From Mariprofundus aestuarium (GTDB lineage Bacteria; Pseudomonadota; Zetaproteobacteria; Mariprofundales; Mariprofundaceae): a stretch of 64,000 nucleotides of DNA. Position numbers and translations under genes: made by a program. The stretch lies in the NCBI RefSeq assembly GCF_002795805.1, contig NZ_CP018799.1:1357001-1421000 (forward strand). The letters are read 5' to 3'. Position 1 is the stretch's first letter. The number at the start of each line of letters is the position of its first letter. Below the pieces are notes generated by a model. That model was not told where the DNA came from. It worked only from the letters and a program-made list of their open reading frames with translations, and did no database searches. Below are positions 1-64,000 of this stretch, in pieces.

Positions 1-683
1 TTCATTTCGCCATGGAGTTCCTGACCAAGAACACCAAACGCGTTCTCGGTGATGATATCCCTGAAGATGAATTTATCTCTGCAGCCGGTAAACACGTCGT
101 TGTTATCGGTGGTGGTGATACCGGTTCTGACTGCATTGGAACCTCTGTCCGTCACGGCGCTGAATCTGTTACCCAGATTGAAATTCTGCCGAAACCAGAA
201 GCTGTTCCGAACAAGCTCGTCACATGGCCAAACTGGCCGATGAAACTTCGCACCTCCACATCTCAGGAAGAGGGTTGCGAGCGTGACTGGGAAGTTTCCA
301 CTAAACGTTTCATCGGCGATGCTGATGGCAATCTGCAGGCTGTTGAATGCGTTCGTGTTGAATGGACACAGGAAAATGGCCAGTGGAAGCTGAACGAGAT
401 CGAAGGCTCTGAATTCGAACTGCCTGCACAGCTGGTTACATTGGCCATGGGTTTTGTGCATCCTGTTCATGAAGGCATGCTGGAAGAACTGGGTGTTGAA
501 AAAGATGGTCGAGGTAACGTGGTTGCCTCTGACACTGACTATGCAACCAGCCTTGATAAGGTGTTTGCTGCCGGTGACATGCGTCGTGGTCAGTCACTGG
601 TTGTCTGGGCCATCCGTGAAGGCCGTCAGTGCGCACGTGCTGTGGATGAGTTCCTGATGGGTTCAACCACCCTGCCCCACTAA
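1..683 (+). CDS. gltD: Glutamate synthase small subunit, C-terminal part (5' cut by window edge)
   Basis: The reading frame is open from the first base, so the true start lies upstream of the window; the ATG at 12 is internal. The visible ~226 residues are the C-terminal half of the FAD/NADPH-binding beta subunit, which passes electrons from NADPH to the large subunit for glutamate formation from 2-oxoglutarate and glutamine. Visible marks are the dinucleotide-binding loop [12 protein letters not shown] and the C-terminal FAD motif [20 protein letters not shown], both typical of GltD. A strong terminator follows within 30 bp. The gene is presumably the end of a gltBD operon; gltB is not visible. 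Confidence 0.95.
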
Positions 684-707
684 ATTAGGGCATACCAACC
701 TGAAACG

Positions 708-736
708 AAGGGCCGCTATATGCGGCCTTTTTTTTT
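708..736 (+). terminator. Intrinsic terminator after gltD
   Basis: GGCCGC at 711-716 pairs with GCGGCC at 722-727 around a 5-nt loop, followed by nine T residues (728-736). It lies 25 bp past the gltD stop and faces the converging antiporter gene. Confidence 0.9.
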
Positions 737-747
737 ATACTCATCTA

Positions 748-1923
748 TTATTTTTGGGAGAGATAAATACCGTTCTTGTTTAGCATGTATCGGGTCAATG
801 TTACCCAAGCAGGGCTCAGAAGCAGCGTTAAGGAGATCACAGCTATAATAAGCTGATAGGATGCCTCCACAATCACCCCTGCATGCATGCCGACCGCCGC
901 CAGCACGAAAGCAAACTCACCAATCTGTGCAAGTAGTGCACCGGCATAGATACTATCCCCCCAGCAGCTACCAAGGCCCTTCAATATCAGAGCGTTGATT
1001 GCCATATTGGTAACAAATACAGCAAGCACCAGCAGGGAAATCTGTAGCCAGTTTTGCAGAATAAGGGAAATATCCACTAGCATGCCTACGGAGACAAAAA
1101 ACAGTGCCACAAAGATCACCCTGAAAGGCTCAAGGCTGTGATGAACCCACTGTGTCTCTCTTGCGGCACCAATAATCATGCCGCCAATAAAGGCCCCCAA
1201 TGCCGTGGATAGACTAAACATGCCGGTAAGCATACCAAGTCCCAGGCAGGTGATCATGGCTGCAAAAACCTGTAGTTCGTGGTCACCCTTAATCCATCGA
1301 GCCAGCGGCAATTGAATCTTCCCATGATAAACGATCCAGGAAAACAGGCTAATCATGGCGACACCGCCGACCAGCTGCATGGTAAACTCTCCTGCTTCGA
1401 TCTCTTTTCCACCAATCAGGCTCACAACAATCAGCATCGGAATAATGGCCAAGTCCTGAGTCAGCAGAATACCCAGTGAATTTTGCCCAACTGGGGTCTC
1501 CATCTCACCCCAATCCTGTAACAATTTCAGCACAACTGCTGTGCTGCTCAGGCTGATTACAAAGCCGAACAGTACTGTTTTTCCCATACTCCAGCCAAAC
1601 CATTCCCCCAATAGCCAGATTACGCCAACACTGATAACAATCTGCAACAGGGTTCCCAGTAGGGCGACACGCCAGTTGCTGATCAGTCGCTGCGGAGAGA
1701 CCTCCATGCCGACAAAGAACAGCAGCAGCACTACACCAAAGGCACCGAGCCTTTCAAGTAACACCTTATCAGTGATTAGGCCGAGCAGTTCAGGCCCCAG
1801 ACAGACACCAGCCAGCAGGTAACCCACCACGTGAGGCTGATTCAACAATCGCAGGGTCAGACCAAGCAGAAAGATCACCAGAAGCACGACCACTAACGCT
1901 GGCAATGCCGGATCCATATGCAT
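748..1923 (-). CDS. CPA2 family monovalent cation:proton antiporter (Kef/NapA-like membrane domain)
   Basis: An integral membrane exchanger of about 391 residues with some 12 hydrophobic segments. Features of KefB/KefC-type membrane domains are visible: LNQPHVVGYLLAGVCLGP near the N-terminus, SLSSTAVVLKLL and GILLTQDLAIIP in the central core, and LAQIGEFAFVLA near the C-terminus. There is no C-terminal RCK/TrkA-N nucleotide-binding domain, unlike KefB/C, so glutathione or NAD gating is not expected. I chose the ATG at 1923: it starts 1 nt after the TAG stop of the upstream antiporter gene (translational coupling). The open frame reaches 1974, but that extension lies inside the upstream gene. 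The ion carried cannot be told from sequence. Confidence 0.85.
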   Translation of the reverse strand: MHMDPALPALVVVLLVIFLLGLTLRLLNQPHVVGYLLAGVCLGPELLGLITDKVLLERLGAFGVVLLLFFVGMEVSPQRLISNWRVALLGTLLQIVISVGVIWLLGEWFGWSMGKTVLFGFVISLSSTAVVLKLLQDWGEMETPVGQNSLGILLTQDLAIIPMLIVVSLIGGKEIEAGEFTMQLVGGVAMISLFSWIVYHGKIQLPLARWIKGDHELQVFAAMITCLGLGMLTGMFSLSTALGAFIGGMIIGAARETQWVHHSLEPFRVIFVALFFVSVGMLVDISLILQNWLQISLLVLAVFVTNMAINALILKGLGSCWGDSIYAGALLAQIGEFAFVLAAVGMHAGVIVEASYQLIIAVISLTLLLSPAWVTLTRYMLNKNGIYLSQK

Positions 1924-1924
1924 G

Positions 1925-2827
1925 CTATTTGCCCTCCCGGTACAGCCAGTTACGCAGAAGTATTGGAACAACAAGCGTAGTCAGCAAACTCATAAGAACA
2001 ATGGCTACATACGCCGGCTGCGCTATCACTCCACTCTGCAGTGCCAGCAGCGCAACAACCATTGCCACCTCACCCCTTGGCATCATGCCAACCCCGATAA
2101 TAAGAGACTCCCTGATTTTAATACCCATCAACCAGGCAGGGACTCCGCAGCCGATGAGTTTGGAAATAATTGCCATGCTGGTAAGAGCCAGTGTAAACCA
2201 GACCAGTTCTGTATCGAAAGCGCGTATATCAGCAAGCACGCCTAGAGAAATAAAGAATATCGAACCGAATACAATGCGCAGATACTCAGCCCCCTCCCTG
2301 AAAGAGCGGCTATGGCGCAGTTTGATAGCCTCCAGCGATACGCCTGCAACAAATGCACCGACAATGGCGGAGAGGCCGATCATTTCAGCGACCATGGCAT
2401 AAAGAAAGGCGATCATCATCACTGCCGCAAACACAAAATCCGGATAACGTCTGGCGAAATCGGTCTCATCTACTCGAATGATTAATCGGCCAAAAACGAA
2501 CACCCCCATGGCTGCGCCAACAACAAGAAATAGCACAGCAGCAAAGACGGATTGCATAATCATTGAAACAGTAAAAGAGCCTTCTGCCAGTTGAATGGCA
2601 ACCGAAAGAGCCAGCAGTGCAAGAATATCATCAAGGATTGCCGCACCAATAATGGCCTTGGCAGTTTCAGATTGCAGTTTACCCAGTTCGCGCAAGACGT
2701 CAGCGGTAATGGCGATACTGGTTGCAGTCAGGGCCACCCCCAACAAAATAGCCATGTCGCGTGCACTGATGTTTATACTTCTCGTGCTTATCGGCACGGC
2801 CATAGGCTGGTTGCTGCGTGGCCACAT
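1925..2827 (-). pseudogene. 5'-truncated CPA2 cation:proton antiporter
   Basis: The reading frame encodes the C-terminal three quarters of a NapA-type Na+/H+ antiporter. It has ALTATSIAITADVLRELGKL, then the ion-binding AAILDD motif (double Asp), and later GMMPRGEVAMVVA. Family members have about 110 residues (first helices, dimer interface) before the ALTATS segment. Here only about 34 precede it, and the first ~21 are not hydrophobic. An in-frame TGA at 2834-2836 blocks any extension. Homology seems to begin near 2764. The gene therefore looks like a broken copy that lost its start, although the remaining ORF is intact and its TAG stop is 1 nt from the next antiporter's ATG. It might still be translated from 2827. 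Confidence 0.6.
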
Positions 2828-2868
2828 GCTGCATCAGACCCAGAGGCAGGAGAGAAAAGATGGGTAGT
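2755..2868 (+). other. Possible 3' remnant of a small membrane-protein gene
   Basis: On the plus strand this frame reads as one clean transmembrane helix (FILLVLIGTAIGWLL) followed by a basic, polar tail ending in TAG. The minus-strand peptide over the same bases is non-hydrophobic and unlike antiporters. No Shine-Dalgarno sequence precedes either ATG (2755, 2770). I read it as the tail of a foreign gene abutting the broken antiporter, or as chance; it is not a confident gene. Confidence 0.25.
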
Positions 2869-2945
2869 AGATATTGGATGATATATTGACCTTCTTCCGG
2901 TTACACTTCTGAACGTACAGAGTCGCCCCCAATTAGGAGAGTTGT

Positions 2946-4262
2946 ATGCTAGATAGTTTTCAAAACAACTATGAGACATGGCTAAGCCATCTCACGACAG
3001 CTGACTTCTGGTGGCAGTTTGCGGTACTCTGCCTAGCAATAATTTCAGCACTGTATGTACAGCGGCTGATGAACCGGATCGCGGGACAATTGAAAGGCGA
3101 AGGCCCCAGCCACCTGCGTAAACTTTCAATTAAAGGCGTTGAAAGAATCCAATTTCCGTTTTCAATGCTGATAGTCACATTGATCGGGCAGTCCATACTG
3201 ATCAACCTTGGTTTTAATACGCCGCTTTTAGCCTTGGCTACACCCCTTCTTATCTCTCTGGCTGCTATCCGTTTTCTGATCTTCATACTGCGCAAGGGGT
3301 TCGCTCCCAGCCCGCTGGTTAAGGCCTGGGAAAACATCATCAGTTCATCCATCTGGATAATCGTCGCGCTGCACCTGCTTGGCTGGCTTCCTGATGTTCT
3401 GGCCGCACTCGATGGACTTGCATTCAGTCTCGGTGACGCCCGGATCTCCTTATTGCTGGCACTTAAACTGATTATCACCATTGTATTCTTCTGGATCGTA
3501 GCGCTCTGGCTGGCCAACTTCATAGAGCAGAGGCTCAGTAATTTCGAGCACTTCAGTCTCAGCGCCAGGGTGGCACTGGCCAAAACCAGTAAATTCCTGC
3601 TGATTGCCATCGCCATCTTTGTCGGCCTTGATGCTGCAGGTGTGGATTTGACTGCACTGACTGTCTTCAGCGGTGCTGTGGGGGTCGGCATCGGTTTTGG
3701 CCTGCAGCGCATCTCCAGTAACTTTATCAGTGGTTTTATTCTGCTCTTTGACCGCTCCATTAAACCCGGGGACGTGATCACCGTTCGCGATAAGTTTGGC
3801 TGGGTTCAGGAGCTCAGGGCCCGCTATATTGTTGTGCGTGACCGTGATGGTGTGGAAACACTTATTCCGAATGAGAATCTGGTAACATCGGAAGTGATCA
3901 ACTGGAGTTATACCGATCCGGACATTCGCATGAAACTGCCTGTGCAGATCAGTTACAACGATGATCCAGAAGAGGCGATGAGGCTAATGCTGGAGTGCGC
4001 CAAGGCTTCGCCTCGTGTGCAGGATGACCCTGTTCCGCTGACTCGTCTCATGGAGTTTGGTGACAACGGCATCCTTCTGGAACTACGCATCTGGATTCTT
4101 GATCCGGAAAACGGCCTTGGCGGAGTGCGTTCCGAGGTGAACCTAGCAATCTGGCGTGCCTTCAAAAAGGCGGGCATCACGATCCCTTACCCACAACGTG
4201 ATATTCACATCAAGGATGAACGCATACCGCATGCGCCTAAACAGGAGAGAATAGATGAATAA
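2946..4262 (+). CDS. MscS-family mechanosensitive ion channel
   Basis: A 438-residue inner-membrane channel with about five N-terminal transmembrane segments, then the family signature pore helix GAVGVGIGFGLQRISSNFISG (about residues 240-260). The beta domain (SIKPGDVITVRDKFGWVQ, then TLIPNENLVTSEVINWSY) and a cytoplasmic alpha/beta vestibule follow. It is larger than E. coli MscS (286) and nearer to YbdG/YnaI-size relatives. The start at 2946 has AGGAG about 7 nt upstream. The stop overlaps the start of the next gene, so it probably heads an operon with the Zn-protease-like gene, rimK and the deacylase. Expected role: release of solutes on osmotic downshock. Confidence 0.93.
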   Translation: MLDSFQNNYETWLSHLTTADFWWQFAVLCLAIISALYVQRLMNRIAGQLKGEGPSHLRKLSIKGVERIQFPFSMLIVTLIGQSILINLGFNTPLLALATPLLISLAAIRFLIFILRKGFAPSPLVKAWENIISSSIWIIVALHLLGWLPDVLAALDGLAFSLGDARISLLLALKLIITIVFFWIVALWLANFIEQRLSNFEHFSLSARVALAKTSKFLLIAIAIFVGLDAAGVDLTALTVFSGAVGVGIGFGLQRISSNFISGFILLFDRSIKPGDVITVRDKFGWVQELRARYIVVRDRDGVETLIPNENLVTSEVINWSYTDPDIRMKLPVQISYNDDPEEAMRLMLECAKASPRVQDDPVPLTRLMEFGDNGILLELRIWILDPENGLGGVRSEVNLAIWRAFKKAGITIPYPQRDIHIKDERIPHAPKQERIDE

Positions 4263-4698
4263 GGTATTACTTGGCTGGCGCGAGTGGGTCTCACTGCCTG
4301 AGCTCGGCATTGATGCAGTCAAGGCAAAGGTGGATTCCGGCGCCCGAAGTTCTGCGCTGCACACCTTTGAACTGGAAACGTTCAGTGAAGGTGGCATTGC
4401 CAAGGTGCGTTTCAGTATCCACCCATACCAGCATGATACGACCATCGTGAAAACATGCGTTGCAGAACTGCTTGATGAACGTAATGTTACCGACTCTGGC
4501 GGTCACACCGAGCTGCGCCCTGTCATTTCAACGCAGCTGTTGCTTGGTGGCGTCAGGAAAAAGATAGAGATCACCCTGACCAACCGTGAAAACATGAAAT
4601 TCAGAATGTTGCTGGGGCGTACAGCCATGGTTGGCGATTTCCTCATTGATCCGGAGCACTCCTACCTGTTAGGCAGTGCTGAAGCCATACAACAATAA
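4255..4698 (+). CDS. RimK-associated ATP-dependent zinc-protease-like protein (retropepsin-like fold, PF05618)
   Basis: A 147-residue protein with the family signature [11 protein letters not shown] (about residues 26-36), which contains the retropepsin-type D-S-G triplet, and the conserved C-terminal [10 protein letters not shown]. The family is named ATP-dependent zinc protease, though proteolysis by many members is unproven. It is usually found beside rimK, as here, where rimK follows 13 bp downstream. The start overlaps the mscS stop by 8 nt and has AGGAGAG upstream. Role inferred: a partner in the RimK glutamylation pathway. Confidence 0.85.
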
Positions 4699-4711
4699 AA
4701 GGAAGAAACTT

Positions 4712-5617
4712 ATGAAAATAGCTATCCTGTCACGCAATCCAAAGCTCTACTCAACCCGACGCCTGGTTGAAGCTGCCATAGAGCGTGGCCATGAGGTACA
4801 GGTGTTTGATCATCTTCGCTGCTACATGAATATCACCTCAATGCGTCCATCGATCCACTATAAGGGTGCGAAACTGGAAGGCTTTGATGCCGTGATTCCC
4901 CGTATTGGCGCCTCGGTAACCTTTTATGGTACAGCAGTGCTCAGGCAGTTTGAGATGATGGGTGTCTACCCTCTGAATGAGTCCGTCGCCATCTCCCGCT
5001 CTCGCGACAAGCTGCGTTCGGTGCAATTGCTTGCCCGTAAAGGCATAGGTCTGCCTGTAACCGGCTTTGCCCGTAATCCCGATGATATCGATGATCTGCT
5101 TAACTCTGTCGGTGGCAGCAAATTTGTCATCAAGCTGCTGGAGGGCACACAGGGTATCGGCGTGGTGCTGGCAGAAAACAAGAAAGCTGCTGAAAGTGTG
5201 ATTGAGGCCTTCTTCGGCCTGAATGCCAATATTCTGGTGCAGGAGTTTATTGAAGAGGCAGGTGGTGCCGATATCCGCTGCCTTGTTGTTGATGGTAAAG
5301 TGGTTGCAGCGATGAAACGACAGGGTAAAGAGGGTGAATTCCGCTCCAACCTGCATCGTGGCGGCAGTGCCGAGGTAGTACGCATCACACCTGAAGAGCG
5401 CTCTACCGCAGTGCGTGCAGCAGCCATCATGGGACTGAATGTGGCGGGTGTCGACCTGCTGCGCTCCAATCACGGACCGGTGGTAATGGAGGTGAACTCT
5501 TCCCCCGGCCTGGAAGGTATTGAGCGGGCAACCGGCAAAGATGTCGCAGGCATGATTATCGGATGCATAGAAAAAAATGCCAAAGTCGGTAAAACAAGCA
5601 CACGGGGTAAAGGGTGA
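4712..5617 (+). CDS. rimK: RimK: ribosomal protein S6--L-glutamate ligase (ATP-grasp)
   Basis: A 301-residue protein, matching the ~300 of E. coli RimK, which adds glutamate residues to the C-terminus of ribosomal protein S6 and makes poly-alpha-glutamate. It opens with [21 protein letters not shown], has [19 protein letters not shown], then the ATP-grasp core ([15 protein letters not shown], the ATP-contacting VQEFIEE, and [15 protein letters not shown] as metal-binding end). I start at the ATG at 4712 with GGAAG upstream; an in-frame ATG at 4676 lies inside the previous gene. The next gene overlaps by GTGA. Confidence 0.93.
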
Positions 5618-6657
5618 GCGAACCTTTTCTGATAGCCGGTCAGGAGGTCAAACCGGGTAGCCGGGAAATTATAGAGTTTCCGCTGCCACCCCTTTCAACC
5701 CACTCCGATCTCGAGATGCCGATCCATGTAATTCGCGGCAAGAAAAGCGGGCCTTGCCTGCTGGTATGTGCCGCACTACATGGTGATGAGATCAATGGTA
5801 TTGAGATCATTCGCCGCCTTGTTGGGCTGAAAACGATCGCAAATCTGCGTGGCACACTCATCGCTATTCCGATTGTGAATGTCTACGGCTTTATCCATAT
5901 GAGCCGTTATCTGCCAGATCGGCGCGACCTTAACCGCTCGTTTCCAGGATCGGAAAAGGGCTCGCTTGCCGCACGTCTGGCCAACCTGTTCATGCAGGAG
6001 ATTGTCTCAAAGGCGACGCATGGCATCGATCTGCACACGGCAGCCATTCACCGGGATAATTTCCCTCAGATTAGAGCCAGTCTCGAGTCTGAGGAAACAC
6101 TGGCTCTCGCAGAGGCATTTCGCGCGCCCCTAATTATTGATGCTGCCCTGCGGCCGGGTACGATTCGAGAAGCGGCAGTAGCCAGAGGCATTCCATGGCT
6201 AGTATACGAAGCAGGTGAAGCTCTTCGCTTTGATGAGGTAAGCATTCGCGCCGGGGTTCGCGGCATTGTTAATGTCATGCGTGCAATAGAGATGCTTCCC
6301 AAGCAGCAAAGTAAAAAAACATTTCTTCCCCGTATCGTTAAATCCAATGCTTGGATTCGCGCACCACAGAGTGGCATTTTACGCCTCACAGTAAAATTGG
6401 GCGCCTGCGTCAACAGAGATGATATTCTGGGTTATGTATCTGATCCCTATGGCGAAAACCAGACGCAGATCATCGCCCCCAATACCGGCATCATCATTGG
6501 TCGCACCAACCTTCCTCTTGTGCATGAAGGTGATGCGCTTGTTCACCTAGCTCGTTTCCGCAACACAGGAAATGCATCTGAAGCAGTGGACGTATTCCAG
6601 TCCGAACTTGAACCTTCTGAAGTAGAAAGCCTGTCCGGTACAACCCCCATCACCTGA
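5614..6657 (+). CDS. Succinylglutamate desuccinylase/aspartoacylase (AstE/AspA) family deacylase
   Basis: A 347-residue zinc hydrolase of the M14-like AstE/AspA family. Visible metal-ligand motifs are ALHGDEING (His and Glu, about residues 59-66) and GIDLHTA (His). RDLNRSFPG carries the substrate-binding Asn-Arg pair. The C-terminal ~100 residues form a beta-rich domain. It starts at GTG 5614, overlapping the rimK stop (GTGA). Family members beside rimK and the Zn-protease gene are common and may remove or trim glutamyl adducts; the substrate here is unknown. True AstE (arginine catabolism) is unlikely because no astABCD genes are nearby. Confidence 0.88.
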
Positions 6658-6706
6658 TAAGGCCATATCGGTTTCCACTGCCCCTTTTTTCATTCAGTTT
6701 TCGGAA

Positions 6707-7696
6707 ATGAACCAGAACCTTCTCGATATTGTTAAACAGGCTACAGGCGCATCTGATGCGACTCAGGGGGAGATTATCCAGTCTCTCTGGAGTGGTTACG
6801 GGGAGATTGTGCGTATTCAGCTAAAAGGCGCACCTGTGCAGAGCGTTGTGCTTAAACATGTGCGCTTCCCTACCGAGGCGGATCATCCCCGTGGCTGGCA
6901 CTCAGACCTCTCGCATGCGCGCAAGGTAAAATCCTATGATGTCGAGATGGCCTGGTATGACCAGTGGAGCAGCCGCTGTAGTGATGGCTTCCCTGTTCCA
7001 CACTGTTATTTTGCGGCAACACTGGCTGATGACGAGCATGTGATGGTACTTGAAGACCTAGATGCTTCCGGTTATCCACTACGCAGGCATGAGATGGATC
7101 GGCCTGCTGTGGAACTCTGCCTGAAGTGGCTGGCCAACTTCCACGCCACCTTTATGGGTGAAACACCGAGGCTGCTTTGGGAAACCGGCACCTACTGGCA
7201 CCTGGCCACCCGTCCTGATGAACTGGAAGCCACTGATGATCCCGCCCTGAAACAGGCAGCGGCTGCCATTGATGCCGAACTGAACAACTGCCGGTTTAAA
7301 ACATTCGTTCATGGCGATGCCAAAATCGCCAACTTCTGCTTCTCAGCTGACAGCAAACAGGTCGCTGCTGTTGACTTCCAGTATGTCGGTGGTGGCTGCG
7401 GCATGAAGGATGTCATCTACCTCCTTGGCAGCTGCCTTGATGAATATTTATGTGAAGCCTGGGAGCACGAACTTCTTGATTTCTACTTTAATGAACTGAA
7501 GCAAGCTATTGATATGCAAGGCAAATCTACAGATTGGAAAGCACTGGAATTAGAGTGGCGCGCCCTCTTTCCGATCGCCTGGGTCGACTTTAACCGTTTC
7601 CTCGCTGGCTGGATGCCCGGCCACTGGAAGATCAACAGCTACAGCCGTCGCCTGACATCAGAGGTCATAACCCGCCTGAATTCGTCTGCTAGTTGA
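6707..7696 (+). CDS. CHK/EcKinase-like small-molecule phosphotransferase (choline-kinase/APH fold)
   Basis: A 329-residue protein with the kinase-like catalytic loop [11 protein letters not shown] (about residues 202-212: catalytic Asp and Asn) and the metal-binding motif [28 protein letters not shown] is the hinge. The long GGCGMKD segment is typical of ecdysteroid-kinase/CHK-like proteins rather than classical aminoglycoside kinases. Substrate unknown, probably a small hydroxylated molecule. It lies 50 bp after the deacylase and could be co-transcribed, though its Shine-Dalgarno sequence is weak. Confidence 0.82.
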
Positions 7697-7713
7697 TAGA
7701 AGGGGTAGCACAA

Positions 7714-8436
7714 TCAGGGTGCGGGAACTTCCTTATAGGTATCCAGTGGCTTGTGACAGATCGGGCATGCATCTTTCGGAAGCTCCATCACGGTAGCGCC
7801 ACAGTTCTGATTCACATAGTAAGTGCTCTTGTTTTCGCGAAACCTCTCTAGCAGAATACTGAAAAAGAAGCCTGTTCCGCTCTTGATCTCCTTGATCAGT
7901 TCACGGTGCTGCCGCTCCGCCTCCCATGCATAATTGATATACTCCATTGCTTCCTTGTGCTTCTCTGGAGCGACACGGCTAATATATTGAGGATACTCCT
8001 TATCGATCTCGGAGAGTTCCACATTGGTCGCATATTTCAGGTTATCCTGAGTGGTCGAAGCCTTAATTGTGCTGACATCAACCTCTGGCACCTTGGCACC
8101 GAGACCCACCAGAATCAGACTGAAGTTTCTTTCATGCACCGCTTCTGACGCGGCTATCGACTTGAACAGATGAGCGATATTGGTATGCCCGTCAGCCTTG
8201 GCCGTATCGGAAAAAAGTTGATAGCGGTGACGCGCACGCACCTCATTGCCATAAAGAGTCTGCAACACGGCAATGGTTTCGGGGTATTGCTCTAGCTGTT
8301 CTTGTTCAATCTTCTCTATCAAGCCCTCTTCAGCCTGTAGAACGGGGATGCTGCCGATAAAGGCAAACATAGCAGCAATGATCAGAGTCGCTGCAGCAGA
8401 AATGTGCCGAGGACAGTTCATGGGTCGATCATACAC
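7714..8436 (-). CDS. Rubrerythrin-like diiron protein with N-terminal signal/anchor
   Basis: A 240-residue protein. Residues ~11-35 form a hydrophobic signal peptide or anchor ending near VLQAEE, so the protein is probably exported; classical rubrerythrins are cytoplasmic. The ferritin-like four-helix domain has diiron-ligand candidates E65 (NEVRARHRY), E98/H101 (SEAVHE) and E172/E174/H177 (WEAERQH). The C-terminus resembles the rubredoxin module but has only three of four cysteines: C212 and the CPIC pair 224/227, with N209 where the fourth would be. Rubrerythrins reduce peroxide; here redox or iron chemistry in the periplasm is inferred. The start may instead be the ATG at 8421. Confidence 0.82.
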   Translation of the reverse strand: MYDRPMNCPRHISAAATLIIAAMFAFIGSIPVLQAEEGLIEKIEQEQLEQYPETIAVLQTLYGNEVRARHRYQLFSDTAKADGHTNIAHLFKSIAASEAVHERNFSLILVGLGAKVPEVDVSTIKASTTQDNLKYATNVELSEIDKEYPQYISRVAPEKHKEAMEYINYAWEAERQHRELIKEIKSGTGFFFSILLERFRENKSTYYVNQNCGATVMELPKDACPICHKPLDTYKEVPAP

Positions 8437-8623
8437 CCTTTTCGTTTTTTATTGCAACAATGGCCCAGCACTATTCGTTCACTAAAGCTTTCAGGGCAGG
8501 CCATCTCTATCAGTTCTATATTCAGCCATATTGTCTCTTCTTCTGCCTATGCAAAGCAACATGTTAATTCATCGGCTATAATATCAAAGAGCATTCAGAC
8601 CAATGCATTGGCAGGAGGAAGTT

Positions 8624-9007
8624 ATGAACAGAAGCTTTATATTTACCCTTTCACTATTGATATTTCTGCCCTTAGTCAGTGGCTGCATGCTGCTGGTTGC
8701 CGGTGGTGCCGGCGCCGGCTCTGTTGCCTATATCAAGGGCGACCTCAATGCCAATCTTGAGGCATCATTGAATCGATCGGTTGCCGCCACAAACCGGGCA
8801 GTGAGAAGCCTGAGATATGCCAAGATCAGCGAGGCAACCGATGCCTACTCGAGCCATATCATCGCCCGTACAGCCAGCGACAAAAAAATCGATATCATGC
8901 TGAAAAAGGCAACCGAGCGCACAACACACATCTCGATCAGGGTTGGCATGTTCGGCGATGAGGACATCTCAAACGCCATCTTAAGTGAGATCAATAAACG
9001 CTTGTAA
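8624..9007 (+). CDS. DUF3568-family lipoprotein
   Basis: A 127-residue protein starting at ATG 8624 behind AGGAGG. A signal peptide ends at the lipobox LVSGC, followed by the Gly/Ala-rich AGGAGAGSVAYIKGDL typical of DUF3568. The rest (DKKIDIMLKK, ISIRVGMFGDE) also matches that family, whose function is unknown. Predicted to be lipid-anchored, probably at the outer membrane because the residue after the Cys is Met, not Asp. Transcribed alone; a short AGGGT/ACCCT hairpin follows at 9013-9025. Confidence 0.8.
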   Translation: MNRSFIFTLSLLIFLPLVSGCMLLVAGGAGAGSVAYIKGDLNANLEASLNRSVAATNRAVRSLRYAKISEATDAYSSHIIARTASDKKIDIMLKKATERTTHISIRVGMFGDEDISNAILSEINKRL

Positions 9008-9030
9008 ATAAAAGGGTATTACCCTCTGTT

Positions 9031-9723
9031 TCAGTCGGGCGTATTAGCGCTTTCAAACTCCCCTTTCATCTTCTGAAGGTGGCCATAGATGACCAGTTCA
9101 TCCCCCTCCTGAAGCGGCTCCCGCATCTGACGGGCAGGCAGCCAGGAGTGGTCGCGTTCGATACCGAGAATCAGAACTCCTTTGCGCGCCGATCCTATCT
9201 CTATAATCGACTGGCCCAGCAGGGGCGATTCAGCACCAACCTCCAGCTTAACCAGGCCGTATCCGTCAGCAAGGTGAAGCAGCTCCTCAACCGGCTCGAA
9301 TTCAAAAAAAAGCTTTTGCCTTAACAGTCTCTCTATTAACGCCTCCCAGTGCCCCATCAGACCTGAGCTGCGGGCGATCAGGTAGATGACAATGATTCCC
9401 ACGACCAGGATCAGTGCGGCCTTGGGCAGCGTCTGACTTGAGGTCGTAGCAAAGGTAGTTGTCGCGCCGACGATGACTGTTGCCACACCTGCATAGCCGC
9501 CAATCATCAAGATGCTTATGATTTTGCGGCGAATCGGGTGATTGACGACGCGCTCGGCCTCCCGAGTTGTAAAGCCTGTGGCAGTAAAGGCCGAAAGCGC
9601 TTGAAATTTCGCCTGCTCATAGCGCATGCCGGTCAGCACAAGCATGATCGCACCGGCACGCACAAAGAGCATGGAAACAAGAATAGCCAGTAGCGTCGGA
9701 GCAAGAAAATAGAGACCTTCCAT
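9031..9723 (-). CDS. Membrane protein with C-terminal TrkA-C (RCK_C) domain
   Basis: A 230-residue protein. The N-terminal ~130 residues hold four hydrophobic segments, with SAFTATGFTTREAE between the first two. A linker follows, then a C-terminal RCK_C/TrkA-C domain (LVKLEVGAESPLLGQSIIEIG to LQEGDELVIYG). Such a fold is a regulatory ligand-binding domain in K+ channels and transporters; di-adenylate or nucleotide sensing is known in some relatives. The actual role is unknown. The start at 9723 has AGAGG 7-8 nt upstream. Confidence 0.8.
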   Translation of the reverse strand: MEGLYFLAPTLLAILVSMLFVRAGAIMLVLTGMRYEQAKFQALSAFTATGFTTREAERVVNHPIRRKIISILMIGGYAGVATVIVGATTTFATTSSQTLPKAALILVVGIIVIYLIARSSGLMGHWEALIERLLRQKLFFEFEPVEELLHLADGYGLVKLEVGAESPLLGQSIIEIGSARKGVLILGIERDHSWLPARQMREPLQEGDELVIYGHLQKMKGEFESANTPD

Positions 9724-9920
9724 CGAGTCACCTCTTACAGCAGAGCCTTACACAAGTGATCGGACACATTGCTATTATAGATGATTATTTCCTTACCGGA
9801 TGGATTCAACGCATGGATCCTCCCTGTTTTGATGATATTCGCTGCGCCTTCGACAGCATCAGAAACAGGGGACGAAAAAAAAGGGTTAAACCGGAAGGGT
9901 TTTGCGTCAGATTTCGCCGC

Positions 9921-10631
9921 ATGAGCCGAGACGTCATCTACACCTCCGAAATTCACAGCAATGGTTTTGTCTTTGATGACAAGGTTGCCTCCGTTTTTGC
10001 CGACATGATTGGCCGCTCCGTACCGGGTTACGGCCAGACACTGCAGATGGTTGAGCTGCTGGCCCATCAGTTTGCGCAAGCAGAGAGCAACCTCTACGAC
10101 CTCGGCTGCTCACTCGGTGCGGCTACGATGGCACTTTCCCGAGGCAGTGCAGGCAAAGACTGCAGGGTGATCGGCATCGACAACTCCCCTGCCATGGTCG
10201 AACGCTGTAAAGGGATGTTAAAGGATGAACCGGTTGAGATCCTCTGTCAGGACATTCTCGATACCGCGATTGAAAACGCATCGGTGGTTGTTCTGAACTT
10301 CGTGCTGCAGTTCATAGAGCGTGAAGAGCGTCTGCAACTGCTGAAAAAGATTCAACAGGGTTTAAGGCCCGGTGGTGTGCTGATAATCTCTGAGAAGATC
10401 GCTTTTGTTGATGAGGCGGAGAGCCGTCGACAGATCGAACTGCATGAAGCTTTTAAGCGGGCGCAGGGTTATTCTGAGCTTGAGATAAGCCGCAAGCGTT
10501 CGGCACTGGAGAATGTACTGGTTCCGGAACCACTGGATGTCCACCATCACCGTCTGAAACAGGCCGGATTCTCTGCTTCCAATACATGGTTCCAGTGTTT
10601 CAATTTCGCCTCGATGATTGCCTTCAAATGA
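9921..10631 (+). CDS. cmoA: CmoA: carboxy-S-adenosyl-L-methionine synthase
   Basis: A 236-residue enzyme that makes carboxy-SAM from SAM and prephenate for cmo5U34 (uridine-5-oxyacetic acid) in tRNA wobble positions. Family marks: FVFDDKVASVFADMIGRSVPGY near the N-terminus and the SAM-binding LYDLGCSLGAATMAL. The open frame extends to 9756, but homology begins at MSRDVIYTSE, so I start at 9921. No strong Shine-Dalgarno sequence precedes it. It is followed by cmoB with an ATGA overlap. Confidence 0.93.
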   Translation: MSRDVIYTSEIHSNGFVFDDKVASVFADMIGRSVPGYGQTLQMVELLAHQFAQAESNLYDLGCSLGAATMALSRGSAGKDCRVIGIDNSPAMVERCKGMLKDEPVEILCQDILDTAIENASVVVLNFVLQFIEREERLQLLKKIQQGLRPGGVLIISEKIAFVDEAESRRQIELHEAFKRAQGYSELEISRKRSALENVLVPEPLDVHHHRLKQAGFSASNTWFQCFNFASMIAFK

Positions 10632-11614
10632 AAGAGTACAAAGAGAGAGAAGCGGCCATTCTCAAAGCGCAGATGGAAAATTCCATATTGTCCGATTTTT
10701 CCGATGACCTGATGCCACTTTATGAACAGGGGTGGCATAAAATCCTCAAGCACGGCGACCTGGGGCGCTGGCAAAGCGGTTTTGATGCGTTACCCGACCT
10801 CACCCCCTCCGTTGTCGACTTCAACCGCTCAGCGCTAAAAATCGGGCTACCTGAAGATACCGATCTAACCCATGAGCAGATCGAAACGGCACTGAAACAG
10901 ATGCACCCATGGCGCAAGGGGCCATTTGAGATCTTCGGTGTTCATATCGACACCGAATGGCGTTCAGACTGGAAGTGGGATCGACTGGCCGAGGCCATCT
11001 CCCCACTTGAAGGGCGCACCATCCTCGATGTTGGATGCGGCTCGGGCTACCACCTCTGGCGTATGCTTGCTGCCGGTGCAAAACTGGTAGTTGGTATCGA
11101 CCCCACCCCACTCTTCTCGATGCATTTCGCTACGATCAAACGCTACAGCCCGAATGCCCCGGCCTTTATTCTGCCCGTCGGTATTGAACATATGCCCGCC
11201 GACATGGGCTGCTTCGACACGATCTTTTCAATGGGCATTCTCTACCACCGCAAGTCGCCGATTGACCACCTTCTCGATTTGAAAGGCCTGCTGTGTGAAG
11301 GTGGAGAGCTGGTGATTGATACACTGGTAGTCGAAGGCGATGAGCATAACTGCCTGATGCCACACGGGCGTTATGCCAAGATGCGCAATGTCTGGTTTAT
11401 ACCCAGTGTGGCGATGCTGGAAATATGGCTCAAACGTGCCGGATTCAAGGATATTTCAGTGGTCGATATCTGCCCGACCACGGTGGATGAGCAGCGTGGA
11501 ACGGAGTGGATGACATTCGAATCGCTACCCGACTTCCTCGATCCGAACGATTCCAGCCTGACCATCGAAGGCTACCCTGCCCCGATCCGAGCCGTTCTCA
11601 CCGCAAAAAAATAG
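10628..11614 (+). CDS. cmoB: CmoB: tRNA U34 carboxymethyltransferase
   Basis: A 328-residue enzyme that transfers the carboxymethyl group from carboxy-SAM to 5-hydroxyuridine at tRNA position 34. It has the N-terminal MHPWRKGPFEIFGVHIDTEWRSDWKWDR segment typical of CmoB and the SAM fold TILDVGCGSGYHLWRML, and MGILYHRKSP. The length matches E. coli CmoB (323). The start ATG at 10628 overlaps the cmoA TGA (ATGA), so the two are translationally coupled. Confidence 0.95.
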   Translation: MKEYKEREAAILKAQMENSILSDFSDDLMPLYEQGWHKILKHGDLGRWQSGFDALPDLTPSVVDFNRSALKIGLPEDTDLTHEQIETALKQMHPWRKGPFEIFGVHIDTEWRSDWKWDRLAEAISPLEGRTILDVGCGSGYHLWRMLAAGAKLVVGIDPTPLFSMHFATIKRYSPNAPAFILPVGIEHMPADMGCFDTIFSMGILYHRKSPIDHLLDLKGLLCEGGELVIDTLVVEGDEHNCLMPHGRYAKMRNVWFIPSVAMLEIWLKRAGFKDISVVDICPTTVDEQRGTEWMTFESLPDFLDPNDSSLTIEGYPAPIRAVLTAKK

Positions 11615-11667
11615 GCACAAGCAGCACTCGCCCGCCGCGCGATAGCCCTTCTTAACAATTCGGCAGA

Positions 11668-11700
11668 CAAAAAAAATGGGCAGGTTTACACCCGCCCACT
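11668..11700 (-). terminator. Intrinsic terminator of the cyclophilin gene
   Basis: An 8-bp stem with one mismatch (11678-11697, tetraloop) followed on the minus strand by eight T residues. It ends the rimP-to-cyclophilin operon and faces cmoB. Confidence 0.85.
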
Positions 11701-11723
11701 TTAATAAGTCACAATTGTAATCC

Positions 11724-12326
11724 TTAAGGAAGGACGGAAACCTTCGTCATTACATCACCCTGACGAATGTCATCAACGGCCTGCATGCCTTCGATGACCT
11801 GCCCGAAGATGGTGTACTGACCATCCAGATGCGGTGTGTCACCAAAGCAGATATAGAACTGGCTGCCTGCTGAATCAGGGTTGGCTGAACGCGCCATGGC
11901 GAGGGTACCGCGCACATGTTTTCGCTCGTTGAACTCAGCTTTGACCGAGTAACCGGGGCCGCCCATACCAGTGCCATCAGGATCGCCGCCCTGTGCCATA
12001 AAGCCTGCAATCACACGATGGAATGTCAGGCCGTCGTAGTAGTTCTTGCCTGCCAGAGCCTTGAAGTTGGCTACGGTGTTCGGTGCTGTGTCCGGATAAA
12101 GCTCGATCAGGATATCACCCTTCTCAGTCTCAATCTTAATGTGATTGCCTTCCGGAATATCCTTATCGCCTGCTTTTGGTGCTGTTGTGAAAATTCCCAC
12201 TCTGTTCTCCTCTATGTTCTGGCTCTGAGCCACATCGAGCTGATTGATATAAACCAGTCCCGCAAAGGCCAGCCCCGTTATGATATACAAACTTCTCTTT
12301 TTCATTCGCTTCTGGATCTCACTCAC
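11724..12326 (-). CDS. Cyclophilin-type peptidyl-prolyl cis-trans isomerase, exported or membrane-anchored
   Basis: A 200-residue protein with a basic N-terminus and hydrophobic segment (residues ~12-25), then a cyclophilin domain: VANFKALA, FHRVIAGFMAQGGDP with catalytic Arg/Phe/Gln, GSQFYICF and IFGQVIEGM. It would catalyse prolyl isomerisation on the periplasmic face. I chose the GTG at 12326: it overlaps the truB stop (GTGA) and AGGAGA lies 7 nt upstream. The ATG at 12305 (MKKRSLYII) is the alternative with a poorer ribosome site. Confidence 0.9.
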   Translation of the reverse strand: MSEIQKRMKKRSLYIITGLAFAGLVYINQLDVAQSQNIEENRVGIFTTAPKAGDKDIPEGNHIKIETEKGDILIELYPDTAPNTVANFKALAGKNYYDGLTFHRVIAGFMAQGGDPDGTGMGGPGYSVKAEFNERKHVRGTLAMARSANPDSAGSQFYICFGDTPHLDGQYTIFGQVIEGMQAVDDIRQGDVMTKVSVLP

Positions 12327-13246
12327 CGGTAGATCTCCTGTGCGGAGGGCAGTATCCGGACCGGATGCAGCACCATATGTTTCAGGCCTGCCTTCACTGT
12401 TCCTGTACCGAGCAGTGTTTGCCCCTCAAAAACAGCGACATCCCGCTCACTCTCATCATCGGATGTGGATTTAAGCTGTAGCCGCTGCCCATTCAGGAAG
12501 CGTTTCGCCTCATCTATCGAGATCTCAAGGCGGGAAAGGTTGCGCAACCACGAAGCCAAAGGCAAGAGACAGCCCTCTTTTTGCTCATGCAGCTGCTCGA
12601 TCGTCACCATCATCTGTTGTGGCCAGCCGCCGGTGGAGAGACGCCTTAGTTCAGTCACACAGCCGCCCAGGCCAAGGCTCTTACCAATATCCCGAGCCAG
12701 TGAGCGAATGTAGGTACCCTTGCTGCAACTCACCTCCAGTGTCACCAGCGGATATTCAAATGAAACCAGCGTCAGTGTCTGGATAGTTATTTTACGCGAC
12801 TTCATCTCCACAATTTCACCCTTGCGGGCCATATCATGGGCGCGTTTACCGTCGATACGGATCGCCGAATAGACTGGTGGCACCTGATCCAGCTCACCGA
12901 TGAATGCGGGCAGGAGAGCCTGTAGTGTTTCAGTTGTGACATCGCCATCAAAGCGGACTGTCACTTCCCCTTCCCTGTCCAGGGTGTCTGTCTGGTAACT
13001 GAGGTCAAAGGTTACCCTGTATGCCTTCTCGGCATTCAGACCAAGTTCCGCATAACGGGTCGCCTCACCGAGAAGAATCGGCAACATACCGGTAGCCAGC
13101 GGGTCCAGTGTGCCGCCATGGCCTGCCTTAATTCGTTTCTTACCAGGCTCGGAAAAAAGCCGCACCATCTCATTCACTGCCTTACGTGAAGTCCAGCCCA
13201 GTGGTTTATCGAGAAAGATGACGCCTGAAACAGGTGGAGTGGAAAT
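12323..13246 (-). CDS. truB: TruB: tRNA pseudouridine-55 synthase, apparently starting at AUU
   Basis: Makes Psi55 in the T-loop of tRNAs. Family motifs: GVIFLDKPLGWTS, then AGHGGTLDPLATGMLP with catalytic Asp, GTYIRSLARDIG, and a C-terminal PUA-like region. The first canonical start in frame is GTG 13177, but that would delete GVIFLDKPLGWTS. The frame stays open to the nrnA stop (TAG 13258-13256) with no ATG, GTG or TTG. ATT at 13246 has AGGA 7 nt upstream and puts the catalytic residue at Asp48, exactly the E. coli number. I therefore annotate an AUU start; a sequence error or stop read-through from nrnA are alternatives. The product would be 307 residues. Confidence 0.85.
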   Translation of the reverse strand: MSTPPVSGVIFLDKPLGWTSRKAVNEMVRLFSEPGKKRIKAGHGGTLDPLATGMLPILLGEATRYAELGLNAEKAYRVTFDLSYQTDTLDREGEVTVRFDGDVTTETLQALLPAFIGELDQVPPVYSAIRIDGKRAHDMARKGEIVEMKSRKITIQTLTLVSFEYPLVTLEVSCSKGTYIRSLARDIGKSLGLGGCVTELRRLSTGGWPQQMMVTIEQLHEQKEGCLLPLASWLRNLSRLEISIDEAKRFLNGQRLQLKSTSDDESERDVAVFEGQTLLGTGTVKAGLKHMVLHPVRILPSAQEIYR

Positions 13247-13255
13247 AATGATATC

Positions 13256-14257
13256 CTAAACGAGAGAATCTGATACAGCTTTTTGAACGGTTGCGCGAAC
13301 CTCTTCAAAGCTACCACGCATCATACAGCCTGCAGCGTAGTGATGGCCGCCACCACCGAGTGAGCTGGCAAGCGCGCCAACATCAGCAACGGTTTTAGCC
13401 CTGAAATTCACCTTCCAGCAATTTTCACTGTTCTCATCACTGCGAATAAGCACCGCTATTTCAATACCGTTGATAGAACGGCCATAATCGATCAACCCTT
13501 CAGAGTCCTCGACATCGGCACCGGTAGCATCATACATCTCTCTGGAGATATGCATCCAGGCAGAACGCCCCTCATCACAGATCTCCAGTGTTTCTAAAGC
13601 TGCGGAAAGGATATGCAGACCTGCCAGCGGCCGGCTCTCATAAACCCCCATGCTGATCGGCCACGGCTTGGCACCGGCGTCAACCAGATCTGCAACCATA
13701 CGATAAACTGCAGCGGTAGTAGTGGAGAGTCGGAAACTTGCAGTATCAGTCAACACAGCGGTGTAGATTGCACTGGCGCTGGCCACAGTAAGGGGGATAT
13801 TCATGGCAATCATCAGGTCGAAAACCATCGCACCTGTGGCGCAGTAACGACTATCAACAATATTGTAGTCGCCGAATTTTTTGTTGCTGGCGTGATGATC
13901 AATGTTGACCAGCACACTACCTTCAAAAAAGGCATCTGAGAGCCCTAGGCGCGGCCGCGAACCACTGTCCAGGCTGATGATCAGATCGGCATGATGGCTT
14001 TCGCAGTGCGGGTCGCCCCGCTCGACATTCCATGCATGTTCGAGAAAAGTGTAGATGCGCGGAATACCGTCACGATTGAACAGACGCACCTTCTTCCCCA
14101 TGCGGGTTAGTGCATCGAAAAGCGCAAGTTCAGAGCCGATGCCATCGCCATCCGGGTTGCAGTGGGTTGTCAGGGTAATCGATTCAGCCTTCTCGATCTC
14201 ACCAATGACCGGCTGCCAGTCGATATCGGAAAATAACGACTGGAGCTTACGAGTCAT
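13256..14257 (-). CDS. nrnA: NrnA-like DHH/DHHA1 phosphoesterase (oligoribonuclease/pAp-phosphatase type)
   Basis: A 333-residue protein with DHH-family metal motifs: HCNPDGDGIGSE (residues ~32-43), LIISLDSG, the DHH motif VNIDHHASN, and the C-terminal DHHA1 substrate site GGGGHHYAAG. Members degrade short RNAs (nanoRNA) and dephosphorylate pAp. It lies between rbfA and truB, a common position, and its ATG overlaps the rbfA stop. Its TAG stop is in the same frame as truB, 3 codons before the proposed AUU start. Confidence 0.9.
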   Translation of the reverse strand: MTRKLQSLFSDIDWQPVIGEIEKAESITLTTHCNPDGDGIGSELALFDALTRMGKKVRLFNRDGIPRIYTFLEHAWNVERGDPHCESHHADLIISLDSGSRPRLGLSDAFFEGSVLVNIDHHASNKKFGDYNIVDSRYCATGAMVFDLMIAMNIPLTVASASAIYTAVLTDTASFRLSTTTAAVYRMVADLVDAGAKPWPISMGVYESRPLAGLHILSAALETLEICDEGRSAWMHISREMYDATGADVEDSEGLIDYGRSINGIEIAVLIRSDENSENCWKVNFRAKTVADVGALASSLGGGGHHYAAGCMMRGSFEEVRATVQKAVSDSLV

Positions 14258-14601
14258 TACGACTCCTCCAGCTTTTTCAACAACATGAGTACATCGCCAC
14301 TCTTTTCAAATGCGCTATCCCACTTGAATCTGAGTTTAGGCAGCCGCCGTTTTGGTAGCGCGCGCCTGAGTGCATGCTCGAGAAACGGGGTGATGCGCTC
14401 AAGTGACTGAATGCACCCCTTCTGATCCTCTTCGTTAGCCCGATACACCCAGACGTCCACCATCTGGCTGCCAGGAGATTCGACACGCGTAATCGAAATG
14501 TTGAAAAGGCGTGGGTCAGCGACATCACGAAGCAGCAGTGTGGAGAGCAAGCGGTGGATATCAGTAAGAAACCGCTGCTGAGCAGGTGTTTGACGTCTCA
14601 T
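14257..14601 (-). CDS. rbfA: RbfA: 30S ribosome-binding factor A
   Basis: A 114-residue KH-like protein that helps mature the 30S subunit and the 16S rRNA 5' end. Typical features: RLLSTLLLRDVADPRL near the start, ISITRVESPGSQMVDVWVY, and the C-terminal LPKLRFKWDSAFEKS. It lies 5 bp after infB and overlaps the next gene, in the classic nusA-infB-rbfA order. Confidence 0.93.
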   Translation of the reverse strand: MRRQTPAQQRFLTDIHRLLSTLLLRDVADPRLFNISITRVESPGSQMVDVWVYRANEEDQKGCIQSLERITPFLEHALRRALPKRRLPKLRFKWDSAFEKSGDVLMLLKKLEES

Positions 14602-14606
14602 AGTCT

Positions 14607-17600
14607 TCAGAGTGTCGCCGCAACTTCCTCAATGATATAAAACTCGAAACGATCTCCGACCTTCACGTCATTGAACTTCTCAATGCTCATACCACACTCG
14701 TAACCGGTCTTAACTTCTTTCACATCGTCTTTGAAACGACGCAATGAAGCTAGAACTCCATCGTAGATCATCACACCATCACGCAGCACACGTACATGGG
14801 CGTCGCGGGTAACAGTACCTTCGGTCATGTAGCAACCGGCAACAGCACCGATCTTCGGAGACTGGAACACATCGCGGACTTCAGCCTCACCGGTCACTTT
14901 CTCCACCTTATTCGGTGAAAGAACACCGGCCATTGCAGCCTTGATCTCATCAATTGCTTCATAAATAATCTTGTAGAAACGGATATCTACGCCTTCAACT
15001 TCAGCTACTTTCTTGGCCTTTGTTTCAGGGCGGACATTAAAGCCGATAATGATTGCGTTGGCAGCAGATGCGAGCATCACATCTGATTCGGTTATGCCGC
15101 CGATACCCTTGTGAACAACCTTAACCTTCACTTCTTCGGTGCCGGCCTTGGCCAGTGATTCCGCCATCGCTTCTACCGAACCGGTCACATCACCCTTTAT
15201 CAGTACAGGTACTTCCTTGATGCCGCTCTGCAGATCAGCAAACAGCTCATCGAGACTCGCCCGTTTCTTGGCCTCTGCGCCCATCTCACGGTCTCTGTCT
15301 TTACGGTAACGCACAATGTCACGTGCCTGTTTCTCATTCTCTACCGCGAAGATCTCCTGACCAGCTTCCGGAACCATATCCAGACCCAGCAGTTCGAACG
15401 GAATAGATGGGCCAGCCGTACGATGCTGTACCGAATTCTCATCGACAATCGCACGCAGTCGGCCAGTTGCAGAACCTACAACCACAGTATCGCCCTGATT
15501 GAAGGTACCATTCTGAACCAGAACAGTCGCTACTGGTCCGCGACCACGATCAAGGCGTGATTCAACCACGATACCCTTACCACGACGCGCCGGATTAGCC
15601 TTAAGCTCCAGAATTTCAGTTTGCAGTGCCAGCATCTCGAGAAGCTCATCCAGCCCCTGGCCGCTATGTGCGGAGACCGGTACGAACATAGTATCGCCGC
15701 CCCACTCCTCAGACAGCAACTCATGCTCTGCCAATTGACGCATCACCTTCTCAGGGTCTGCCCCCTCTTTATCCATCTTGTTCACTGCCACGATGATTGG
15801 CACGCCAGCTGCACGTGCATGGTTCAGCGCCTCAACGGTCTGCGGCATCACACCATCATCAGCGGCAACAACCAGTACTGCCACGTCAGTCATGCTTGCA
15901 CCACGTGAACGCAGGCTGGTAAATGCTTCGTGACCAGGTGTATCGATAAACACAACCTTCTCGCCACTCTCCAGTTTCACCATATAGGCACCGATATGCT
16001 GGGTGATGCCACCGGCCTCGCCATCTGCCACATGCGCTTTGCGCAGGGCATCGAGAATCGAGGTTTTACCATGATCCACATGACCCATCACTACAACAAC
16101 GGGTGGACGTGGTACCAGATCTTCCTCGTTATCTTCAGAGGTGTCCTCTACCAGAACATCTTCAACTGCTGCTGCATTGATAATCTTCGCCTTATGGCCA
16201 AACTCTTCAACAATCAGTACGGCAGTTTCTGCATCAATCGCTTCATTGATGGTGGTTGTCATGCCCATCTCAAATAGCTTGCGTACAACCTGAGCACTCT
16301 TGAATGCCATACGACTGGCCAGTTCCGATACCATGATCGGATCGGTAACTTCAACGGTACGCACAACAAAGGCTTCATCATCCTTGTTGACACCAAAGTC
16401 ACGTTTTCTGGAACCACGTGCCAGACGCGCCTGACGATCCTGCTGTTCAGGGGTCAGAACCTCATGACGTTTGGAAGCATAATCCCTGCGCGCTGCCTTC
16501 TCAGCAGGTGATAGCCTGCGCTGTGGCCTTGCGCCACCCGGACCACCACGGCGGCGCTGAGCACCTGGTGGTGGCGGAGCTGTCGCATCAGGGGAGACTG
16601 CAACCGATGGTGTACGGCGCATAGCACCCTGTTGTGGCGCACCCGGTGCACCTGGGCCACCCGGACGTGCCTGACGCTGCGGCTGTGCCGCTCTGCGCTG
16701 GCTTGCACGATCTTCAGAGATTTTCTTCTCAATCTGTTTAACCGATGAACTTGGTGCTTTTGATGCGGCAATCTGGGCCGGAGTCAAACCACGGCGAATG
16801 GTCGTGCGTGGCCCCTTATGTGTCGACTCAGTTGGGCGTGCACCCGGACGGTTCTGTGGGCGCTCACCTGGACGAGCACCTGGACGGTTCTGTGGGCGTT
16901 CACCTGGACGAGCGGCTGGACGGTTCTGTGGAAGCCCGCCTGCACGGCCCTGAGGACGCTCACCTGGACGAGCTGCCGGGCGTGATGCACCAGCTGGGCG
17001 AGCCGTTGGACGGCTAACCGTCGGAGCAGCCTGTTTAATAGCCGCTGTTGCTGCCGCTGCACGTTGTGCAGGTGTTGGGCCGGCTTTCTTAACCACTGTT
17101 GTGGTTGGCCGTGGGGCTGTTGTTGTCACGGCTGGACGTGGAGCCACAGGCGCAGTTGGGCGTGGTGCGGCAGGTATTTCAGCAGCAGCTGACTCTTTTG
17201 CTTTTGCAGCAGCCTGTGCCGAGGCGGCCTTCTCCTGAATTTTCTTCGCCTCTTCTAGTTTCTTCTTCTCAACAGCCGCAGCTGCACGCTGGGCTGGAGC
17301 CAGAGGTTTCTGCGGACTTACCGGAGCTGCTGGTGCTACTGGCGCTACTGGCGCTGCAGCTACCGGTTCCTCTTCCGGGGTTACCCTTGAGGTAACGCCC
17401 ATTTTAGAGACCGGGGTATGGCGACGACGGACGGCGACTTCGACTTTGCGGCCGCGCCCCTCAACCTGAGCGCTACCTCTAGCCTGACCGGCAACCATCG
17501 GCCGATTCAGGGTAAGTGTCGTGCCACCACTCTTTTTCGCTTCGGGTTTAGCGGCTGATTTAATGGCAGCTCGAATTTTCCCTTGATCATCGGCATCCAG

Positions 17601-17708
17601 TGAACTTGTTGGTCCACTCACCACGATATTGCACTGCACGGCAACTCGTTGAATATCGGACGCTTCCACGCCGAGTTCTTTTGCCAGATCCAGAATACGT
17701 TTTGCCAT
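14607..17708 (-). CDS. infB: InfB: translation initiation factor IF-2
   Basis: A 1033-residue GTPase that places fMet-tRNA on the 30S subunit; longer than E. coli IF-2 (890). An N-terminal IF2_N domain ([21 protein letters not shown]) is followed by ~380 residues of Ala/Pro/Arg/Gln-rich low complexity including a repeated [12 protein letters not shown] unit. The G domain begins near residue 535 (GHVDHGKTS, then IDTPGHEAF and NKMDK), followed by beta-barrel domains and the C-terminal fMet-binding domain. Part of the rimP-nusA-ylxR-infB-rbfA operon. Confidence 0.97.
16830..16980 (-). repeat. In-gene tandem repeat in the IF-2 linker
   Basis: The codons for [12 protein letters not shown] and variants ([11 protein letters not shown]) recur about four times at a spacing of roughly 36-45 bp. 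They encode an Arg/Pro/Gln-rich flexible linker between the N-domain and the G domain. Copy number is likely to vary between strains. Confidence 0.6.
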
Positions 17709-17717
17709 GTTTACTAC

Positions 17718-18329
17718 TTACCCTATTACCTTTAGTTGTCCGTACCAGCCACAATACTGGTTCAGCTTCCTGACGTTCGTCGCCATCATGCCGGAAGTTC
17801 CCAGTGCTGCAACTGCGACACTATCCCGACCCAGCATCTCTCCAAGCCACTGCTTGGATTCAACGCTTAGAGTCCGTGATTTATGTCCTGCCTGTTCTCT
17901 CTTCTCTACAGCGTCCTCAATCTGACGAACCACTGCATCACCTGCATCTGTTGCGATCAGCAACAGCACCGGCGCATTATTCCACAGTCGATGCATCACT
18001 GCATCCCTGCCTATCTCTGTTTTTACACGCAGACGCGTAAACATCTGCAGTAACTGCTTGTGCAGGATAGAGACCAAACGCTCCTTCACCTTCTCCCACT
18101 GGGGAAAGTCCACCTTGAACTTTGCCTTCAGCGGCTGCAGTCGTCTGTCACTCATGCCATTAAGGCACTCTGCCTGCATGCAGAGGTAGACACCCCTTCC
18201 AGGCAGTTTCTGCAGCAGATCCGGCCATAACTGGCCTTCGTCATCGACGATTAACCTGAGCATCTCCTGCTTGGATGCGCTCTTCCTGCAGGCGACACAA
18301 CGCCTGTCGCTGCCAGAGCCGGTTTTCAC
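17718..18329 (-). CDS. YlxR-family (DUF448) protein fused to an L7Ae-like domain
   Basis: A 203-residue protein. The first ~75 residues are a YlxR domain (DRRCVACRKSASKQEMLRL, then LPGRGVYLCMQAECL). Residues ~95-200 resemble an L7Ae/YlxQ-type RNA-binding fold (APVLLLIATDAGDAVVRQIE, TSGMMATNVRKL). Both families are RNA-binding and sit between nusA and infB in many bacteria. The GTG start abuts the nusA TAA with no gap. YlxR has been linked to RNase P in Firmicutes; its role here is unknown. Confidence 0.85.
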   Translation of the reverse strand: MKTGSGSDRRCVACRKSASKQEMLRLIVDDEGQLWPDLLQKLPGRGVYLCMQAECLNGMSDRRLQPLKAKFKVDFPQWEKVKERLVSILHKQLLQMFTRLRVKTEIGRDAVMHRLWNNAPVLLLIATDAGDAVVRQIEDAVEKREQAGHKSRTLSVESKQWLGEMLGRDSVAVAALGTSGMMATNVRKLNQYCGWYGQLKVIG

Positions 18330-19808
18330 TTACTCGTCAAACCAGCCTGATGCTTCACGTGCCGCGATAATCAGCGCATCAGCCTCTTCACGGCTCAGCC
18401 CTTCAATATCTTCAATCTCATCACCAGCCGCATCAGCCAGCGCTTCTACACTTACCATATCACGGGCTGCCAATTGCTCGGCAATCTCGCGTGTCATACC
18501 GGGAAGATCCAGCAGTGAGACAGTAGCCTCACCCTCTTCTGCACCAACCTGCAGCGCCTGATCCAGAAGTACATTACGTGCACGCTTCTGCAGCTCCTGA
18601 GCCACCTCAGCGTCAAGACCACCGATACCTGAGATATCTTCAATCGCACAGTAGGCCAGATCTTCAAGGCTGAAGAAGCCTTCGTCCACCAGTACGGCAG
18701 CGAAATCTTCATCGACATCGAGTCCTTCTTGGAAAACAACCTTGGCAGCGGCAATCTCTTCAGAACGACGCTCTTTCTCTTCGCCTGCACTCATCAGCTC
18801 GATATTCCAGCCGGTCAGCTCAGATGCCAGGCGTACGTTTTGGCCACGACGGCCGATCGCAATGGCAAGGTTCTCTTCGGCAACTGCCACCTCGATGGTG
18901 TTGGTCGCTTCATCAACCAGTACACGCTCGATTTCAGCCGGTGCCAGTGCATTCACAACGAATACAGCAGGATCTTCAGTCCATTCAATAATATCGATCT
19001 TCTCGCCGTGCAACTCATTCACTACAGCCTGAACGCGTGCACCACGCATACCTACACAGGCACCAACAGGATCAACAGCAGCATCGGTGGAGATCACAGC
19101 AATCTTACTGCGTGAACCCGGATCACGGGCAATCGCCTGGATCGCAACTACGCCATCTTCAATCTCAGGCACTTCCTGCTCGAACAGACGCAGTACCATG
19201 CCTGCATCAGAACGGGAAACAAATACCAGCGGGCCTTTGGTCTGGTTGCGTACTTCACGCAGGTAGGCGCGAATGCGGTCGCCCTGACGGAAGGTTTCAC
19301 GCGGCAGCAGATCTTCGCGATACATCACAGCTTCGCCGCGACCCAGATCAACATACACATTACCACGTTCAACGCGTTTAACGATACCGGTAATCAGCTC
19401 ACCCACGCGTGGTTCGTACTCAGCAATCACGCGATCGCGCTCTGCCTCACGAATCTTCTGGTTAATCACCTGTTTGGCGGTCTGGGCTGCAATACGTCCC
19501 AGCTCAATCGGCGGCAATGAAGTGCGGAATTCGGTGCCGATCTCGGCTTCCGCATCCAGCTCTTTACCCTGCTCAAGCGTCAGGTGATTCTCCTCTTCTT
19601 CAAACTCTTCATCTATCACAACGGTGCGCACGTGGAACAGGCGAATCTCGCCTGTCAGGCGGTCAATTTCCGCCACCACTTCTTTGCCCGGATAGGTTCT
19701 GCGCGCAGCGGTCTTGAGCGCCTGTTCCATCGCTTCAAGAACGAGCTCACGCTCTACTGATTTTTCACGTGCGACTGCATCCGCAACTGCCAATATTTCT
19801 ACATTCAT
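18330..19808 (-). CDS. nusA: NusA transcription termination/antitermination factor
   Basis: A 492-residue RNA-polymerase-binding protein. Order: N-terminal polymerase-binding domain, S1 domain (ELITGIVKRVERGNVYVDLG, about 140-200), two KH domains (VGACVGMRGARVQAVVNEL and AIAIGRRGQNVRLASEL), and C-terminal helix-hairpin-helix AR-like repeats rich in Glu/Asp (about 360-490), as in proteobacterial NusA. No strong Shine-Dalgarno sequence is seen; a GTGA tandem run (about 19810-19825) precedes the ATG. Confidence 0.97.
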   Translation of the reverse strand: MNVEILAVADAVAREKSVERELVLEAMEQALKTAARRTYPGKEVVAEIDRLTGEIRLFHVRTVVIDEEFEEEENHLTLEQGKELDAEAEIGTEFRTSLPPIELGRIAAQTAKQVINQKIREAERDRVIAEYEPRVGELITGIVKRVERGNVYVDLGRGEAVMYREDLLPRETFRQGDRIRAYLREVRNQTKGPLVFVSRSDAGMVLRLFEQEVPEIEDGVVAIQAIARDPGSRSKIAVISTDAAVDPVGACVGMRGARVQAVVNELHGEKIDIIEWTEDPAVFVVNALAPAEIERVLVDEATNTIEVAVAEENLAIAIGRRGQNVRLASELTGWNIELMSAGEEKERRSEEIAAAKVVFQEGLDVDEDFAAVLVDEGFFSLEDLAYCAIEDISGIGGLDAEVAQELQKRARNVLLDQALQVGAEEGEATVSLLDLPGMTREIAEQLAARDMVSVEALADAAGDEIEDIEGLSREEADALIIAAREASGWFDE

Positions 19809-19851
19809 GCCTGCATCTCACTCACTCACTCAATTCAGTCTTTGTTAATCT

Positions 19852-20349
19852 TTACTTTCTTGAACGGGAAACCTCTTTCCAGTTAATCGCCCGAACAACC
19901 TTGGTCACCTCATTTAACGAGATCACCTCTTCCTGTGTATCTGATGGGCGCTTCCCCTCAACCTGCAGAGTAAAGGCATCACCACTCTCCAGAGGACCGA
20001 GATTCCTGCCCTCAACCGTCCTGCCATCGACAAAGAAGGCTTTCACCCATTCACCGCTGTAACGCTCAAAATCGGCAGTCGTCTCAAAGGCATAATCCAG
20101 CCCCGGAGATGATACTTCAAGGCGGTATGCATTCGGGATCAGATCCTCTGCATCAAGCTGCAATGCAAGCCCCCTGCTCACCCGAGCCAGAATATCGGAG
20201 TCTACACCCCCCTTCTGGTCTATCATTACACGCAGAAGCTGGTTGCGGCCACTACCAAGGGTTATCTTGATAATCTCTACGCCCAACTCTTCGGTAATCG
20301 GTTCAAGCAACGAACGAATCACTTCTTCCAACTCTATACCCACCTTCAA
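19852..20349 (-). CDS. rimP: RimP: ribosome maturation factor
   Basis: A ~165-residue 30S assembly factor heading the nusA-infB operon. Family motifs: RVMIDQKGGVDSDILARVSRGLA and YRLEVSSPGLDYAF. The frame opens with TTG 20349, directly behind the T-tract of a terminator-like hairpin. AAGGTGG (about 20346-20340) could instead serve as ribosome site for the TTG at 20331 (sixth codon after the first). The exact start is therefore uncertain. Confidence 0.9.
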   Translation of the reverse strand: MKVGIELEEVIRSLLEPITEELGVEIIKITLGSGRNQLLRVMIDQKGGVDSDILARVSRGLALQLDAEDLIPNAYRLEVSSPGLDYAFETTADFERYSGEWVKAFFVDGRTVEGRNLGPLESGDAFTLQVEGKRPSDTQEEVISLNEVTKVVRAINWKEVSRSRK

Positions 20350-20353
20350 GAAA

Positions 20354-20380
20354 CAAAAAAAGCGAGCCGCGGCTCACTTT
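20354..20380 (-). terminator. Terminator/attenuator-like hairpin at the rimP start
   Basis: On the minus strand, a 9-bp stem built around GAGCCGCGGCTC (20364-20375) with a tight loop, followed by seven T residues ending about 5 nt before the rimP TTG. It could terminate mntP transcription or attenuate the rimP-nusA-infB operon. Confidence 0.75.
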
Positions 20381-20478
20381 CAACGCAGCGAAGGATAGGG
20401 ACGGGGAGATAAAAAGCAATAAAATAAAAGCCTTTTAAAAACAGATCACCAGTTCTCGCCCTCAGATTGATCGTAGCG

Positions 20479-21021
20479 TTAGAAGAGCAGCACCTTAAAA
20501 CCGATCAGGATCAGCACTATGCCGCCAAACAGCTCTGCCCTGCTCTCCAGCCAGGTTCCACTGCGAAATCCGACATAAACACCAAGCCAGCTGAAGACAA
20601 AGGTGGTGACAGCAATAATCACACAGGCCAGTAGCGCATTAACCTCAAGCAGCGTCAACGAGAATCCAGCCGCCATGGCATCGATACTGGTAGCGATGGC
20701 GAGCATCAGCATCACCCTCTGCGTGACAACAGCAATCTCCGCCTCCACCCCTTCGCAGAATGATTCGTAGATCATCTTGCCACCAATCAGAGCAAGCAGC
20801 CCGAAGGCGATCCACGGCGCGTAACCTTCAACCCAGCCCAGCACCCCTCTGCCGCCAAGGTAGCCGATCAACGGCATCAGTCCCTGAAACAGGCCGAACC
20901 AGATGCCCGCCTTAAGGGCCAGCCCTCCAAGATTCTCCCTCTCCTCTTTAGAGCCCAGCCCGATGGATACGGCAAACGCATCCATGGCAAGCGCCACAGC
21001 CAGAAACAGCACCTCGATCAT
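20479..21021 (-). CDS. mntP: MntP: manganese efflux pump
   Basis: A 180-residue, six-helix inner-membrane protein made of two similar halves, with the conserved acidic motifs [14 protein letters not shown] (helix 1) and [13 protein letters not shown] (helix 4) that bind Mn2+. The ATG at 21021 has AAGGGG 10 nt upstream; the TTG at 21024 adds one codon. I do not see a yybP-ykoY manganese riboswitch in the 140 bp upstream. Confidence 0.92.
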
Positions 21022-21160
21022 CAACAGATACCCCTTTCATCCAGAGTTTACAGATCGCATATACTGCCCATAAAGCAGCGGATTTACAGTGCAGCATTTG
21101 AGCTTTCAGCCTTCGAACCTGAAAACCCTGAACTTTAACAAACTCCTATATGTGGCTGTT

Positions 21161-21628
21161 TTATTGGAGAAATTTCTTGATGGTATTCGATACCTCCGGT
21201 GTCCTCAGGTAACCCTAGGATTTATGGTGAAGGCCACTCCAGTCATTTGAGACAAGGCCATCACTCACCTGAACACCGGCAGCGTTGGCTGCGTAGTCAT
21301 CAGCCAGATGGACATCCAGTGCAACGGGATCCCGTCTATCGGCAAAGTTAGACCACTGCTGCACCACGCTTGGAGTGCGAACGGCATCGTTCTCCTTTGC
21401 TATCTTATATTTCACATGCGGAAGACCTAACGGTGAGCCGATAGTCACAAAACGTGCCACCTTTAACTGAGGATGTTTTTTGCCGATAGCCCTTAATACA
21501 TCATAAGCGACAATCGTTCCCATGGAGTGTGAGACAACCATGACCTCACTCCCCTGATGTTTCAGGATCTCATTTTCCAGCCGGCTGCGCAGTTCCGCTC
21601 TCTTATCCGACTCCTCATACCTGAAGCA
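21161..21628 (-). pseudogene. Decayed alpha/beta-hydrolase (lipase-like) gene
   Basis: The frame reads FRYEESDKRAELRS, then the nucleophile elbow VVSHSMGTIVAYDVL and TIGSPLGLP, like bacterial alpha/beta hydrolases. It has no canonical start before an internal ATG at 21541 and is closed upstream by TGA (21631-21629), so the N-terminal half is absent. After LHHKS an in-frame TAG (21217-21215) interrupts it; the frame then continues GYLRTPEVSNTIKKFLQ to a TAA at 21163-21161. That tail reads as the genuine C-terminus, so the TAG looks like a nonsense mutation, probably of a Tyr codon. Non-functional remnant. Confidence 0.7.
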
Positions 21629-22106
21629 TCAAGCCATATTGAGTGCCACCACCCCCGGTTCCCCAACCATTAACACCAGTATAGACCAGAACTCATGAAT
21701 GTGAGAAATCGGATTCAGGAGCATGGGAGACCTCTCTTATCCACCATATGTGACCTGATGTAACAAAGTGAGCACCTCTTATCTGTTCAAGCCATAACAT
21801 CACACCTTGAAAGAACTAAATCACTGTTTTCAAAGGCAATTAAACCATGCCTAAATTTTAGTCATTTTAGCCACTGCATGTCACACACCTTGAAGAGACA
21901 GCCCTCACCCGCTTCCATCCACAAAGTTATCCACAGATTTTGTGGATAGAAGAAAAAAACCTTATTTCACAACCTTTTTGCAGCACAAACCGACGCCGAA
22001 GAGGAAGAGGAAGAGGAAGATAACCTCCTGCATGCAGGGTATCACAAGGGTAGACCAGCCGCCCAATAGACTGAAGGGTTCGAGGAAATGAAACAGAGGT
22101 GGAGCT
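21629..22106. other. Gene-poor stretch with DnaA-box-like sites
   Basis: About 480 bp with no convincing gene. It holds TTATCCACA (21927-21935, consensus DnaA box), its inverted partner TGTGGATA (21941-21948; the pair forms an 8-bp inverted repeat with a 5-nt spacer), CATCCACA (21916-21923) and TTATCCACC (about 21738-21746). A purine hexamer tandem (GAAGAG repeated, 21998-22020) and a CCTGCATGCAGG palindrome (about 22027-22038) follow. Confidence 0.5.
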
Positions 22107-22304
22107 TTGAATCCTGAGAACCTGAGTATTGATGCACTGCAAATATTCAACAACCTGCCTTCTGAGCTGCAGCAGCAGGCTATTCAGCTCTGCGGCTCGC
22201 ACTCCGAGGATGAAGCTGTCTACCTGGTCGCCCTTCGCAACATGAACGAGCGCGAGCGGCGCAAGCTCCTTTTCCGCTTAAGCAGGAAACGCTGGGGGCT
22301 TTAG
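22107..22304 (+). CDS. Small hypothetical protein (65 aa)
   Basis: Begins at TTG 22107 with GGTGGAG just upstream. The peptide is polar and probably all-helical (LSIDALQIFNNLPSELQQQA, then a charged MNERERRKLLFRLSRKR tail). I do not recognise a family. It lies between the DnaA-box-like sites and a dispersed repeat copy. Amino-acid use looks coding, but length and non-ATG start leave doubt. Confidence 0.4.
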   Translation: MNPENLSIDALQIFNNLPSELQQQAIQLCGSHSEDEAVYLVALRNMNERERRKLLFRLSRKRWGL

Positions 22305-22469
22305 CCCTTCCAGCTAAACAGCTTGCCCACAGGACCAGGGTCATGGACGACCCGAATCAAAAAGGAATGGAACCTGTAACGTCTATGGTACTAATAAGGA
22401 AGTCTAGGAAGTACTCTTTTCATACAACAGAACTGTAGGATGTATGTAGTACATATTCACTGGGATTGC

Positions 22470-22626
22470 CTGTTCATTCTTTGTGCGCACAAAGAACGAA
22501 CCAAGAAAAACGCCCCGGAGATCAGCCTGCCCTTTCGGGTTCCCGATCCTGCATGTTAAAAATCGGCCACGGCTCCGCCGCTCTTCTCCGATTTTGAACA
22601 TTTGTCTCGGCAGTCTGCTAGCGGGG
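22470..22626 (-). repeat. Dispersed structured repeat, copy A
   Basis: Read on the minus strand it runs from GCTAGCAGACTGCCGAGACA through AAAATCGG...CCGATTTT (8-bp outer stem) and ATCGGGAACCCGAAAGGGCAG to the perfect palindrome TTCTTTGTGCGCACAAAGAA (22477-22496). Copies B (35464) and C (38405) share nearly the whole sequence. It fills most of the 341-bp gap between the 65-aa ORF and rnhA. Confidence 0.8.
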
Positions 22627-22645
22627 GCTCAAAAACCTTTAACTA

Positions 22646-23419
22646 TTACCCATCCCGCATGGCCAAAATAGCTTTGATATCGAGCTTTTCACGGTAACGC
22701 TTAAAACCGGTATCGCGTGAATCAATGGCCAGAATCGACATCCGGTCAGCCAGTTCATTGCCTTCAACACCGACATGGCCGTTCACATGCAACACCTGAA
22801 CGCTCTCTTTCAACGTCTGGTGCAGTGCAAACATATCCTTGATAAGCTCAAGGTTCTTGATTTCACCACCGGCCTTCTTCCACCCCTTCTTCTGCCAGTT
22901 CACAGCCCACTGGGTCACGCATTGAATGGCGTATTTGGAGTCACAAAAGATGGCGACAGACCTCTTCTTCTTGATCTCGTCCTTTGCCATGATCAGCGCC
23001 TGGTGCAGTGCATTTAACTCAGCCGTATTATTCGTACCCTTGGGGTTATAGAGACCGTACCAGAGCTCAGCAACCACACCATCACGATAGAGGGCAATGC
23101 CGGAACCAGCTTTGCCGGGGTTGGGTTCACAGCCGCCATCGGTGAATATCTTTGTATCGATCTTCATGGCTTCAATCTCTGCAGCCGCATAGGTTTTAAC
23201 CGCTTGAGCTGCGCTTCTCTTTGTGGCTGAAGCGGCTTTCGATGCACTACCAGTCGATCTGGCAGCTTCACCATGGAAGGCGGCTTCAGCCTCAGCCAGT
23301 GTCGGAAATGACTTGTACCGGGCACCGGCAAACTTGTCGATCTGCTTTTTGCAGCTATTCCAATCGGTGAAAATACCGGTTTCCCTTCCCTGCCATACTA
23401 CGTAAAACTTTTTAGCCAC
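22646..23419 (-). CDS. rnhA: Ribonuclease HI with N-terminal RNase-H1/viroplasmin domain
   Basis: A 257-residue protein. Residues 1-~45 (KKFYVVWQGRETGIFTDWNSCKKQ) are the RNA/DNA-hybrid-binding caulimovirus-viroplasmin-like domain. A 50-residue Ala/Ser/Lys linker follows, then the RNase H fold with catalytic residues in IFTDGGCEPNPG (Asp), NTAELNAL (Glu), FCDSKYA (Asp) and VEGNELAD (Asp). It cleaves RNA in RNA-DNA hybrids. I start at GTG 23419 with AGAGG 9-10 nt upstream; the frame extends to 23476 without homology. This two-domain architecture is more typical of eukaryotic and some bacterial RNase HI than of E. coli RnhA. Confidence 0.88.
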   Translation of the reverse strand: MAKKFYVVWQGRETGIFTDWNSCKKQIDKFAGARYKSFPTLAEAEAAFHGEAARSTGSASKAASATKRSAAQAVKTYAAAEIEAMKIDTKIFTDGGCEPNPGKAGSGIALYRDGVVAELWYGLYNPKGTNNTAELNALHQALIMAKDEIKKKRSVAIFCDSKYAIQCVTQWAVNWQKKGWKKAGGEIKNLELIKDMFALHQTLKESVQVLHVNGHVGVEGNELADRMSILAIDSRDTGFKRYREKLDIKAILAMRDG

Positions 23420-23552
23420 TGTGCTATACCTCTGTTGTTGGTGGGAAGTCCTGTGCCACGCGCTTCGGGCAATCATCGCTCGCCGATTGTATAAAGCAAT
23501 TGATCCAAGTCACGATTTACCACCCACCTTTATAGCGAAGCAACGATCGTTT

Positions 23553-23578
23553 CATGGCACACATCCATGTGTGCCATG
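23553..23578. repeat. Perfect 12-bp inverted repeat downstream of lpxK
   Basis: CATGGCACACAT and its exact complement are separated by 2 nt. It begins 5 bp past the lpxK stop on the minus strand and has no T-tract. Possible mRNA 3' stabiliser or protein-binding site. Confidence 0.6.
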
Positions 23579-23582
23579 GGCG

Positions 23583-24572
23583 CTAAGCGTGCTCTTGTAC
23601 TTTCCTTGTACAATAATCGGCAAGGCCTTGCTGCGCTTCCACCTGCTGCTCCAGGACCCATAGGGGTTTATCTGCCGGCCAGAGCGGCAAAAGCTTCACC
23701 GCGTCTTTGGCTGTTGTCACAATCGACTTATGGCTCTGTAAAAGCTCCTCAATATCCTGCGTTGAATATGCGTGGTGATCGGCAAAGCTGCTATGCTCGG
23801 CAACCTCATAACCCAGCTCCTTCAGGTCCTTTAACACACGCCATGGCCTGGCAATGCCCGTGACTAGATGAACCGGCCGGGAGGCCTCCAGCAGAATATC
23901 ACCCGGCCCCATCCAGTCACGAAGCAGGCCGGCTTTCGCCGACCAGACCCACTCCTTCTGTTCTGATATCGGCTTAAACCCGGAGGAGCCACTGCGCACA
24001 ATAAGGTCGGCCCGACCCAGTGCGGATAGAGGTTCTCTTAAGGGGCCTGCAGGAAGAAGCCCACCGTTGCCTATCCCTTCGCTTGGCACCAGCACAATAT
24101 CGCAGGCGCGTTCAAGCTGCCGATACTGAAAACCATCATCGAGAATAATAATATCCCCATAATCTGCTGCCAGCTGGGCACCAGCAACACGGTCGCGCCC
24201 AGCGATCACCGGGCAACCGCTCAGGCGATAGAGCAGCAGCGCCTCATCACCGACCTCATGGGCCTTGGAGTATTGAGAAACCAGATGCGGGGTTTGATTG
24301 TTTGCCCCGTCGCCTCGCGACAGCAGCACAGGAGTGAAAGCGCGGTTTTTCAACTCAGCTGCCAGCCACACCACAAAAGGTGTTTTACCACTGCCACCGA
24401 CGGTAATGTTGCCGACCGAGATCATAGGAATGGAAGGTTTAACCACGCGCTTCAAACGTTGCTGCTGATCAAATCTTGATAGCAGTGCATAAACCGCAGA
24501 GAAGGCAGCCAGCAGCACATTAGGTTTTCGCCTGCTGTTCCACCACATATACTCAATACGCTGATGCAGCAT
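23583..24572 (-). CDS. lpxK: LpxK: tetraacyldisaccharide 4'-kinase
   Basis: A 329-residue inner-membrane-associated kinase that phosphorylates the 4' position of the lipid A precursor. It has an N-terminal hydrophobic helix, the P-loop VGNITVGGSGKTP (Gly59-Thr64), SRGDG and the DDGFQYRQLERACDIVLV signature. The start ATG 24572 (MLHQRIEYMWW) has GGGGAG upstream; the frame extends to 24671 but the extra residues lack homology. I see no lpxB or msbA next to it. Confidence 0.92.
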   Translation of the reverse strand: MLHQRIEYMWWNSRRKPNVLLAAFSAVYALLSRFDQQQRLKRVVKPSIPMISVGNITVGGSGKTPFVVWLAAELKNRAFTPVLLSRGDGANNQTPHLVSQYSKAHEVGDEALLLYRLSGCPVIAGRDRVAGAQLAADYGDIIILDDGFQYRQLERACDIVLVPSEGIGNGGLLPAGPLREPLSALGRADLIVRSGSSGFKPISEQKEWVWSAKAGLLRDWMGPGDILLEASRPVHLVTGIARPWRVLKDLKELGYEVAEHSSFADHHAYSTQDIEELLQSHKSIVTTAKDAVKLLPLWPADKPLWVLEQQVEAQQGLADYCTRKVQEHA

Positions 24573-24747
24573 CCACTCTCCCCTCTCTCTGCCAAACAGG
24601 CAGAAGACATGTTGCAGCTTCGATTCGCAAATGCAATGCACGTTACCAATGCTTTGCCCAAGGATAAACACTGCAATTGTTTTCCGGCCCGGCGCGAGTA
24701 GTGTGCCGCGCCCGGTGATCAGAGCATCACCGATTTAGGAGAAAAAG

Positions 24748-25254
24748 ATGCAGATCACTGACCATAAGGTTGTTTCATTTCACTACACCCTGACCAACGA
24801 TGCCAGAGAGGTTCTCGACACAACCACTGGTGGCGAGCCACTACCTTACCTGCATGGTGAGGAGAATATCGTTCCTGGCCTTGAGCTGGCACTGGAGGGC
24901 AAGAGCGTTGGCGACAAGCTGAAAGTCTCCCTTGATGCTGCAGATGCCTATGGCGAGCTGGATCCAGCGCTTATCGAGGTTGTATCCGCGGATCTGTTTG
25001 AGGGCATTGAAACACTTGAAGCCGGCATGGAGTTCGAGACCGAGTCCGACGATGGTGAGGTTGAGTTTGTACGCATTACCGCCATCGATGGCGACAATGT
25101 CACGATTGACGGCAACCACCCACTGGCGGGCCAGAACCTGACCTTTGATGTCGAGATCACCGATATCCGTGATGCTACCGAAGAGGAGCTTGAGCACGGC
25201 CATGTACATGGTGATGACGAAGGCTGCTGCGGCGATGAGGATTGCTGTAGCTAA
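24748..25254 (+). CDS. slyD: SlyD-like FKBP-type peptidyl-prolyl isomerase
   Basis: A 168-residue protein: an FKBP domain with an inserted IF chaperone flap (LHGEENIVPGLELALEGKSVGDK, ADAYGELDP, FDVEITDIRDATEEELEHGH), then a short His/Cys metal-binding tail (HGHVHGDDEGCCGDEDCC). SlyD folds proteins and in E. coli delivers nickel for hydrogenase assembly. The tail is shorter than in E. coli, and nickel delivery is only an inference. GGAG lies 8 nt before the ATG, and a strong terminator follows. Confidence 0.93.
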   Translation: MQITDHKVVSFHYTLTNDAREVLDTTTGGEPLPYLHGEENIVPGLELALEGKSVGDKLKVSLDAADAYGELDPALIEVVSADLFEGIETLEAGMEFETESDDGEVEFVRITAIDGDNVTIDGNHPLAGQNLTFDVEITDIRDATEEELEHGHVHGDDEGCCGDEDCCS

Positions 25255-25280
25255 TCGCTTCCGCAAATCCTGATAGCTTT

Positions 25281-25310
25281 AAAGGCCACCCATCCGGGTG
25301 GCCTTTTTAT
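25281..25310 (+). terminator. Intrinsic terminator of slyD
   Basis: AAAGGCCACCC and GGGTGGCCTTT form an 11-bp stem around ATCC, followed by T residues. It starts 27 bp after the slyD stop. Confidence 0.9.
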
Positions 25311-25388
25311 GGTCCATCGCGCAATTGCGGGGTTGATCGACAAAGGCACTGAGCTGACGACAAACATAGATCATCTGAGTGAATGAAT

Positions 25389-25440
25389 TCACTTGTTCTT
25401 TCTTTGATGGCAAAGAAAGAACGAAAGAAAACCACCCCTC
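25389..25440 (-). repeat. Dispersed structured repeat, partial copy D
   Basis: On the minus strand this matches only the right end of copy C: GGGGTGGTTTTCTTTCGTTC, then a 12-bp hairpin GTTCTTTCTTTG-CCAT-CAAAGAAAGAAC and AAGTGAATTCA. The rest of the 343-bp gap between slyD and the ImmA-type gene shows nothing else I can name. Confidence 0.7.
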
Positions 25441-25597
25441 AACAGCAGTGAAGAGATATTCACTGTTGCAGAAATGCGAAAGCTGACTCATAGTGTTCTA
25501 CTGGATTAACAAAACCCTATAACTACTTGATAGATTACGTAAATTCAGCCTGTTCCTGGCAAGCATCATCGATCACTAGGGAGTGTGGAGGGATCAT

Positions 25598-26368
25598 ATG
25601 GAAAACACAGAATATAGTGCAGTCATTCAGGATGAGTTCGCCGAATTAACAGATACACCTCTCACATCCCGGCGCTATTCCGATAGCCAGATTGAGATGC
25701 GGGCAAATAATATTCTTAGAGAGCTGTGGCAAAACAGGGAGCAGATGTGGGGCTGGAGTCCAACTGACCCGACAATCGTCATTGATCCGGCCAAAGGACT
25801 GGAGCTGTTAGGCTTTGACTTCTTTCTCGAAGAGGAGCTGGCCACATATGACTCCGATCAGGGCCATGTTCAGGTTGCAGGCGTAATAAACAGAGAGACC
25901 AGGAGAGTTCACGTTTCAAAGAAATTTCCGATGAGTGTGGTCTCCTTCACCGCTGCACATGAACTGGGGCATGCAGTGTTGCATGAGATAAGTGGACCAA
26001 TACATCGCGACAGGCCAGTCAATGGAGAGTCGATAGCAAGAGACCCCATAGAGCGGGAAGCTGACAAGTTCGCCACCTTTTTTCTTATGCCGGCCAAGCT
26101 GGTCAAATCGCGTTTCGTTGAACTCTTTGGCACTGAAAACTTCTCGTTAACAGAAGATGCCGCCTTTGCACTGACTTGCGACTCTTTAGCCAAGGTAAAG
26201 AAGAGATACAAAACGCGGCGGGATATCTCCCGACTGCTTGCCAGCGCTAAAAGTTATGGCGGACGCAATGTTTATTCACTGGCAGATCAGTTCCGTGTCT
26301 CTGTTGAAGCCATAGCTATTCGCCTTGAGGAATTATCCCTGGTTCAGGCCCCTACCGCTCGCTCCTGA
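25598..26368 (+). CDS. ImmA/IrrE-family (Peptidase M78) metallopeptidase
   Basis: A 256-residue protein with the zinc-protease motif AAHELGHAVLH (HELGH at 121-125) and a downstream EREADKFATFFLMP that supplies the third ligand. Relatives cleave repressors in mobile elements (ImmA) or act in stress regulation (IrrE). Here no XRE repressor gene adjoins it. A C-terminal ~60-residue part (YSLADQFRVSVEAIAIRLEEL) is typical of the family. ATG 25598 has GGAGG 7 nt upstream; the GTG at 25583 is the ORF limit. It could be an accessory gene. Confidence 0.85.
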   Translation: MENTEYSAVIQDEFAELTDTPLTSRRYSDSQIEMRANNILRELWQNREQMWGWSPTDPTIVIDPAKGLELLGFDFFLEEELATYDSDQGHVQVAGVINRETRRVHVSKKFPMSVVSFTAAHELGHAVLHEISGPIHRDRPVNGESIARDPIEREADKFATFFLMPAKLVKSRFVELFGTENFSLTEDAAFALTCDSLAKVKKRYKTRRDISRLLASAKSYGGRNVYSLADQFRVSVEAIAIRLEELSLVQAPTARS

Positions 26369-26403
26369 TAGACCCTCTCTGACAAAACCGCTGAGGTGAC
26401 CGT

Positions 26404-26589
26404 TCAGCTCTCAGACTGCTCTCTTATGACAACATGTTTTGCTCCGCATACGGAGCAGTGGAATCGATGCACCTCTTTGCGCAGCTCATCAACAGTATTG
26501 AACGGCGTTCGCGGCAATATCTTCGTCACGTCTTGTTGAAAGTCGCAGGCTTTGCAGTAGAGGAAATAGGTTGTTCTTTTTTCTGGCAT
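26404..26589 (-). CDS. Small CxxC zinc-ribbon-like protein (61 aa)
   Basis: The peptide has two CxxC pairs, CKAC (residues ~13-16) and CSVC (~43-46), spaced as in a zinc ribbon. It starts at ATG 26589 with GGAGAG 7 nt upstream (26592 is an alternative). No family recognised. It stands divergent to the next hypothetical gene, whose upstream open frame crosses it antisense. Confidence 0.6.
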   Translation of the reverse strand: MPEKRTTYFLYCKACDFQQDVTKILPRTPFNTVDELRKEVHRFHCSVCGAKHVVIREQSES

Positions 26590-26697
26590 CATTTCTCTCC
26601 GTGTCATAGACGTACCCTAGCCGCTCACCCACAACTGAAACAACTGGGTGCACGGCTTAAAAGCCCTGCTAAGGTTGCAGACTCACAGGAGCTGGAT

Positions 26698-27054
26698 TTG
26701 GAAGGGATGCCCATTAAACATATTTGTGACGCCGTTGAAGTGGCGCATGCGAAGATTCAAGAGGATTTCGATAACATCAATCCCGTCGTCGGGTTGATCA
26801 ATCGGATGCGCAATCACGGCATTCCGGCTGATTTGATGACCATCGATTGCCTGAAGAGTGGCAAGCGCATTCTGCTTATGGTTCATGATAGCCAGCCGGA
26901 GATCGCCAGCTATCAGTTCTGCCGTCGTGATGAAGACCCCAGTGATGAATTTGAGAGTATCGCGATAAAAAGCCTAACCGCCCAAAAGCTCTATGATTGG
27001 ATGAAGGATACCTTTTCTACAGAAGATTCGGAGGAAGGTCTCTGTAAAGGGTAG
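26698..27054 (+). CDS. Hypothetical protein (118 aa), probable TTG start
   Basis: A polar, soluble protein (MPIKHICDAVEVAHAKIQEDF, DCLKSGKRILLMVHDSQPEI, LTAQKLYDWMKDTF). I do not recognise a family. The frame is open back to 26434, but that would overlap the zinc-ribbon gene antisense. AGGAG at 26687-26691 is 6 nt before TTG 26698, which I take as the start; ATG 26707 is the alternative. Residues encoded from 26611 also look plausible, so the start is uncertain. Confidence 0.55.
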   Translation: MEGMPIKHICDAVEVAHAKIQEDFDNINPVVGLINRMRNHGIPADLMTIDCLKSGKRILLMVHDSQPEIASYQFCRRDEDPSDEFESIAIKSLTAQKLYDWMKDTFSTEDSEEGLCKG

Positions 27055-27137
27055 CACTCCCTTAATCTCATGGTCTTCTGACCCGAACAGGTCGACAGTG
27101 AAAACTAGAAGGTATAGGCCTGACCCTCGGCGTTAGA

Positions 27138-27629
27138 TCAGGGTTTTGTGATCAATGCGGAGAAAAGTTGCAGCAGCCATTCGTGGGCAGCCTGATAGGC
27201 CGGCACGTCTTCGCGCTCTATTGGTCCGGCGATGTTAAGGATTTTGCCCTTGTGGTCGCTTAACCAAGCCAAAACCGATTCAAAATCGGATGAGTACGGG
27301 GAAACAATGAGAAACGGTTTATTGAGTTGTTTGCAAAACTGAACCGTGAGCAATGTGCCGCCTGTCGGTTCACCTTCACAGAGGATCAGCGTGGCATCAC
27401 TGTCTCTAACGTTCCAACGGGTGCGAGTGCGATATTTATTACACTTGGTTTCTATTAGCGGATAACCGTCAGGGATAGGGCCATCCTCGGCCCTTCGTCC
27501 TTTTGGACACCAGCCCCCTACTTCTAATCCTGCTGTCATTGCTGCATCAAGAGCGGCGCGATCAACACCAGTCTGACCACCGGAAACGATGGTCAGACTG
27601 GGTGAATTATCGGATGAGGTTGCGATCAT
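27138..27629 (-). CDS. Putative molybdenum-carrier/circularly permuted YpsA (SLOG) family protein
   Basis: A 163-residue protein with IVSGGQTGVDRAALDAAMTAG (Gly-rich nucleotide-binding loop), GWCPKGRRAEDGPIPDGYPL and TLILCEGEPTGGT, the signature of the cpYpsA/molybdenum-carrier (PF12694-like) SLOG family. SLOG folds bind nucleotides or molybdenum cofactor; no molybdenum gene is nearby, so the role is open. It starts 30 bp after serS and may be co-transcribed. Confidence 0.8.
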   Translation of the reverse strand: MIATSSDNSPSLTIVSGGQTGVDRAALDAAMTAGLEVGGWCPKGRRAEDGPIPDGYPLIETKCNKYRTRTRWNVRDSDATLILCEGEPTGGTLLTVQFCKQLNKPFLIVSPYSSDFESVLAWLSDHKGKILNIAGPIEREDVPAYQAAHEWLLQLFSALITKP

Positions 27630-27659
27630 AAAACCCTGTTAAAGAACAGGAAATAGTTA

Positions 27660-28940
27660 TTAATTACTAATGACCTGCATGCCGCCCATGTAGGGTTGCA
27701 GAACGGTCGGAACACGAACCGAACCATCTTCCTGCCAGTAGTTCTCAAGGATCGCTACAAGCGTACGGCCGATGGCCAGACCTGAACCATTCAGGGTTGC
27801 TGCAGGTTGGTTCTTGCCGTTCTCATCGCGGTAGCGAATCCCTGCCCTGCGCCCCTGGAACTGACCGAAGGAGGAACATGAACTGATCTCGCGATAGCAG
27901 TTCTGAGATGGTAGCCACACCTCAAGATCAAAGGTGAGCTGTGAGGAGAAACCGATATCGGCGGTGCATAACTGCACCGTACGATATGGCAGCTCTAACG
28001 CTTCCAGTACCGCTTCGGCATGGCTCACCAGCTCATCCAGGTCAGTCAGTGCCCGCTCAGGTGTAGTGATATGTACCAGCTCGACCTTATCAAACTGATG
28101 CTGGCGGATGATACCGCGCTCGTCCCTACCTGCAGAACCGGCCTCACGCCTAAAACATGGGGTATAGGCGCAGTGGCGCTTGGGAAGATCGGCAATATCG
28201 AGGATCTTATCCTGATAGAGATTGGTAACCGGCACCTCGGCTGTCGGGATCAGGTACTGATCCTCCCCCTCAAGCTTATAGAGATCATCGGCAAACTTCG
28301 GCAGCTGCCCTGTCCCTGTCATGGTCTTGGTGTTGGCAATCGCGGGTACCCACACCTCTTCATAACCATGGCGATCAGCATGCAGATCGAGCATGAACTG
28401 CATCAGAGCGCGCTCCATGCGTGCTGCTGCACCTTTAATCACCGTAAAGCGACTGCCGGCCAGTGTTGCGCCTGCTTCAAAATCAAGAATGCCGAGATCG
28501 GTGCCGATATCCCAGTGGGCTGGAACCTCATCCGTGCGCGGAGTACCCCAGCTACGCAGCTCTACATTATCATCCTCGGAGTCACCGGCAGGAACGGAGT
28601 CATGCAGGGGATTGGGAATCTCCAGAAGTGCTGCAGCAAATTCAGCTTCCGCCTCTTTGGTCAGGGCATCGAGCTCCTTCACACGCCGGCTTACCTCACC
28701 CATCGCGGCGATCTCAGCGCTTGCATCTTCACCTTTGCCCTTCTTCATGCCGATGGCCTTGGAAGCGCGGTTACGCTCAGCCTGCTGCGTCTCTGACTCG
28801 GTTTTCAGCTCACGCTGGCGGGCATCCAGCTCGGCAACCTTCGCCCATGCGGAACCCGGAGCAACCACATCGCCGCCACGGCGGGCTATGGCAGCCTGTA
28901 ACCCTTCAAAATCTCGCCTTAATGCCTGTCTGTCGATCAT
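27660..28940 (-). CDS. serS: Seryl-tRNA synthetase
   Basis: A 426-residue class II synthetase: N-terminal coiled-coil tRNA-binding arm (residues ~30-100), motif 2 (FRREAGSAGRDERGIIRQHQF), and motif 3 (NGSGLAIGRTLVAILENYW). It charges tRNA-Ser and tRNA-Sec. Its ATG overlaps the gyrA TAA by 1 nt (TAATG), so expression is coupled to gyrA. Confidence 0.96.
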   Translation of the reverse strand: MIDRQALRRDFEGLQAAIARRGGDVVAPGSAWAKVAELDARQRELKTESETQQAERNRASKAIGMKKGKGEDASAEIAAMGEVSRRVKELDALTKEAEAEFAAALLEIPNPLHDSVPAGDSEDDNVELRSWGTPRTDEVPAHWDIGTDLGILDFEAGATLAGSRFTVIKGAAARMERALMQFMLDLHADRHGYEEVWVPAIANTKTMTGTGQLPKFADDLYKLEGEDQYLIPTAEVPVTNLYQDKILDIADLPKRHCAYTPCFRREAGSAGRDERGIIRQHQFDKVELVHITTPERALTDLDELVSHAEAVLEALELPYRTVQLCTADIGFSSQLTFDLEVWLPSQNCYREISSCSSFGQFQGRRAGIRYRDENGKNQPAATLNGSGLAIGRTLVAILENYWQEDGSVRVPTVLQPYMGGMQVISN

Positions 28941-31459
28941 TACGCTTCAGCTCCGCCCTCTTCAGTTGCATCAACATCAATGATGCCGTCATCTTCAAGC
29001 TCATCGCCTTCGATGCCCTCTTCACTGGTGTCCGGCCTGTCCACGACACGCACCGCGCCAATCACGCGCTCATTCTTATCACAACCGATCAGTGTCACAC
29101 CCTGGGTATTGCGACCAATCACGGAGACGCCATCCATCTTGATGCGAACCAGGCGACCGCTGTCGGTCATCATCATCACCTGGTCCTCATCGAGCACCAG
29201 CAGTGCGCCGATCATGTTACCGTTGCGGCCACCTGTTTTCAGTGTGAAGACACCCTGTCCGCCACGTTTCTGCACATTGTACTCGGCAATCGAGGTACGT
29301 TTACCGTAACCATTCTCGGAGACCGCCAGCAGCGATGCATCGTCGTTCACCAGCGTCATGGAGATCAGGTGCTCACCAGATGCCATGCGCATACCGGTAA
29401 CACCGCGTGTGCTGCGTCCCATAGGCCTTGCATCACTTTCTGCAAAACGGATCGCCTTGCCGTTACTGGCGCAGAGCATCACATCCTGATCACCATTGGA
29501 GACAACTACACCAATCAGGCCATCATCATCATCGATCTTGATGGCAATAATGCCGTTGGCACGGATATTCTGGTACTCAGCGAGCAGCGTCTTTTTGATC
29601 ACGCCATTCTTGGTAGCCATGATAATATAGTGGCCGCCATTGAAATCGCGGATCGCCAGTGTTGCGGAGATCTTCTCATCCTTCTCGACAGGCAGCAGAT
29701 TGACCAGCGCCTTTCCACGGGTTGCACGACCTGCCTGCGGCACCTCATACACCTTCTTGCGGAACACACGTCCACGATCGGAGAAGAAGAGCAGGTAGTC
29801 ATGCGTTGATGCCACCATCAACTGGGCCACGAAATCCTCATCCTTGGTGGTCATGGCTGTCTTGCCCTTGCCACCACGACGCTGAGCCCGGTAGAGGGAA
29901 GCGGCATTACGCTTGATATAACCCTCGTTGGAGATGGTCACGACCATATCCTCTTCGGTGATCAGATCCTCAACTGAAAGCTCGGCGGTCTCATCCATAA
30001 TGATCGAGCGGCGCGGATCGGCATACTTATCGCGAACCATCTCCAGCTCTTCAACAATCACACCCATCAGCAGCTTCTCATCAGCAAGGATCGCTTCCAG
30101 ATGGGCAATCAGCTTCATCAGCTCATCAAACTCAGCCTGGATCTTGTCGCGCTCAAGGCCGGTCAAGCGATGCAGGCGCATATCGAGAATCGCCTGTGAC
30201 TGCTTGTCTGACAGCGCAAAACGGGCCATCAGCCCCTCTTTCGCTTCAGCCGGTGTCGCACTGGCCCGAATCAGCTTGATTACCTCATCGATGTTATCCA
30301 GTGCAATCAACAACCCTTCAAGGATATGGGCACGTGCCTGAGCCTTCGCAAGGTCGAAGAGGCATCGACGGGTAACCACCTGACGACGGTGATCCAGGAA
30401 GTGCAGCAGCAGTTCACGCACGCCGCACAGTTTCGGCTGTCCATCCACCAGTGCCAGCAGGTTACAACCGAAGTTGCACTGCAGCTGCGTATGTTTGTAG
30501 AGGTTATTGAGTACAACCTCTGGTATCTCGTTGCGTTTAAGCTCAATGCAGATACGCATGCCGTCGCGATCGGACTCATCGCGCAGATCAGAGATCCCCT
30601 CCATCTTCTTATCACGCACCAGATGGGCGATATTCTCAATCAGGTTGGCTTTGTTCACCTGATATGGCAGCTCGGTAATGATCAGTGCCTGACGTTTGGT
30701 TTTGGCGTTCTCTTCCACGATCGCCTTGGCACGCATGGTGACCGATCCACGACCTGTGGTGAATGCATCACGGATGCCTTTGCGCCCGTAGATAAAACCG
30801 CCGGTCGGGAAATCCGGACCCGGCATAATCTGCATCAGCTCATCTTCATCCATATCCGGATTGGCAACCAGCGCCACAGCGGCATTGATTGTTTCACCCA
30901 GGTTGTGTGGCGGAATATTGGTGGCCATACCCACGGCAATACCCTGCGAACCATTCACCAGCAGATTAGGATACCTCGCCGGCATCACCTTCGGCTCTTT
31001 CAGCGACTCATCATAGTTGGGAGCGAAATCAACGGTGTCTTTATCAATATCGGCAAGCAGCTCGGCAGCAAGCTTGCTCATGCGCGCTTCGGTATAACGC
31101 ATCGCTGCAGGTGAATCGCCATCAACCGAACCGAAGTTACCCTGACCATCAACCAGCAGATGACGCATGCTCCACGGCTGCGCCATACGAACCATCGCAT
31201 CATACACTGCTGTATCGCCGTGCGGATGGTATTTACCGATCACATCACCAACCACACGCGCCGATTTCTTATACGGCTTGTCGTAGGTGCATCCAAGATC
31301 CTGCATGGCAAAAAGGATACGACGATGAACCGGTTTCAGCCCGTCTCTGGCATCAGGGAGTGCACGGCCGACAATCACGCTCATGGCGTAATCGAGATAG
31401 GAGCGTTTCATCTCATCTTCAATCAGTACGGGTACGAAAGGATTCACTGTCTGTTCCAT
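28940..31459 (-). CDS. gyrA: DNA gyrase subunit A
   Basis: An 839-residue type II topoisomerase subunit that introduces negative supercoils with GyrB. It has the catalytic Tyr region ([12 protein letters not shown]), the quinolone-resistance region [20 protein letters not shown], and a C-terminal beta-pinwheel with the GyrA box (QRRGGKGKT). The position equal to E. coli Ser83 is Thr, and Asp87 is kept. An acidic tail ([13 protein letters not shown]) ends the protein. GAGG lies 8 nt before the ATG. Confidence 0.97.
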
Positions 31460-31536
31460 GCATTCAGCCTCGGTATATCTTGATCTTCTTATTTCGGTGA
31501 AGCGCTGCGATATTCAGCATTTCACTCTATTATAAA

Positions 31537-31613
31537 TGGTGCCCTCGACACGATTCGAACGTGTGGCCTGCCGCTTAGGAGGCGGCCGCTCTATCCATCT
31601 GAGCTACGAGGGC
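31537..31613 (-). tRNA. tRNA-Arg (anticodon CCT)
   Basis: Cloverleaf on the minus strand: acceptor GCCCTCG/CGAGGGC, D-arm GCTCAGATGGATAGAGC, anticodon stem GCCGC/GCGGC with loop CTCCTAA, T-loop TTCGAAT, encoded CCA. Reads AGG codons. Confidence 0.95.
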
Positions 31614-31714
31614 TGACGGGCATGATATTTTCATTCCAATCGTGCGATGAATCATAACGGCTTCACAACCGAATGCACGATGAATCATGCCCTTTAACTT
31701 CAACGTCGGGCGTC

Positions 31715-32242
31715 CTATTTAAAGCTTAGCAGGCTCTCCACCCTCACATCTTCCAAGGCCCCTCGACCATCAAGAAATGCGAGCTCAATAGCGAAGAGAC
31801 AGCTCTCCACATCAGCGCCAAGTTTACGCACCAGCTCCACCGTTGCAGCCGCAGTTCCACCGGTCGCCAGCAGATCATCGACGATGACAACCTTGTGTCC
31901 CCGGCTCAGGGCATCGCGATGGATCTCAAGCCGGTCCACGCCATACTCCAGCTCATACTCAACGCTGTGAATATCGGCAGGCAACTTACCCGGTTTGCGC
32001 ACGGTCACCAGCCCGAGCCCGAGCTTAAATGCCAGTGCGGCACCAAAGATAAAGCCGCGCGACTCCACACCAACAATGGCATCGACATCGGGGCCTACCC
32101 GCTCCGCCATCTGGGATATGACAGCTGAAAATGCAGGGCCATTGGCCAGCATCGGGGTAATATCCTTGAATACGATGCCCGGTTTGGGAAAGTCAGGCAC
32201 ATCGCGAATCAACGCCTGCCAGCAAATTTCATCAGGCTCCAT
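31715..32242 (-). CDS. apt: Adenine phosphoribosyltransferase
   Basis: A 175-residue purine-salvage enzyme (adenine + PRPP to AMP). Motifs: FPKPGIVFKDITPML near the N-terminus and the PRPP loop VVIVDDLLATGGTAAA. The start ATG 32242 overlaps the rpoS TGA by 1 nt, with GAGGAG 8 nt upstream; a TTG one codon earlier is not needed. Confidence 0.95.
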   Translation of the reverse strand: MEPDEICWQALIRDVPDFPKPGIVFKDITPMLANGPAFSAVISQMAERVGPDVDAIVGVESRGFIFGAALAFKLGLGLVTVRKPGKLPADIHSVEYELEYGVDRLEIHRDALSRGHKVVIVDDLLATGGTAAATVELVRKLGADVESCLFAIELAFLDGRGALEDVRVESLLSFK

Positions 32243-33087
32243 CAAATAATCTCCTCAAAATCAACGTCCTCGCTATCCACCATGCGCCGCAGCTTCTGCA
32301 GGGCAGCCACCTGAATCTGGCGGATGCGTTCGCGTGTTACGCCGATGTGCTCACCAATGGCCTCAAGCGTCCAGGCATCATCGTTACTCCCCAACCCATA
32401 ACGCAGCCGAACCACCTCCTGCTCCTTGGGTGTCAGATGTTTCATCCACGAGGCCAGCATCTCATCACGACGCCTCTCCTCCATATCCTGACTCGGAGAG
32501 GCGGCACTTTCATCTGCCGTAATGTCGTAAATCGTAAAATCGCCATCCTCATGTCGAACCACATCCGCACTCTCGGTGGTCAGCGAACTCCTGAGAAGGT
32601 CCTGCACCCGCTCCAGCGGAATCTGCAACTCCTCGGCAACTTCAAGTTCATTCGGCTCGCGGCCAAGCGAAATACGCAGGCGATTAAAACTACTCATCAC
32701 CCCGTTGTACTCCTTGGCAACATGCACAGGCAGGCGAATGGTACGCGACTGGTTCATGATCGCCCGCTCCACCGACTGACGAATCCACCAGGTGGCATAG
32801 GTGGAAAAGCGGCAGCCGTAAGCCGGATCGAACTTCTCGACCGCCCGCATCAGTCCAATATTGCCCTCTTCGATCAGATCACCCAGTGCCAGGGTGCGAT
32901 TCATATAACGTCTGGCAATCTTGACCACCAGACGCAGGTTCGCTTTGATCATATAGTGGCGCGCATCCTCATCGCCCGCGGAGATGCGCATGGAGAGAGC
33001 CACCTCCTCTTCCGGAGTCAGCAGCTCATAACGGGATATCTCCCGCATATACATGGCCATCGGCTCAAGACTTTTCTGTTTAGGCAT
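32242..33087 (-). CDS. rpoS: RpoS-like sigma factor (sigma-38)
   Basis: A 281-residue group 2 sigma-70 factor. Region 1.2 ([17 protein letters not shown]), region 2 ([20 protein letters not shown] and [18 protein letters not shown], closely RpoS-like), region 3, and the region 4 helix-turn-helix ([20 protein letters not shown]). RpoH was considered, but the neighbours nlpD and pcm and the [23 protein letters not shown] stretch point to RpoS. Shorter than E. coli RpoS (330), as it lacks part of the N-terminus. It would direct stationary-phase and stress transcription. Confidence 0.88.
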   Translation of the reverse strand: [281 protein letters not shown]

Positions 33088-33161
33088 CAGCCGCTAACCG
33101 CTTGAAATAGAGAAGTAAATTGTCCTTCGAAAACAGAGGCTCGAAACATAGGTCGACTATC

Positions 33162-33923
33162 TCACCGGCGCGGCAAATAGGCAAGTGGATCGACCGGTGT
33201 ACTGCCCTGGCGAACCTCAAAATGGAGGTGGGAGCCACTGGCGCGCCCTGTCCTGCCGACCCTTGCAATCGTCTCCCCCGCCTTCACCTTTGCCCCCTTC
33301 TTCACCAGGTTGCGTTGGTTATGGGCGTAGGCTGTGAAAAGATTGCGACCGTGACGAATAATGACAAGTTTGCCGTAACCACTCAGCCGCTGATCGGAGT
33401 AGACCACCACGCCACTGGCAGCTGCCAGCACCGGCGTCCCCTCCTTGGCCGGGATGTCGATGCCATCATGCATGCGACTTCCCCGGCGCCCGAAACGACT
33501 TGATACCTTGGCGCGCACTGGCCAGAGAAGCTTTCCTTTCTCGTAACCAGCAGCCTTGGACTTATGCGAACCGTTTCGAGCACTCTTTTTGACAGATTTT
33601 TTCTTCGCAGGCGTTGAGTAGGCGCGCTTAATGCTTGCTGAGGGAAGGGCTTGCGGCCTGGGTGCCCAGCGATCAATAGAGAGCCGCTGGCCCACATAGA
33701 TACTGTAGGGCTTACGAATATAGTTACGCTTGGCGATAAGGTGGTAATCGACCCCGAATCGTTTGCCTATGCTATAGAGCGTATCTTTGGGACGAACGAA
33801 ATAGACAACGGCTTGCGGCTTACTACTTCTGGATATGTGCTTGCCCGTAACGGGCTTGGTGCTGTAGCAGCCTGCCAGCGAGAGCAGCAGCACAAAACAG
33901 AGCAGCCGTATGACTACAGCCAC
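33162..33923 (-). CDS. nlpD: NlpD-like LysM/M23 lipoprotein (amidase activator type)
   Basis: A 253-residue lipoprotein with lipobox LSLAGC, a LysM domain (VYFVRPKDTLYSIGKRFGVDYHLIAKRN), a Lys/Ser-rich linker, and an M23 domain with metal residues in MHDGIDIPA and HLHFEVR. Both zinc-ligand motifs are kept, so it may be an active endopeptidase, unlike E. coli NlpD. It starts at GTG 33923 with GGAGGG upstream, 10 nt inside the upstream gene. Neighbour of rpoS as in many gammaproteobacteria. Confidence 0.88.
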   Translation of the reverse strand: MAVVIRLLCFVLLLSLAGCYSTKPVTGKHISRSSKPQAVVYFVRPKDTLYSIGKRFGVDYHLIAKRNYIRKPYSIYVGQRLSIDRWAPRPQALPSASIKRAYSTPAKKKSVKKSARNGSHKSKAAGYEKGKLLWPVRAKVSSRFGRRGSRMHDGIDIPAKEGTPVLAAASGVVVYSDQRLSGYGKLVIIRHGRNLFTAYAHNQRNLVKKGAKVKAGETIARVGRTGRASGSHLHFEVRQGSTPVDPLAYLPRR

Positions 33924-34513
33924 AACAGGGCAAACCCTCCGATCACTACAATTGCAACCACGGTCGTTAACAGCTGAAAATGTTTTTCAACAAAACTGCG
34001 CAGGGGCTCCCCGCCCCAGTGCATGATAGCCGCCTCCAGATAAAAGCGGGCTGCCCGCGCCAGAATTGCAGCAATGATAAAGGGAATAAAAGCGAGATTA
34101 AACGCGCCAGCGGCGATGGTAATGATCTTAAACGGGATCGGAGAGAAACCAGCCAGAACAACAAACCAGACGCCCCACTCGTTGAATTTACCCTGCACCT
34201 GATTGAAGGTCTCCATGGCGTGATAGAACTCCAGCACCGGCTGGGCAACAGCAACAAAGAGAAACATGCCAATGGCATAACCGATCACGGCACCAATGGA
34301 TGAGCCAGCGGTCGTGATCGCGGCATAGCGGAACGCATGTTCGGGCCGGGAGATCGACATCAGCAACAGCAGCACATCCGGCGGAATCGGAAAGACGCTG
34401 GCCTCAATCACCGCAATACAGAATAGCGCAACACCAGCCTTGGGGTGCTCGGCCCAAGCAAGCGTCCAGTCATAAAGGCGCCGAAACATGGAACGGCGAG
34501 GTTCTATCGTCAC
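33914..34513 (-). CDS. YqaA/DedA-family (SNARE-associated) membrane protein
   Basis: A 199-residue inner-membrane protein with the DedA/YqaA pattern: IEASVFPIPPDVLLLLMS, then GSSIGAVIGYAIGM and GFSPIPFKIITIAAGAF. DedA proteins act in membrane lipid recycling and proton homeostasis. GTG 34513 overlaps the pcm stop (GTGA). It lies between pcm and nlpD. Confidence 0.85.
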   Translation of the reverse strand: MTIEPRRSMFRRLYDWTLAWAEHPKAGVALFCIAVIEASVFPIPPDVLLLLMSISRPEHAFRYAAITTAGSSIGAVIGYAIGMFLFVAVAQPVLEFYHAMETFNQVQGKFNEWGVWFVVLAGFSPIPFKIITIAAGAFNLAFIPFIIAAILARAARFYLEAAIMHWGGEPLRSFVEKHFQLLTTVVAIVVIGGFALLWL

Positions 34514-35172
34514 CGGTTCAGCGATGACTCAACCCCTTCAAGCAGCGGAACAAATGTACATGCATCGAAATACTCCTCGCTGTAACCATGGGTGTTTTTG
34601 GTTCGCCTTACCAGCCTGTGCGCACCACCATCGCCTTCAGGCAACAGCAGCACCCCTCCGGTTTTTAGCTGCTGCAACCATACATCGGATGCAAAACCGC
34701 CTGCAGTGACAATAATCGCATCATAGGGAGCATAATCTTCCCAGCCAAGGCGTCCGTCCGCACATTTGAGCATAACATTGGCATGTCTTGCCGCCCTGAG
34801 GTTCTGGCGGGCCCGCTCATGCAGCGCAGAGATTCGTTCGATGCTGTAAACGCGCCGACAGAGGCGTGAGAGCACGGCCGTCTGATAACCACAGCCTGTG
34901 CCAATCTCCAGCACACGTTCATGCCCCTTAAGTGCCAGGAGCTGGGTCATGCGGGCAACCATATAGGGCTGGGAGATGGTCTGGCCACTACCGATGGGTA
35001 GTGATGCGTCATGGTAGGCACGGGAAACCAGTGCCGGATCAACAAACATATGCCTGGGTACCGAAGACATGGCAGCCAGCACCCGGGCATCAACGATACC
35101 GCGCGCCACAAGCTGATCGGTGACCATTCGCTGGCGCGGACGCTCATAAGAGAGGCTTGCATGCAAAGTCAC
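34510..35172 (-). CDS. pcm: Protein-L-isoaspartate O-methyltransferase
   Basis: A 220-residue repair enzyme that methylates isoaspartyl residues with SAM. Motifs: GSGQTISQPYMVARMTQLL and VLEIGTGCGYQTAVLS (SAM loop), then DAIIVTAG. It starts at GTG 35172 with GGAG 8-9 nt upstream. Part of the conserved pcm-nlpD-rpoS neighbourhood; surE is not seen upstream, where a tRNA gene lies. Confidence 0.93.
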   Translation of the reverse strand: MTLHASLSYERPRQRMVTDQLVARGIVDARVLAAMSSVPRHMFVDPALVSRAYHDASLPIGSGQTISQPYMVARMTQLLALKGHERVLEIGTGCGYQTAVLSRLCRRVYSIERISALHERARQNLRAARHANVMLKCADGRLGWEDYAPYDAIIVTAGGFASDVWLQQLKTGGVLLLPEGDGGAHRLVRRTKNTHGYSEEYFDACTFVPLLEGVESSLNR

Positions 35173-35209
35173 CTAGTTGTACTCCATCAATGCAAAACCC
35201 CATAAGAAG

Positions 35210-35286
35210 TGGTCGGGACGAGAGGATTCGAACCTCCGACCACACGGCCCCCAGCCGTGTGCGCTACCAGACTGCGCTACGTCCCG
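35210..35286 (-). tRNA. tRNA-Pro (anticodon GGG)
   Basis: Cloverleaf on the minus strand: acceptor CGGGACG/CGTCCCG, D-arm GCGCAGTCTGGTAGCGC, anticodon stem CACGG/CCGTG with loop CTGGGGG, T-loop TTCGAAT, encoded CCA. Confidence 0.95.
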
Positions 35287-35463
35287 TTTAGTTGGCGGTG
35301 AAGCATACTTATTTTGTGCAACATTGTAAGATTAAATGCACTTTTCAGCCAAAGATTGGAATACGCTTTTTCATATTTGAATTGAAGACGCTCTGAGCCT
35401 ATAAAAAATACAAAGATTGTTTTTCCATATGAACCTATCGCGCGGCGGGACAGCACCGCTTGC

Positions 35464-35565
35464 TCCCCGCTAGCAGGCTGCCGAGACAAACAATCAAAAT
35501 CGGAGAAGAGCGGCGGAGCCGTGGCCGATTTTAATTGCGCAGGATCGGAAACCCGAAGGGCGGGC
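35464..35565 (+). repeat. Dispersed structured repeat, copy B
   Basis: Runs from GCTAGCAGGCTGCCGAGACA through AATCGG...CCGATT and ATCGGAAACCCGAAGGGCGGG, and stops 3 bp before the merR stop codon. It lacks the right-hand CTTTCTTTG hairpin found in copies C and D. Confidence 0.8.
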
Positions 35566-35568
35566 TAA

Positions 35569-35940
35569 TCAGTCGAGCAGTGCGTTGATCTCCAACAACT
35601 CCTGCTTCAGCTGCTTCAGAATCGTCTGGCTGTCCTTCTGTTCAACGATATCTTCAAGATCACCATTAAGCAGCCGCTTCTTGGCACCCCGAATGGTAAA
35701 ATTCAGATCATAGAGAAGGTGTTTAATCTGTAGAATTGCGTAGATGTCGCGATGACGATAAAAACGTCGATTACCGCTCTTCTTCACAGGTTTGATATGT
35801 TTAAACTCGGTTTCCCAGTAACGCAGCACATGCGGCTCAACACCGCAGATATCACTGACTTCACGAATAGCAAAAAAGAGTTTATCGGAAAGCTCTGGAA
35901 CCTCTAGCCCAGCCTTTGCAAGCGCCTGCTGAGGATTCAT
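35569..35940 (-). CDS. MerR-family transcriptional regulator
   Basis: A 123-residue protein with a winged helix-turn-helix (FFAIREVSDICGVEPHVLRYWETEF, residues ~22-46; RFYRHRDIYAI wing) and a short C-terminal coiled coil. There are no metal-binding Cys in the effector region. This regulator is found beside ihfA in many proteobacteria; its target is not known to me. It overlaps ihfA by 4 nt. Confidence 0.9.
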   Translation of the reverse strand: MNPQQALAKAGLEVPELSDKLFFAIREVSDICGVEPHVLRYWETEFKHIKPVKKSGNRRFYRHRDIYAILQIKHLLYDLNFTIRGAKKRLLNGDLEDIVEQKDSQTILKQLKQELLEINALLD

Positions 35941-36221
35941 TTATCACCCTCGATCAGCTTACCCTTGAGCAGAGGGCTGGCGCGAAATGTAACGACTGAA
36001 CGTGGTGCAATGGTAATGTCAGATCCGGTTTTTGGATTCCTGCCGCGTCGCGCATGTTTCTTGCGAACGATGAAATGACCGAAACCTGAAAGCTTCACAT
36101 TCTCGCCCTTCTCAAGAGACTGGCGAATCTCACTCAGCACTGATTCAACAATCTGGGAAGACTCTTTCTTGGTCAGCCCCACCCGTTCATGAATAGCTTT
36201 GGCAATCTCGGCTTTGGTCAC
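35937..36221 (-). CDS. ihfA: Integration host factor subunit alpha
   Basis: A 94-residue DNA-bending protein (HU/IHF family) with MTKAEIAKAIHERVGLTKKES and the DNA-intercalating arm RRGRNPKTGSDITIAPRSVVTFRAS (Pro in the arm). TKKES and the family arm identify the alpha subunit. Starts at GTG 36221 with AGGGA upstream. The partner ihfB is not in the window. Confidence 0.93.
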   Translation of the reverse strand: MTKAEIAKAIHERVGLTKKESSQIVESVLSEIRQSLEKGENVKLSGFGHFIVRKKHARRGRNPKTGSDITIAPRSVVTFRASPLLKGKLIEGDK

Positions 36222-36376
36222 GTTCCCTCGTCCCTCTCATTCAAGCTACAGCGAAAACAGAGGTATCTCGCTAGAATTAACTTATGAACGTTAGCAGAAG
36301 CCTTTGATCTGTCAAAGCTTTTCGTTGTTTAAATAGTGCGTACTGAGCGCTATTGATCTCATAAATCAGAAGATCA

Positions 36377-37060
36377 TCAGGATGGAATCAATACACCATC
36401 ATGCAGGGAGAGCATCCGATCGCACGCCTTTGCCAGACTCTTGCTATGGGTAACCATGACAACAGAAGCCCTCTCTTCCCTGCAAAGCTGCTGTAGCAGA
36501 TCAAACACCTCCTGAGCACTCTGCTCATCAAGGTTTCCTGTCGGCTCATCAGCCAATATCAGGCGCGGCCGTGCTGCCAGCCCCCTGGCCACCGCCACGC
36601 GCTGCGCCTCACCACCTGAAAGTCTGGCCGGCACATGCTGTGCCCGCCCACCAAGCATCAATCGTTCAAGAAGCTCCATGCCACGCGCCTGGGCATCAGA
36701 AACACTCATGCCCTGCACAAGCAGTGGCAGGGCAACGTTTTCAAGCGCCGTAAGCTCGGGAATCAGGTGATGGGCCTGATAAACAAAACCAATCTTGCGA
36801 TTACGCACCTCAGCCTGGGCTGATTCCCCCAAACCAAGCAGCGACTCCCCCTCAAGGAAAATCTCACCCTGATCAGGTGACTCAAGCGTACCGAGAATCT
36901 GCAGCATGGTGGACTTACCACTTCCTGAGGCTCCAACCACAGCAAGAAACTCACCCTCATTCAGGCTGAACTCCAGCCCCTTCAATATCTCAAGTCGTCC
37001 GGCCGGGGCATCGAACCCCTTGCAAAGGCCTGTAACCTTGAACAGTAACGAATCACTCAT
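36377..37060 (-). CDS. lolD: LolD: lipoprotein-releasing ABC transporter ATPase
   Basis: A 227-residue ABC ATPase with Walker A GASGSGKST, Q-loop FVYQAHHLIPELTALENVALPLL, signature LSGGEAQRVAVARGL and Walker B LILADEPTGNLDE. With LolC/E it pulls outer-membrane lipoproteins out of the inner membrane for LolA. It overlaps the upstream lolC-type gene by 8 nt. The YQ.HHL.PE..ALENV stretch is typical of LolD rather than FtsE or MacB. Confidence 0.93.
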   Translation of the reverse strand: MSDSLLFKVTGLCKGFDAPAGRLEILKGLEFSLNEGEFLAVVGASGSGKSTMLQILGTLESPDQGEIFLEGESLLGLGESAQAEVRNRKIGFVYQAHHLIPELTALENVALPLLVQGMSVSDAQARGMELLERLMLGGRAQHVPARLSGGEAQRVAVARGLAARPRLILADEPTGNLDEQSAQEVFDLLQQLCREERASVVMVTHSKSLAKACDRMLSLHDGVLIPS

Positions 37061-38303
37061 ATCTTAATGCCTCGGCAGGCGGCACGCTTGCGGCTCGCCA
37101 AGCAGGATAAAGTGTTGCCAAAACGCCCATAATTAGACTGATGATAACAATCACAGAGACCGACATGGGATCAATTTTCGATGGAATATGATCGATAAAA
37201 TAGACCTCTCCTGACATAAACTGGACACCGGTAATGGTCTCAATCCATGCCAGCAGCACATCAAGCTTCCATGCCAGCAGCAGCCCCAGAATTGCGCCGA
37301 CCAGCGTACCAATCCCGCTAAGCATGGTTCCCATCAGCATCACGATCCGCATAACAGAGAGGCGTGATGCTCCGATCGTTTTGAGAATCGCAATCTCCTT
37401 GCGCCGCTCCATCACCACCATCACCAGCGAGGCCACCATATTAAATACGGCCACCATAATGATCAGTGAGAGGATCACCCCCATGGCTACACGTTCGGTT
37501 TTAAGTGCATTAAAAAATGCGCGATTGCGTTGCTGCCAGTCAATCACCCATGCACCAGACGGCAGCGCCGATTTCACCTGACCGGCGACCTGGGATGCAA
37601 GTTCGCGATCATGCAGGAAAAGCTCAAGACCTGTCACCGCATCACCCATCCGGTTCAGGCGCTGAATAGCGGGAATCGGCGTAAGGATCACGCCCACATC
37701 ATACTCGTGAAACCCTGAGTCGAAGACACCTACCAGTGTAAAACCACGCATACGGGGGGCAGCACCCGAGGGGCTTATCCCTCCGGAAGGCGACATCAAA
37801 CGCACCTGGTCACCCAACTCCAGACCCAGTTTTCTAACCAGTGTTTTACCCATCACCACCTGAAACGGAGAACCTTCGGAGTTCACAAAACGGCCGCGGA
37901 TAATGTGCTGGGCGATATCGTCACTACGGGCCACATCCACCCCTTTAAGCAGGGCACCATAGGCACGTGCTCCGTAGGATGCCAACACCTGGCCCTGCAC
38001 ATAGGGCGCGGCACGTTCCACATCGGGAAGTGACTCCACCGTTTTCAACCATCCCCTCCACCCTTCCAGGGTATCACCGGGACCCTGCACATCGATGTGG
38101 GATGAGAAGCCGAGCATTTTGTCGCGAATCTCGCTTGCTGCCCCATTCATCACGGAGAGCACCACGATAAGGGTCATCACACCAATGGCGATACCAATAC
38201 CTGAACTCCAACTAATCAGCGAAACAAAACGCTCACTGCGACGAGAGCGCAAATAGCGGCGCGCCAACATCCATTCATGCGGTCTGAACAACCACTGCTT
38301 CAA
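37053..38303 (-). CDS. lolC: LolC/LolE-type lipoprotein-releasing permease
   Basis: A 416-residue permease with one N-terminal transmembrane helix (FVSLISWSSGIGIAIGVMTLIVVLSVMNGA), a large periplasmic domain, and three C-terminal helices around KTIGASRLSVMRIVMLMG (coupling motif). Only one permease gene is present here, so it may act as a homodimer (LolF type). It starts at TTG 38303 with AAGGAG 7 nt upstream; ATG 38270 is an alternative. Followed by lolD. Confidence 0.9.
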   Translation of the reverse strand: MKQWLFRPHEWMLARRYLRSRRSERFVSLISWSSGIGIAIGVMTLIVVLSVMNGAASEIRDKMLGFSSHIDVQGPGDTLEGWRGWLKTVESLPDVERAAPYVQGQVLASYGARAYGALLKGVDVARSDDIAQHIIRGRFVNSEGSPFQVVMGKTLVRKLGLELGDQVRLMSPSGGISPSGAAPRMRGFTLVGVFDSGFHEYDVGVILTPIPAIQRLNRMGDAVTGLELFLHDRELASQVAGQVKSALPSGAWVIDWQQRNRAFFNALKTERVAMGVILSLIIMVAVFNMVASLVMVVMERRKEIAILKTIGASRLSVMRIVMLMGTMLSGIGTLVGAILGLLLAWKLDVLLAWIETITGVQFMSGEVYFIDHIPSKIDPMSVSVIVIISLIMGVLATLYPAWRAASVPPAEALRYE

Positions 38304-38404
38304 GCTCTCACTCCTTCTACTGACAATAGATCTAGCACAACCCTAATCTTTCAGGACATGCAGCGCAGATACAAGCAGATATATGAGATCAACATGAGCA
38401 AGTG

Positions 38405-38564
38405 GCGCTAGCAGGCTGCCGGGACAAATGTTCAAAATCGGAGAAGAGCGGCGGAGAGCCGTGGCCGATTTTTAACATGCAGGATCGGGAACCCGAAGGG
38501 CAGGCTGGTTCCGGGGTGGTTTTCTTTCGTTCTTTCTTTGCCATCAAAGAAAGGGCAAGTGAAC
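38405..38564 (+). repeat. Dispersed structured repeat, copy C
   Basis: The fullest copy: GCTAGCAGGCTGCCGGGACA, AAAATCGG...CCGATTTT stem, ATCGGGAACCCGAAGGGCAG, then GGTTTTCTTTCGTTCTTTC and a CTTTCTTTG-CCAT-CAAAGAAAG hairpin, ending AAGTGAAC. It fills most of the 372-bp gap between lolC and lysS. Confidence 0.8.
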
Positions 38565-38642
38565 GTTGATTCACTTACAATCCCTTTGATTTGCTGTAGC
38601 TCAGTTAGTTACTATGATGATAATTCCAGAATTCCACGATGA

Positions 38643-38669
38643 ACAAAAAAAGGGCCCGAAGGCCCTTTT
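38643..38669 (-). terminator. Intrinsic terminator of lysS
   Basis: On the minus strand GGGCC-TTCG-GGCCC (extended by A:T pairs) is followed by seven or eight T residues. It ends 7 bp past the lysS stop. Confidence 0.9.
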
Positions 38670-38675
38670 CTAGAA

Positions 38676-40202
38676 TTACTCCGGTCTCATATGAGGGAAT
38701 AGAAGCACATCACGAATTGAGTGCTGACCGGTCAACATCATCACCAGTCGATCTACGCCAATACCTACACCTGCAGCAGGAGGCATACCGAACTCCAGCG
38801 CACGAAGGTAGTCCTCATCAATTCCGGCAGCTTCAAGGTCACCAGCAGCCTTGGCCTGAGCCTGAGCTACAAAACGACCACGCTGATCATCAGGATCATT
38901 CAGCTCGGAGAAACCGTTAGCGATTTCACGCCCTGCAACAAACAGTTCAAAACGATCCGTTACGGTTGGTTCATCATTGCTGCGGCGCGCCAAAGGTGAT
39001 ACATCAACAGGGTAATGAGTGATAAATGTCGGCTGATCCAGTTCAGGTTCAACAAACTCCTCAAACAGAGCTACCAGATAGTGGCCCGCCTTCCATGTGA
39101 TCAGCGGTTTGAAGTTTTCAATAACACGCATGCAGACCGTGGCCAGCAGCGCCTTATCGTTGGCGTGGCCGCGCACCTCTGGAAGCTTCTCAAACACAGA
39201 CTCATCAAGACGAATACGTCTGAACGGCTTGGAAAGGTCGATATCCACCCCTTCCCACTCCACCAGTGTCACACCAAGGCCATCACCGATCCCGCGAATT
39301 AACGCCTCGGTTGTATCCATGGCATCGGAGAAGTCAGCGTACGCCTGGTAGAACTCCACCATGGTAAATTCCGGGTTATGGGTAGCATCCAGCCCTTCAT
39401 TACGAAAGTTGCGGTTGATCTCAAAGACGCGCTCAAAACCACCAACCAGCAAACGCTTCAGGTAGAGCTCAGGCGCAATACGCAGAAACAGCTCCATATC
39501 CAGTGCATTGTGATGCGTGGTAAAAGGCCTTGCTGCCGCACCACCGGGCTGCGTCTGCAGCATTGGTGTTTCAACCTCGATAAAGTCGCGGGACTCAAGC
39601 CCCTGTCGCAACAGAGAAACCACTTTAGAGCGTGTCCTGAATGTTTCACGCGACTCAGGCGTAACCATCAGGTCAACATAACGCTGGCGATACCGGGTTT
39701 CGATATCAGAGAGTCCGTGCCACTTCTCCGGAAGCGGACGCAAACATTTTGACACCATCTCAATATGCGATACGCGAACAGAGAGCTCATCAGACTTGGT
39801 CCTGAAGAGAACACCCTCAGCACCCACGATATCACCCAGATCCCATTTTCTGGTCGGGTTATACACTTCGGGGCCACCAAGCTCGTCACGATTCAGGAAA
39901 AGCTGGATCCTGCCAGAACCATCCTGAATCTGGACAAAGCTGGACTTGCCCATAACGCGGTGAGCCATAATACGACCGGCTACAGAGACACGATGGCCGA
40001 CCTCTTCAAGATGAGAGGTGTCCTGATCTTCAAATCGCGCAAAAATTTCAGCGGTTGTGTGATCGGTTCGCCACGTGTTCGGGTACGCTTCACCAGCCTC
40101 GCGTATACGCTTCAGCTTTTCACGGCGAACCAGAATCTGCTCGGAGGTTTGTGCTGTAGCCTGAGGCTTCTGTGTGCCCGGCTCCACTACGTTGTCGCTC
40201 AT
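38676..40202 (-). CDS. lysS: Lysyl-tRNA synthetase (class II)
   Basis: A 508-residue class II enzyme: N-terminal OB-fold anticodon domain (GRIMAHRVMGKSSFVQIQDGSGR), motif 2 (FRNEGLDATHNPEFTMVEFYQAY), and motif 3 (GVGIGVDRLVMMLTG). It charges tRNA-Lys. 8 bp separate it from ndk upstream. Confidence 0.96.
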   Translation of the reverse strand: MSDNVVEPGTQKPQATAQTSEQILVRREKLKRIREAGEAYPNTWRTDHTTAEIFARFEDQDTSHLEEVGHRVSVAGRIMAHRVMGKSSFVQIQDGSGRIQLFLNRDELGGPEVYNPTRKWDLGDIVGAEGVLFRTKSDELSVRVSHIEMVSKCLRPLPEKWHGLSDIETRYRQRYVDLMVTPESRETFRTRSKVVSLLRQGLESRDFIEVETPMLQTQPGGAAARPFTTHHNALDMELFLRIAPELYLKRLLVGGFERVFEINRNFRNEGLDATHNPEFTMVEFYQAYADFSDAMDTTEALIRGIGDGLGVTLVEWEGVDIDLSKPFRRIRLDESVFEKLPEVRGHANDKALLATVCMRVIENFKPLITWKAGHYLVALFEEFVEPELDQPTFITHYPVDVSPLARRSNDEPTVTDRFELFVAGREIANGFSELNDPDDQRGRFVAQAQAKAAGDLEAAGIDEDYLRALEFGMPPAAGVGIGVDRLVMMLTGQHSIRDVLLFPHMRPE

Positions 40203-40210
40203 GTAGTATC

Positions 40211-40639
40211 TTATCCGCGGCTATGCAAATCCAGATCAGAAAAGAAGTATGAGATCTCGATCGCAGCATTCTCTTCTGAGTCGGAACCATGAACGGCATT
40301 GGAATCAATGGAGTCAGCATGGTCAGCACGGATCGTGCCGGCTTCAGCTTCTTTAGGGTTAGTTGCACCCATCAGCTGACGATTCAGTGGTACTGCATTC
40401 TTACCTTCCAGCACCAGGACCAGAACCGGGCCTGAACTAATGAATGCGCAAAGGTCTGCAAAAAATGGGCGGGCAGCATGAACGGCATAGAAACCACCGG
40501 CCTCGACTGCACTCAGGTGCACCATTTTAGCCGCAATAACAGAGAGTCCATTCTCTTCAAAACGGCGGATAATATCACCGATTACGTTCTTACCTACAGC
40601 ATCCGGCTTGATAATTGAAAGTGTGCGTTGAACTGGCAT
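40211..40639 (-). CDS. ndk: Nucleoside diphosphate kinase
   Basis: A 142-residue enzyme that phosphorylates NDPs. Motifs: [18 protein letters not shown] and the active-site His in NAVHGSDS. Starts at ATG 40639 with a GGGGGA site 8 nt upstream. Confidence 0.96.
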
Positions 40640-40660
40640 TTAAGGAATCCCCCTTGATAA

Positions 40661-40684
40661 CCCTGCAGCTTCCCGCTGCGGGGT
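40661..40684. other. Hairpin between queC and ndk, no T-tract
   Basis: A 9-bp GC-rich stem (one T:G) in the queC-ndk gap. Could stabilise or weakly terminate the queC transcript; no clear terminator tail. Confidence 0.4.
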
Positions 40685-40777
40685 GCGGCACTCTAGAGGA
40701 GGTCATGCCAACTTCCAAGATTAAAAAACAGCTGGCTTAGATATAACAGACCAATGAAATATCTCGCCATAAAGCCG

Positions 40778-41464
40778 TCAGTGATCGGGATATGGTAGAG
40801 GATCAGAGATGCCGAGCTCGGCAAAACCGATCTTTCGGTAATGACAGGAGTCACAGTGACCACAAGGCATGCCATCGGAAAGCGGATCGTAGCAGGAGCG
40901 TGTCAGCCCGTAATCGAGACCCAGTTTGAGACCCATACTGATAATTTCGGACTTACCAAGGTTGATCAGTGGCGCTTCGATATCAAGCGTCCCTCCCTCT
41001 GCACCTATCTGGGTGCCAATGCGGGCGCAGCGGGCAAATGCCTCTAGAAACTCAGGCCGACAGTCGGGATAACCCGAGTAATCCACCACATTTGCTCCAA
41101 TCACCAGCTTGGTTGCCCCCACTGTTTCGGCAAGCCCTGCTGCCAGTGAGAGGAAAATCAGGTTTCGGGCTGGTACATAAGTTGTGGGAACCTCTGCTCC
41201 ACCCGCCTCATCCTTAGGTACAGGCATATCAGATGTAAGTGCAGAATGCCCAATCGTTCGCATATCCACAGAGATGGTCCGGTGATCCGTGACGCCAAAA
41301 AAGCGGGCGACATGCTCCGATGCCGCAAGCTCGATGCGGTGACGCTGACCATAGTCAAAAGCGACGGTATGGCACTGCCAGCCCATCTCTTTAACCGCCC
41401 ATGCCAGTGCGGTACTAGAATCAAGCCCACCCGATAACAGAACCACGGCTTTAGCCTTACTCAT
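40778..41464 (-). CDS. queC: QueC: 7-cyano-7-deazaguanine (preQ0) synthase
   Basis: A 228-residue ATP-dependent enzyme of queuosine synthesis. Motifs: VLLSGGLDSSTALAWA (PP-loop), YVPARNLIFLSLA, and the zinc site CYDPLSDGMPCGHCDSCHYR. Its ATG overlaps the queE stop (ATGA), so the two are coupled. Confidence 0.95.
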   Translation of the reverse strand: MSKAKAVVLLSGGLDSSTALAWAVKEMGWQCHTVAFDYGQRHRIELAASEHVARFFGVTDHRTISVDMRTIGHSALTSDMPVPKDEAGGAEVPTTYVPARNLIFLSLAAGLAETVGATKLVIGANVVDYSGYPDCRPEFLEAFARCARIGTQIGAEGGTLDIEAPLINLGKSEIISMGLKLGLDYGLTRSCYDPLSDGMPCGHCDSCHYRKIGFAELGISDPLPYPDH

Positions 41465-42126
41465 ACCCCGGTAGCCTCCGCACCCCAGATCACCTTGTGC
41501 AGCTGCAGCTGCATACGCGCAGGCAGATGGTCTTCAAGTATCCATGCACACAGATCGCTGGCTGAGACCTCACCCCACGAAGTGGAAAGAAGTGGCGGCA
41601 CATCATCACCACCCAGCTCATGGCTTCGGATAAAGTCGCGAGACCACTCATAATCACTACGGTTACAGATAACGAATTTAATCTCATCCCCTGCCCTGAG
41701 CAACTTCAGGTTATCCAGCTGGTTCCTCTCAACCTCACCACTGCCAGGGGTTTTAATATCGACAATCCGACGTACACCATCAGGCACCCCGGCAACAGAG
41801 TAAGCACCGGATGTCTCAAGCTGCACCTCGACACCGAGAGCCAGCAGCCGTTCAAGAAGCTTTATACAGTTTCGCTGCGCAAGAGGCTCACCTCCAGTCA
41901 CAAGTACCAGCGGGCGCCCTCGCTGCTGCACATCATCAATGATCTGATCGATATCCATCCACGCGCCGCTATCTGTAGGAATAGCCTGCGTGGTATCGCA
42001 GTAGAGGCAGCGTAGCGGGCAGCCAGCCAGCCGGATAAAGGTGCACGGCATGCCAGCCAGAGTACTTTCGCCCTGTACACTGTCGTAAATTTCATGAATG
42101 CGTAAGCGTGAAACTGAAGTGATTAT
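41461..42126 (-). CDS. queE: QueE: 7-carboxy-7-deazaguanine synthase, apparently starting at AUA
   Basis: A radical SAM enzyme (step before QueC) with the cluster motif CPLRCLYCDTT and GGEPL. The first canonical start in frame is ATG 42051, but that would cut off the conserved HEIYDSVQGESTLAGMP, which is encoded upstream. From the TAA (about 42149-42147) to 42051 there is no ATG, GTG or TTG. ATA at 42126 has GGAG (42138-42135) 8 nt upstream, gives a 221-residue protein of normal length (MITSVSRLRIHEIYDS...), and overlaps the cpoB stop as ATAA, which is the usual ATGA with G changed to A. I annotate AUA as start; a sequence error is the alternative. Confidence 0.85.
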   Translation of the reverse strand: MITSVSRLRIHEIYDSVQGESTLAGMPCTFIRLAGCPLRCLYCDTTQAIPTDSGAWMDIDQIIDDVQQRGRPLVLVTGGEPLAQRNCIKLLERLLALGVEVQLETSGAYSVAGVPDGVRRIVDIKTPGSGEVERNQLDNLKLLRAGDEIKFVICNRSDYEWSRDFIRSHELGGDDVPPLLSTSWGEVSASDLCAWILEDHLPARMQLQLHKVIWGAEATGV

Positions 42127-43052
42127 TGCGGTTTCTCCACAGACGGGTTTTTACCCTGCCTCTTTTCACCTGAGCTATCGCTCTTCTTCTCAGGTGAACT
42201 TTCATCCTGCTTCTTCTCGAGTGCGCTTTCCACCTTCTGGATATCAGCAAGTGCAGCCTGAGCCTGTTCAGCAAGAGTGCTTTCGGGATGTTCATTGATC
42301 AAACGACTATAGTATCCTGCAGCGGCCTTTTTACTGTTCGACATCTCGGATAGCTGTCCAAGCTTCAGTAGCGCGGCAGCATGTTTAACACTATCCGGAT
42401 AATGGTCGGCCACATATTTAAATGCATGCAGTGCATTCTCGAGCGCCTGCTGCGAAATCCGTGTCTCCCCCAGCCAGAACCATGCCTGGTCTGCATACTC
42501 ACCATCAGGAAAAACATCCAGCTGTTCATTAAAGCCTCTGGAAGCCTCATCGAAGCGACCACTCTTCAAAGCCAGATAGGCTGCGGTATAGGCATTCTTT
42601 TCAGCCTCTGCCTGTGCTCCCCTGTCGGTAAACTGTTCGGACTTGGTGGTGACTGGTGGTGTTTCAGGCGCCTTAACAGGCGTGGTCCTGTGCATTGATG
42701 GTACACCCTGCTCTGCCTCCGGAACGGGCTTCACTACCGGCTTGGGTATCACTCTTCTCTTGCGGTGAAACTTTTCGATGCGTGCAGTCAGCGCATCTAT
42801 CTGGGCCTGTTGCGTCCGGTTAACCTTTTCCAGGTCCTTCAGCCGCTTGCTCACCTTAAGGGCATCCAACTCATCCAGCTTCAGTGTGTTCGCCTGAACT
42901 TCAGCATCAACTCTATCCTGAGAAACCTTGATCGCCTCGATGGAAGCGGTAGTGGCTTCCCTCTCCTGCTCCCAGGTGATTCCGGGCTTCTCTTTTGCGC
43001 ACGAACTCAATGTTAGCGCACACAACAAAAGAACGGCCATTGGTAAAACCAA
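42123..43052 (-). CDS. cpoB: CpoB/YbgF: Tol-Pal-associated TPR protein
   Basis: A ~309-residue exported protein: a signal sequence with lipobox LTLSSC, a coiled-coil (residues ~25-95; WEQEREATTASIEAIK), a Pro-rich linker, then TPR repeats (AYLALKSGRFDEASRGF, ADQAWFWLGETRISQQALENALHAFKYVADHYPDS) and a Lys/Glu tail. The YbgF name follows its place after tolB-pal. E. coli CpoB lacks the lipobox, so this is a lipid-anchored variant. Start: TTG 43052 (AGAGG 6 nt upstream); ATG 43040 is the alternative. The frame reaches 43202, inside pal. Confidence 0.85.
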   Translation of the reverse strand: MVLPMAVLLLCALTLSSCAKEKPGITWEQEREATTASIEAIKVSQDRVDAEVQANTLKLDELDALKVSKRLKDLEKVNRTQQAQIDALTARIEKFHRKRRVIPKPVVKPVPEAEQGVPSMHRTTPVKAPETPPVTTKSEQFTDRGAQAEAEKNAYTAAYLALKSGRFDEASRGFNEQLDVFPDGEYADQAWFWLGETRISQQALENALHAFKYVADHYPDSVKHAAALLKLGQLSEMSNSKKAAAGYYSRLINEHPESTLAEQAQAALADIQKVESALEKKQDESSPEKKSDSSGEKRQGKNPSVEKPQ

Positions 43053-43083
43053 TGGCCGCCTCTCTACTCCAGTGCTAATTGAA

Positions 43084-43572
43084 TTAACGGGTGACAATGT
43101 CACCACGACGGTTCTGAGCCCAGCAAGCTTCGCCAGTATCCTGGCACGCAGGACGCTCTTCACCGAAGGAGACTGTATCGATGCGTTCAGCAGCCACACC
43201 ACGTGAGATCAGGAAATCACGGACACTGTCAGCACGACGCTGGCCCAGAGCCAGATTGTACTCGCGGCTACCGCGCTCATCACAGTTACCTTCAACAGTA
43301 GCATTCACAGCACCATTGGCATTCAGCCATGCAGCATTCGCATCCAGTGTCGCCCTTGCGGCGGCATCTAGGTCGGACTGGTCAAATGCAAAGTAAACAG
43401 CATTGCTGGATGGCTTCGCTACGGTCTCCACAACCGGCTGCACTTCCTGTACAACCTCTGCTGGTTTTTCCTGTGGAGCAACTTCAACTTTCTTCTGACA
43501 ACCGGCAAAGAGCAATCCAGCCGATGCGATAGCAATCAGTAACAACTGTTTTTTTGAGCGATTGAAATTCAT
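43084..43572 (-). CDS. pal: Pal: peptidoglycan-associated lipoprotein
   Basis: A 162-residue outer-membrane lipoprotein with lipobox LLFAGC and an OmpA-C domain (VYFAFDQSDLDAAARATLDANAAWL, VEGNCDERGSREYNLALGQRRADSV) that binds meso-DAP peptidoglycan. Member of the Tol-Pal system with TolB upstream. The C-terminus contains extra Cys (ACQDTGEACW). Confidence 0.95.
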   Translation of the reverse strand: MNFNRSKKQLLLIAIASAGLLFAGCQKKVEVAPQEKPAEVVQEVQPVVETVAKPSSNAVYFAFDQSDLDAAARATLDANAAWLNANGAVNATVEGNCDERGSREYNLALGQRRADSVRDFLISRGVAAERIDTVSFGEERPACQDTGEACWAQNRRGDIVTR

Positions 43573-43644
43573 AATTTTCTCCCTTAGCGCTTCTAATTAG
43601 CGTATAGTGACATTCACTTGTTTCTAGTCAACAAGCGAAACTAT

Positions 43645-43660
43645 ACCGCGATTATAACAT
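43645..43660 (-). promoter_or_regulatory. Possible extended -10 promoter for pal-cpoB
   Basis: On the minus strand TGTTATAAT (43659-43651) is an extended -10 with TATAAT, about 80 bp before the pal ATG, in the 185-bp tolB-pal gap. A weaker TTGACT-N19-TATACG pair lies closer (43631-43601). No -35 matches well. Confidence 0.4.
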
Positions 43661-43757
43661 CTACATGTGATATGTGCCACAAACCCTGGGAGGTTTATTT
43701 TCATATGCCTGCCAATCACTCAATGGCAGAGCAGCATTAATAAAACCAGATACGCGA

Positions 43758-45023
43758 TCAGTGACGTGACCAGGCTGGGTCAGATGCATCAATTGCAGGC
43801 GAGGTAATAGGCTCGCTCCGCCCACCCCAGCTGGGCACCCGGTAAACGCGTCGAATCCTGTGCTCCTCAGCTGAGAAGAGAATCATCTGCCCATTGGGGG
43901 ACCATGAAGGCGACTCCACCCTCTGACCCGCTACCAGATAGCGGATATCGCTACCATCGGGACGCACCGTTGTTACAGCATAGGACCAGTTCTTCAATGA
44001 AATCATTGCGATGCGATCCCCATTCGGCGACCAGGCTGGCGAGGTATTATAACTACCCTGAGTACTGACCAGCTGCACTGGGCCACCACTAACCGCCTTA
44101 CGATAGACCTGAGGCTGCCCACTGCGATTGCTGACAAAGGCAATCCATTTACCATCCGGTGACCAGGTTGGCGTGGTATCGATCCCCTCGTGATGGGTAA
44201 AGCGGCGCCAAGTATCCTTCTTGATGTCGTAGATGTGGATGTCGGTATTCCCTGTACTGTGAGACAACGTAGCAGCCACATAGCGGCCATCGTGTGAAAA
44301 CTCAGGGGTACTATTCAACCCTTTGAATTCACCAAAAGCAGTGCGGGACCCGGTCTTCAGGTCGAAAAACTCAAGCCGCGGACGATTACCCACATAGGTA
44401 TTGAGAGCAACCCTCTGTCCATCCGGAGACCAGTCTGGTGAAAGAAGCAGCGTGAAGTTTTTTCCAACTACCTGCCTGTTGGCCCCATCCTGATCCATGT
44501 AAATCAGATCGGAAGATTCGCCGCGCTTGTCCACATAGAGAACATGACTGGTGAAATATCCGGGAATGCCAAGAGCGGCACTGTAAATCTGATCAGCCAC
44601 CCGATGAGCAAACCTGCGAACCTGTGTCAGCCCGCCCTCAACATTTACCGAAGCCAGCTGCTTGGCCCTGAACAGGTCATAAACCCTGACCTCCGCCTTC
44701 CATAGTTCCCCTTCCCTGCGCAGGTTGCAAAGCGCGAGGATATCCGCACCAACAATACGCCAGTCTCCGTACTCCACCTTCGTCCAGCTATCCTCGAAGG
44801 TCGCCAGATAGGCCAGAGGGTCGATTACCTTGAATGACTGGCTGGACTGAAGATCATTCGTGACCACGCCATTGAAGAGCTTAAGATCATTTCCACCGTC
44901 CTCTGCAGAAACCAGCAGCCCCACCTGAAGTGGCCGGTAACCTGACTGATAGATATCAAACTCGGCAGCAGAAAGAGAAAACGCGAAGGAGAAAAAGAAT
45001 AGAAAAAACAGTGGTAGACGCAT
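43758..45023 (-). CDS. tolB: TolB: Tol-Pal translocation protein
   Basis: A 421-residue periplasmic protein: signal peptide (LFFLFFFSFAFSLSAAEFD), an N-terminal alpha/beta domain, then a six-bladed beta-propeller of repeated SPDWSPDGQRVAL, TPEFSHDGRYVAA and TSPAWSPNGDRIA units. Binds Pal and TolA for outer-membrane integrity and constriction. Upstream tolQRA are not visible. Confidence 0.95.
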   Translation of the reverse strand: MRLPLFFLFFFSFAFSLSAAEFDIYQSGYRPLQVGLLVSAEDGGNDLKLFNGVVTNDLQSSQSFKVIDPLAYLATFEDSWTKVEYGDWRIVGADILALCNLRREGELWKAEVRVYDLFRAKQLASVNVEGGLTQVRRFAHRVADQIYSAALGIPGYFTSHVLYVDKRGESSDLIYMDQDGANRQVVGKNFTLLLSPDWSPDGQRVALNTYVGNRPRLEFFDLKTGSRTAFGEFKGLNSTPEFSHDGRYVAATLSHSTGNTDIHIYDIKKDTWRRFTHHEGIDTTPTWSPDGKWIAFVSNRSGQPQVYRKAVSGGPVQLVSTQGSYNTSPAWSPNGDRIAMISLKNWSYAVTTVRPDGSDIRYLVAGQRVESPSWSPNGQMILFSAEEHRIRRVYRVPSWGGRSEPITSPAIDASDPAWSRH

Positions 45024-45085
45024 GCCTGCTTTCTAACGTTTGCACCAACTGAAAACAAGAGACGGATGATAGCCCTTAAGTGAAC

Positions 45086-45110
45086 CGGGCCCGCCATAAT
45101 GACGGGCCCG
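45086..45110 (-). terminator. Hairpin after the amt operon (no T-tract)
   Basis: Two copies of CGGGCCCG (45086-45093 and 45103-45110) pair over 8 bp. It lies about 50 bp past the last amt stop. The weak U-tract makes it a poor intrinsic terminator. Confidence 0.35.
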
Positions 45111-45157
45111 TAACAGCTTCTATTAAATCAGGGAGCAGACTTATTCAGAGCCTGCGA

Positions 45158-46369
45158 TCAGTGATTCACCATATCCTGCTCAGGGTTGGCACTGATGTTA
45201 TGGATGGCAAGATCCGCGCCCATATACTCATCCTCTTCGGAGAGCCTGATACCAACAACCTTTTTAATGACACCATAGACAACAAACCCGGCAGCCAGTG
45301 CAATAGCCACACCGGTCAGCGTACCCACCAGCTGAGCCATGAATGTCACGCCACCAGCACCACCCAGAGCGGTCGATCCAAAGACACCTGCAGCCACACC
45401 ACCCCAGGCACCAGCACCGCCATGCAGCGGCACTACACCCAGCACATCATCAACCTTCAGCTTATTCTGAATAAATTCGAATCCCATCACGAATCCGGCG
45501 CCTGCCACCACACCGATGACCAGTGCACCGATCGGATGCACGATATCGGAACCGGCACAGATCGCCACCAGACCAGCAAGCGCCCCATTATGAACGAAAC
45601 CCGGGTCATTTTTCCCTGCCACCAGTGCTGCAAGCAGACCACCAACCATGGCCAGTAGTGAGTTGATCGCCACTAGTCCTGACACGCCTTCGACATTGCC
45701 CGCACTCATCACATTAAAACCGAACCAGCCGACACAGAGTATCCACGAACCCAGTGCCAGAAACGGGATATTAGACGGAAGAATTGCCTGTACACGCCCA
45801 TCCCGGCCATAACGCCCTTTACGGGCCCCAAGCATCACAACTGCACCGAGGGCCAGGCAGCCACCCATAGCGTGTACCACAACAGAACCTGCAAAATCAT
45901 GAAAAGCAGCACCAAAGTTTGCCTCCAACCACGCCTGATAACCGAAATTTCCATTCCAGATCATACCTTCGTAAAATGGATAAATCAGAGCCACCAGCAC
46001 AACTGTTGCCATTGCGTTAGGCCAGAACCTGACGCGTTCAGTGATACCACCTGAGATAATGGCCGGGATGGCGGCGGCAAAGGTGAGAAGAAAGAAGAAG
46101 TGCACCATTTCGTAACCGTTGCTGATGCCACCAATACTGTTCAGTTGTGATACCGGGGCAAAAAAGTTAATCCCGTATGCGACTGCAAAACCAATAAAGA
46201 AATAGGCAACTGTGGAGAGGCCGAAGTCCGTAATCACACGCACCAGCGCATTCACCTGATTTTTTTTGCGCACCGTACCCGCCTCAAGAAAGGCGAAGCC
46301 TGCATGCATCGCCAGCACCATGGCTGCACCCATGGTGAGAAAAAATACATCAAAACCTGCTGTGTTCAT
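45158..46369 (-). CDS. amt: Ammonium transporter (Amt), second copy
   Basis: A 403-residue, 11-helix Amt/Rh protein: GFAFLEAGTVRKKN, FAGSVVVHAMGG, GWFGFN and VPLHGGAGAWGGVAAG (the His pair of the pore). NH4+/NH3 uptake. Start ATG 46369 (MNTAGFDVFF) with GGGAG 11 nt upstream; the open frame to 46501 has no homology. It has no signal-sized extra N-terminus, and the C-tail EEDEYMGADL lies in the cytoplasm for PII binding. Confidence 0.93.
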   Translation of the reverse strand: MNTAGFDVFFLTMGAAMVLAMHAGFAFLEAGTVRKKNQVNALVRVITDFGLSTVAYFFIGFAVAYGINFFAPVSQLNSIGGISNGYEMVHFFFLLTFAAAIPAIISGGITERVRFWPNAMATVVLVALIYPFYEGMIWNGNFGYQAWLEANFGAAFHDFAGSVVVHAMGGCLALGAVVMLGARKGRYGRDGRVQAILPSNIPFLALGSWILCVGWFGFNVMSAGNVEGVSGLVAINSLLAMVGGLLAALVAGKNDPGFVHNGALAGLVAICAGSDIVHPIGALVIGVVAGAGFVMGFEFIQNKLKVDDVLGVVPLHGGAGAWGGVAAGVFGSTALGGAGGVTFMAQLVGTLTGVAIALAAGFVVYGVIKKVVGIRLSEEDEYMGADLAIHNISANPEQDMVNH

Positions 46370-46427
46370 TTTAAATTCAACTCCCTGATTATAATGCGAA
46401 TTATTACCCTTACTTATTAACAAATAA

Positions 46428-46448
46428 ACCGCTGATTTACCCAGCGGT
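46428..46448 (-). terminator. Terminator-like hairpin upstream of the second amt
   Basis: ACCGCTG-(7 nt)-CAGCGGT followed on the minus strand by a T-rich stretch; a second hairpin (TTCCGTG/CACGGAA, 46448-46466) adjoins it. Likely partial termination after the unknown gene. Confidence 0.55.
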
Positions 46449-46506
46449 TCCGTGCAGACCACGGAATCGCCGCCAATGCCAACATAACATGCCCGCTTCA
46501 ATCACT

Positions 46507-47589
46507 TCATTTTCCCTGGTTAGCGTGGATAAGTTTTTCCAGTAACTGCTGCTGACCTGCCAGCATGCGTGAGTGCATCAACGGCTGCAGAATCTGCGAC
46601 TGCTTTTCAGCCTGCAGCAGCATCTCTTCAAAATCATTAATACTATCCTTCACATGTTCAAACGGTGTCTGCATCCGATTGAACAGTGACGGCATACCCT
46701 GCATATCACTGACGTCCAGCTCAGCCAAAATCACATCAAACAAGCGCCTTACACCCTTCAGTTTCGCATGCAATTTCCGACTCTCATTACCCTCTGAGGC
46801 CAGACGCAGTGCTATTGTTCCATTTTGCCTGACAAGCCTGTCCCAATCGGCTGCTGCTGGTGACTCCCGCTCGACTGCGGCCATTAAACCCATCAATTCC
46901 TGACACAGCTCTCTACCGGCATCATTCTCCGTAACAGAGTCATAGATATTCATAACACAGCTCATCAATCCCATCAGGTTACGCAGCGAATAGAGGGCAT
47001 GCCGAATCTCATGGCGCACATAATTCTCTGTTTGACTGGCCGGACAGATAACAAATTTCCCGGATGGAATCGGATATGCTTCAGTCGTCCCGCAGAGATA
47101 GAGGGCATCACCATACAGCCGTTGAGCAAAGATATCGTTGCCGATCATCTTCCTGACCTCCGGTATCTGTAACGGTTCGGCTGCAAAACGGATCGAATAG
47201 GAGACCGCAGGCTGCAGAAGATCCTCCTCTTCCCATGCGATCATATTGCTCAACAACTCCACTTCAGATGGAGCACCCGATTGTGGGCGAATCCAGATAC
47301 CCAGAAAATAGAAGTACTCCGAGGTCAGTGAGTCATCCTGCAGTGAGATAATGACCGTCACCGGCTGCCCTTTACGCGTAACATCGAATGCCATGATGTC
47401 CTCTTCCCAACTGATCTCTGCATCATGAATGACGAGCAGCGACAGCATGCTCATACAGTTACCGACAAACTCTTCGCGACTGATATCTTCCTTGTCGTAG
47501 CCCCAGACATGGCCGGAAACCGGCAGCTGGTTAGGCTCCAGAATGCGGTCATTTAATGAAAGTGCGTGCAGTAATAAAGATCTGCTCAC
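46507..47589 (-). CDS. Unrecognised 360-aa protein between two amt genes
   Basis: A soluble protein without transmembrane segments. It starts at GTG 47589 with AGGAGG 6 nt upstream. The N-terminal ~150 residues carry acidic/aromatic stretches (GHVWGYDKEDISREEFV, IISLQDDSLTSEYFYFLGIWI). The C-terminal ~200 are helical and probably coiled-coil (RHEIRHALYSLRNLMGLMSCV, FEEMLLQAEKQSQILQPLM). ALYSLRNLMGLMS near HEIRH looks like a dimerisation helix of a histidine-kinase type, but no ATPase domain is present. I do not recognise a family. Its place in a PII-Amt cluster suggests a nitrogen-status role (inference). Confidence 0.7.
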   Translation of the reverse strand: MSRSLLLHALSLNDRILEPNQLPVSGHVWGYDKEDISREEFVGNCMSMLSLLVIHDAEISWEEDIMAFDVTRKGQPVTVIISLQDDSLTSEYFYFLGIWIRPQSGAPSEVELLSNMIAWEEEDLLQPAVSYSIRFAAEPLQIPEVRKMIGNDIFAQRLYGDALYLCGTTEAYPIPSGKFVICPASQTENYVRHEIRHALYSLRNLMGLMSCVMNIYDSVTENDAGRELCQELMGLMAAVERESPAAADWDRLVRQNGTIALRLASEGNESRKLHAKLKGVRRLFDVILAELDVSDMQGMPSLFNRMQTPFEHVKDSINDFEEMLLQAEKQSQILQPLMHSRMLAGQQQLLEKLIHANQGK

Positions 47590-47738
47590 GTAAAACCTCC
47601 TGAAAAACAATAACCAGCACGTCCTGCACCGGTCTTTCAAAAATGAGAATCGGGAGCGGAAAAATCCGCTCCCAACTCATATGCGGAAGATGTACTTTCT
47701 CAGTAGCGGGTGATTATATATACACCTTCAGCAACTTG

Positions 47739-49019
47739 TTACGTTCTGGTCTGATTAAACTCAGGGTAAGCTTCAAGACCACACTCACCCACATCCAGAC
47801 CTTCATACTCCTCCTCTTCAGAGACACGAATACCCATCACCGCCTTCACGATCAACCATACAATCAGGCTTGTGGTGAACACCCAGGCGAAGATCACACC
47901 GATCCCCATCAGCTGTGCAGCCAGTGTTGCATCCGGATTGGAGAGGCATACCGCCAACAACCCCCAGATACCCACCACGCCATGCACTGAGATCGCACCA
48001 ACCGGGTCATCAATCTTGAATTTGGTATCAAGTGTAATGATTGAGACAACAACCAGTGCACCACCGATGGCACCAATAAGGGTAGCCAGCTCTGGTGAAG
48101 GTGTAAGCGGCTCTGCGGTAATAGACACCAGGCCAGCCAATGCACCATTAAGTGCCATGGTCAGGTCAGCCTTACCGAACCAGAGACGTGCCAGCAGCAA
48201 CGCTGCGATACAGCCACCAGCAGCAGCCATGTTGGTATTCACAAACACCATTGCTGTTGCATTGGCCTCGGCAATATCAGACACCTTGAGCTCGGAACCA
48301 CCGTTAAAGCCGAACCATCCCATCCAGAGGATGAAGGTACCAAGCGTAGCCATGGGTAGGTTAGCGCCTGGAATAGCGTTGATCGAGCCATCCTTGCCAT
48401 ATTTACCCTTACGAGCACCCAATAGCAGAACACCTGCAAGGGCTGCAGCTGCACCAGCCATGTGAACCACACCGGAGCCTGCGAAATCAAGGAAGCCAGC
48501 CTCATCAAGGAAACCGCCACCCCACTTCCACATACCCTGTGTTGGATAGATGATAGCGGTGAATACGATAGCGAAGGCAAAGAAGGCCCACAGCTTCATA
48601 CGTTCGGCAACAGCACCGGAAACGATCGACATCGCAGTAGCAACGAACACAACCTGGAAGAAGAAGTCCGACAGATTGGAGTAGTAAGGTGCATCTTCAC
48701 CACCAGCCAGTACTGCAGCTGCTTCATTGTCCCCACCGAGACCGAAACTGAAACCCGGAATCAGTGATGAGATTGAATCGCCATACATGATGTTGTAACC
48801 GACCAGCATGTACATCACACATGCGATCGAATAGAGCACGATATTCTTAGTCAGAATCTCGGCCGTGTTCTTTGAGCGGACAAGGCCAGCTTCCAACATT
48901 GAGAAGCCAGCGGCCATCCACATCACGAATGCGCCCATCACCAGGAAATAAAAGGTGTCGAGTGCGTATTTGGTCTGCAGGAGATCCCCTGCTAACTGAG
49001 TTGTTACAGTCGGTTCCAT
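47739..49019 (-). CDS. amtB: Ammonium transporter (Amt), glnK-linked copy
   Basis: A 426-residue Amt protein with 11 helices: GFSMLEAGLVRSKN, DFAGSGVVHMAG, GWFGFNGGSEL and ISVHGVVGIWGLLA (pore histidine). The C-terminal EEEEYEGLDVGECGLEAYPEF fits PII gating. It lies 13 bp after glnK, the normal glnK-amtB pairing. It differs considerably from the second Amt, so the two are not a recent duplication. Confidence 0.95.
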   Translation of the reverse strand: MEPTVTTQLAGDLLQTKYALDTFYFLVMGAFVMWMAAGFSMLEAGLVRSKNTAEILTKNIVLYSIACVMYMLVGYNIMYGDSISSLIPGFSFGLGGDNEAAAVLAGGEDAPYYSNLSDFFFQVVFVATAMSIVSGAVAERMKLWAFFAFAIVFTAIIYPTQGMWKWGGGFLDEAGFLDFAGSGVVHMAGAAAALAGVLLLGARKGKYGKDGSINAIPGANLPMATLGTFILWMGWFGFNGGSELKVSDIAEANATAMVFVNTNMAAAGGCIAALLLARLWFGKADLTMALNGALAGLVSITAEPLTPSPELATLIGAIGGALVVVSIITLDTKFKIDDPVGAISVHGVVGIWGLLAVCLSNPDATLAAQLMGIGVIFAWVFTTSLIVWLIVKAVMGIRVSEEEEYEGLDVGECGLEAYPEFNQTRT

Positions 49020-49032
49020 CTCTTACCTCCTA

Positions 49033-49386
<354 letters not shown>

Positions 49387-49418
49387 TTAAGTTTCTCTCT
49401 CAGGTAAACTTTGGGTTC

Positions 49419-49442
49419 GGGGGGCGGTTGCAGCCGTCCCCC
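49419..49442. other. GC-rich hairpin between porin and glnK
   Basis: A stem of about 9 bp with one mismatch (GGGGGACGG/CCGCCCCC) but no T-tract. It may stabilise the porin mRNA end and set its level above glnK. Confidence 0.5.
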
Positions 49443-49476
49443 TTCCACTTTCTAATCAGGGATAAGGATTAGAAAA

Positions 49477-50202
49477 TTAGTAAGCGAAGTTCACTCCAGC
49501 CACAAATTGGCTCGCGCCTTTTGGCTTGCCTGTATACGTTGGAATTGAAACCATCATTGATGGAGTCATGGTTACGGCTGCCCCAAGTTCCATATCTTTG
49601 CTCAGGGAGAGATCAACGTGGCCAAGCTCATTCTTCGTAGTAGGAAATGCAGTTGGATTGTTCAAATCATTTGATGGCAGATAAAATCCGAAGTTTGCAC
49701 CAAAGTCATAACCACCATATGACTGAGCCAGCCCCACATCGACATACGCATCTTTCTTCCAGCCACCCTTATTTGAATTTACCGCGTTATAATAGGTTAC
49801 AGATACGGGACCATAGCTCAAACCAGCATATAGCTCGCCTGTATTCCATGATGTTTGATTCTGATAAAGGTAGTATATATAACCAACAGAAACACCCACA
49901 CCCGCAATTTCGGTAGAGTAATCAACAGTAAAATCAAACTCGGTTGTATTATTACCATTTGGCGCATTTCCCAACGGAGCTGCAAACCAAACATTCGCTG
50001 AAAGACCAAAGTCAGTTTCGGCACCTAAATCACCCTGCACAGAGGCACTTGACGATGCCTGCATACCACGCCACATGTACTGGCTATATATCCCAATATC
50101 TCCTGAAATTGGCAAGTCTTCCGCCTGAGCCGTTGTTGCAGCCAGACCCGTTGTCATTAATCCAGCCATCATCATGGGTAGATATGTTTTCTTCAGTTCC
50201 AT
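49477..50202 (-). CDS. TorF-family putative outer-membrane porin
   Basis: A 241-residue beta-barrel candidate with a signal peptide cleaved near ATTAQAED, followed by alternating beta strands with Tyr/Trp (GDIGIYSQYMWRGMQAS, VDYSTEIAGVGVSVGYIYYLY) and a C-terminal FVAGVNFAY ending in aromatic Tyr, the usual barrel signal. The family often lies with amt genes. Ammonium or another small solute is the inferred cargo. Confidence 0.82.
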   Translation of the reverse strand: MELKKTYLPMMMAGLMTTGLAATTAQAEDLPISGDIGIYSQYMWRGMQASSSASVQGDLGAETDFGLSANVWFAAPLGNAPNGNNTTEFDFTVDYSTEIAGVGVSVGYIYYLYQNQTSWNTGELYAGLSYGPVSVTYYNAVNSNKGGWKKDAYVDVGLAQSYGGYDFGANFGFYLPSNDLNNPTAFPTTKNELGHVDLSLSKDMELGAAVTMTPSMMVSIPTYTGKPKGASQFVAGVNFAY

Positions 50203-50251
50203 ATTACTCTCCTTTGTTAAAAATGCAGATCAACCTGCTTATGCCATCTTT

Positions 50252-50268
50252 AAGCAGGCCCGATGCCA
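50252..50268 (-). promoter_or_regulatory. Sigma-54 promoter (-24/-12) of the porin-glnK-amt cluster
   Basis: On the minus strand TGGCATCGGGCCTGCTT matches TGGCACG-N4-TTGCW: GG and GC are at the required spacing with mismatches only at variable positions. It is ~50 bp upstream of the porin ATG, so RpoN/NtrC-type control by nitrogen starvation is expected. Confidence 0.7.
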
Positions 50269-50357
50269 AGACTCAAAAATATTGAAATTTGTTGTATTTA
50301 AAGGATTTATGGGCACCCACTCCACTTCAGCCCATGCGCTCATGCTTATATTTTAGG

Positions 50358-50386
50358 CTCAAATGCCTTATTGTTAGGCATTTGAG
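50358..50386. repeat. Perfect 11-bp inverted repeat
   Basis: CTCAAATGCCT pairs with AGGCATTTGAG over a 7-nt loop. It stands ~90 bp upstream of the sigma-54 site, and between two divergent genes. It could be an activator site or a hairpin. Confidence 0.5.
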
Positions 50387-50478
50387 GAAACTGACGCCTT
50401 ACCCCTAATCACGTGCAGGTGATTTAATTGGCCGTACCCGTTAGGATTTGCTGACTAACGAGAGTAAAAGGTAGGGAT

Positions 50479-51881
<1,403 letters not shown>

Positions 51882-51953
51882 TATCACCCGCTTAAGCTTG
51901 ATCAAAAGTGAGTGAACTTTGCTGGCAAAACGTATATGCTGCGCCGCCTTTAA

Positions 51954-53006
<1,053 letters not shown>

Positions 53007-53027
53007 GCGATATTCAACTCAAGATCA

Positions 53028-53055
53028 AAGGGAGCCTTATGGCTCCCTTTTTTTT
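53028..53055 (+). terminator. Intrinsic terminator of ilvC
   Basis: AAGGGAGCC and GGCTCCCTT pair around TTAT, followed by T residues to 53055. Confidence 0.92.
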
Positions 53056-53165
53056 GTTTCTATTGATATCCATCAGCCCTACGCCTTGTTAACGTGCAAT
53101 ATTTACACCTTCCATTATTAATTCATTATATTATTCTTCTCTAATTCTAACTGCAGGAGAAGATT

Positions 53166-53534
53166 ATGAAAAAGACCATGATGATTATTACAACAGCAGC
53201 AATTTCCAGCAGTGCCCTTGCCATCGGCGAGGCTGCTGCTGGAGCCGAATCCAAATGTAAGGCGTGCCACACCTTCGAACAGGGAGGCAGCAGCAAAGTC
53301 GGCCCTAACCTGTTCGGTATCATGGGTAAAAAAGCGGGCTCCTCTGAAGGTTTCAAATATGGAAGCTACCTCTCAGGTGCGGATTTTGTGTGGAATGAAG
53401 AGAGCATGAGGGCATGGATTGCTGATTCCAAAGGGGTGGCAAAAGCTGGCGGCGGTAAGAGCAAGATGAGCTCACAGAAAGTAACAGGTGCCAAGGCTGA
53501 TGAGGTCATCGCATTCCTGAGTGGCCTTAAATAA
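53166..53534 (+). CDS. Periplasmic monoheme cytochrome c
   Basis: A 122-residue protein with a signal peptide (cleavage near ALAIGEAAAG), a heme c motif CKACH (residues ~31-35), VGPNLFGIMGKKAGSSEGFKYGSYL like cytochrome c2-type, and a Met ligand candidate in KMSSQKV. Small electron carrier in the periplasm. CAGGAG precedes the ATG. No partner oxidase or reductase adjoins it. Confidence 0.88.
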   Translation: MKKTMMIITTAAISSSALAIGEAAAGAESKCKACHTFEQGGSSKVGPNLFGIMGKKAGSSEGFKYGSYLSGADFVWNEESMRAWIADSKGVAKAGGGKSKMSSQKVTGAKADEVIAFLSGLK

Positions 53535-53552
53535 CATTCAAGCTTACAATCT

Positions 53553-53578
53553 AAGGCGGCCTCAGTGCCGCCTTTTTT
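53553..53578 (+). terminator. Intrinsic terminator of the cytochrome gene
   Basis: AAGGCGGC and GCCGCCTT pair around CTCAGT, followed by T residues, 18 bp after the stop. Confidence 0.9.
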
Positions 53579-53817
53579 ATGCATATTTTGAATCAAGCCA
53601 CCATAGATCATTTAATCTTAAGTGAAGAACTTACAAGCAGAAATCATGTGGCCGGATATACTGTTGTCCCCCTCCAACAATAAAACTAACCTCTATTTTT
53701 GGACCACGCTTTGAGACTTAAGTTTTTTACCGTCAATGCGATAGATTAAAGGTTGGTCAACACACCTCCACTCCTGACAGTAGCAGAAGGGTCAGGAGCG
53801 ACAGGAGAGAGGGGAAG

Positions 53818-54594
53818 ATGGGAAAAGACTTATTCGGCAACGTACTGATTGACATGAAAGAACCCACCCTGCTCTACAAGCAGAAGGATCATGCCATCTA
53901 CTGGCTAGGGATCACTGACGATACAGCCTTCCGCTGCAATGCATACCTGATTGTCGATGGTGAAGAAGCGATCATTGTAGACCCCGGCTCCAGGAATCAT
54001 TTTGAGCAAGTAAAAAAACGTGTCGCCCAGATCATGGATCCTGAATCGATAACCGGCATGATTCTTTGCCATCAGGATCCGGATGTTGCCGCCTCCATGG
54101 TGGACTGGCTCGCATTGAATCCAAAAACCACCGTATTCACCTCGCCTCGAACAATGGTACTACTTCCCCACTACGGAGTAGGTCATTTCACTGCTTTTGA
54201 TATTGAGGAGAATCCTCGTTATGAACTCCCCTCCCGCCGGGTCCTGAGCTTTATCACTGCACCATTCCTTCACTCCCCTGCAGCATTTGTAACCTTTGAC
54301 GAAAGCGCCCACTTCCTTTTTTCAGGGGATATATGGGCAGCCCTGACAACCGAATGGGACCTCGTCACCAAGGACTTTGAACAACATGCTCTAAATATGG
54401 ACCTTTTCCATATCGACTACATGGCATCTAATGTGGCTACCAACGGCTTCGTCAATAAGATCGCCCATCTGGAGATCGATGCAATCCTGCCACAGCACGG
54501 TTCCATCATTATCAATGACGATGTTCCGGCAGCACTTAACTACCTGAGAACACTGCGCTGCGGCACCGATATTTCTTATCCAGAGTTGGGGTAA
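53818..54594 (+). CDS. Beta-lactamase-fold ODP-like (flavodiiron-related) protein
   Basis: A 258-residue MBL-fold protein with metal motifs ILCHQDPDVAAS (His, Asp, Asp), FSGDIW (Asp) and ILPQHGSII (His), which resemble the diiron ODP domain of flavodiiron proteins more than Zn hydrolases. There is no flavodoxin domain. It sits 6 bp upstream of a hybrid histidine kinase, so it may sense O2, NO or redox for that kinase (inference). GAGAGAGGGG stands upstream of the ATG. Confidence 0.85.
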   Translation: MGKDLFGNVLIDMKEPTLLYKQKDHAIYWLGITDDTAFRCNAYLIVDGEEAIIVDPGSRNHFEQVKKRVAQIMDPESITGMILCHQDPDVAASMVDWLALNPKTTVFTSPRTMVLLPHYGVGHFTAFDIEENPRYELPSRRVLSFITAPFLHSPAAFVTFDESAHFLFSGDIWAALTTEWDLVTKDFEQHALNMDLFHIDYMASNVATNGFVNKIAHLEIDAILPQHGSIIINDDVPAALNYLRTLRCGTDISYPELG

Positions 54595-54600
54595 GAGAGT

Positions 54601-56646
54601 ATGAGTTCAGACCTTGAGCAGGATAACAGCGCGCTTAAGCAACGGGTAAAGCTTCTCGAGCAAGCTCTTCAACAGTCAGCACGCATACGTCAGCAGTTCA
54701 ATGACGCGCAGCTTGCGCTCATGGAGAGTCGTGGCCGTTACTACGCCCTGATACAGCACGCCTTCGACGCCATCCTTATCATTGCAATAAACGGTGATAT
54801 CCGGGAGGCCAACCCGACAGCTTGTGAACTTTTCTCCATGTCTGATGAGGAACTGGCCAGCCTGAATATCGATCAGCTGATCCCAGGCCTCCAAGCCGAA
54901 ATTTCTACCAAGAAAAATGAGCACCCTATCCACGAATTCGAAGGCCGAAGGAAGGATGGTTCCACAGTTCCTCTTGAAATCACTGCTTGTGTCCTAGAAC
55001 TTGAAAGTAACCCCTGTTATGCAATCACTGCCCGCGACATTACTGAGAGAAAGCAGGCTGATGCGCTCAGGCAGCAGATTCAAGATGAACTTGAAGAACT
55101 AGTCGCCAAACGCACCAGCGAACTCACCAAGCTGAACGCAGCCGTCCAGCAGGCATCCGAAATCCTGATGATCACCTCTCCCGATGGTACGATCGAATAC
55201 CTGAACGATGCCTTTGAAAAAATCACCGGTATTACAAAGCTGGAGGCCGTAGGAGAAAAACCTTCAATTCTACGCAGTTCACATCACGATGACGCTTTCT
55301 TCGAAAAGATGTGGCAAACCATTACGATGGGTAACAGCTGGGAGGGGCGCATCATCAATAAGCGTAAGGATGGCAGCCTATTTCCTGCGCTCACCTCAAT
55401 CTCACCTGTATTTGATAGTTCATCTGATAAAATTACAGGTTATGTTTGCATCTCACAGGATATCTCCGAACAGGAACAGATGGAGCAGCAGATGCGTCAG
55501 TCCCAAAAGATGGAGGCAGTCGGCACGCTGACCAGCGGTATCGCCCATGAATTCAACAATATGCTGGCGGGCATTCTGGGCAACCTCTACCTGATCAAGA
55601 GGAAGGCCCCTCTAAATGAGAAAGCCACCGAACAACTTGCTGCAGCTGAGGAGCTTTCGCTGAAAGCTGCACAAATGATCAAACAGCTGCTTACTTTCGC
55701 CCACAAAGACTCTGCGAGCATGAAACCGGTTAACCTCTCCGTTTTACTCAAGGAGGCCTACAAGATCTCCAGAGTTGCGATTCCAGAAAGCACAACCCTT
55801 GAAGGATACTTCTCTCCTGAGAAGTTGACTGTACTTGGCGATACGACCCAGCTTCAGCAGATCCTGATCAACCTGCTTAAGAACGCACATGATGCATGTG
55901 GTGATAAGGCTCTTGTCACCGTTTCCCTTGCACCATTCAGTGCAGATGCATCCTTCAGGGAGCAACACCCGCACACCACTGCCTTGAACTTTGCTCAGCT
56001 GCAGGTAAGGGATAGTGGCTGCGGCATTCCAAAAGAGACCGTTGCGAAAATATTTGAGCCCTTTTATACCACCAAACTAGCAGGGCAAGGCACTGGCCTT
56101 GGCCTCTCAATGGTTTACGGATCTGTTCAGCAACACAACGGCATTATAGAGGTCGAAAGCAGCCCCGGAGCCACCTGCTTCAACATCTATTTTCCGCTGA
56201 TCCAGGAGGAGGAAGAGGCAAAAGCTGCTCGCGGAAGAGTGATTGAAGGCAAGCACGAAAAAATATTACATGTTGATGATGACAAGAGTATCCGGGATAT
56301 CACATATGAAATATTAAGCAGCCTGAACTATTCAGTGGTTGAAGCCTGTGATGGAGAGGAAGCGGTAAAGATATTCTTCGAGAGCCCTGATGCATTCTCG
56401 CTGGTGATTCTTGATATTGTAATGCCCAAGCTGGGTGGCGTGGAAGCTGCCAAGGCGATTCGAAAATTGAGACCTGACCTACCGCTACTTTTCATGACTG
56501 GCTACGGTGAACAGCAGGTCAACCCGGATGAGTTGAACATGCAATCAATTTCAGTGATCTCAAAACCATTCACTATTCCGGATCTTAGCATCGCCATTCA
56601 AAAGCTTCTGCCCCCCACTAATGCCTGCCGCATAACAAGGGAATAA
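54601..56646 (+). CDS. PAS hybrid sensor histidine kinase with receiver domain
   Basis: A 681-residue cytoplasmic protein (no transmembrane segment). N-terminal coiled coil (~1-40), PAS 1 (~45-150), coiled coil, PAS 2 (~180-290), HisKA with phospho-His in [12 protein letters not shown] (~313), HATPase_c (ILINLLKNAHDA, DSGCGIP, GTGLGLSMVYG), and a C-terminal receiver with phospho-Asp in LVILDIVMPK (~603) and Lys in ISKPF. Translation is coupled to the MBL-fold gene. Its output partner is not seen. Confidence 0.93.
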   Translation: MSSDLEQDNSALKQRVKLLEQALQQSARIRQQFNDAQLALMESRGRYYALIQHAFDAILIIAINGDIREANPTACELFSMSDEELASLNIDQLIPGLQAEISTKKNEHPIHEFEGRRKDGSTVPLEITACVLELESNPCYAITARDITERKQADALRQQIQDELEELVAKRTSELTKLNAAVQQASEILMITSPDGTIEYLNDAFEKITGITKLEAVGEKPSILRSSHHDDAFFEKMWQTITMGNSWEGRIINKRKDGSLFPALTSISPVFDSSSDKITGYVCISQDISEQEQMEQQMRQSQKMEAVGTLTSGIAHEFNNMLAGILGNLYLIKRKAPLNEKATEQLAAAEELSLKAAQMIKQLLTFAHKDSASMKPVNLSVLLKEAYKISRVAIPESTTLEGYFSPEKLTVLGDTTQLQQILINLLKNAHDACGDKALVTVSLAPFSADASFREQHPHTTALNFAQLQVRDSGCGIPKETVAKIFEPFYTTKLAGQGTGLGLSMVYGSVQQHNGIIEVESSPGATCFNIYFPLIQEEEEAKAARGRVIEGKHEKILHVDDDKSIRDITYEILSSLNYSVVEACDGEEAVKIFFESPDAFSLVILDIVMPKLGGVEAAKAIRKLRPDLPLLFMTGYGEQQVNPDELNMQSISVISKPFTIPDLSIAIQKLLPPTNACRITRE

Positions 56647-56843
56647 AGTAGCCCTAAATCACTAAGAATAAACCAAGAAAGCATTTTCATTCTTCTAGAT
56701 ATGGGGAAAAAACCATGCTTCGACTCCCACTTCTTAATCGTCTGATTGCTTCCATAAGGCTGATTAGGCCATCGCATTTCTGAGTGGCCTTAAGTAGCGA
56801 TCCAGTGAAGGTCGTGCAAACATCAAAGCAGGTTGATTTACGC

Positions 56844-59516
56844 TTAATTCAACAAGCCACGAATAGCCATACTGAGATCTTCAGGATGACAGGGTTTGCT
56901 CATAATCTTTATGCCCTCCCAGCCCTCAACATCGGCAAGCACACGCTCACGGTCATATCCAGTAATAAAAACAATAGGCAACTCAGGATTCAGGTCACGC
57001 ATCCGTGTAGCAGCTTGGACTCCATTCATCTTAGGCATAACCATATCGAGCATGGCAATGCTAACCTTATCTCGATTGCGCTCGAACAACTCGACTGCAG
57101 CGTGACCATTCTCAGCTTCAATCACCTCATAACCAAGGTTTTCCAACAACTCTTTGGCAACCTCACGTACTGTCAGCTCATCATCAGCGAGCAGCACACA
57201 GACGGCCTTCTTCTCTTTACCGACGGTAGCCTGAAACTGCTTCTCCATAACGGGTATAGATTTATTCATAGGCAATAGGATTGAAAACATACTGCCCTGG
57301 CCCGGACTGCTTGAAACATCAATAATTCCACCATGGGAGTGTATGGCTCCATATACCATGGCAAGTCCTAAACCAGTCCCTTGATTAAGGGGCTTAGTTG
57401 TAAAAAAAGGATCAAAGATACTATTCAAATGCTCCGGTTTAATGCCATAGCCGTTATCCGCCACGGTCAATTTTGCATATGACCCGCTCCCGAATTCCGG
57501 GTGCCGAAGCCTCAGCGAATCATCATCGCCCAAACAACCCAAGCTTACTGAAATTTCCGGGGCTTCAAGATGCTCTACTGCATCTCTGGCATTGTTAAGA
57601 AGGTTAATGAGGATCTGATGTATCTGGTGTTTACTACCATATACGGGAAGGTATTCAGACGAAATATCCCATTTAACAGAAATATTTTCTGAAACAGCCA
57701 CCTGACTCAGGTTCTGTGTCTCGAAAATCAAATCAGGCAACGAAAACACCTTCTTCTCAGCACTATCCTGCCTGGAGAACGTCAGTAGCTGCTGAATAAG
57801 CGATGCGGCTTTGTAACTCTCTTTTTCAAGAGAACTGATTCTATGAATAAGATCAGCATCCTCCTGCAACCTCTTTTTAAGCAGGTAGAGATTACCTGTA
57901 ACCGATGCAAGATAGTTGTTGAATTCGTGGGCAATACCACCGGCCAGGGTGCCAACTGCCTCCATCTTTTGGGAATATTGCAGTTTTTCTTCCATGGCAC
58001 GTCGGCCACTCAGATCTTCAAAAGCAGCAACAATATGAGTAACCTTCCCCCCTGAAGAGAAGACTGGTGCACATGAAAGTATGACGGGCAGGTCAGAACC
58101 ATCACTGCGATAAAGCTTAAGCTCCTGCTTCCATTTATTTCCACTCAAAACCGTAGCAAGGACTTCCTCATCAAAAGTGGCACCCATTGATATTAACGCT
58201 GCAAAGCTTCGACCACACAGCTCTGCAGCCTTACTGTTATAGAGTTGCCCCATCGCTTCATTTGCAAACTCAATGTTAGCTGAGGTATCAGTGATTATTA
58301 TAGCCTCCGCCGTCTGCTCCAAGGCCTGAGAGAGCTTGCGCAACCTAGCCTCTGTTTTACAGCGTTCGGTAATATCGTGCATCACTGCAAAGGTACCAGA
58401 CTGCTTTCCATCAATGATAATAGGCACCAGACTTAGATATATCGTGACTTTGCGACCGGACTTACAGGCGAGTTGTGTCTGCAGGCTTCCAGGCTGACCG
58501 GATTCAGCTTGTTTGAACGCATCTAACATCTTCTCAATCTCCGATTCGGGAATCAGATCAGAGAGGCCCATCCTCAGCAGATCCTGCCTGCTGTAACCTG
58601 TCAGAAGGATACTGGCCGGATTCGCATCAGCAACATGGCCAGCTTCGTTAAAAGAGAGCACTGCATTTGGATTGTATTCAAACAGAGCCATATGTTCACT
58701 GGGTTTTGTTTTGAAATTCTTTTCAAGATCAAGTACTACTGACCTCAGAAAGTCGATATATTTTCTCTCAATGCAGCGCGCCAAATCCGAAATAGTGAGC
58801 AGGCCTGCAAAACGACCACGATCATCAGTAACAGCCAGATGTCGAAGATTATGCCTGCGCATCAGCACACTGGCTTCGGGAACAAATGCTGTAGCGGCAA
58901 TAGAATAAACAGGTGAAGTCATCACATCTGTCATTTTCATTGCAGAAAAATCTATATTTTCTCGCTGCAAGCGTGTGATATCTCTGGATGTTAAAATGCC
59001 AGAGACACCATTTTCAGAATATGCCAACATCGCATGCTTATTCCTGCTCATGGACGCCACAACATCGGTCAGCGGCATCTCTTCGGTTACAGTCACTGGA
59101 TTGGGGAGCATCACCTCTCCAATGGTCTGCAGCTCAGTGACGTGCTCAACGCCCATACCAGAGATAAAATTCGACATAGTCAAAACACCAGTCAAATGGT
59201 TGGCTTCGTTCACTACAGCAAGATGACGCAACTTTCTCTGTACAAGCTCATCGTAGGCGTGAAAAACATTACTTTCTTCTTTAACCGAAAACACAGGTGA
59301 ACTCATATGCTCGCCTACCTTTTCTTGGTGAATATCCAGTCCTTCTGAGGCCATACGCACAATATCGCCCTCGGTTAAAATGCCTTCCGGCTGGTGGTCA
59401 CTGGATACAATAATAAAGCCGATACGATGACTGCTCAGTAGCTCGACAGCTTCAGCTACACTGCTTTCAGGATGAACAGTAATCGCACTGGTGGTCATGA
59501 TTTCCCGAATCTGCAT
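56844..59516 (-). CDS. CBS-PAS hybrid sensor histidine kinase with receiver domain
   Basis: An 890-residue cytoplasmic protein: four CBS motifs in tandem (~1-255; [53 protein letters not shown]), PAS 1 (~275-385), PAS 2 (~395-510), HisKA ([12 protein letters not shown], ~528), HATPase_c ([11 protein letters not shown]), receiver (AMLDMVMPK, ~822). CBS pairs bind adenine nucleotides, so it may combine energy-state and PAS inputs. Kinase core closely resembles the neighbouring kinase, on the opposite strand. Confidence 0.92.
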
Positions 59517-59834
59517 GGCGCCCCTCCATGGTGGTCGAAGTCAACGTACAATGAGACTAAAGTATTTCAACCTTATTTTACCTGACCCTTGATCATGCAA
59601 GCGTTCAACAACCTAAAGGTAGGGGAAAACTCGAAGTCATTTCAACTTATCCCGTGATAAAATTGTACATATGGGCTTCCTGTTTATCGGCACGCATTTA
59701 TCTCATCCAGAAACGCCCACAGAAACATGAATGTAGTAACAATAGCAATGCGCTCAACAAAATACGGTTCTTTCTTTTCACTGTTTTCAAAGGCGAACGA
59801 AATAAGAAACCTGACTTTTCACCTTTCAACAAAC
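59517..59834. other. Gap upstream of the CBS kinase, no gene seen
   Basis: About 318 bp. I see no coding frame, tRNA or repeat. It should hold the CBS-kinase promoter. It is rather AT-rich and ends in the hemE terminator. Confidence 0.6.
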
Positions 59835-59865
59835 AAAAAAGGCCGCTCAATGAGCAGCCTTTTTT
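59835..59865 (-). terminator. Intrinsic terminator of hemE
   Basis: On the minus strand GGCTGCTC and GAGCGGCC pair over 8 bp (one T:G) and are followed by six T residues; the matching plus-strand T run makes it potentially bidirectional. Confidence 0.88.
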
Positions 59866-59882
59866 AATAAATCAGTTACTGG

Positions 59883-60950
59883 TTACCTGTGATACTGAAC
59901 GGACTCTTCGCGAACAGCCTTGAAGAATTCAATCGCGTGCTCAGGCGGCACATCAGGTGTTATGCCGTGACCGAGATTGAACACATGGCCGTTGCCATGG
60001 CCGAACTTGGCCAGAATATCCTTCACCTCAGCACGGATACGCTCAGGTTTGGCATAGAGCATAGTCGGATCCATATTGCCCTGCAGTGCCACCCTGTCAC
60101 CCACGCGTGCTTTCGCCTCATCAATATCGATTGACCAGTCCAGGCCAAGCACATCACAGCCAGTATCAGCCATGGCTTCCAGCCAGCCCATGCCACCCTT
60201 GGAGTAGAGAATCACAGGTACTTTACGACCATCATTTTCACGTGTGAGCTGCGAAACAATCCTCTGCATGTATTGCAGGGAGAACTCTTTGTAGTCGCGG
60301 GTATTGAGGATGCCACCCCAGGTATCAAAGATCTGTACAGCCTGCGCACCGCTGGCAATTTGGCCATTAAGGTAAGCAGCAACAGAATCAGCCAGCTTTT
60401 CAAGCAGCAGATGCATGGTTTCCGGCTCATTGAACATCATGGCCTTAACCTTGGAGAAGTTCTTGGAACCACCACCTTCAACCATGTAGGTCGCCAGTGT
60501 CCATGGGCTGCCGGCAAAGCCGATCAACGGCACACGACCATTCAAATCTCTGCGAATGGTACTCACCGCATCCATGACATAACCAAGTTCTTTGGTCGGA
60601 TCATTCAATACAGGCAGTTTTTCCACATCAGCACGGCAGGTTATCGGATCGGGGAATTTAGGCCCCTCACCCACACCAAATGTAAGCTCCATACCCATCG
60701 CTTCCGGTACAACCAGAATATCGGAGAATAGAATCGCCGCATCAGCATCGAGAATATCAATCGGCTGCAACGTCACTTCGGAGCACAGCTCAGGTGAGCG
60801 GCAGAGATTCAGAAAGCCGCCAGCGCGGGCTCTCGTTGCCCTGTATTCAGCCAGATAACGTCCAGCCTGGCGCATCATCCATACCGGCGTGCGTTCAACA
60901 TCCTGTCGCAGGCATGCCCGCAGAAATAGATCGTTTTTCAATTCAGTCAT
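59883..60950 (-). CDS. hemE: Uroporphyrinogen decarboxylase
   Basis: A 355-residue enzyme making coproporphyrinogen III in heme synthesis. Motifs: [18 protein letters not shown] and [33 protein letters not shown] start at ATG 60950 (MTELKNDLF) with AAAGGA 7 nt upstream; the frame extends to 61004. Confidence 0.95.
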
Positions 60951-61114
60951 TTCAAAATCCTTTAAATAAGAGACAGATGGACGCAGATTATCGCTGATGA
61001 ACAAGATTGCTATCTAAAACCAACATTACCTAATCTACCCACTCAATTTCTATCGTTTTTACTGATCAAAACACACTATCTGTATTTATCTGCGTTAATC
61101 AGCGTCTAATTTAT

Positions 61115-61894
61115 TTAATCCCAGATATATCCTTCGGTTGGTGAAGAGGCACTGGCAAATGCCCGCTTGGGCATGCGTCCAGCCAGATAGGCCATGCGGC
61201 CGGCCCTTACAGCATCACGCATAGCACGCGCCATCAGGCATTCGTCCTTCGCCTCAGCAATCGCCGTATTAATAAGGGCAGCATCAGCCCCCAACTCCAA
61301 TGCTTTAGCAGCATCAGACGCAGTGCCGATACCGGCATCCACTACAATCGGTACATTCGCACGCTCTTTGATCACACGGATATTAAATGGGTTGGCAAGC
61401 CCGCGACCTGAACCGATCGGATTACCCAGCGGCATCACAGCCACACAGCCAACCTCTTCCAGCCGTGTCGCCACAATTGGATCATCACTGGTATAAACCA
61501 TCACCTCAAAGCCCTCAGCCACCAGTATCTCGGCCGCCTTAATGGTTTCCACGACATTGGGGTAAAGCGTTTGCGTATCGCCCAGCACCTCCAGCTTCAC
61601 GAGGTTCCAACCGCCAGCCTCACGTGCCAGACGCAATGTGCGCACGGCATCTTCAGCATTAAAGCAACCCGCCGTATTAGGAAGGATGGTGTACTTCTTC
61701 GGGTCAATATAATCGAGTAGGTTCTCTTTGCCTGGATCAGTAATATTCACGCGGCGCACTGCGACAGTAATCATCTCCGCTTCCGATGCTTCAGTAGCAT
61801 CCTTGGTAGTCTGGAAATCCTTATACTTTCCGGAACCAACAATCAGTCTCGACTTGAATTCGTAGCTGCCTACCTTGAAAATATCGTCAGACAT
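61115..61894 (-). CDS. thiG: Thiazole synthase ThiG
   Basis: A 259-residue enzyme forming the thiamin thiazole ring from DXP, ThiS thiocarboxylate and dehydroglycine. Motifs: [13 protein letters not shown], the Schiff-base Lys in LVKLEVLGD, and [30 protein letters not shown]. Start ATG 61894 (GGGGGAG 9 nt upstream). thiS precedes it on the same strand. Confidence 0.95.
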
Positions 61895-61908
61895 GTAACC
61901 AAACTCCC

Positions 61909-62018
61909 CCCGCACGGAACGTGCGGCTATTTCGACTATCCTGCCGAATTGTGTAAACAGTCGAAAACCACATTTTTTCGACTGCAAAAACAAGTAAAAG
62001 CCACGCAGGGCTTTTACT
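61909..62018 (-). other. Three hairpins between thiS and thiG
   Basis: Three perfect stems in the thiS-thiG gap: CCGCAC/GTGCGG (61910-61926), CAGTCGAAAA/TTTTCGACTG (61958-61984) and AGTAAAAGCC/GGCTTTTACT (61993-62018). The last, next to thiS, is followed on the minus strand by a T-rich run and resembles a partial terminator. The first sits just upstream of the thiG ribosome site. Confidence 0.65.
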
Positions 62019-62028
62019 ATTCAATCAA

Positions 62029-62238
62029 TTACCCGCCACCAATCATGTGAACCAGCTCAATACGATCCCCATCTTTCAGGGCAGTACTGTCGTATTGGCT
62101 CTTTGGAACAACCTCTAGGTTGCACTCGATGGCAATCATGCGTTTCTCGAGCCCCATTTCTGCAACCAGCTCCGTCAAAGTGCCCGCTCGTACAGTACGA
62201 TCTTCTCCATTAATATGGATAGTAATTTCACCGGACAT
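62029..62238 (-). CDS. thiS: Sulfur carrier protein ThiS
   Basis: A 69-residue ubiquitin-fold protein ending in the carrier motif IGGG; its C-terminal Gly is thiocarboxylated to feed sulfur to ThiG. The frame extends to 62415 but the ATG at 62238 (MSGEITIHINGE) with AGAGGG upstream gives the normal size. No TPP riboswitch seen in front of it. Confidence 0.93.
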   Translation of the reverse strand: MSGEITIHINGEDRTVRAGTLTELVAEMGLEKRMIAIECNLEVVPKSQYDSTALKDGDRIELVHMIGGG

Positions 62239-62366
62239 ACAACCCTCTCTGAAATTCACAAAAACCAACCGGAATGAACACTTTATGGCCGGAATCGAGC
62301 ATTTTTCACCAGTTTTCACCCTCAACCTGATTGACCCGGTTTGTGCGAACACATAGTGTGAGGCAC

Positions 62367-62816
62367 ATGCTAACAGCAAGCGCCAGCACACCCAATACCC
62401 TGCAGAAAAAAGCAAAGTCTGCCCCTACACCAGATAATTGGTACGGGGTTGCAGGCGGCATGGATGCGGCAAAGAAAGCTATTACATGTGGTGCGCTTGA
62501 ACAGGCCGAACAGATACTAACCGAGATGCTTGAGTTCGCCCCTGCAGAAACGCCTGCATGGAAACTTCTGGCCCGGGTTCAGAGAAAGCTCGGCCGTGTT
62601 GAAGCAGGCATTAAGAGCGCAACCCGTGCTTTGCAACTGCAGATCCCACGACCGCAGCCTCAAGCTCCAGCATCTGTAACCCTTGCGCAGCTGCTCTGGA
62701 AGCAGGGTGAAAAAGAGCTGGCCATGGAGATGTTATCCCTCCTGATAACTCGTCAGCCCGAAGATCAGTCACTGGTCGTGCTCAAAAGCAACTGGGATAA
62801 GGAGTCCGATTCATGA
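62367..62816 (+). CDS. TPR-like small protein upstream of aroQ
   Basis: A 149-residue soluble protein with TPR-like helices ([73 protein letters not shown]). I start at ATG 62367 (GAGG upstream); ATG 62331 is an alternative. It overlaps aroQ (ATGA). Partner unknown. Confidence 0.7.
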
Positions 62817-63262
62817 AAAACCTGCGTTTCCTCGTCCTGCACGGGCCGAACCTGAACCTTCTCGGAACCCGCGAACCCGGCCACTACGGTCATGTCACCC
62901 TTGCCGATATCAACCAATCTCTGATTGAACTGGGTGACACCCTCGGCATCGAGATATCAACATTCCAGAGTAACCATGAGGGTGAACTGGTTGATCGCAT
63001 CCATCAGGCTGCCAGTGACAATATTGATGGCATCATTATCAACCCGGCAGCCTACACCCACACCAGCATCGCTCTTCGTGATGCCTTACTGGCTATCAGC
63101 ATCCCGTTTATTGAAGTACACCTCTCTAACATCCACCGCCGTGAAGAGTTCCGACACCACTCCATGCTGGCGGATGCAGCTACCGGAATTGTGGCTGGAT
63201 TTGGTGCAACCTCATACCTGCTGGCCCTGCGTGGCCTGCAAGATCATTTACGTCAAATCTAA
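62813..63262 (+). CDS. aroQ: 3-dehydroquinate dehydratase, type II
   Basis: A 149-residue dodecameric enzyme of the shikimate pathway. Motifs: [18 protein letters not shown] (with catalytic Tyr), [23 protein letters not shown] and [17 protein letters not shown]. Its ATG overlaps the TPR gene and accB follows 22 bp on, the common aroQ-accB-accC order. Confidence 0.96.
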
Positions 63263-63284
63263 ATAGTAGAAACAGGAGATTAAC

Positions 63285-63731
63285 TTGGATATTGCCCATA
63301 TTCGCAAACTTATTAAACTGATTCAGAGCACGGATGTTACCGAGATCGAGATCACGGAAGGCACTGAAACTGTGCGTATTTCCCGTCAGGGATCTGTTGC
63401 CGTTATGCCACAGGCTGCGCCAGTCTATGCAGCTGCTGCAGCTGCTCCAGTTTCGGCAGAGGTTGCAGGCCCTGCAGCTGAGAGCACTGCCCATCAGGTG
63501 AAATCACCGATGGTAGGTACATTCTACGCATCCTCGAGTCCTGATGCCGATCCGTTTGTCAGCGTCGGCCAGAAGGTTAAAAAAGGTGACACCATCTGCA
63601 TCATTGAAGCGATGAAGATGATGAACGAGATCGAGTCCGAGTATGACGGCGTTGTTGAGGCCGTTCTTACTGAAAATGCAACGCCTGTTGAATACGGCCA
63701 GCCAATTTTCGTTATCACACCACTAGGCTGA
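63285..63731 (+). CDS. accB: Biotin carboxyl carrier protein of acetyl-CoA carboxylase
   Basis: A 148-residue BCCP: N-terminal helix, Ala/Pro-rich linker, and biotinyl domain with the biotinylated Lys in [12 protein letters not shown] start at 63285 (AGGAG 6 nt upstream). First committed step of fatty acid synthesis. Confidence 0.95.
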
Positions 63732-63742
63732 TCGGAGGATAC

Positions 63743-64000
63743 ATGTTTCACAAAATCCTGATCGCCAACCGTGGCGAAATTGCCGTACGCATTATCCGTG
63801 CTTGTAAAGAGCTAGGAATCCGTTCGGTAGCCGTCTATTCTGAAGCAGATCGCGACTGTATGCATACAAGGCTTGCCGATGAGTCAGTCTGTATCGGCCC
63901 TGCATCAAGTACCCTCTCCTACCTAAATATTGCAGCCATCATGGCGGCAGCCGAGCTGACCGATGCGCAGGCGATTCATCCTGGCTTCGGCTTTCTGGCA
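63743..64000 (+). CDS. accC: Biotin carboxylase AccC, N-terminal part (3' cut by window edge)
   Basis: The first 86 codons of the biotin carboxylase subunit: [25 protein letters not shown] and [10 protein letters not shown] are the family N-terminus. GGAGG lies 5 nt before the ATG. It carries on past the window end. Confidence 0.95.

Follow-up and report, generated by a model that had tools for sequence, protein, structure and literature searches.

The window, a stretch of 64,000 nucleotides, belongs to the closed genome of the iron-oxidising zetaproteobacterium Mariprofundus aestuarium (2.54 Mb, 99.99% complete), and the locus analyzed here carries the genes pal, cpoB, queE and queC in this order. 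Its features are as follows:

43084..43572, minus strand: pal, 5' of cpoB, inferred from OmpA-like sequence
42123..43040, minus strand: cpoB (ybgF), the 5' neighbour gene of queE, start assumed at ATG 43040
42135..42138, minus strand: Shine-Dalgarno (SD) GGAG with an 8-nt spacer to ATA, predicted pairing of -6.4 kcal/mol with an assumed ACCUCCUUA tail
42124..42126, minus strand: candidate queE start codon ATA (read as fMet), from which the queE-frame codon bias extends
42123..42125, minus strand: cpoB stop TAA, within the ATAA shared with the queE start
42051..42126, minus strand: N-terminal segment (containing HEIYDSVQGES) that is lost with a start at ATG 42051, as seen from profile loss, and that shows a strong third-position bias
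41461..42126, minus strand: queE, 7-carboxy-7-deazaguanine synthase, 221 aa from AUA 42126 (TIGR04349, PF04055, QueE structures)
40778..41464, minus strand: queC, the 3' neighbour, with a regular ATG start that overlaps the queE stop as ATGA

When the queE frame was read from the upstream stop codon at 42153-42151 to the HEIYDSVQGES motif, ATG, GTG, TTG and CTG were all found to be absent. The sequence runs TAA (42153-42151) AAA CCC GTC TGT GGA GAA ACC GCA ATA (42126-42124) ATC ACT TCA GTT TCA CGC TTA CGC and continues with ATT CAT GAA ATT TAC GAC AGT GTA CAG GGC GAA AGT, and the first canonical in-frame codon, ATG 42051, is located 3' of the motif. The 3' end of cpoB on the same strand reads GTG GAG AAA CCG CAA TAA, with the queE frame lying one base earlier, such that the cpoB stop at 42125-42123 and the ATA are combined in a shared ATAA at 42126-42123. 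An earlier note on this DNA had stated that no ATG, GTG or TTG lies in frame 5' of ATG 42051 and that ATA 42126, with a GGAG 8 nt upstream, overlaps the cpoB TAA; both statements were right, including every coordinate, and CTG can be added to the codons missing before the motif. Folding of the junction RNA revealed no notable structure, either in the window (z -1.7 and -0.5) or in one relative (z -0.4).

The protein started at AUA scored 267.8 bits (curated cut-off 300 bits) in a full-length match to TIGR04349, the best NCBIfam model, that begins at profile position 1. The radical SAM domain PF04055 scored 46.4 bits (cut-off 29.5), the translation contains the CX3CX2C radical SAM motif as GCPLRCLYCDT, and the chains of the solved QueE relatives 6nhl, 5tgs and 4njg align over the N-terminal motif. 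Furthermore, queE directly adjoins queC, placing it in a queuosine-gene neighbourhood. By homology and context, the gene is best described as a QueE outside the strict bounds of the TIGR04349 subfamily model. If translation began at ATG 42051, the first 19 profile positions and 26.8 bits would be lost. The E15A exchange of the motif glutamate strongly lowers the fluorescence of E. coli QueE (PMC11142719); a start at ATG 42051 would strip the protein of a motif whose glutamate E. coli requires for a normal QueE level.

We surveyed 41 relatives, then searched 78 genomes of the class, fetched the other loci and read every junction, which gave us 70 queE loci of the Zetaproteobacteria in which the N-terminus could be read. 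A canonical start (ATG, GTG or TTG 5' of the motif) was missing in 34 of these loci, which are related by descent and do not provide independent counts, and in none of 76 queE loci from outside the class; queC had a canonical start in 69/69 of the same loci. Chance alone does not account for this contrast. The 34 comprise 26 loci with ATA, four with CTG, one with ATC and three that are uncertain. Together with five loci carrying a canonical codon further down (L086, L087, L090, L131 and L133, where ATA has an SD and the in-frame ATG or TTG nearer the motif lacks SD pairing), ATA occupies the identical place in 31 of the 70 loci, distributed over five genera and nearly always forming ATAA or ATAG with the cpoB stop. 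The queE start that the earlier note had placed at AUA within the ATAA overlap is the most likely one. The ATA loci come from separately sequenced isolates and metagenome bins, and include two closed genomes (G000, G008) and the named isolate Mariprofundus sp. KV (L003). In this closest named relative, whose QueE is 78% identical, the junction reads GTGGAGAATCAGCA ATAA CCG, again with GGAG 8 nt 5' of ATAA. Because it is common to most of the genus and to parts of four other genera, the AUA, present in about thirty species related to this one, is an old and conserved feature, and neither a sequencing error nor a recent mutation. The same distribution does not bear out the picture, suggested earlier, of one G-to-A change that befell this strain recently. 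A check of the relatives for ATGA, likewise proposed in the note, found none at the site within the genus, an outcome in favour of the note's reading; the sole clear ATGA with an in-frame AUG in the family occurs in L140, beside its ATAA sister L138.

Other arrangements were observed at individual junctions. CUG is the apparent queE start in a CTGA overlap with cpoB in five loci (L094, L097, L101, L102 and L128), where a single base change would give AUG; of these, L102 has a distant GTG besides its CTG and was counted beside the 34. In L091, AUC (within TAATC) is found at the SD distance held by AUA elsewhere. A stop-linked layout is also present in the remaining zetaproteobacterial loci that lack a canonical start or have CTG or ATC, except for four loci in which the queE start is uncertain (L106, L107, L109 and L112). 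L107 has an ATC with a strong GGAGG 10 nt 5', L109 offers CTA or ATT only and no SD, and L112, which like L102 was counted beside the 34, presents ATA, ATC and ATT consecutively after AGGAG, with AUC or AUU being probably used.

Several properties of the junction bear on where queE coding starts. In the ATA loci, the last cpoB codon before the stop is CAA (14), AAA (12), CCA (3), TCA (1) or CGA (1), so that the base before the stop is A in every case, including the five fourfold-degenerate codons; over the preceding 60 cpoB codons, A makes up about 0.29 of third positions. As the ATA group was selected for ATA, this comparison has to be made in a looser form: among loci with a same-phase stop overlap and no canonical start, the preceding base is A save in the CTG and ATC cases, as compared to 15/27 canonical-start relatives. 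The distance from the cpoB stop to QGE ranges from 41 to 56 nt and equals 2 mod 3 in 29 of 30 AUA loci, and takes all three phases in canonical loci. In G058 (L126), the ATA is retained even though a single-base change within a run of A has moved the cpoB stop 4 nt further on, giving ATAAATAG; in L136, where an indel has displaced the former ATA from the frame, an in-frame ATG is found. Differences between sister loci, counted by queE codon position, are even 5' of the ATA (334/288/300), biased toward third positions between ATA and the motif (113/80/218) and distributed as 41/4/366 over the next 60 nt; because the comparison was anchored at the start codon, the zero differences at this codon arise by construction and are not evidence. 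The SD pairing, calculated throughout with the usual anti-SD as an assumption, has a median of -6.6 kcal/mol at the 31 AUA starts, compared to -2.2 kcal/mol at 29 canonical queE starts within the class and -2.5 kcal/mol at 75 outside it (p 1e-6 and 6e-10, respectively, values that ignore relatedness). The stronger pairing may offset part of the loss incurred with AUA. Judged from these sequence patterns, queE coding begins at the ATA codon.

The alternatives to this reading differ in how well they accommodate the junctions. One base change would restore ATGA, and the pair L138 and L140 shows both forms, but it is practically inconceivable that a normal ATGA overlap is masked by faulty sequencing or assembly, or by a point mutation newly arisen in one strain; the relatives, with ATA in 31 separately sequenced loci of five genera, refute it. 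The use of another near-cognate codon, AUC 42123 or AUU 42099, is improbable, albeit the least so of the rival explanations. The AUC directly follows the ATA and shares its SD, making a start one codon later possible in this genome, and the AUC of L091 and the probable AUC or AUU of L112 offer precedents; however, the codon at 42123 is ACC, AGC, ACA, ACT or AAC in most relatives, and the one at 42099, which lacks an SD, is replaced by GTT or ATG in some of them. Although ATG 42051 is the first in-frame canonical codon, we give hardly any credence to a QueE that begins there and whose N-terminal segment is never made. Such a protein would lack HEIYDSVQGES, which is found in the solved QueE structures and aligned with INEMFQTLQGEG of E. 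coli, and both the strong effect of the E15A exchange (PMC11142719) and the strong queE-frame codon bias of the segment 42051..42126 argue against it.

A CpoB-QueE fusion, made by ribosomes that shift into the -1 frame close to the cpoB stop, is also very improbable. The queE frame is indeed -1 relative to cpoB, and cpoB has an A-rich end in some relatives (AAAAAATAA, genus g23), but the Mariprofundus ends (CAG CAA TAA) are not slippery, and an in-frame stop lies directly before the start in L102 and 1-3 codons before it in L092, L126, L129 and L145. Moreover, CpoB is an exported protein, and a fusion would take a cytoplasmic radical-SAM enzyme outward with it. We see equally little prospect for a dedicated AUA-reading initiator tRNA or for editing of the mRNA to AUG or AUI, either of which would make the AUA efficient: an anticodon-stem search found two initiator tRNA genes, both with CAU, and the site is unlike TACG, the context of bacterial A-to-I editing.

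We thus consider it highly probable that queE is translated from AUA 42126 by the normal fMet-tRNA, aided by the SD and by ribosomes terminating on cpoB, and with a low output. In this mechanism, ribosomes would arrive at the AUA via the well-placed GGAG, and those that have just finished at the overlapping cpoB UAA would also supply the start. The ordinary CAU initiator tRNA would pair with the A and the U, leaving the third base mismatched, and the mismatch would render initiation inefficient, so that QueE would be made sparingly and in an amount tied to that of CpoB. IF3 acts in vitro in favour of starts whose third position forms a Watson-Crick or G-U pair and against mismatched ones (PMC10158994). 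In S. aureus, about 10% of the AUG output is obtained from AUA in ccpN and citZ, as well as from an AUU start, and the ccpN value rises to as much as 30% in rich medium (PMC13009471). Given these output data and the in vitro behaviour of IF3, one would expect little QueE to be made from AUA and its synthesis to respond to IF3. Initiation at the AUA, its coupling to cpoB, the low yield and the IF3 dependence are what we infer for queE, and by analogy its synthesis would be weak and perhaps regulated. In E. coli, overproduction of QueE by about 3-fold or more blocks division (PMC11142719), which, if comparable, may be one reason to keep QueE low here.

Near-cognate starts were also seen at other genes. 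In the same genome, infC lacks a canonical start and reads AAGGAG ACTTGT ATT AAA AAA (L162/L163, G000:C1, near 576861), and across the class infC begins with ATT, ATC or, in G024 (L192), ATA, indicating that near-cognate starts are nothing unusual for the translation machinery in these bacteria. In a further comparison with the nearest closed relative, covering 384 kb, we looked for genes with homology that continues 5' of the first canonical start; ORFs truncated at the end of a stretch and short or low-quality extensions were excluded. Among 265 conserved genes, homology with a coding pattern 5' of the first canonical codon was detected only in queE, truB and one doubtful case; three cases in 265 genes imply that near-cognate starts are rare in this genome and not general.

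As to truB (TIGR00431; 12323-13255, minus strand), no ATG, GTG or TTG lies 5' of the essential DKPLGWTS, the first GTG following the motif, and the upstream TAG is succeeded by GAT ATC ATT ATT TCC. The start is probably AUU 13249 (or else AUU 13246 or AUC 13252). ATT 13249 aligns with ATT in G008 and with ATG in L198 and L199; by this alignment the truB AUU is young and restricted to the strain's own sub-clade, unlike the queE AUA. The doubtful case (L233:1829-2599, plus strand) is a conserved, membrane-protein-like gene without a canonical start in its first 73 codons, for which an AUU start after the GGGGGGGGAGGGAGAA run is possible, as is a homopolymer error or a frame change.

We placed the start codons on a QueE tree whose alignment omitted the N-terminal columns and whose root was not inferred; there, AUA occurs in most of the genus to which this genome belongs, most of g23 and members of g3, g24 and g25. 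The unrooted tree requires at least 8 changes between canonical and near-cognate states, and at least 11 between individual states. Within the near-cognate group the codon has shifted to AUC in L091 and to CUG in CTGA in five loci. Where the overlap involves a cpoB TGA, CUG (five loci) outnumbers AUG (a single clear case, L140), a difference suggestive of selection for a weak start, with small numbers. Tentatively, and with the odds rather against it, we propose that selection holds zetaproteobacterial queE at a weak start that moves among AUA, AUC and CUG and seldom to AUG in the overlap, which would keep QueE scarce, link its amount to that of CpoB and make it sensitive to initiation fidelity through IF3, alongside infC and, in the lineage of this genome, truB.

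Long-conserved bacterial AUA starts other than that of infC have rarely been documented. Gene finders limited to ATG, GTG and TTG would miscall queE in dozens of genomes, here by setting the start at 42051 with the motif cut off. The clade also provides a natural series, with AUA, AUC, CUG, AUG, UUG and GUG at one orthologous site, for asking whether weak starts are selected or tolerated, and the same series bears on the mutual constraint of stop and start codons in four-base overlaps.

Comparison with known systems places queE, as judged on sequence features, among the near-cognate starts of the infC, pcnB and ccpN kind: a canonical start that would give the complete protein is missing, the SD is strong and well spaced, and the arrangement is conserved between species. 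The pcnB gene of E. coli, which starts at AUU, is likewise an RNA-related gene with an AUH start, but differs in gene, codon and context. By contrast with pcnB, infC (AUU in E. coli, AUA in S. aureus) shares with queE a conserved near-cognate AUH start and a strong SD, and its initiation is low and discriminated against by IF3 (PMC13009471); unlike queE, infC encodes the start-policing factor itself, its codon serves autoregulation, and there is no stop-start overlap. The AUA of ccpN (S. aureus, B. subtilis) and the AUU of cvfC1 are likewise conserved starts with an extended SD and a measured output of about 10-30% of AUG; in contrast to queE, they occur in Firmicutes and belong to a regulator or a small protein, and the passages on them describe no overlap with an upstream stop (PMC13009471). 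With regard to its layout, cpoB-queE resembles the -4 overlaps associated with termination-reinitiation (PMC10666635), as the stop and the start have four bases in common in a conserved, syntenic operon pair. The overlaps described are, however, ATGA or GTGA, and every start codon is reasoned to end in G (PMC10666635), whereas the queE junction departs from the NTGA form, with ATAA or ATAG in 31 loci and CTGA and TAATC as variants. While AUA starts themselves were already known, what is new here is a long-conserved near-cognate start inside a four-base stop-start overlap.
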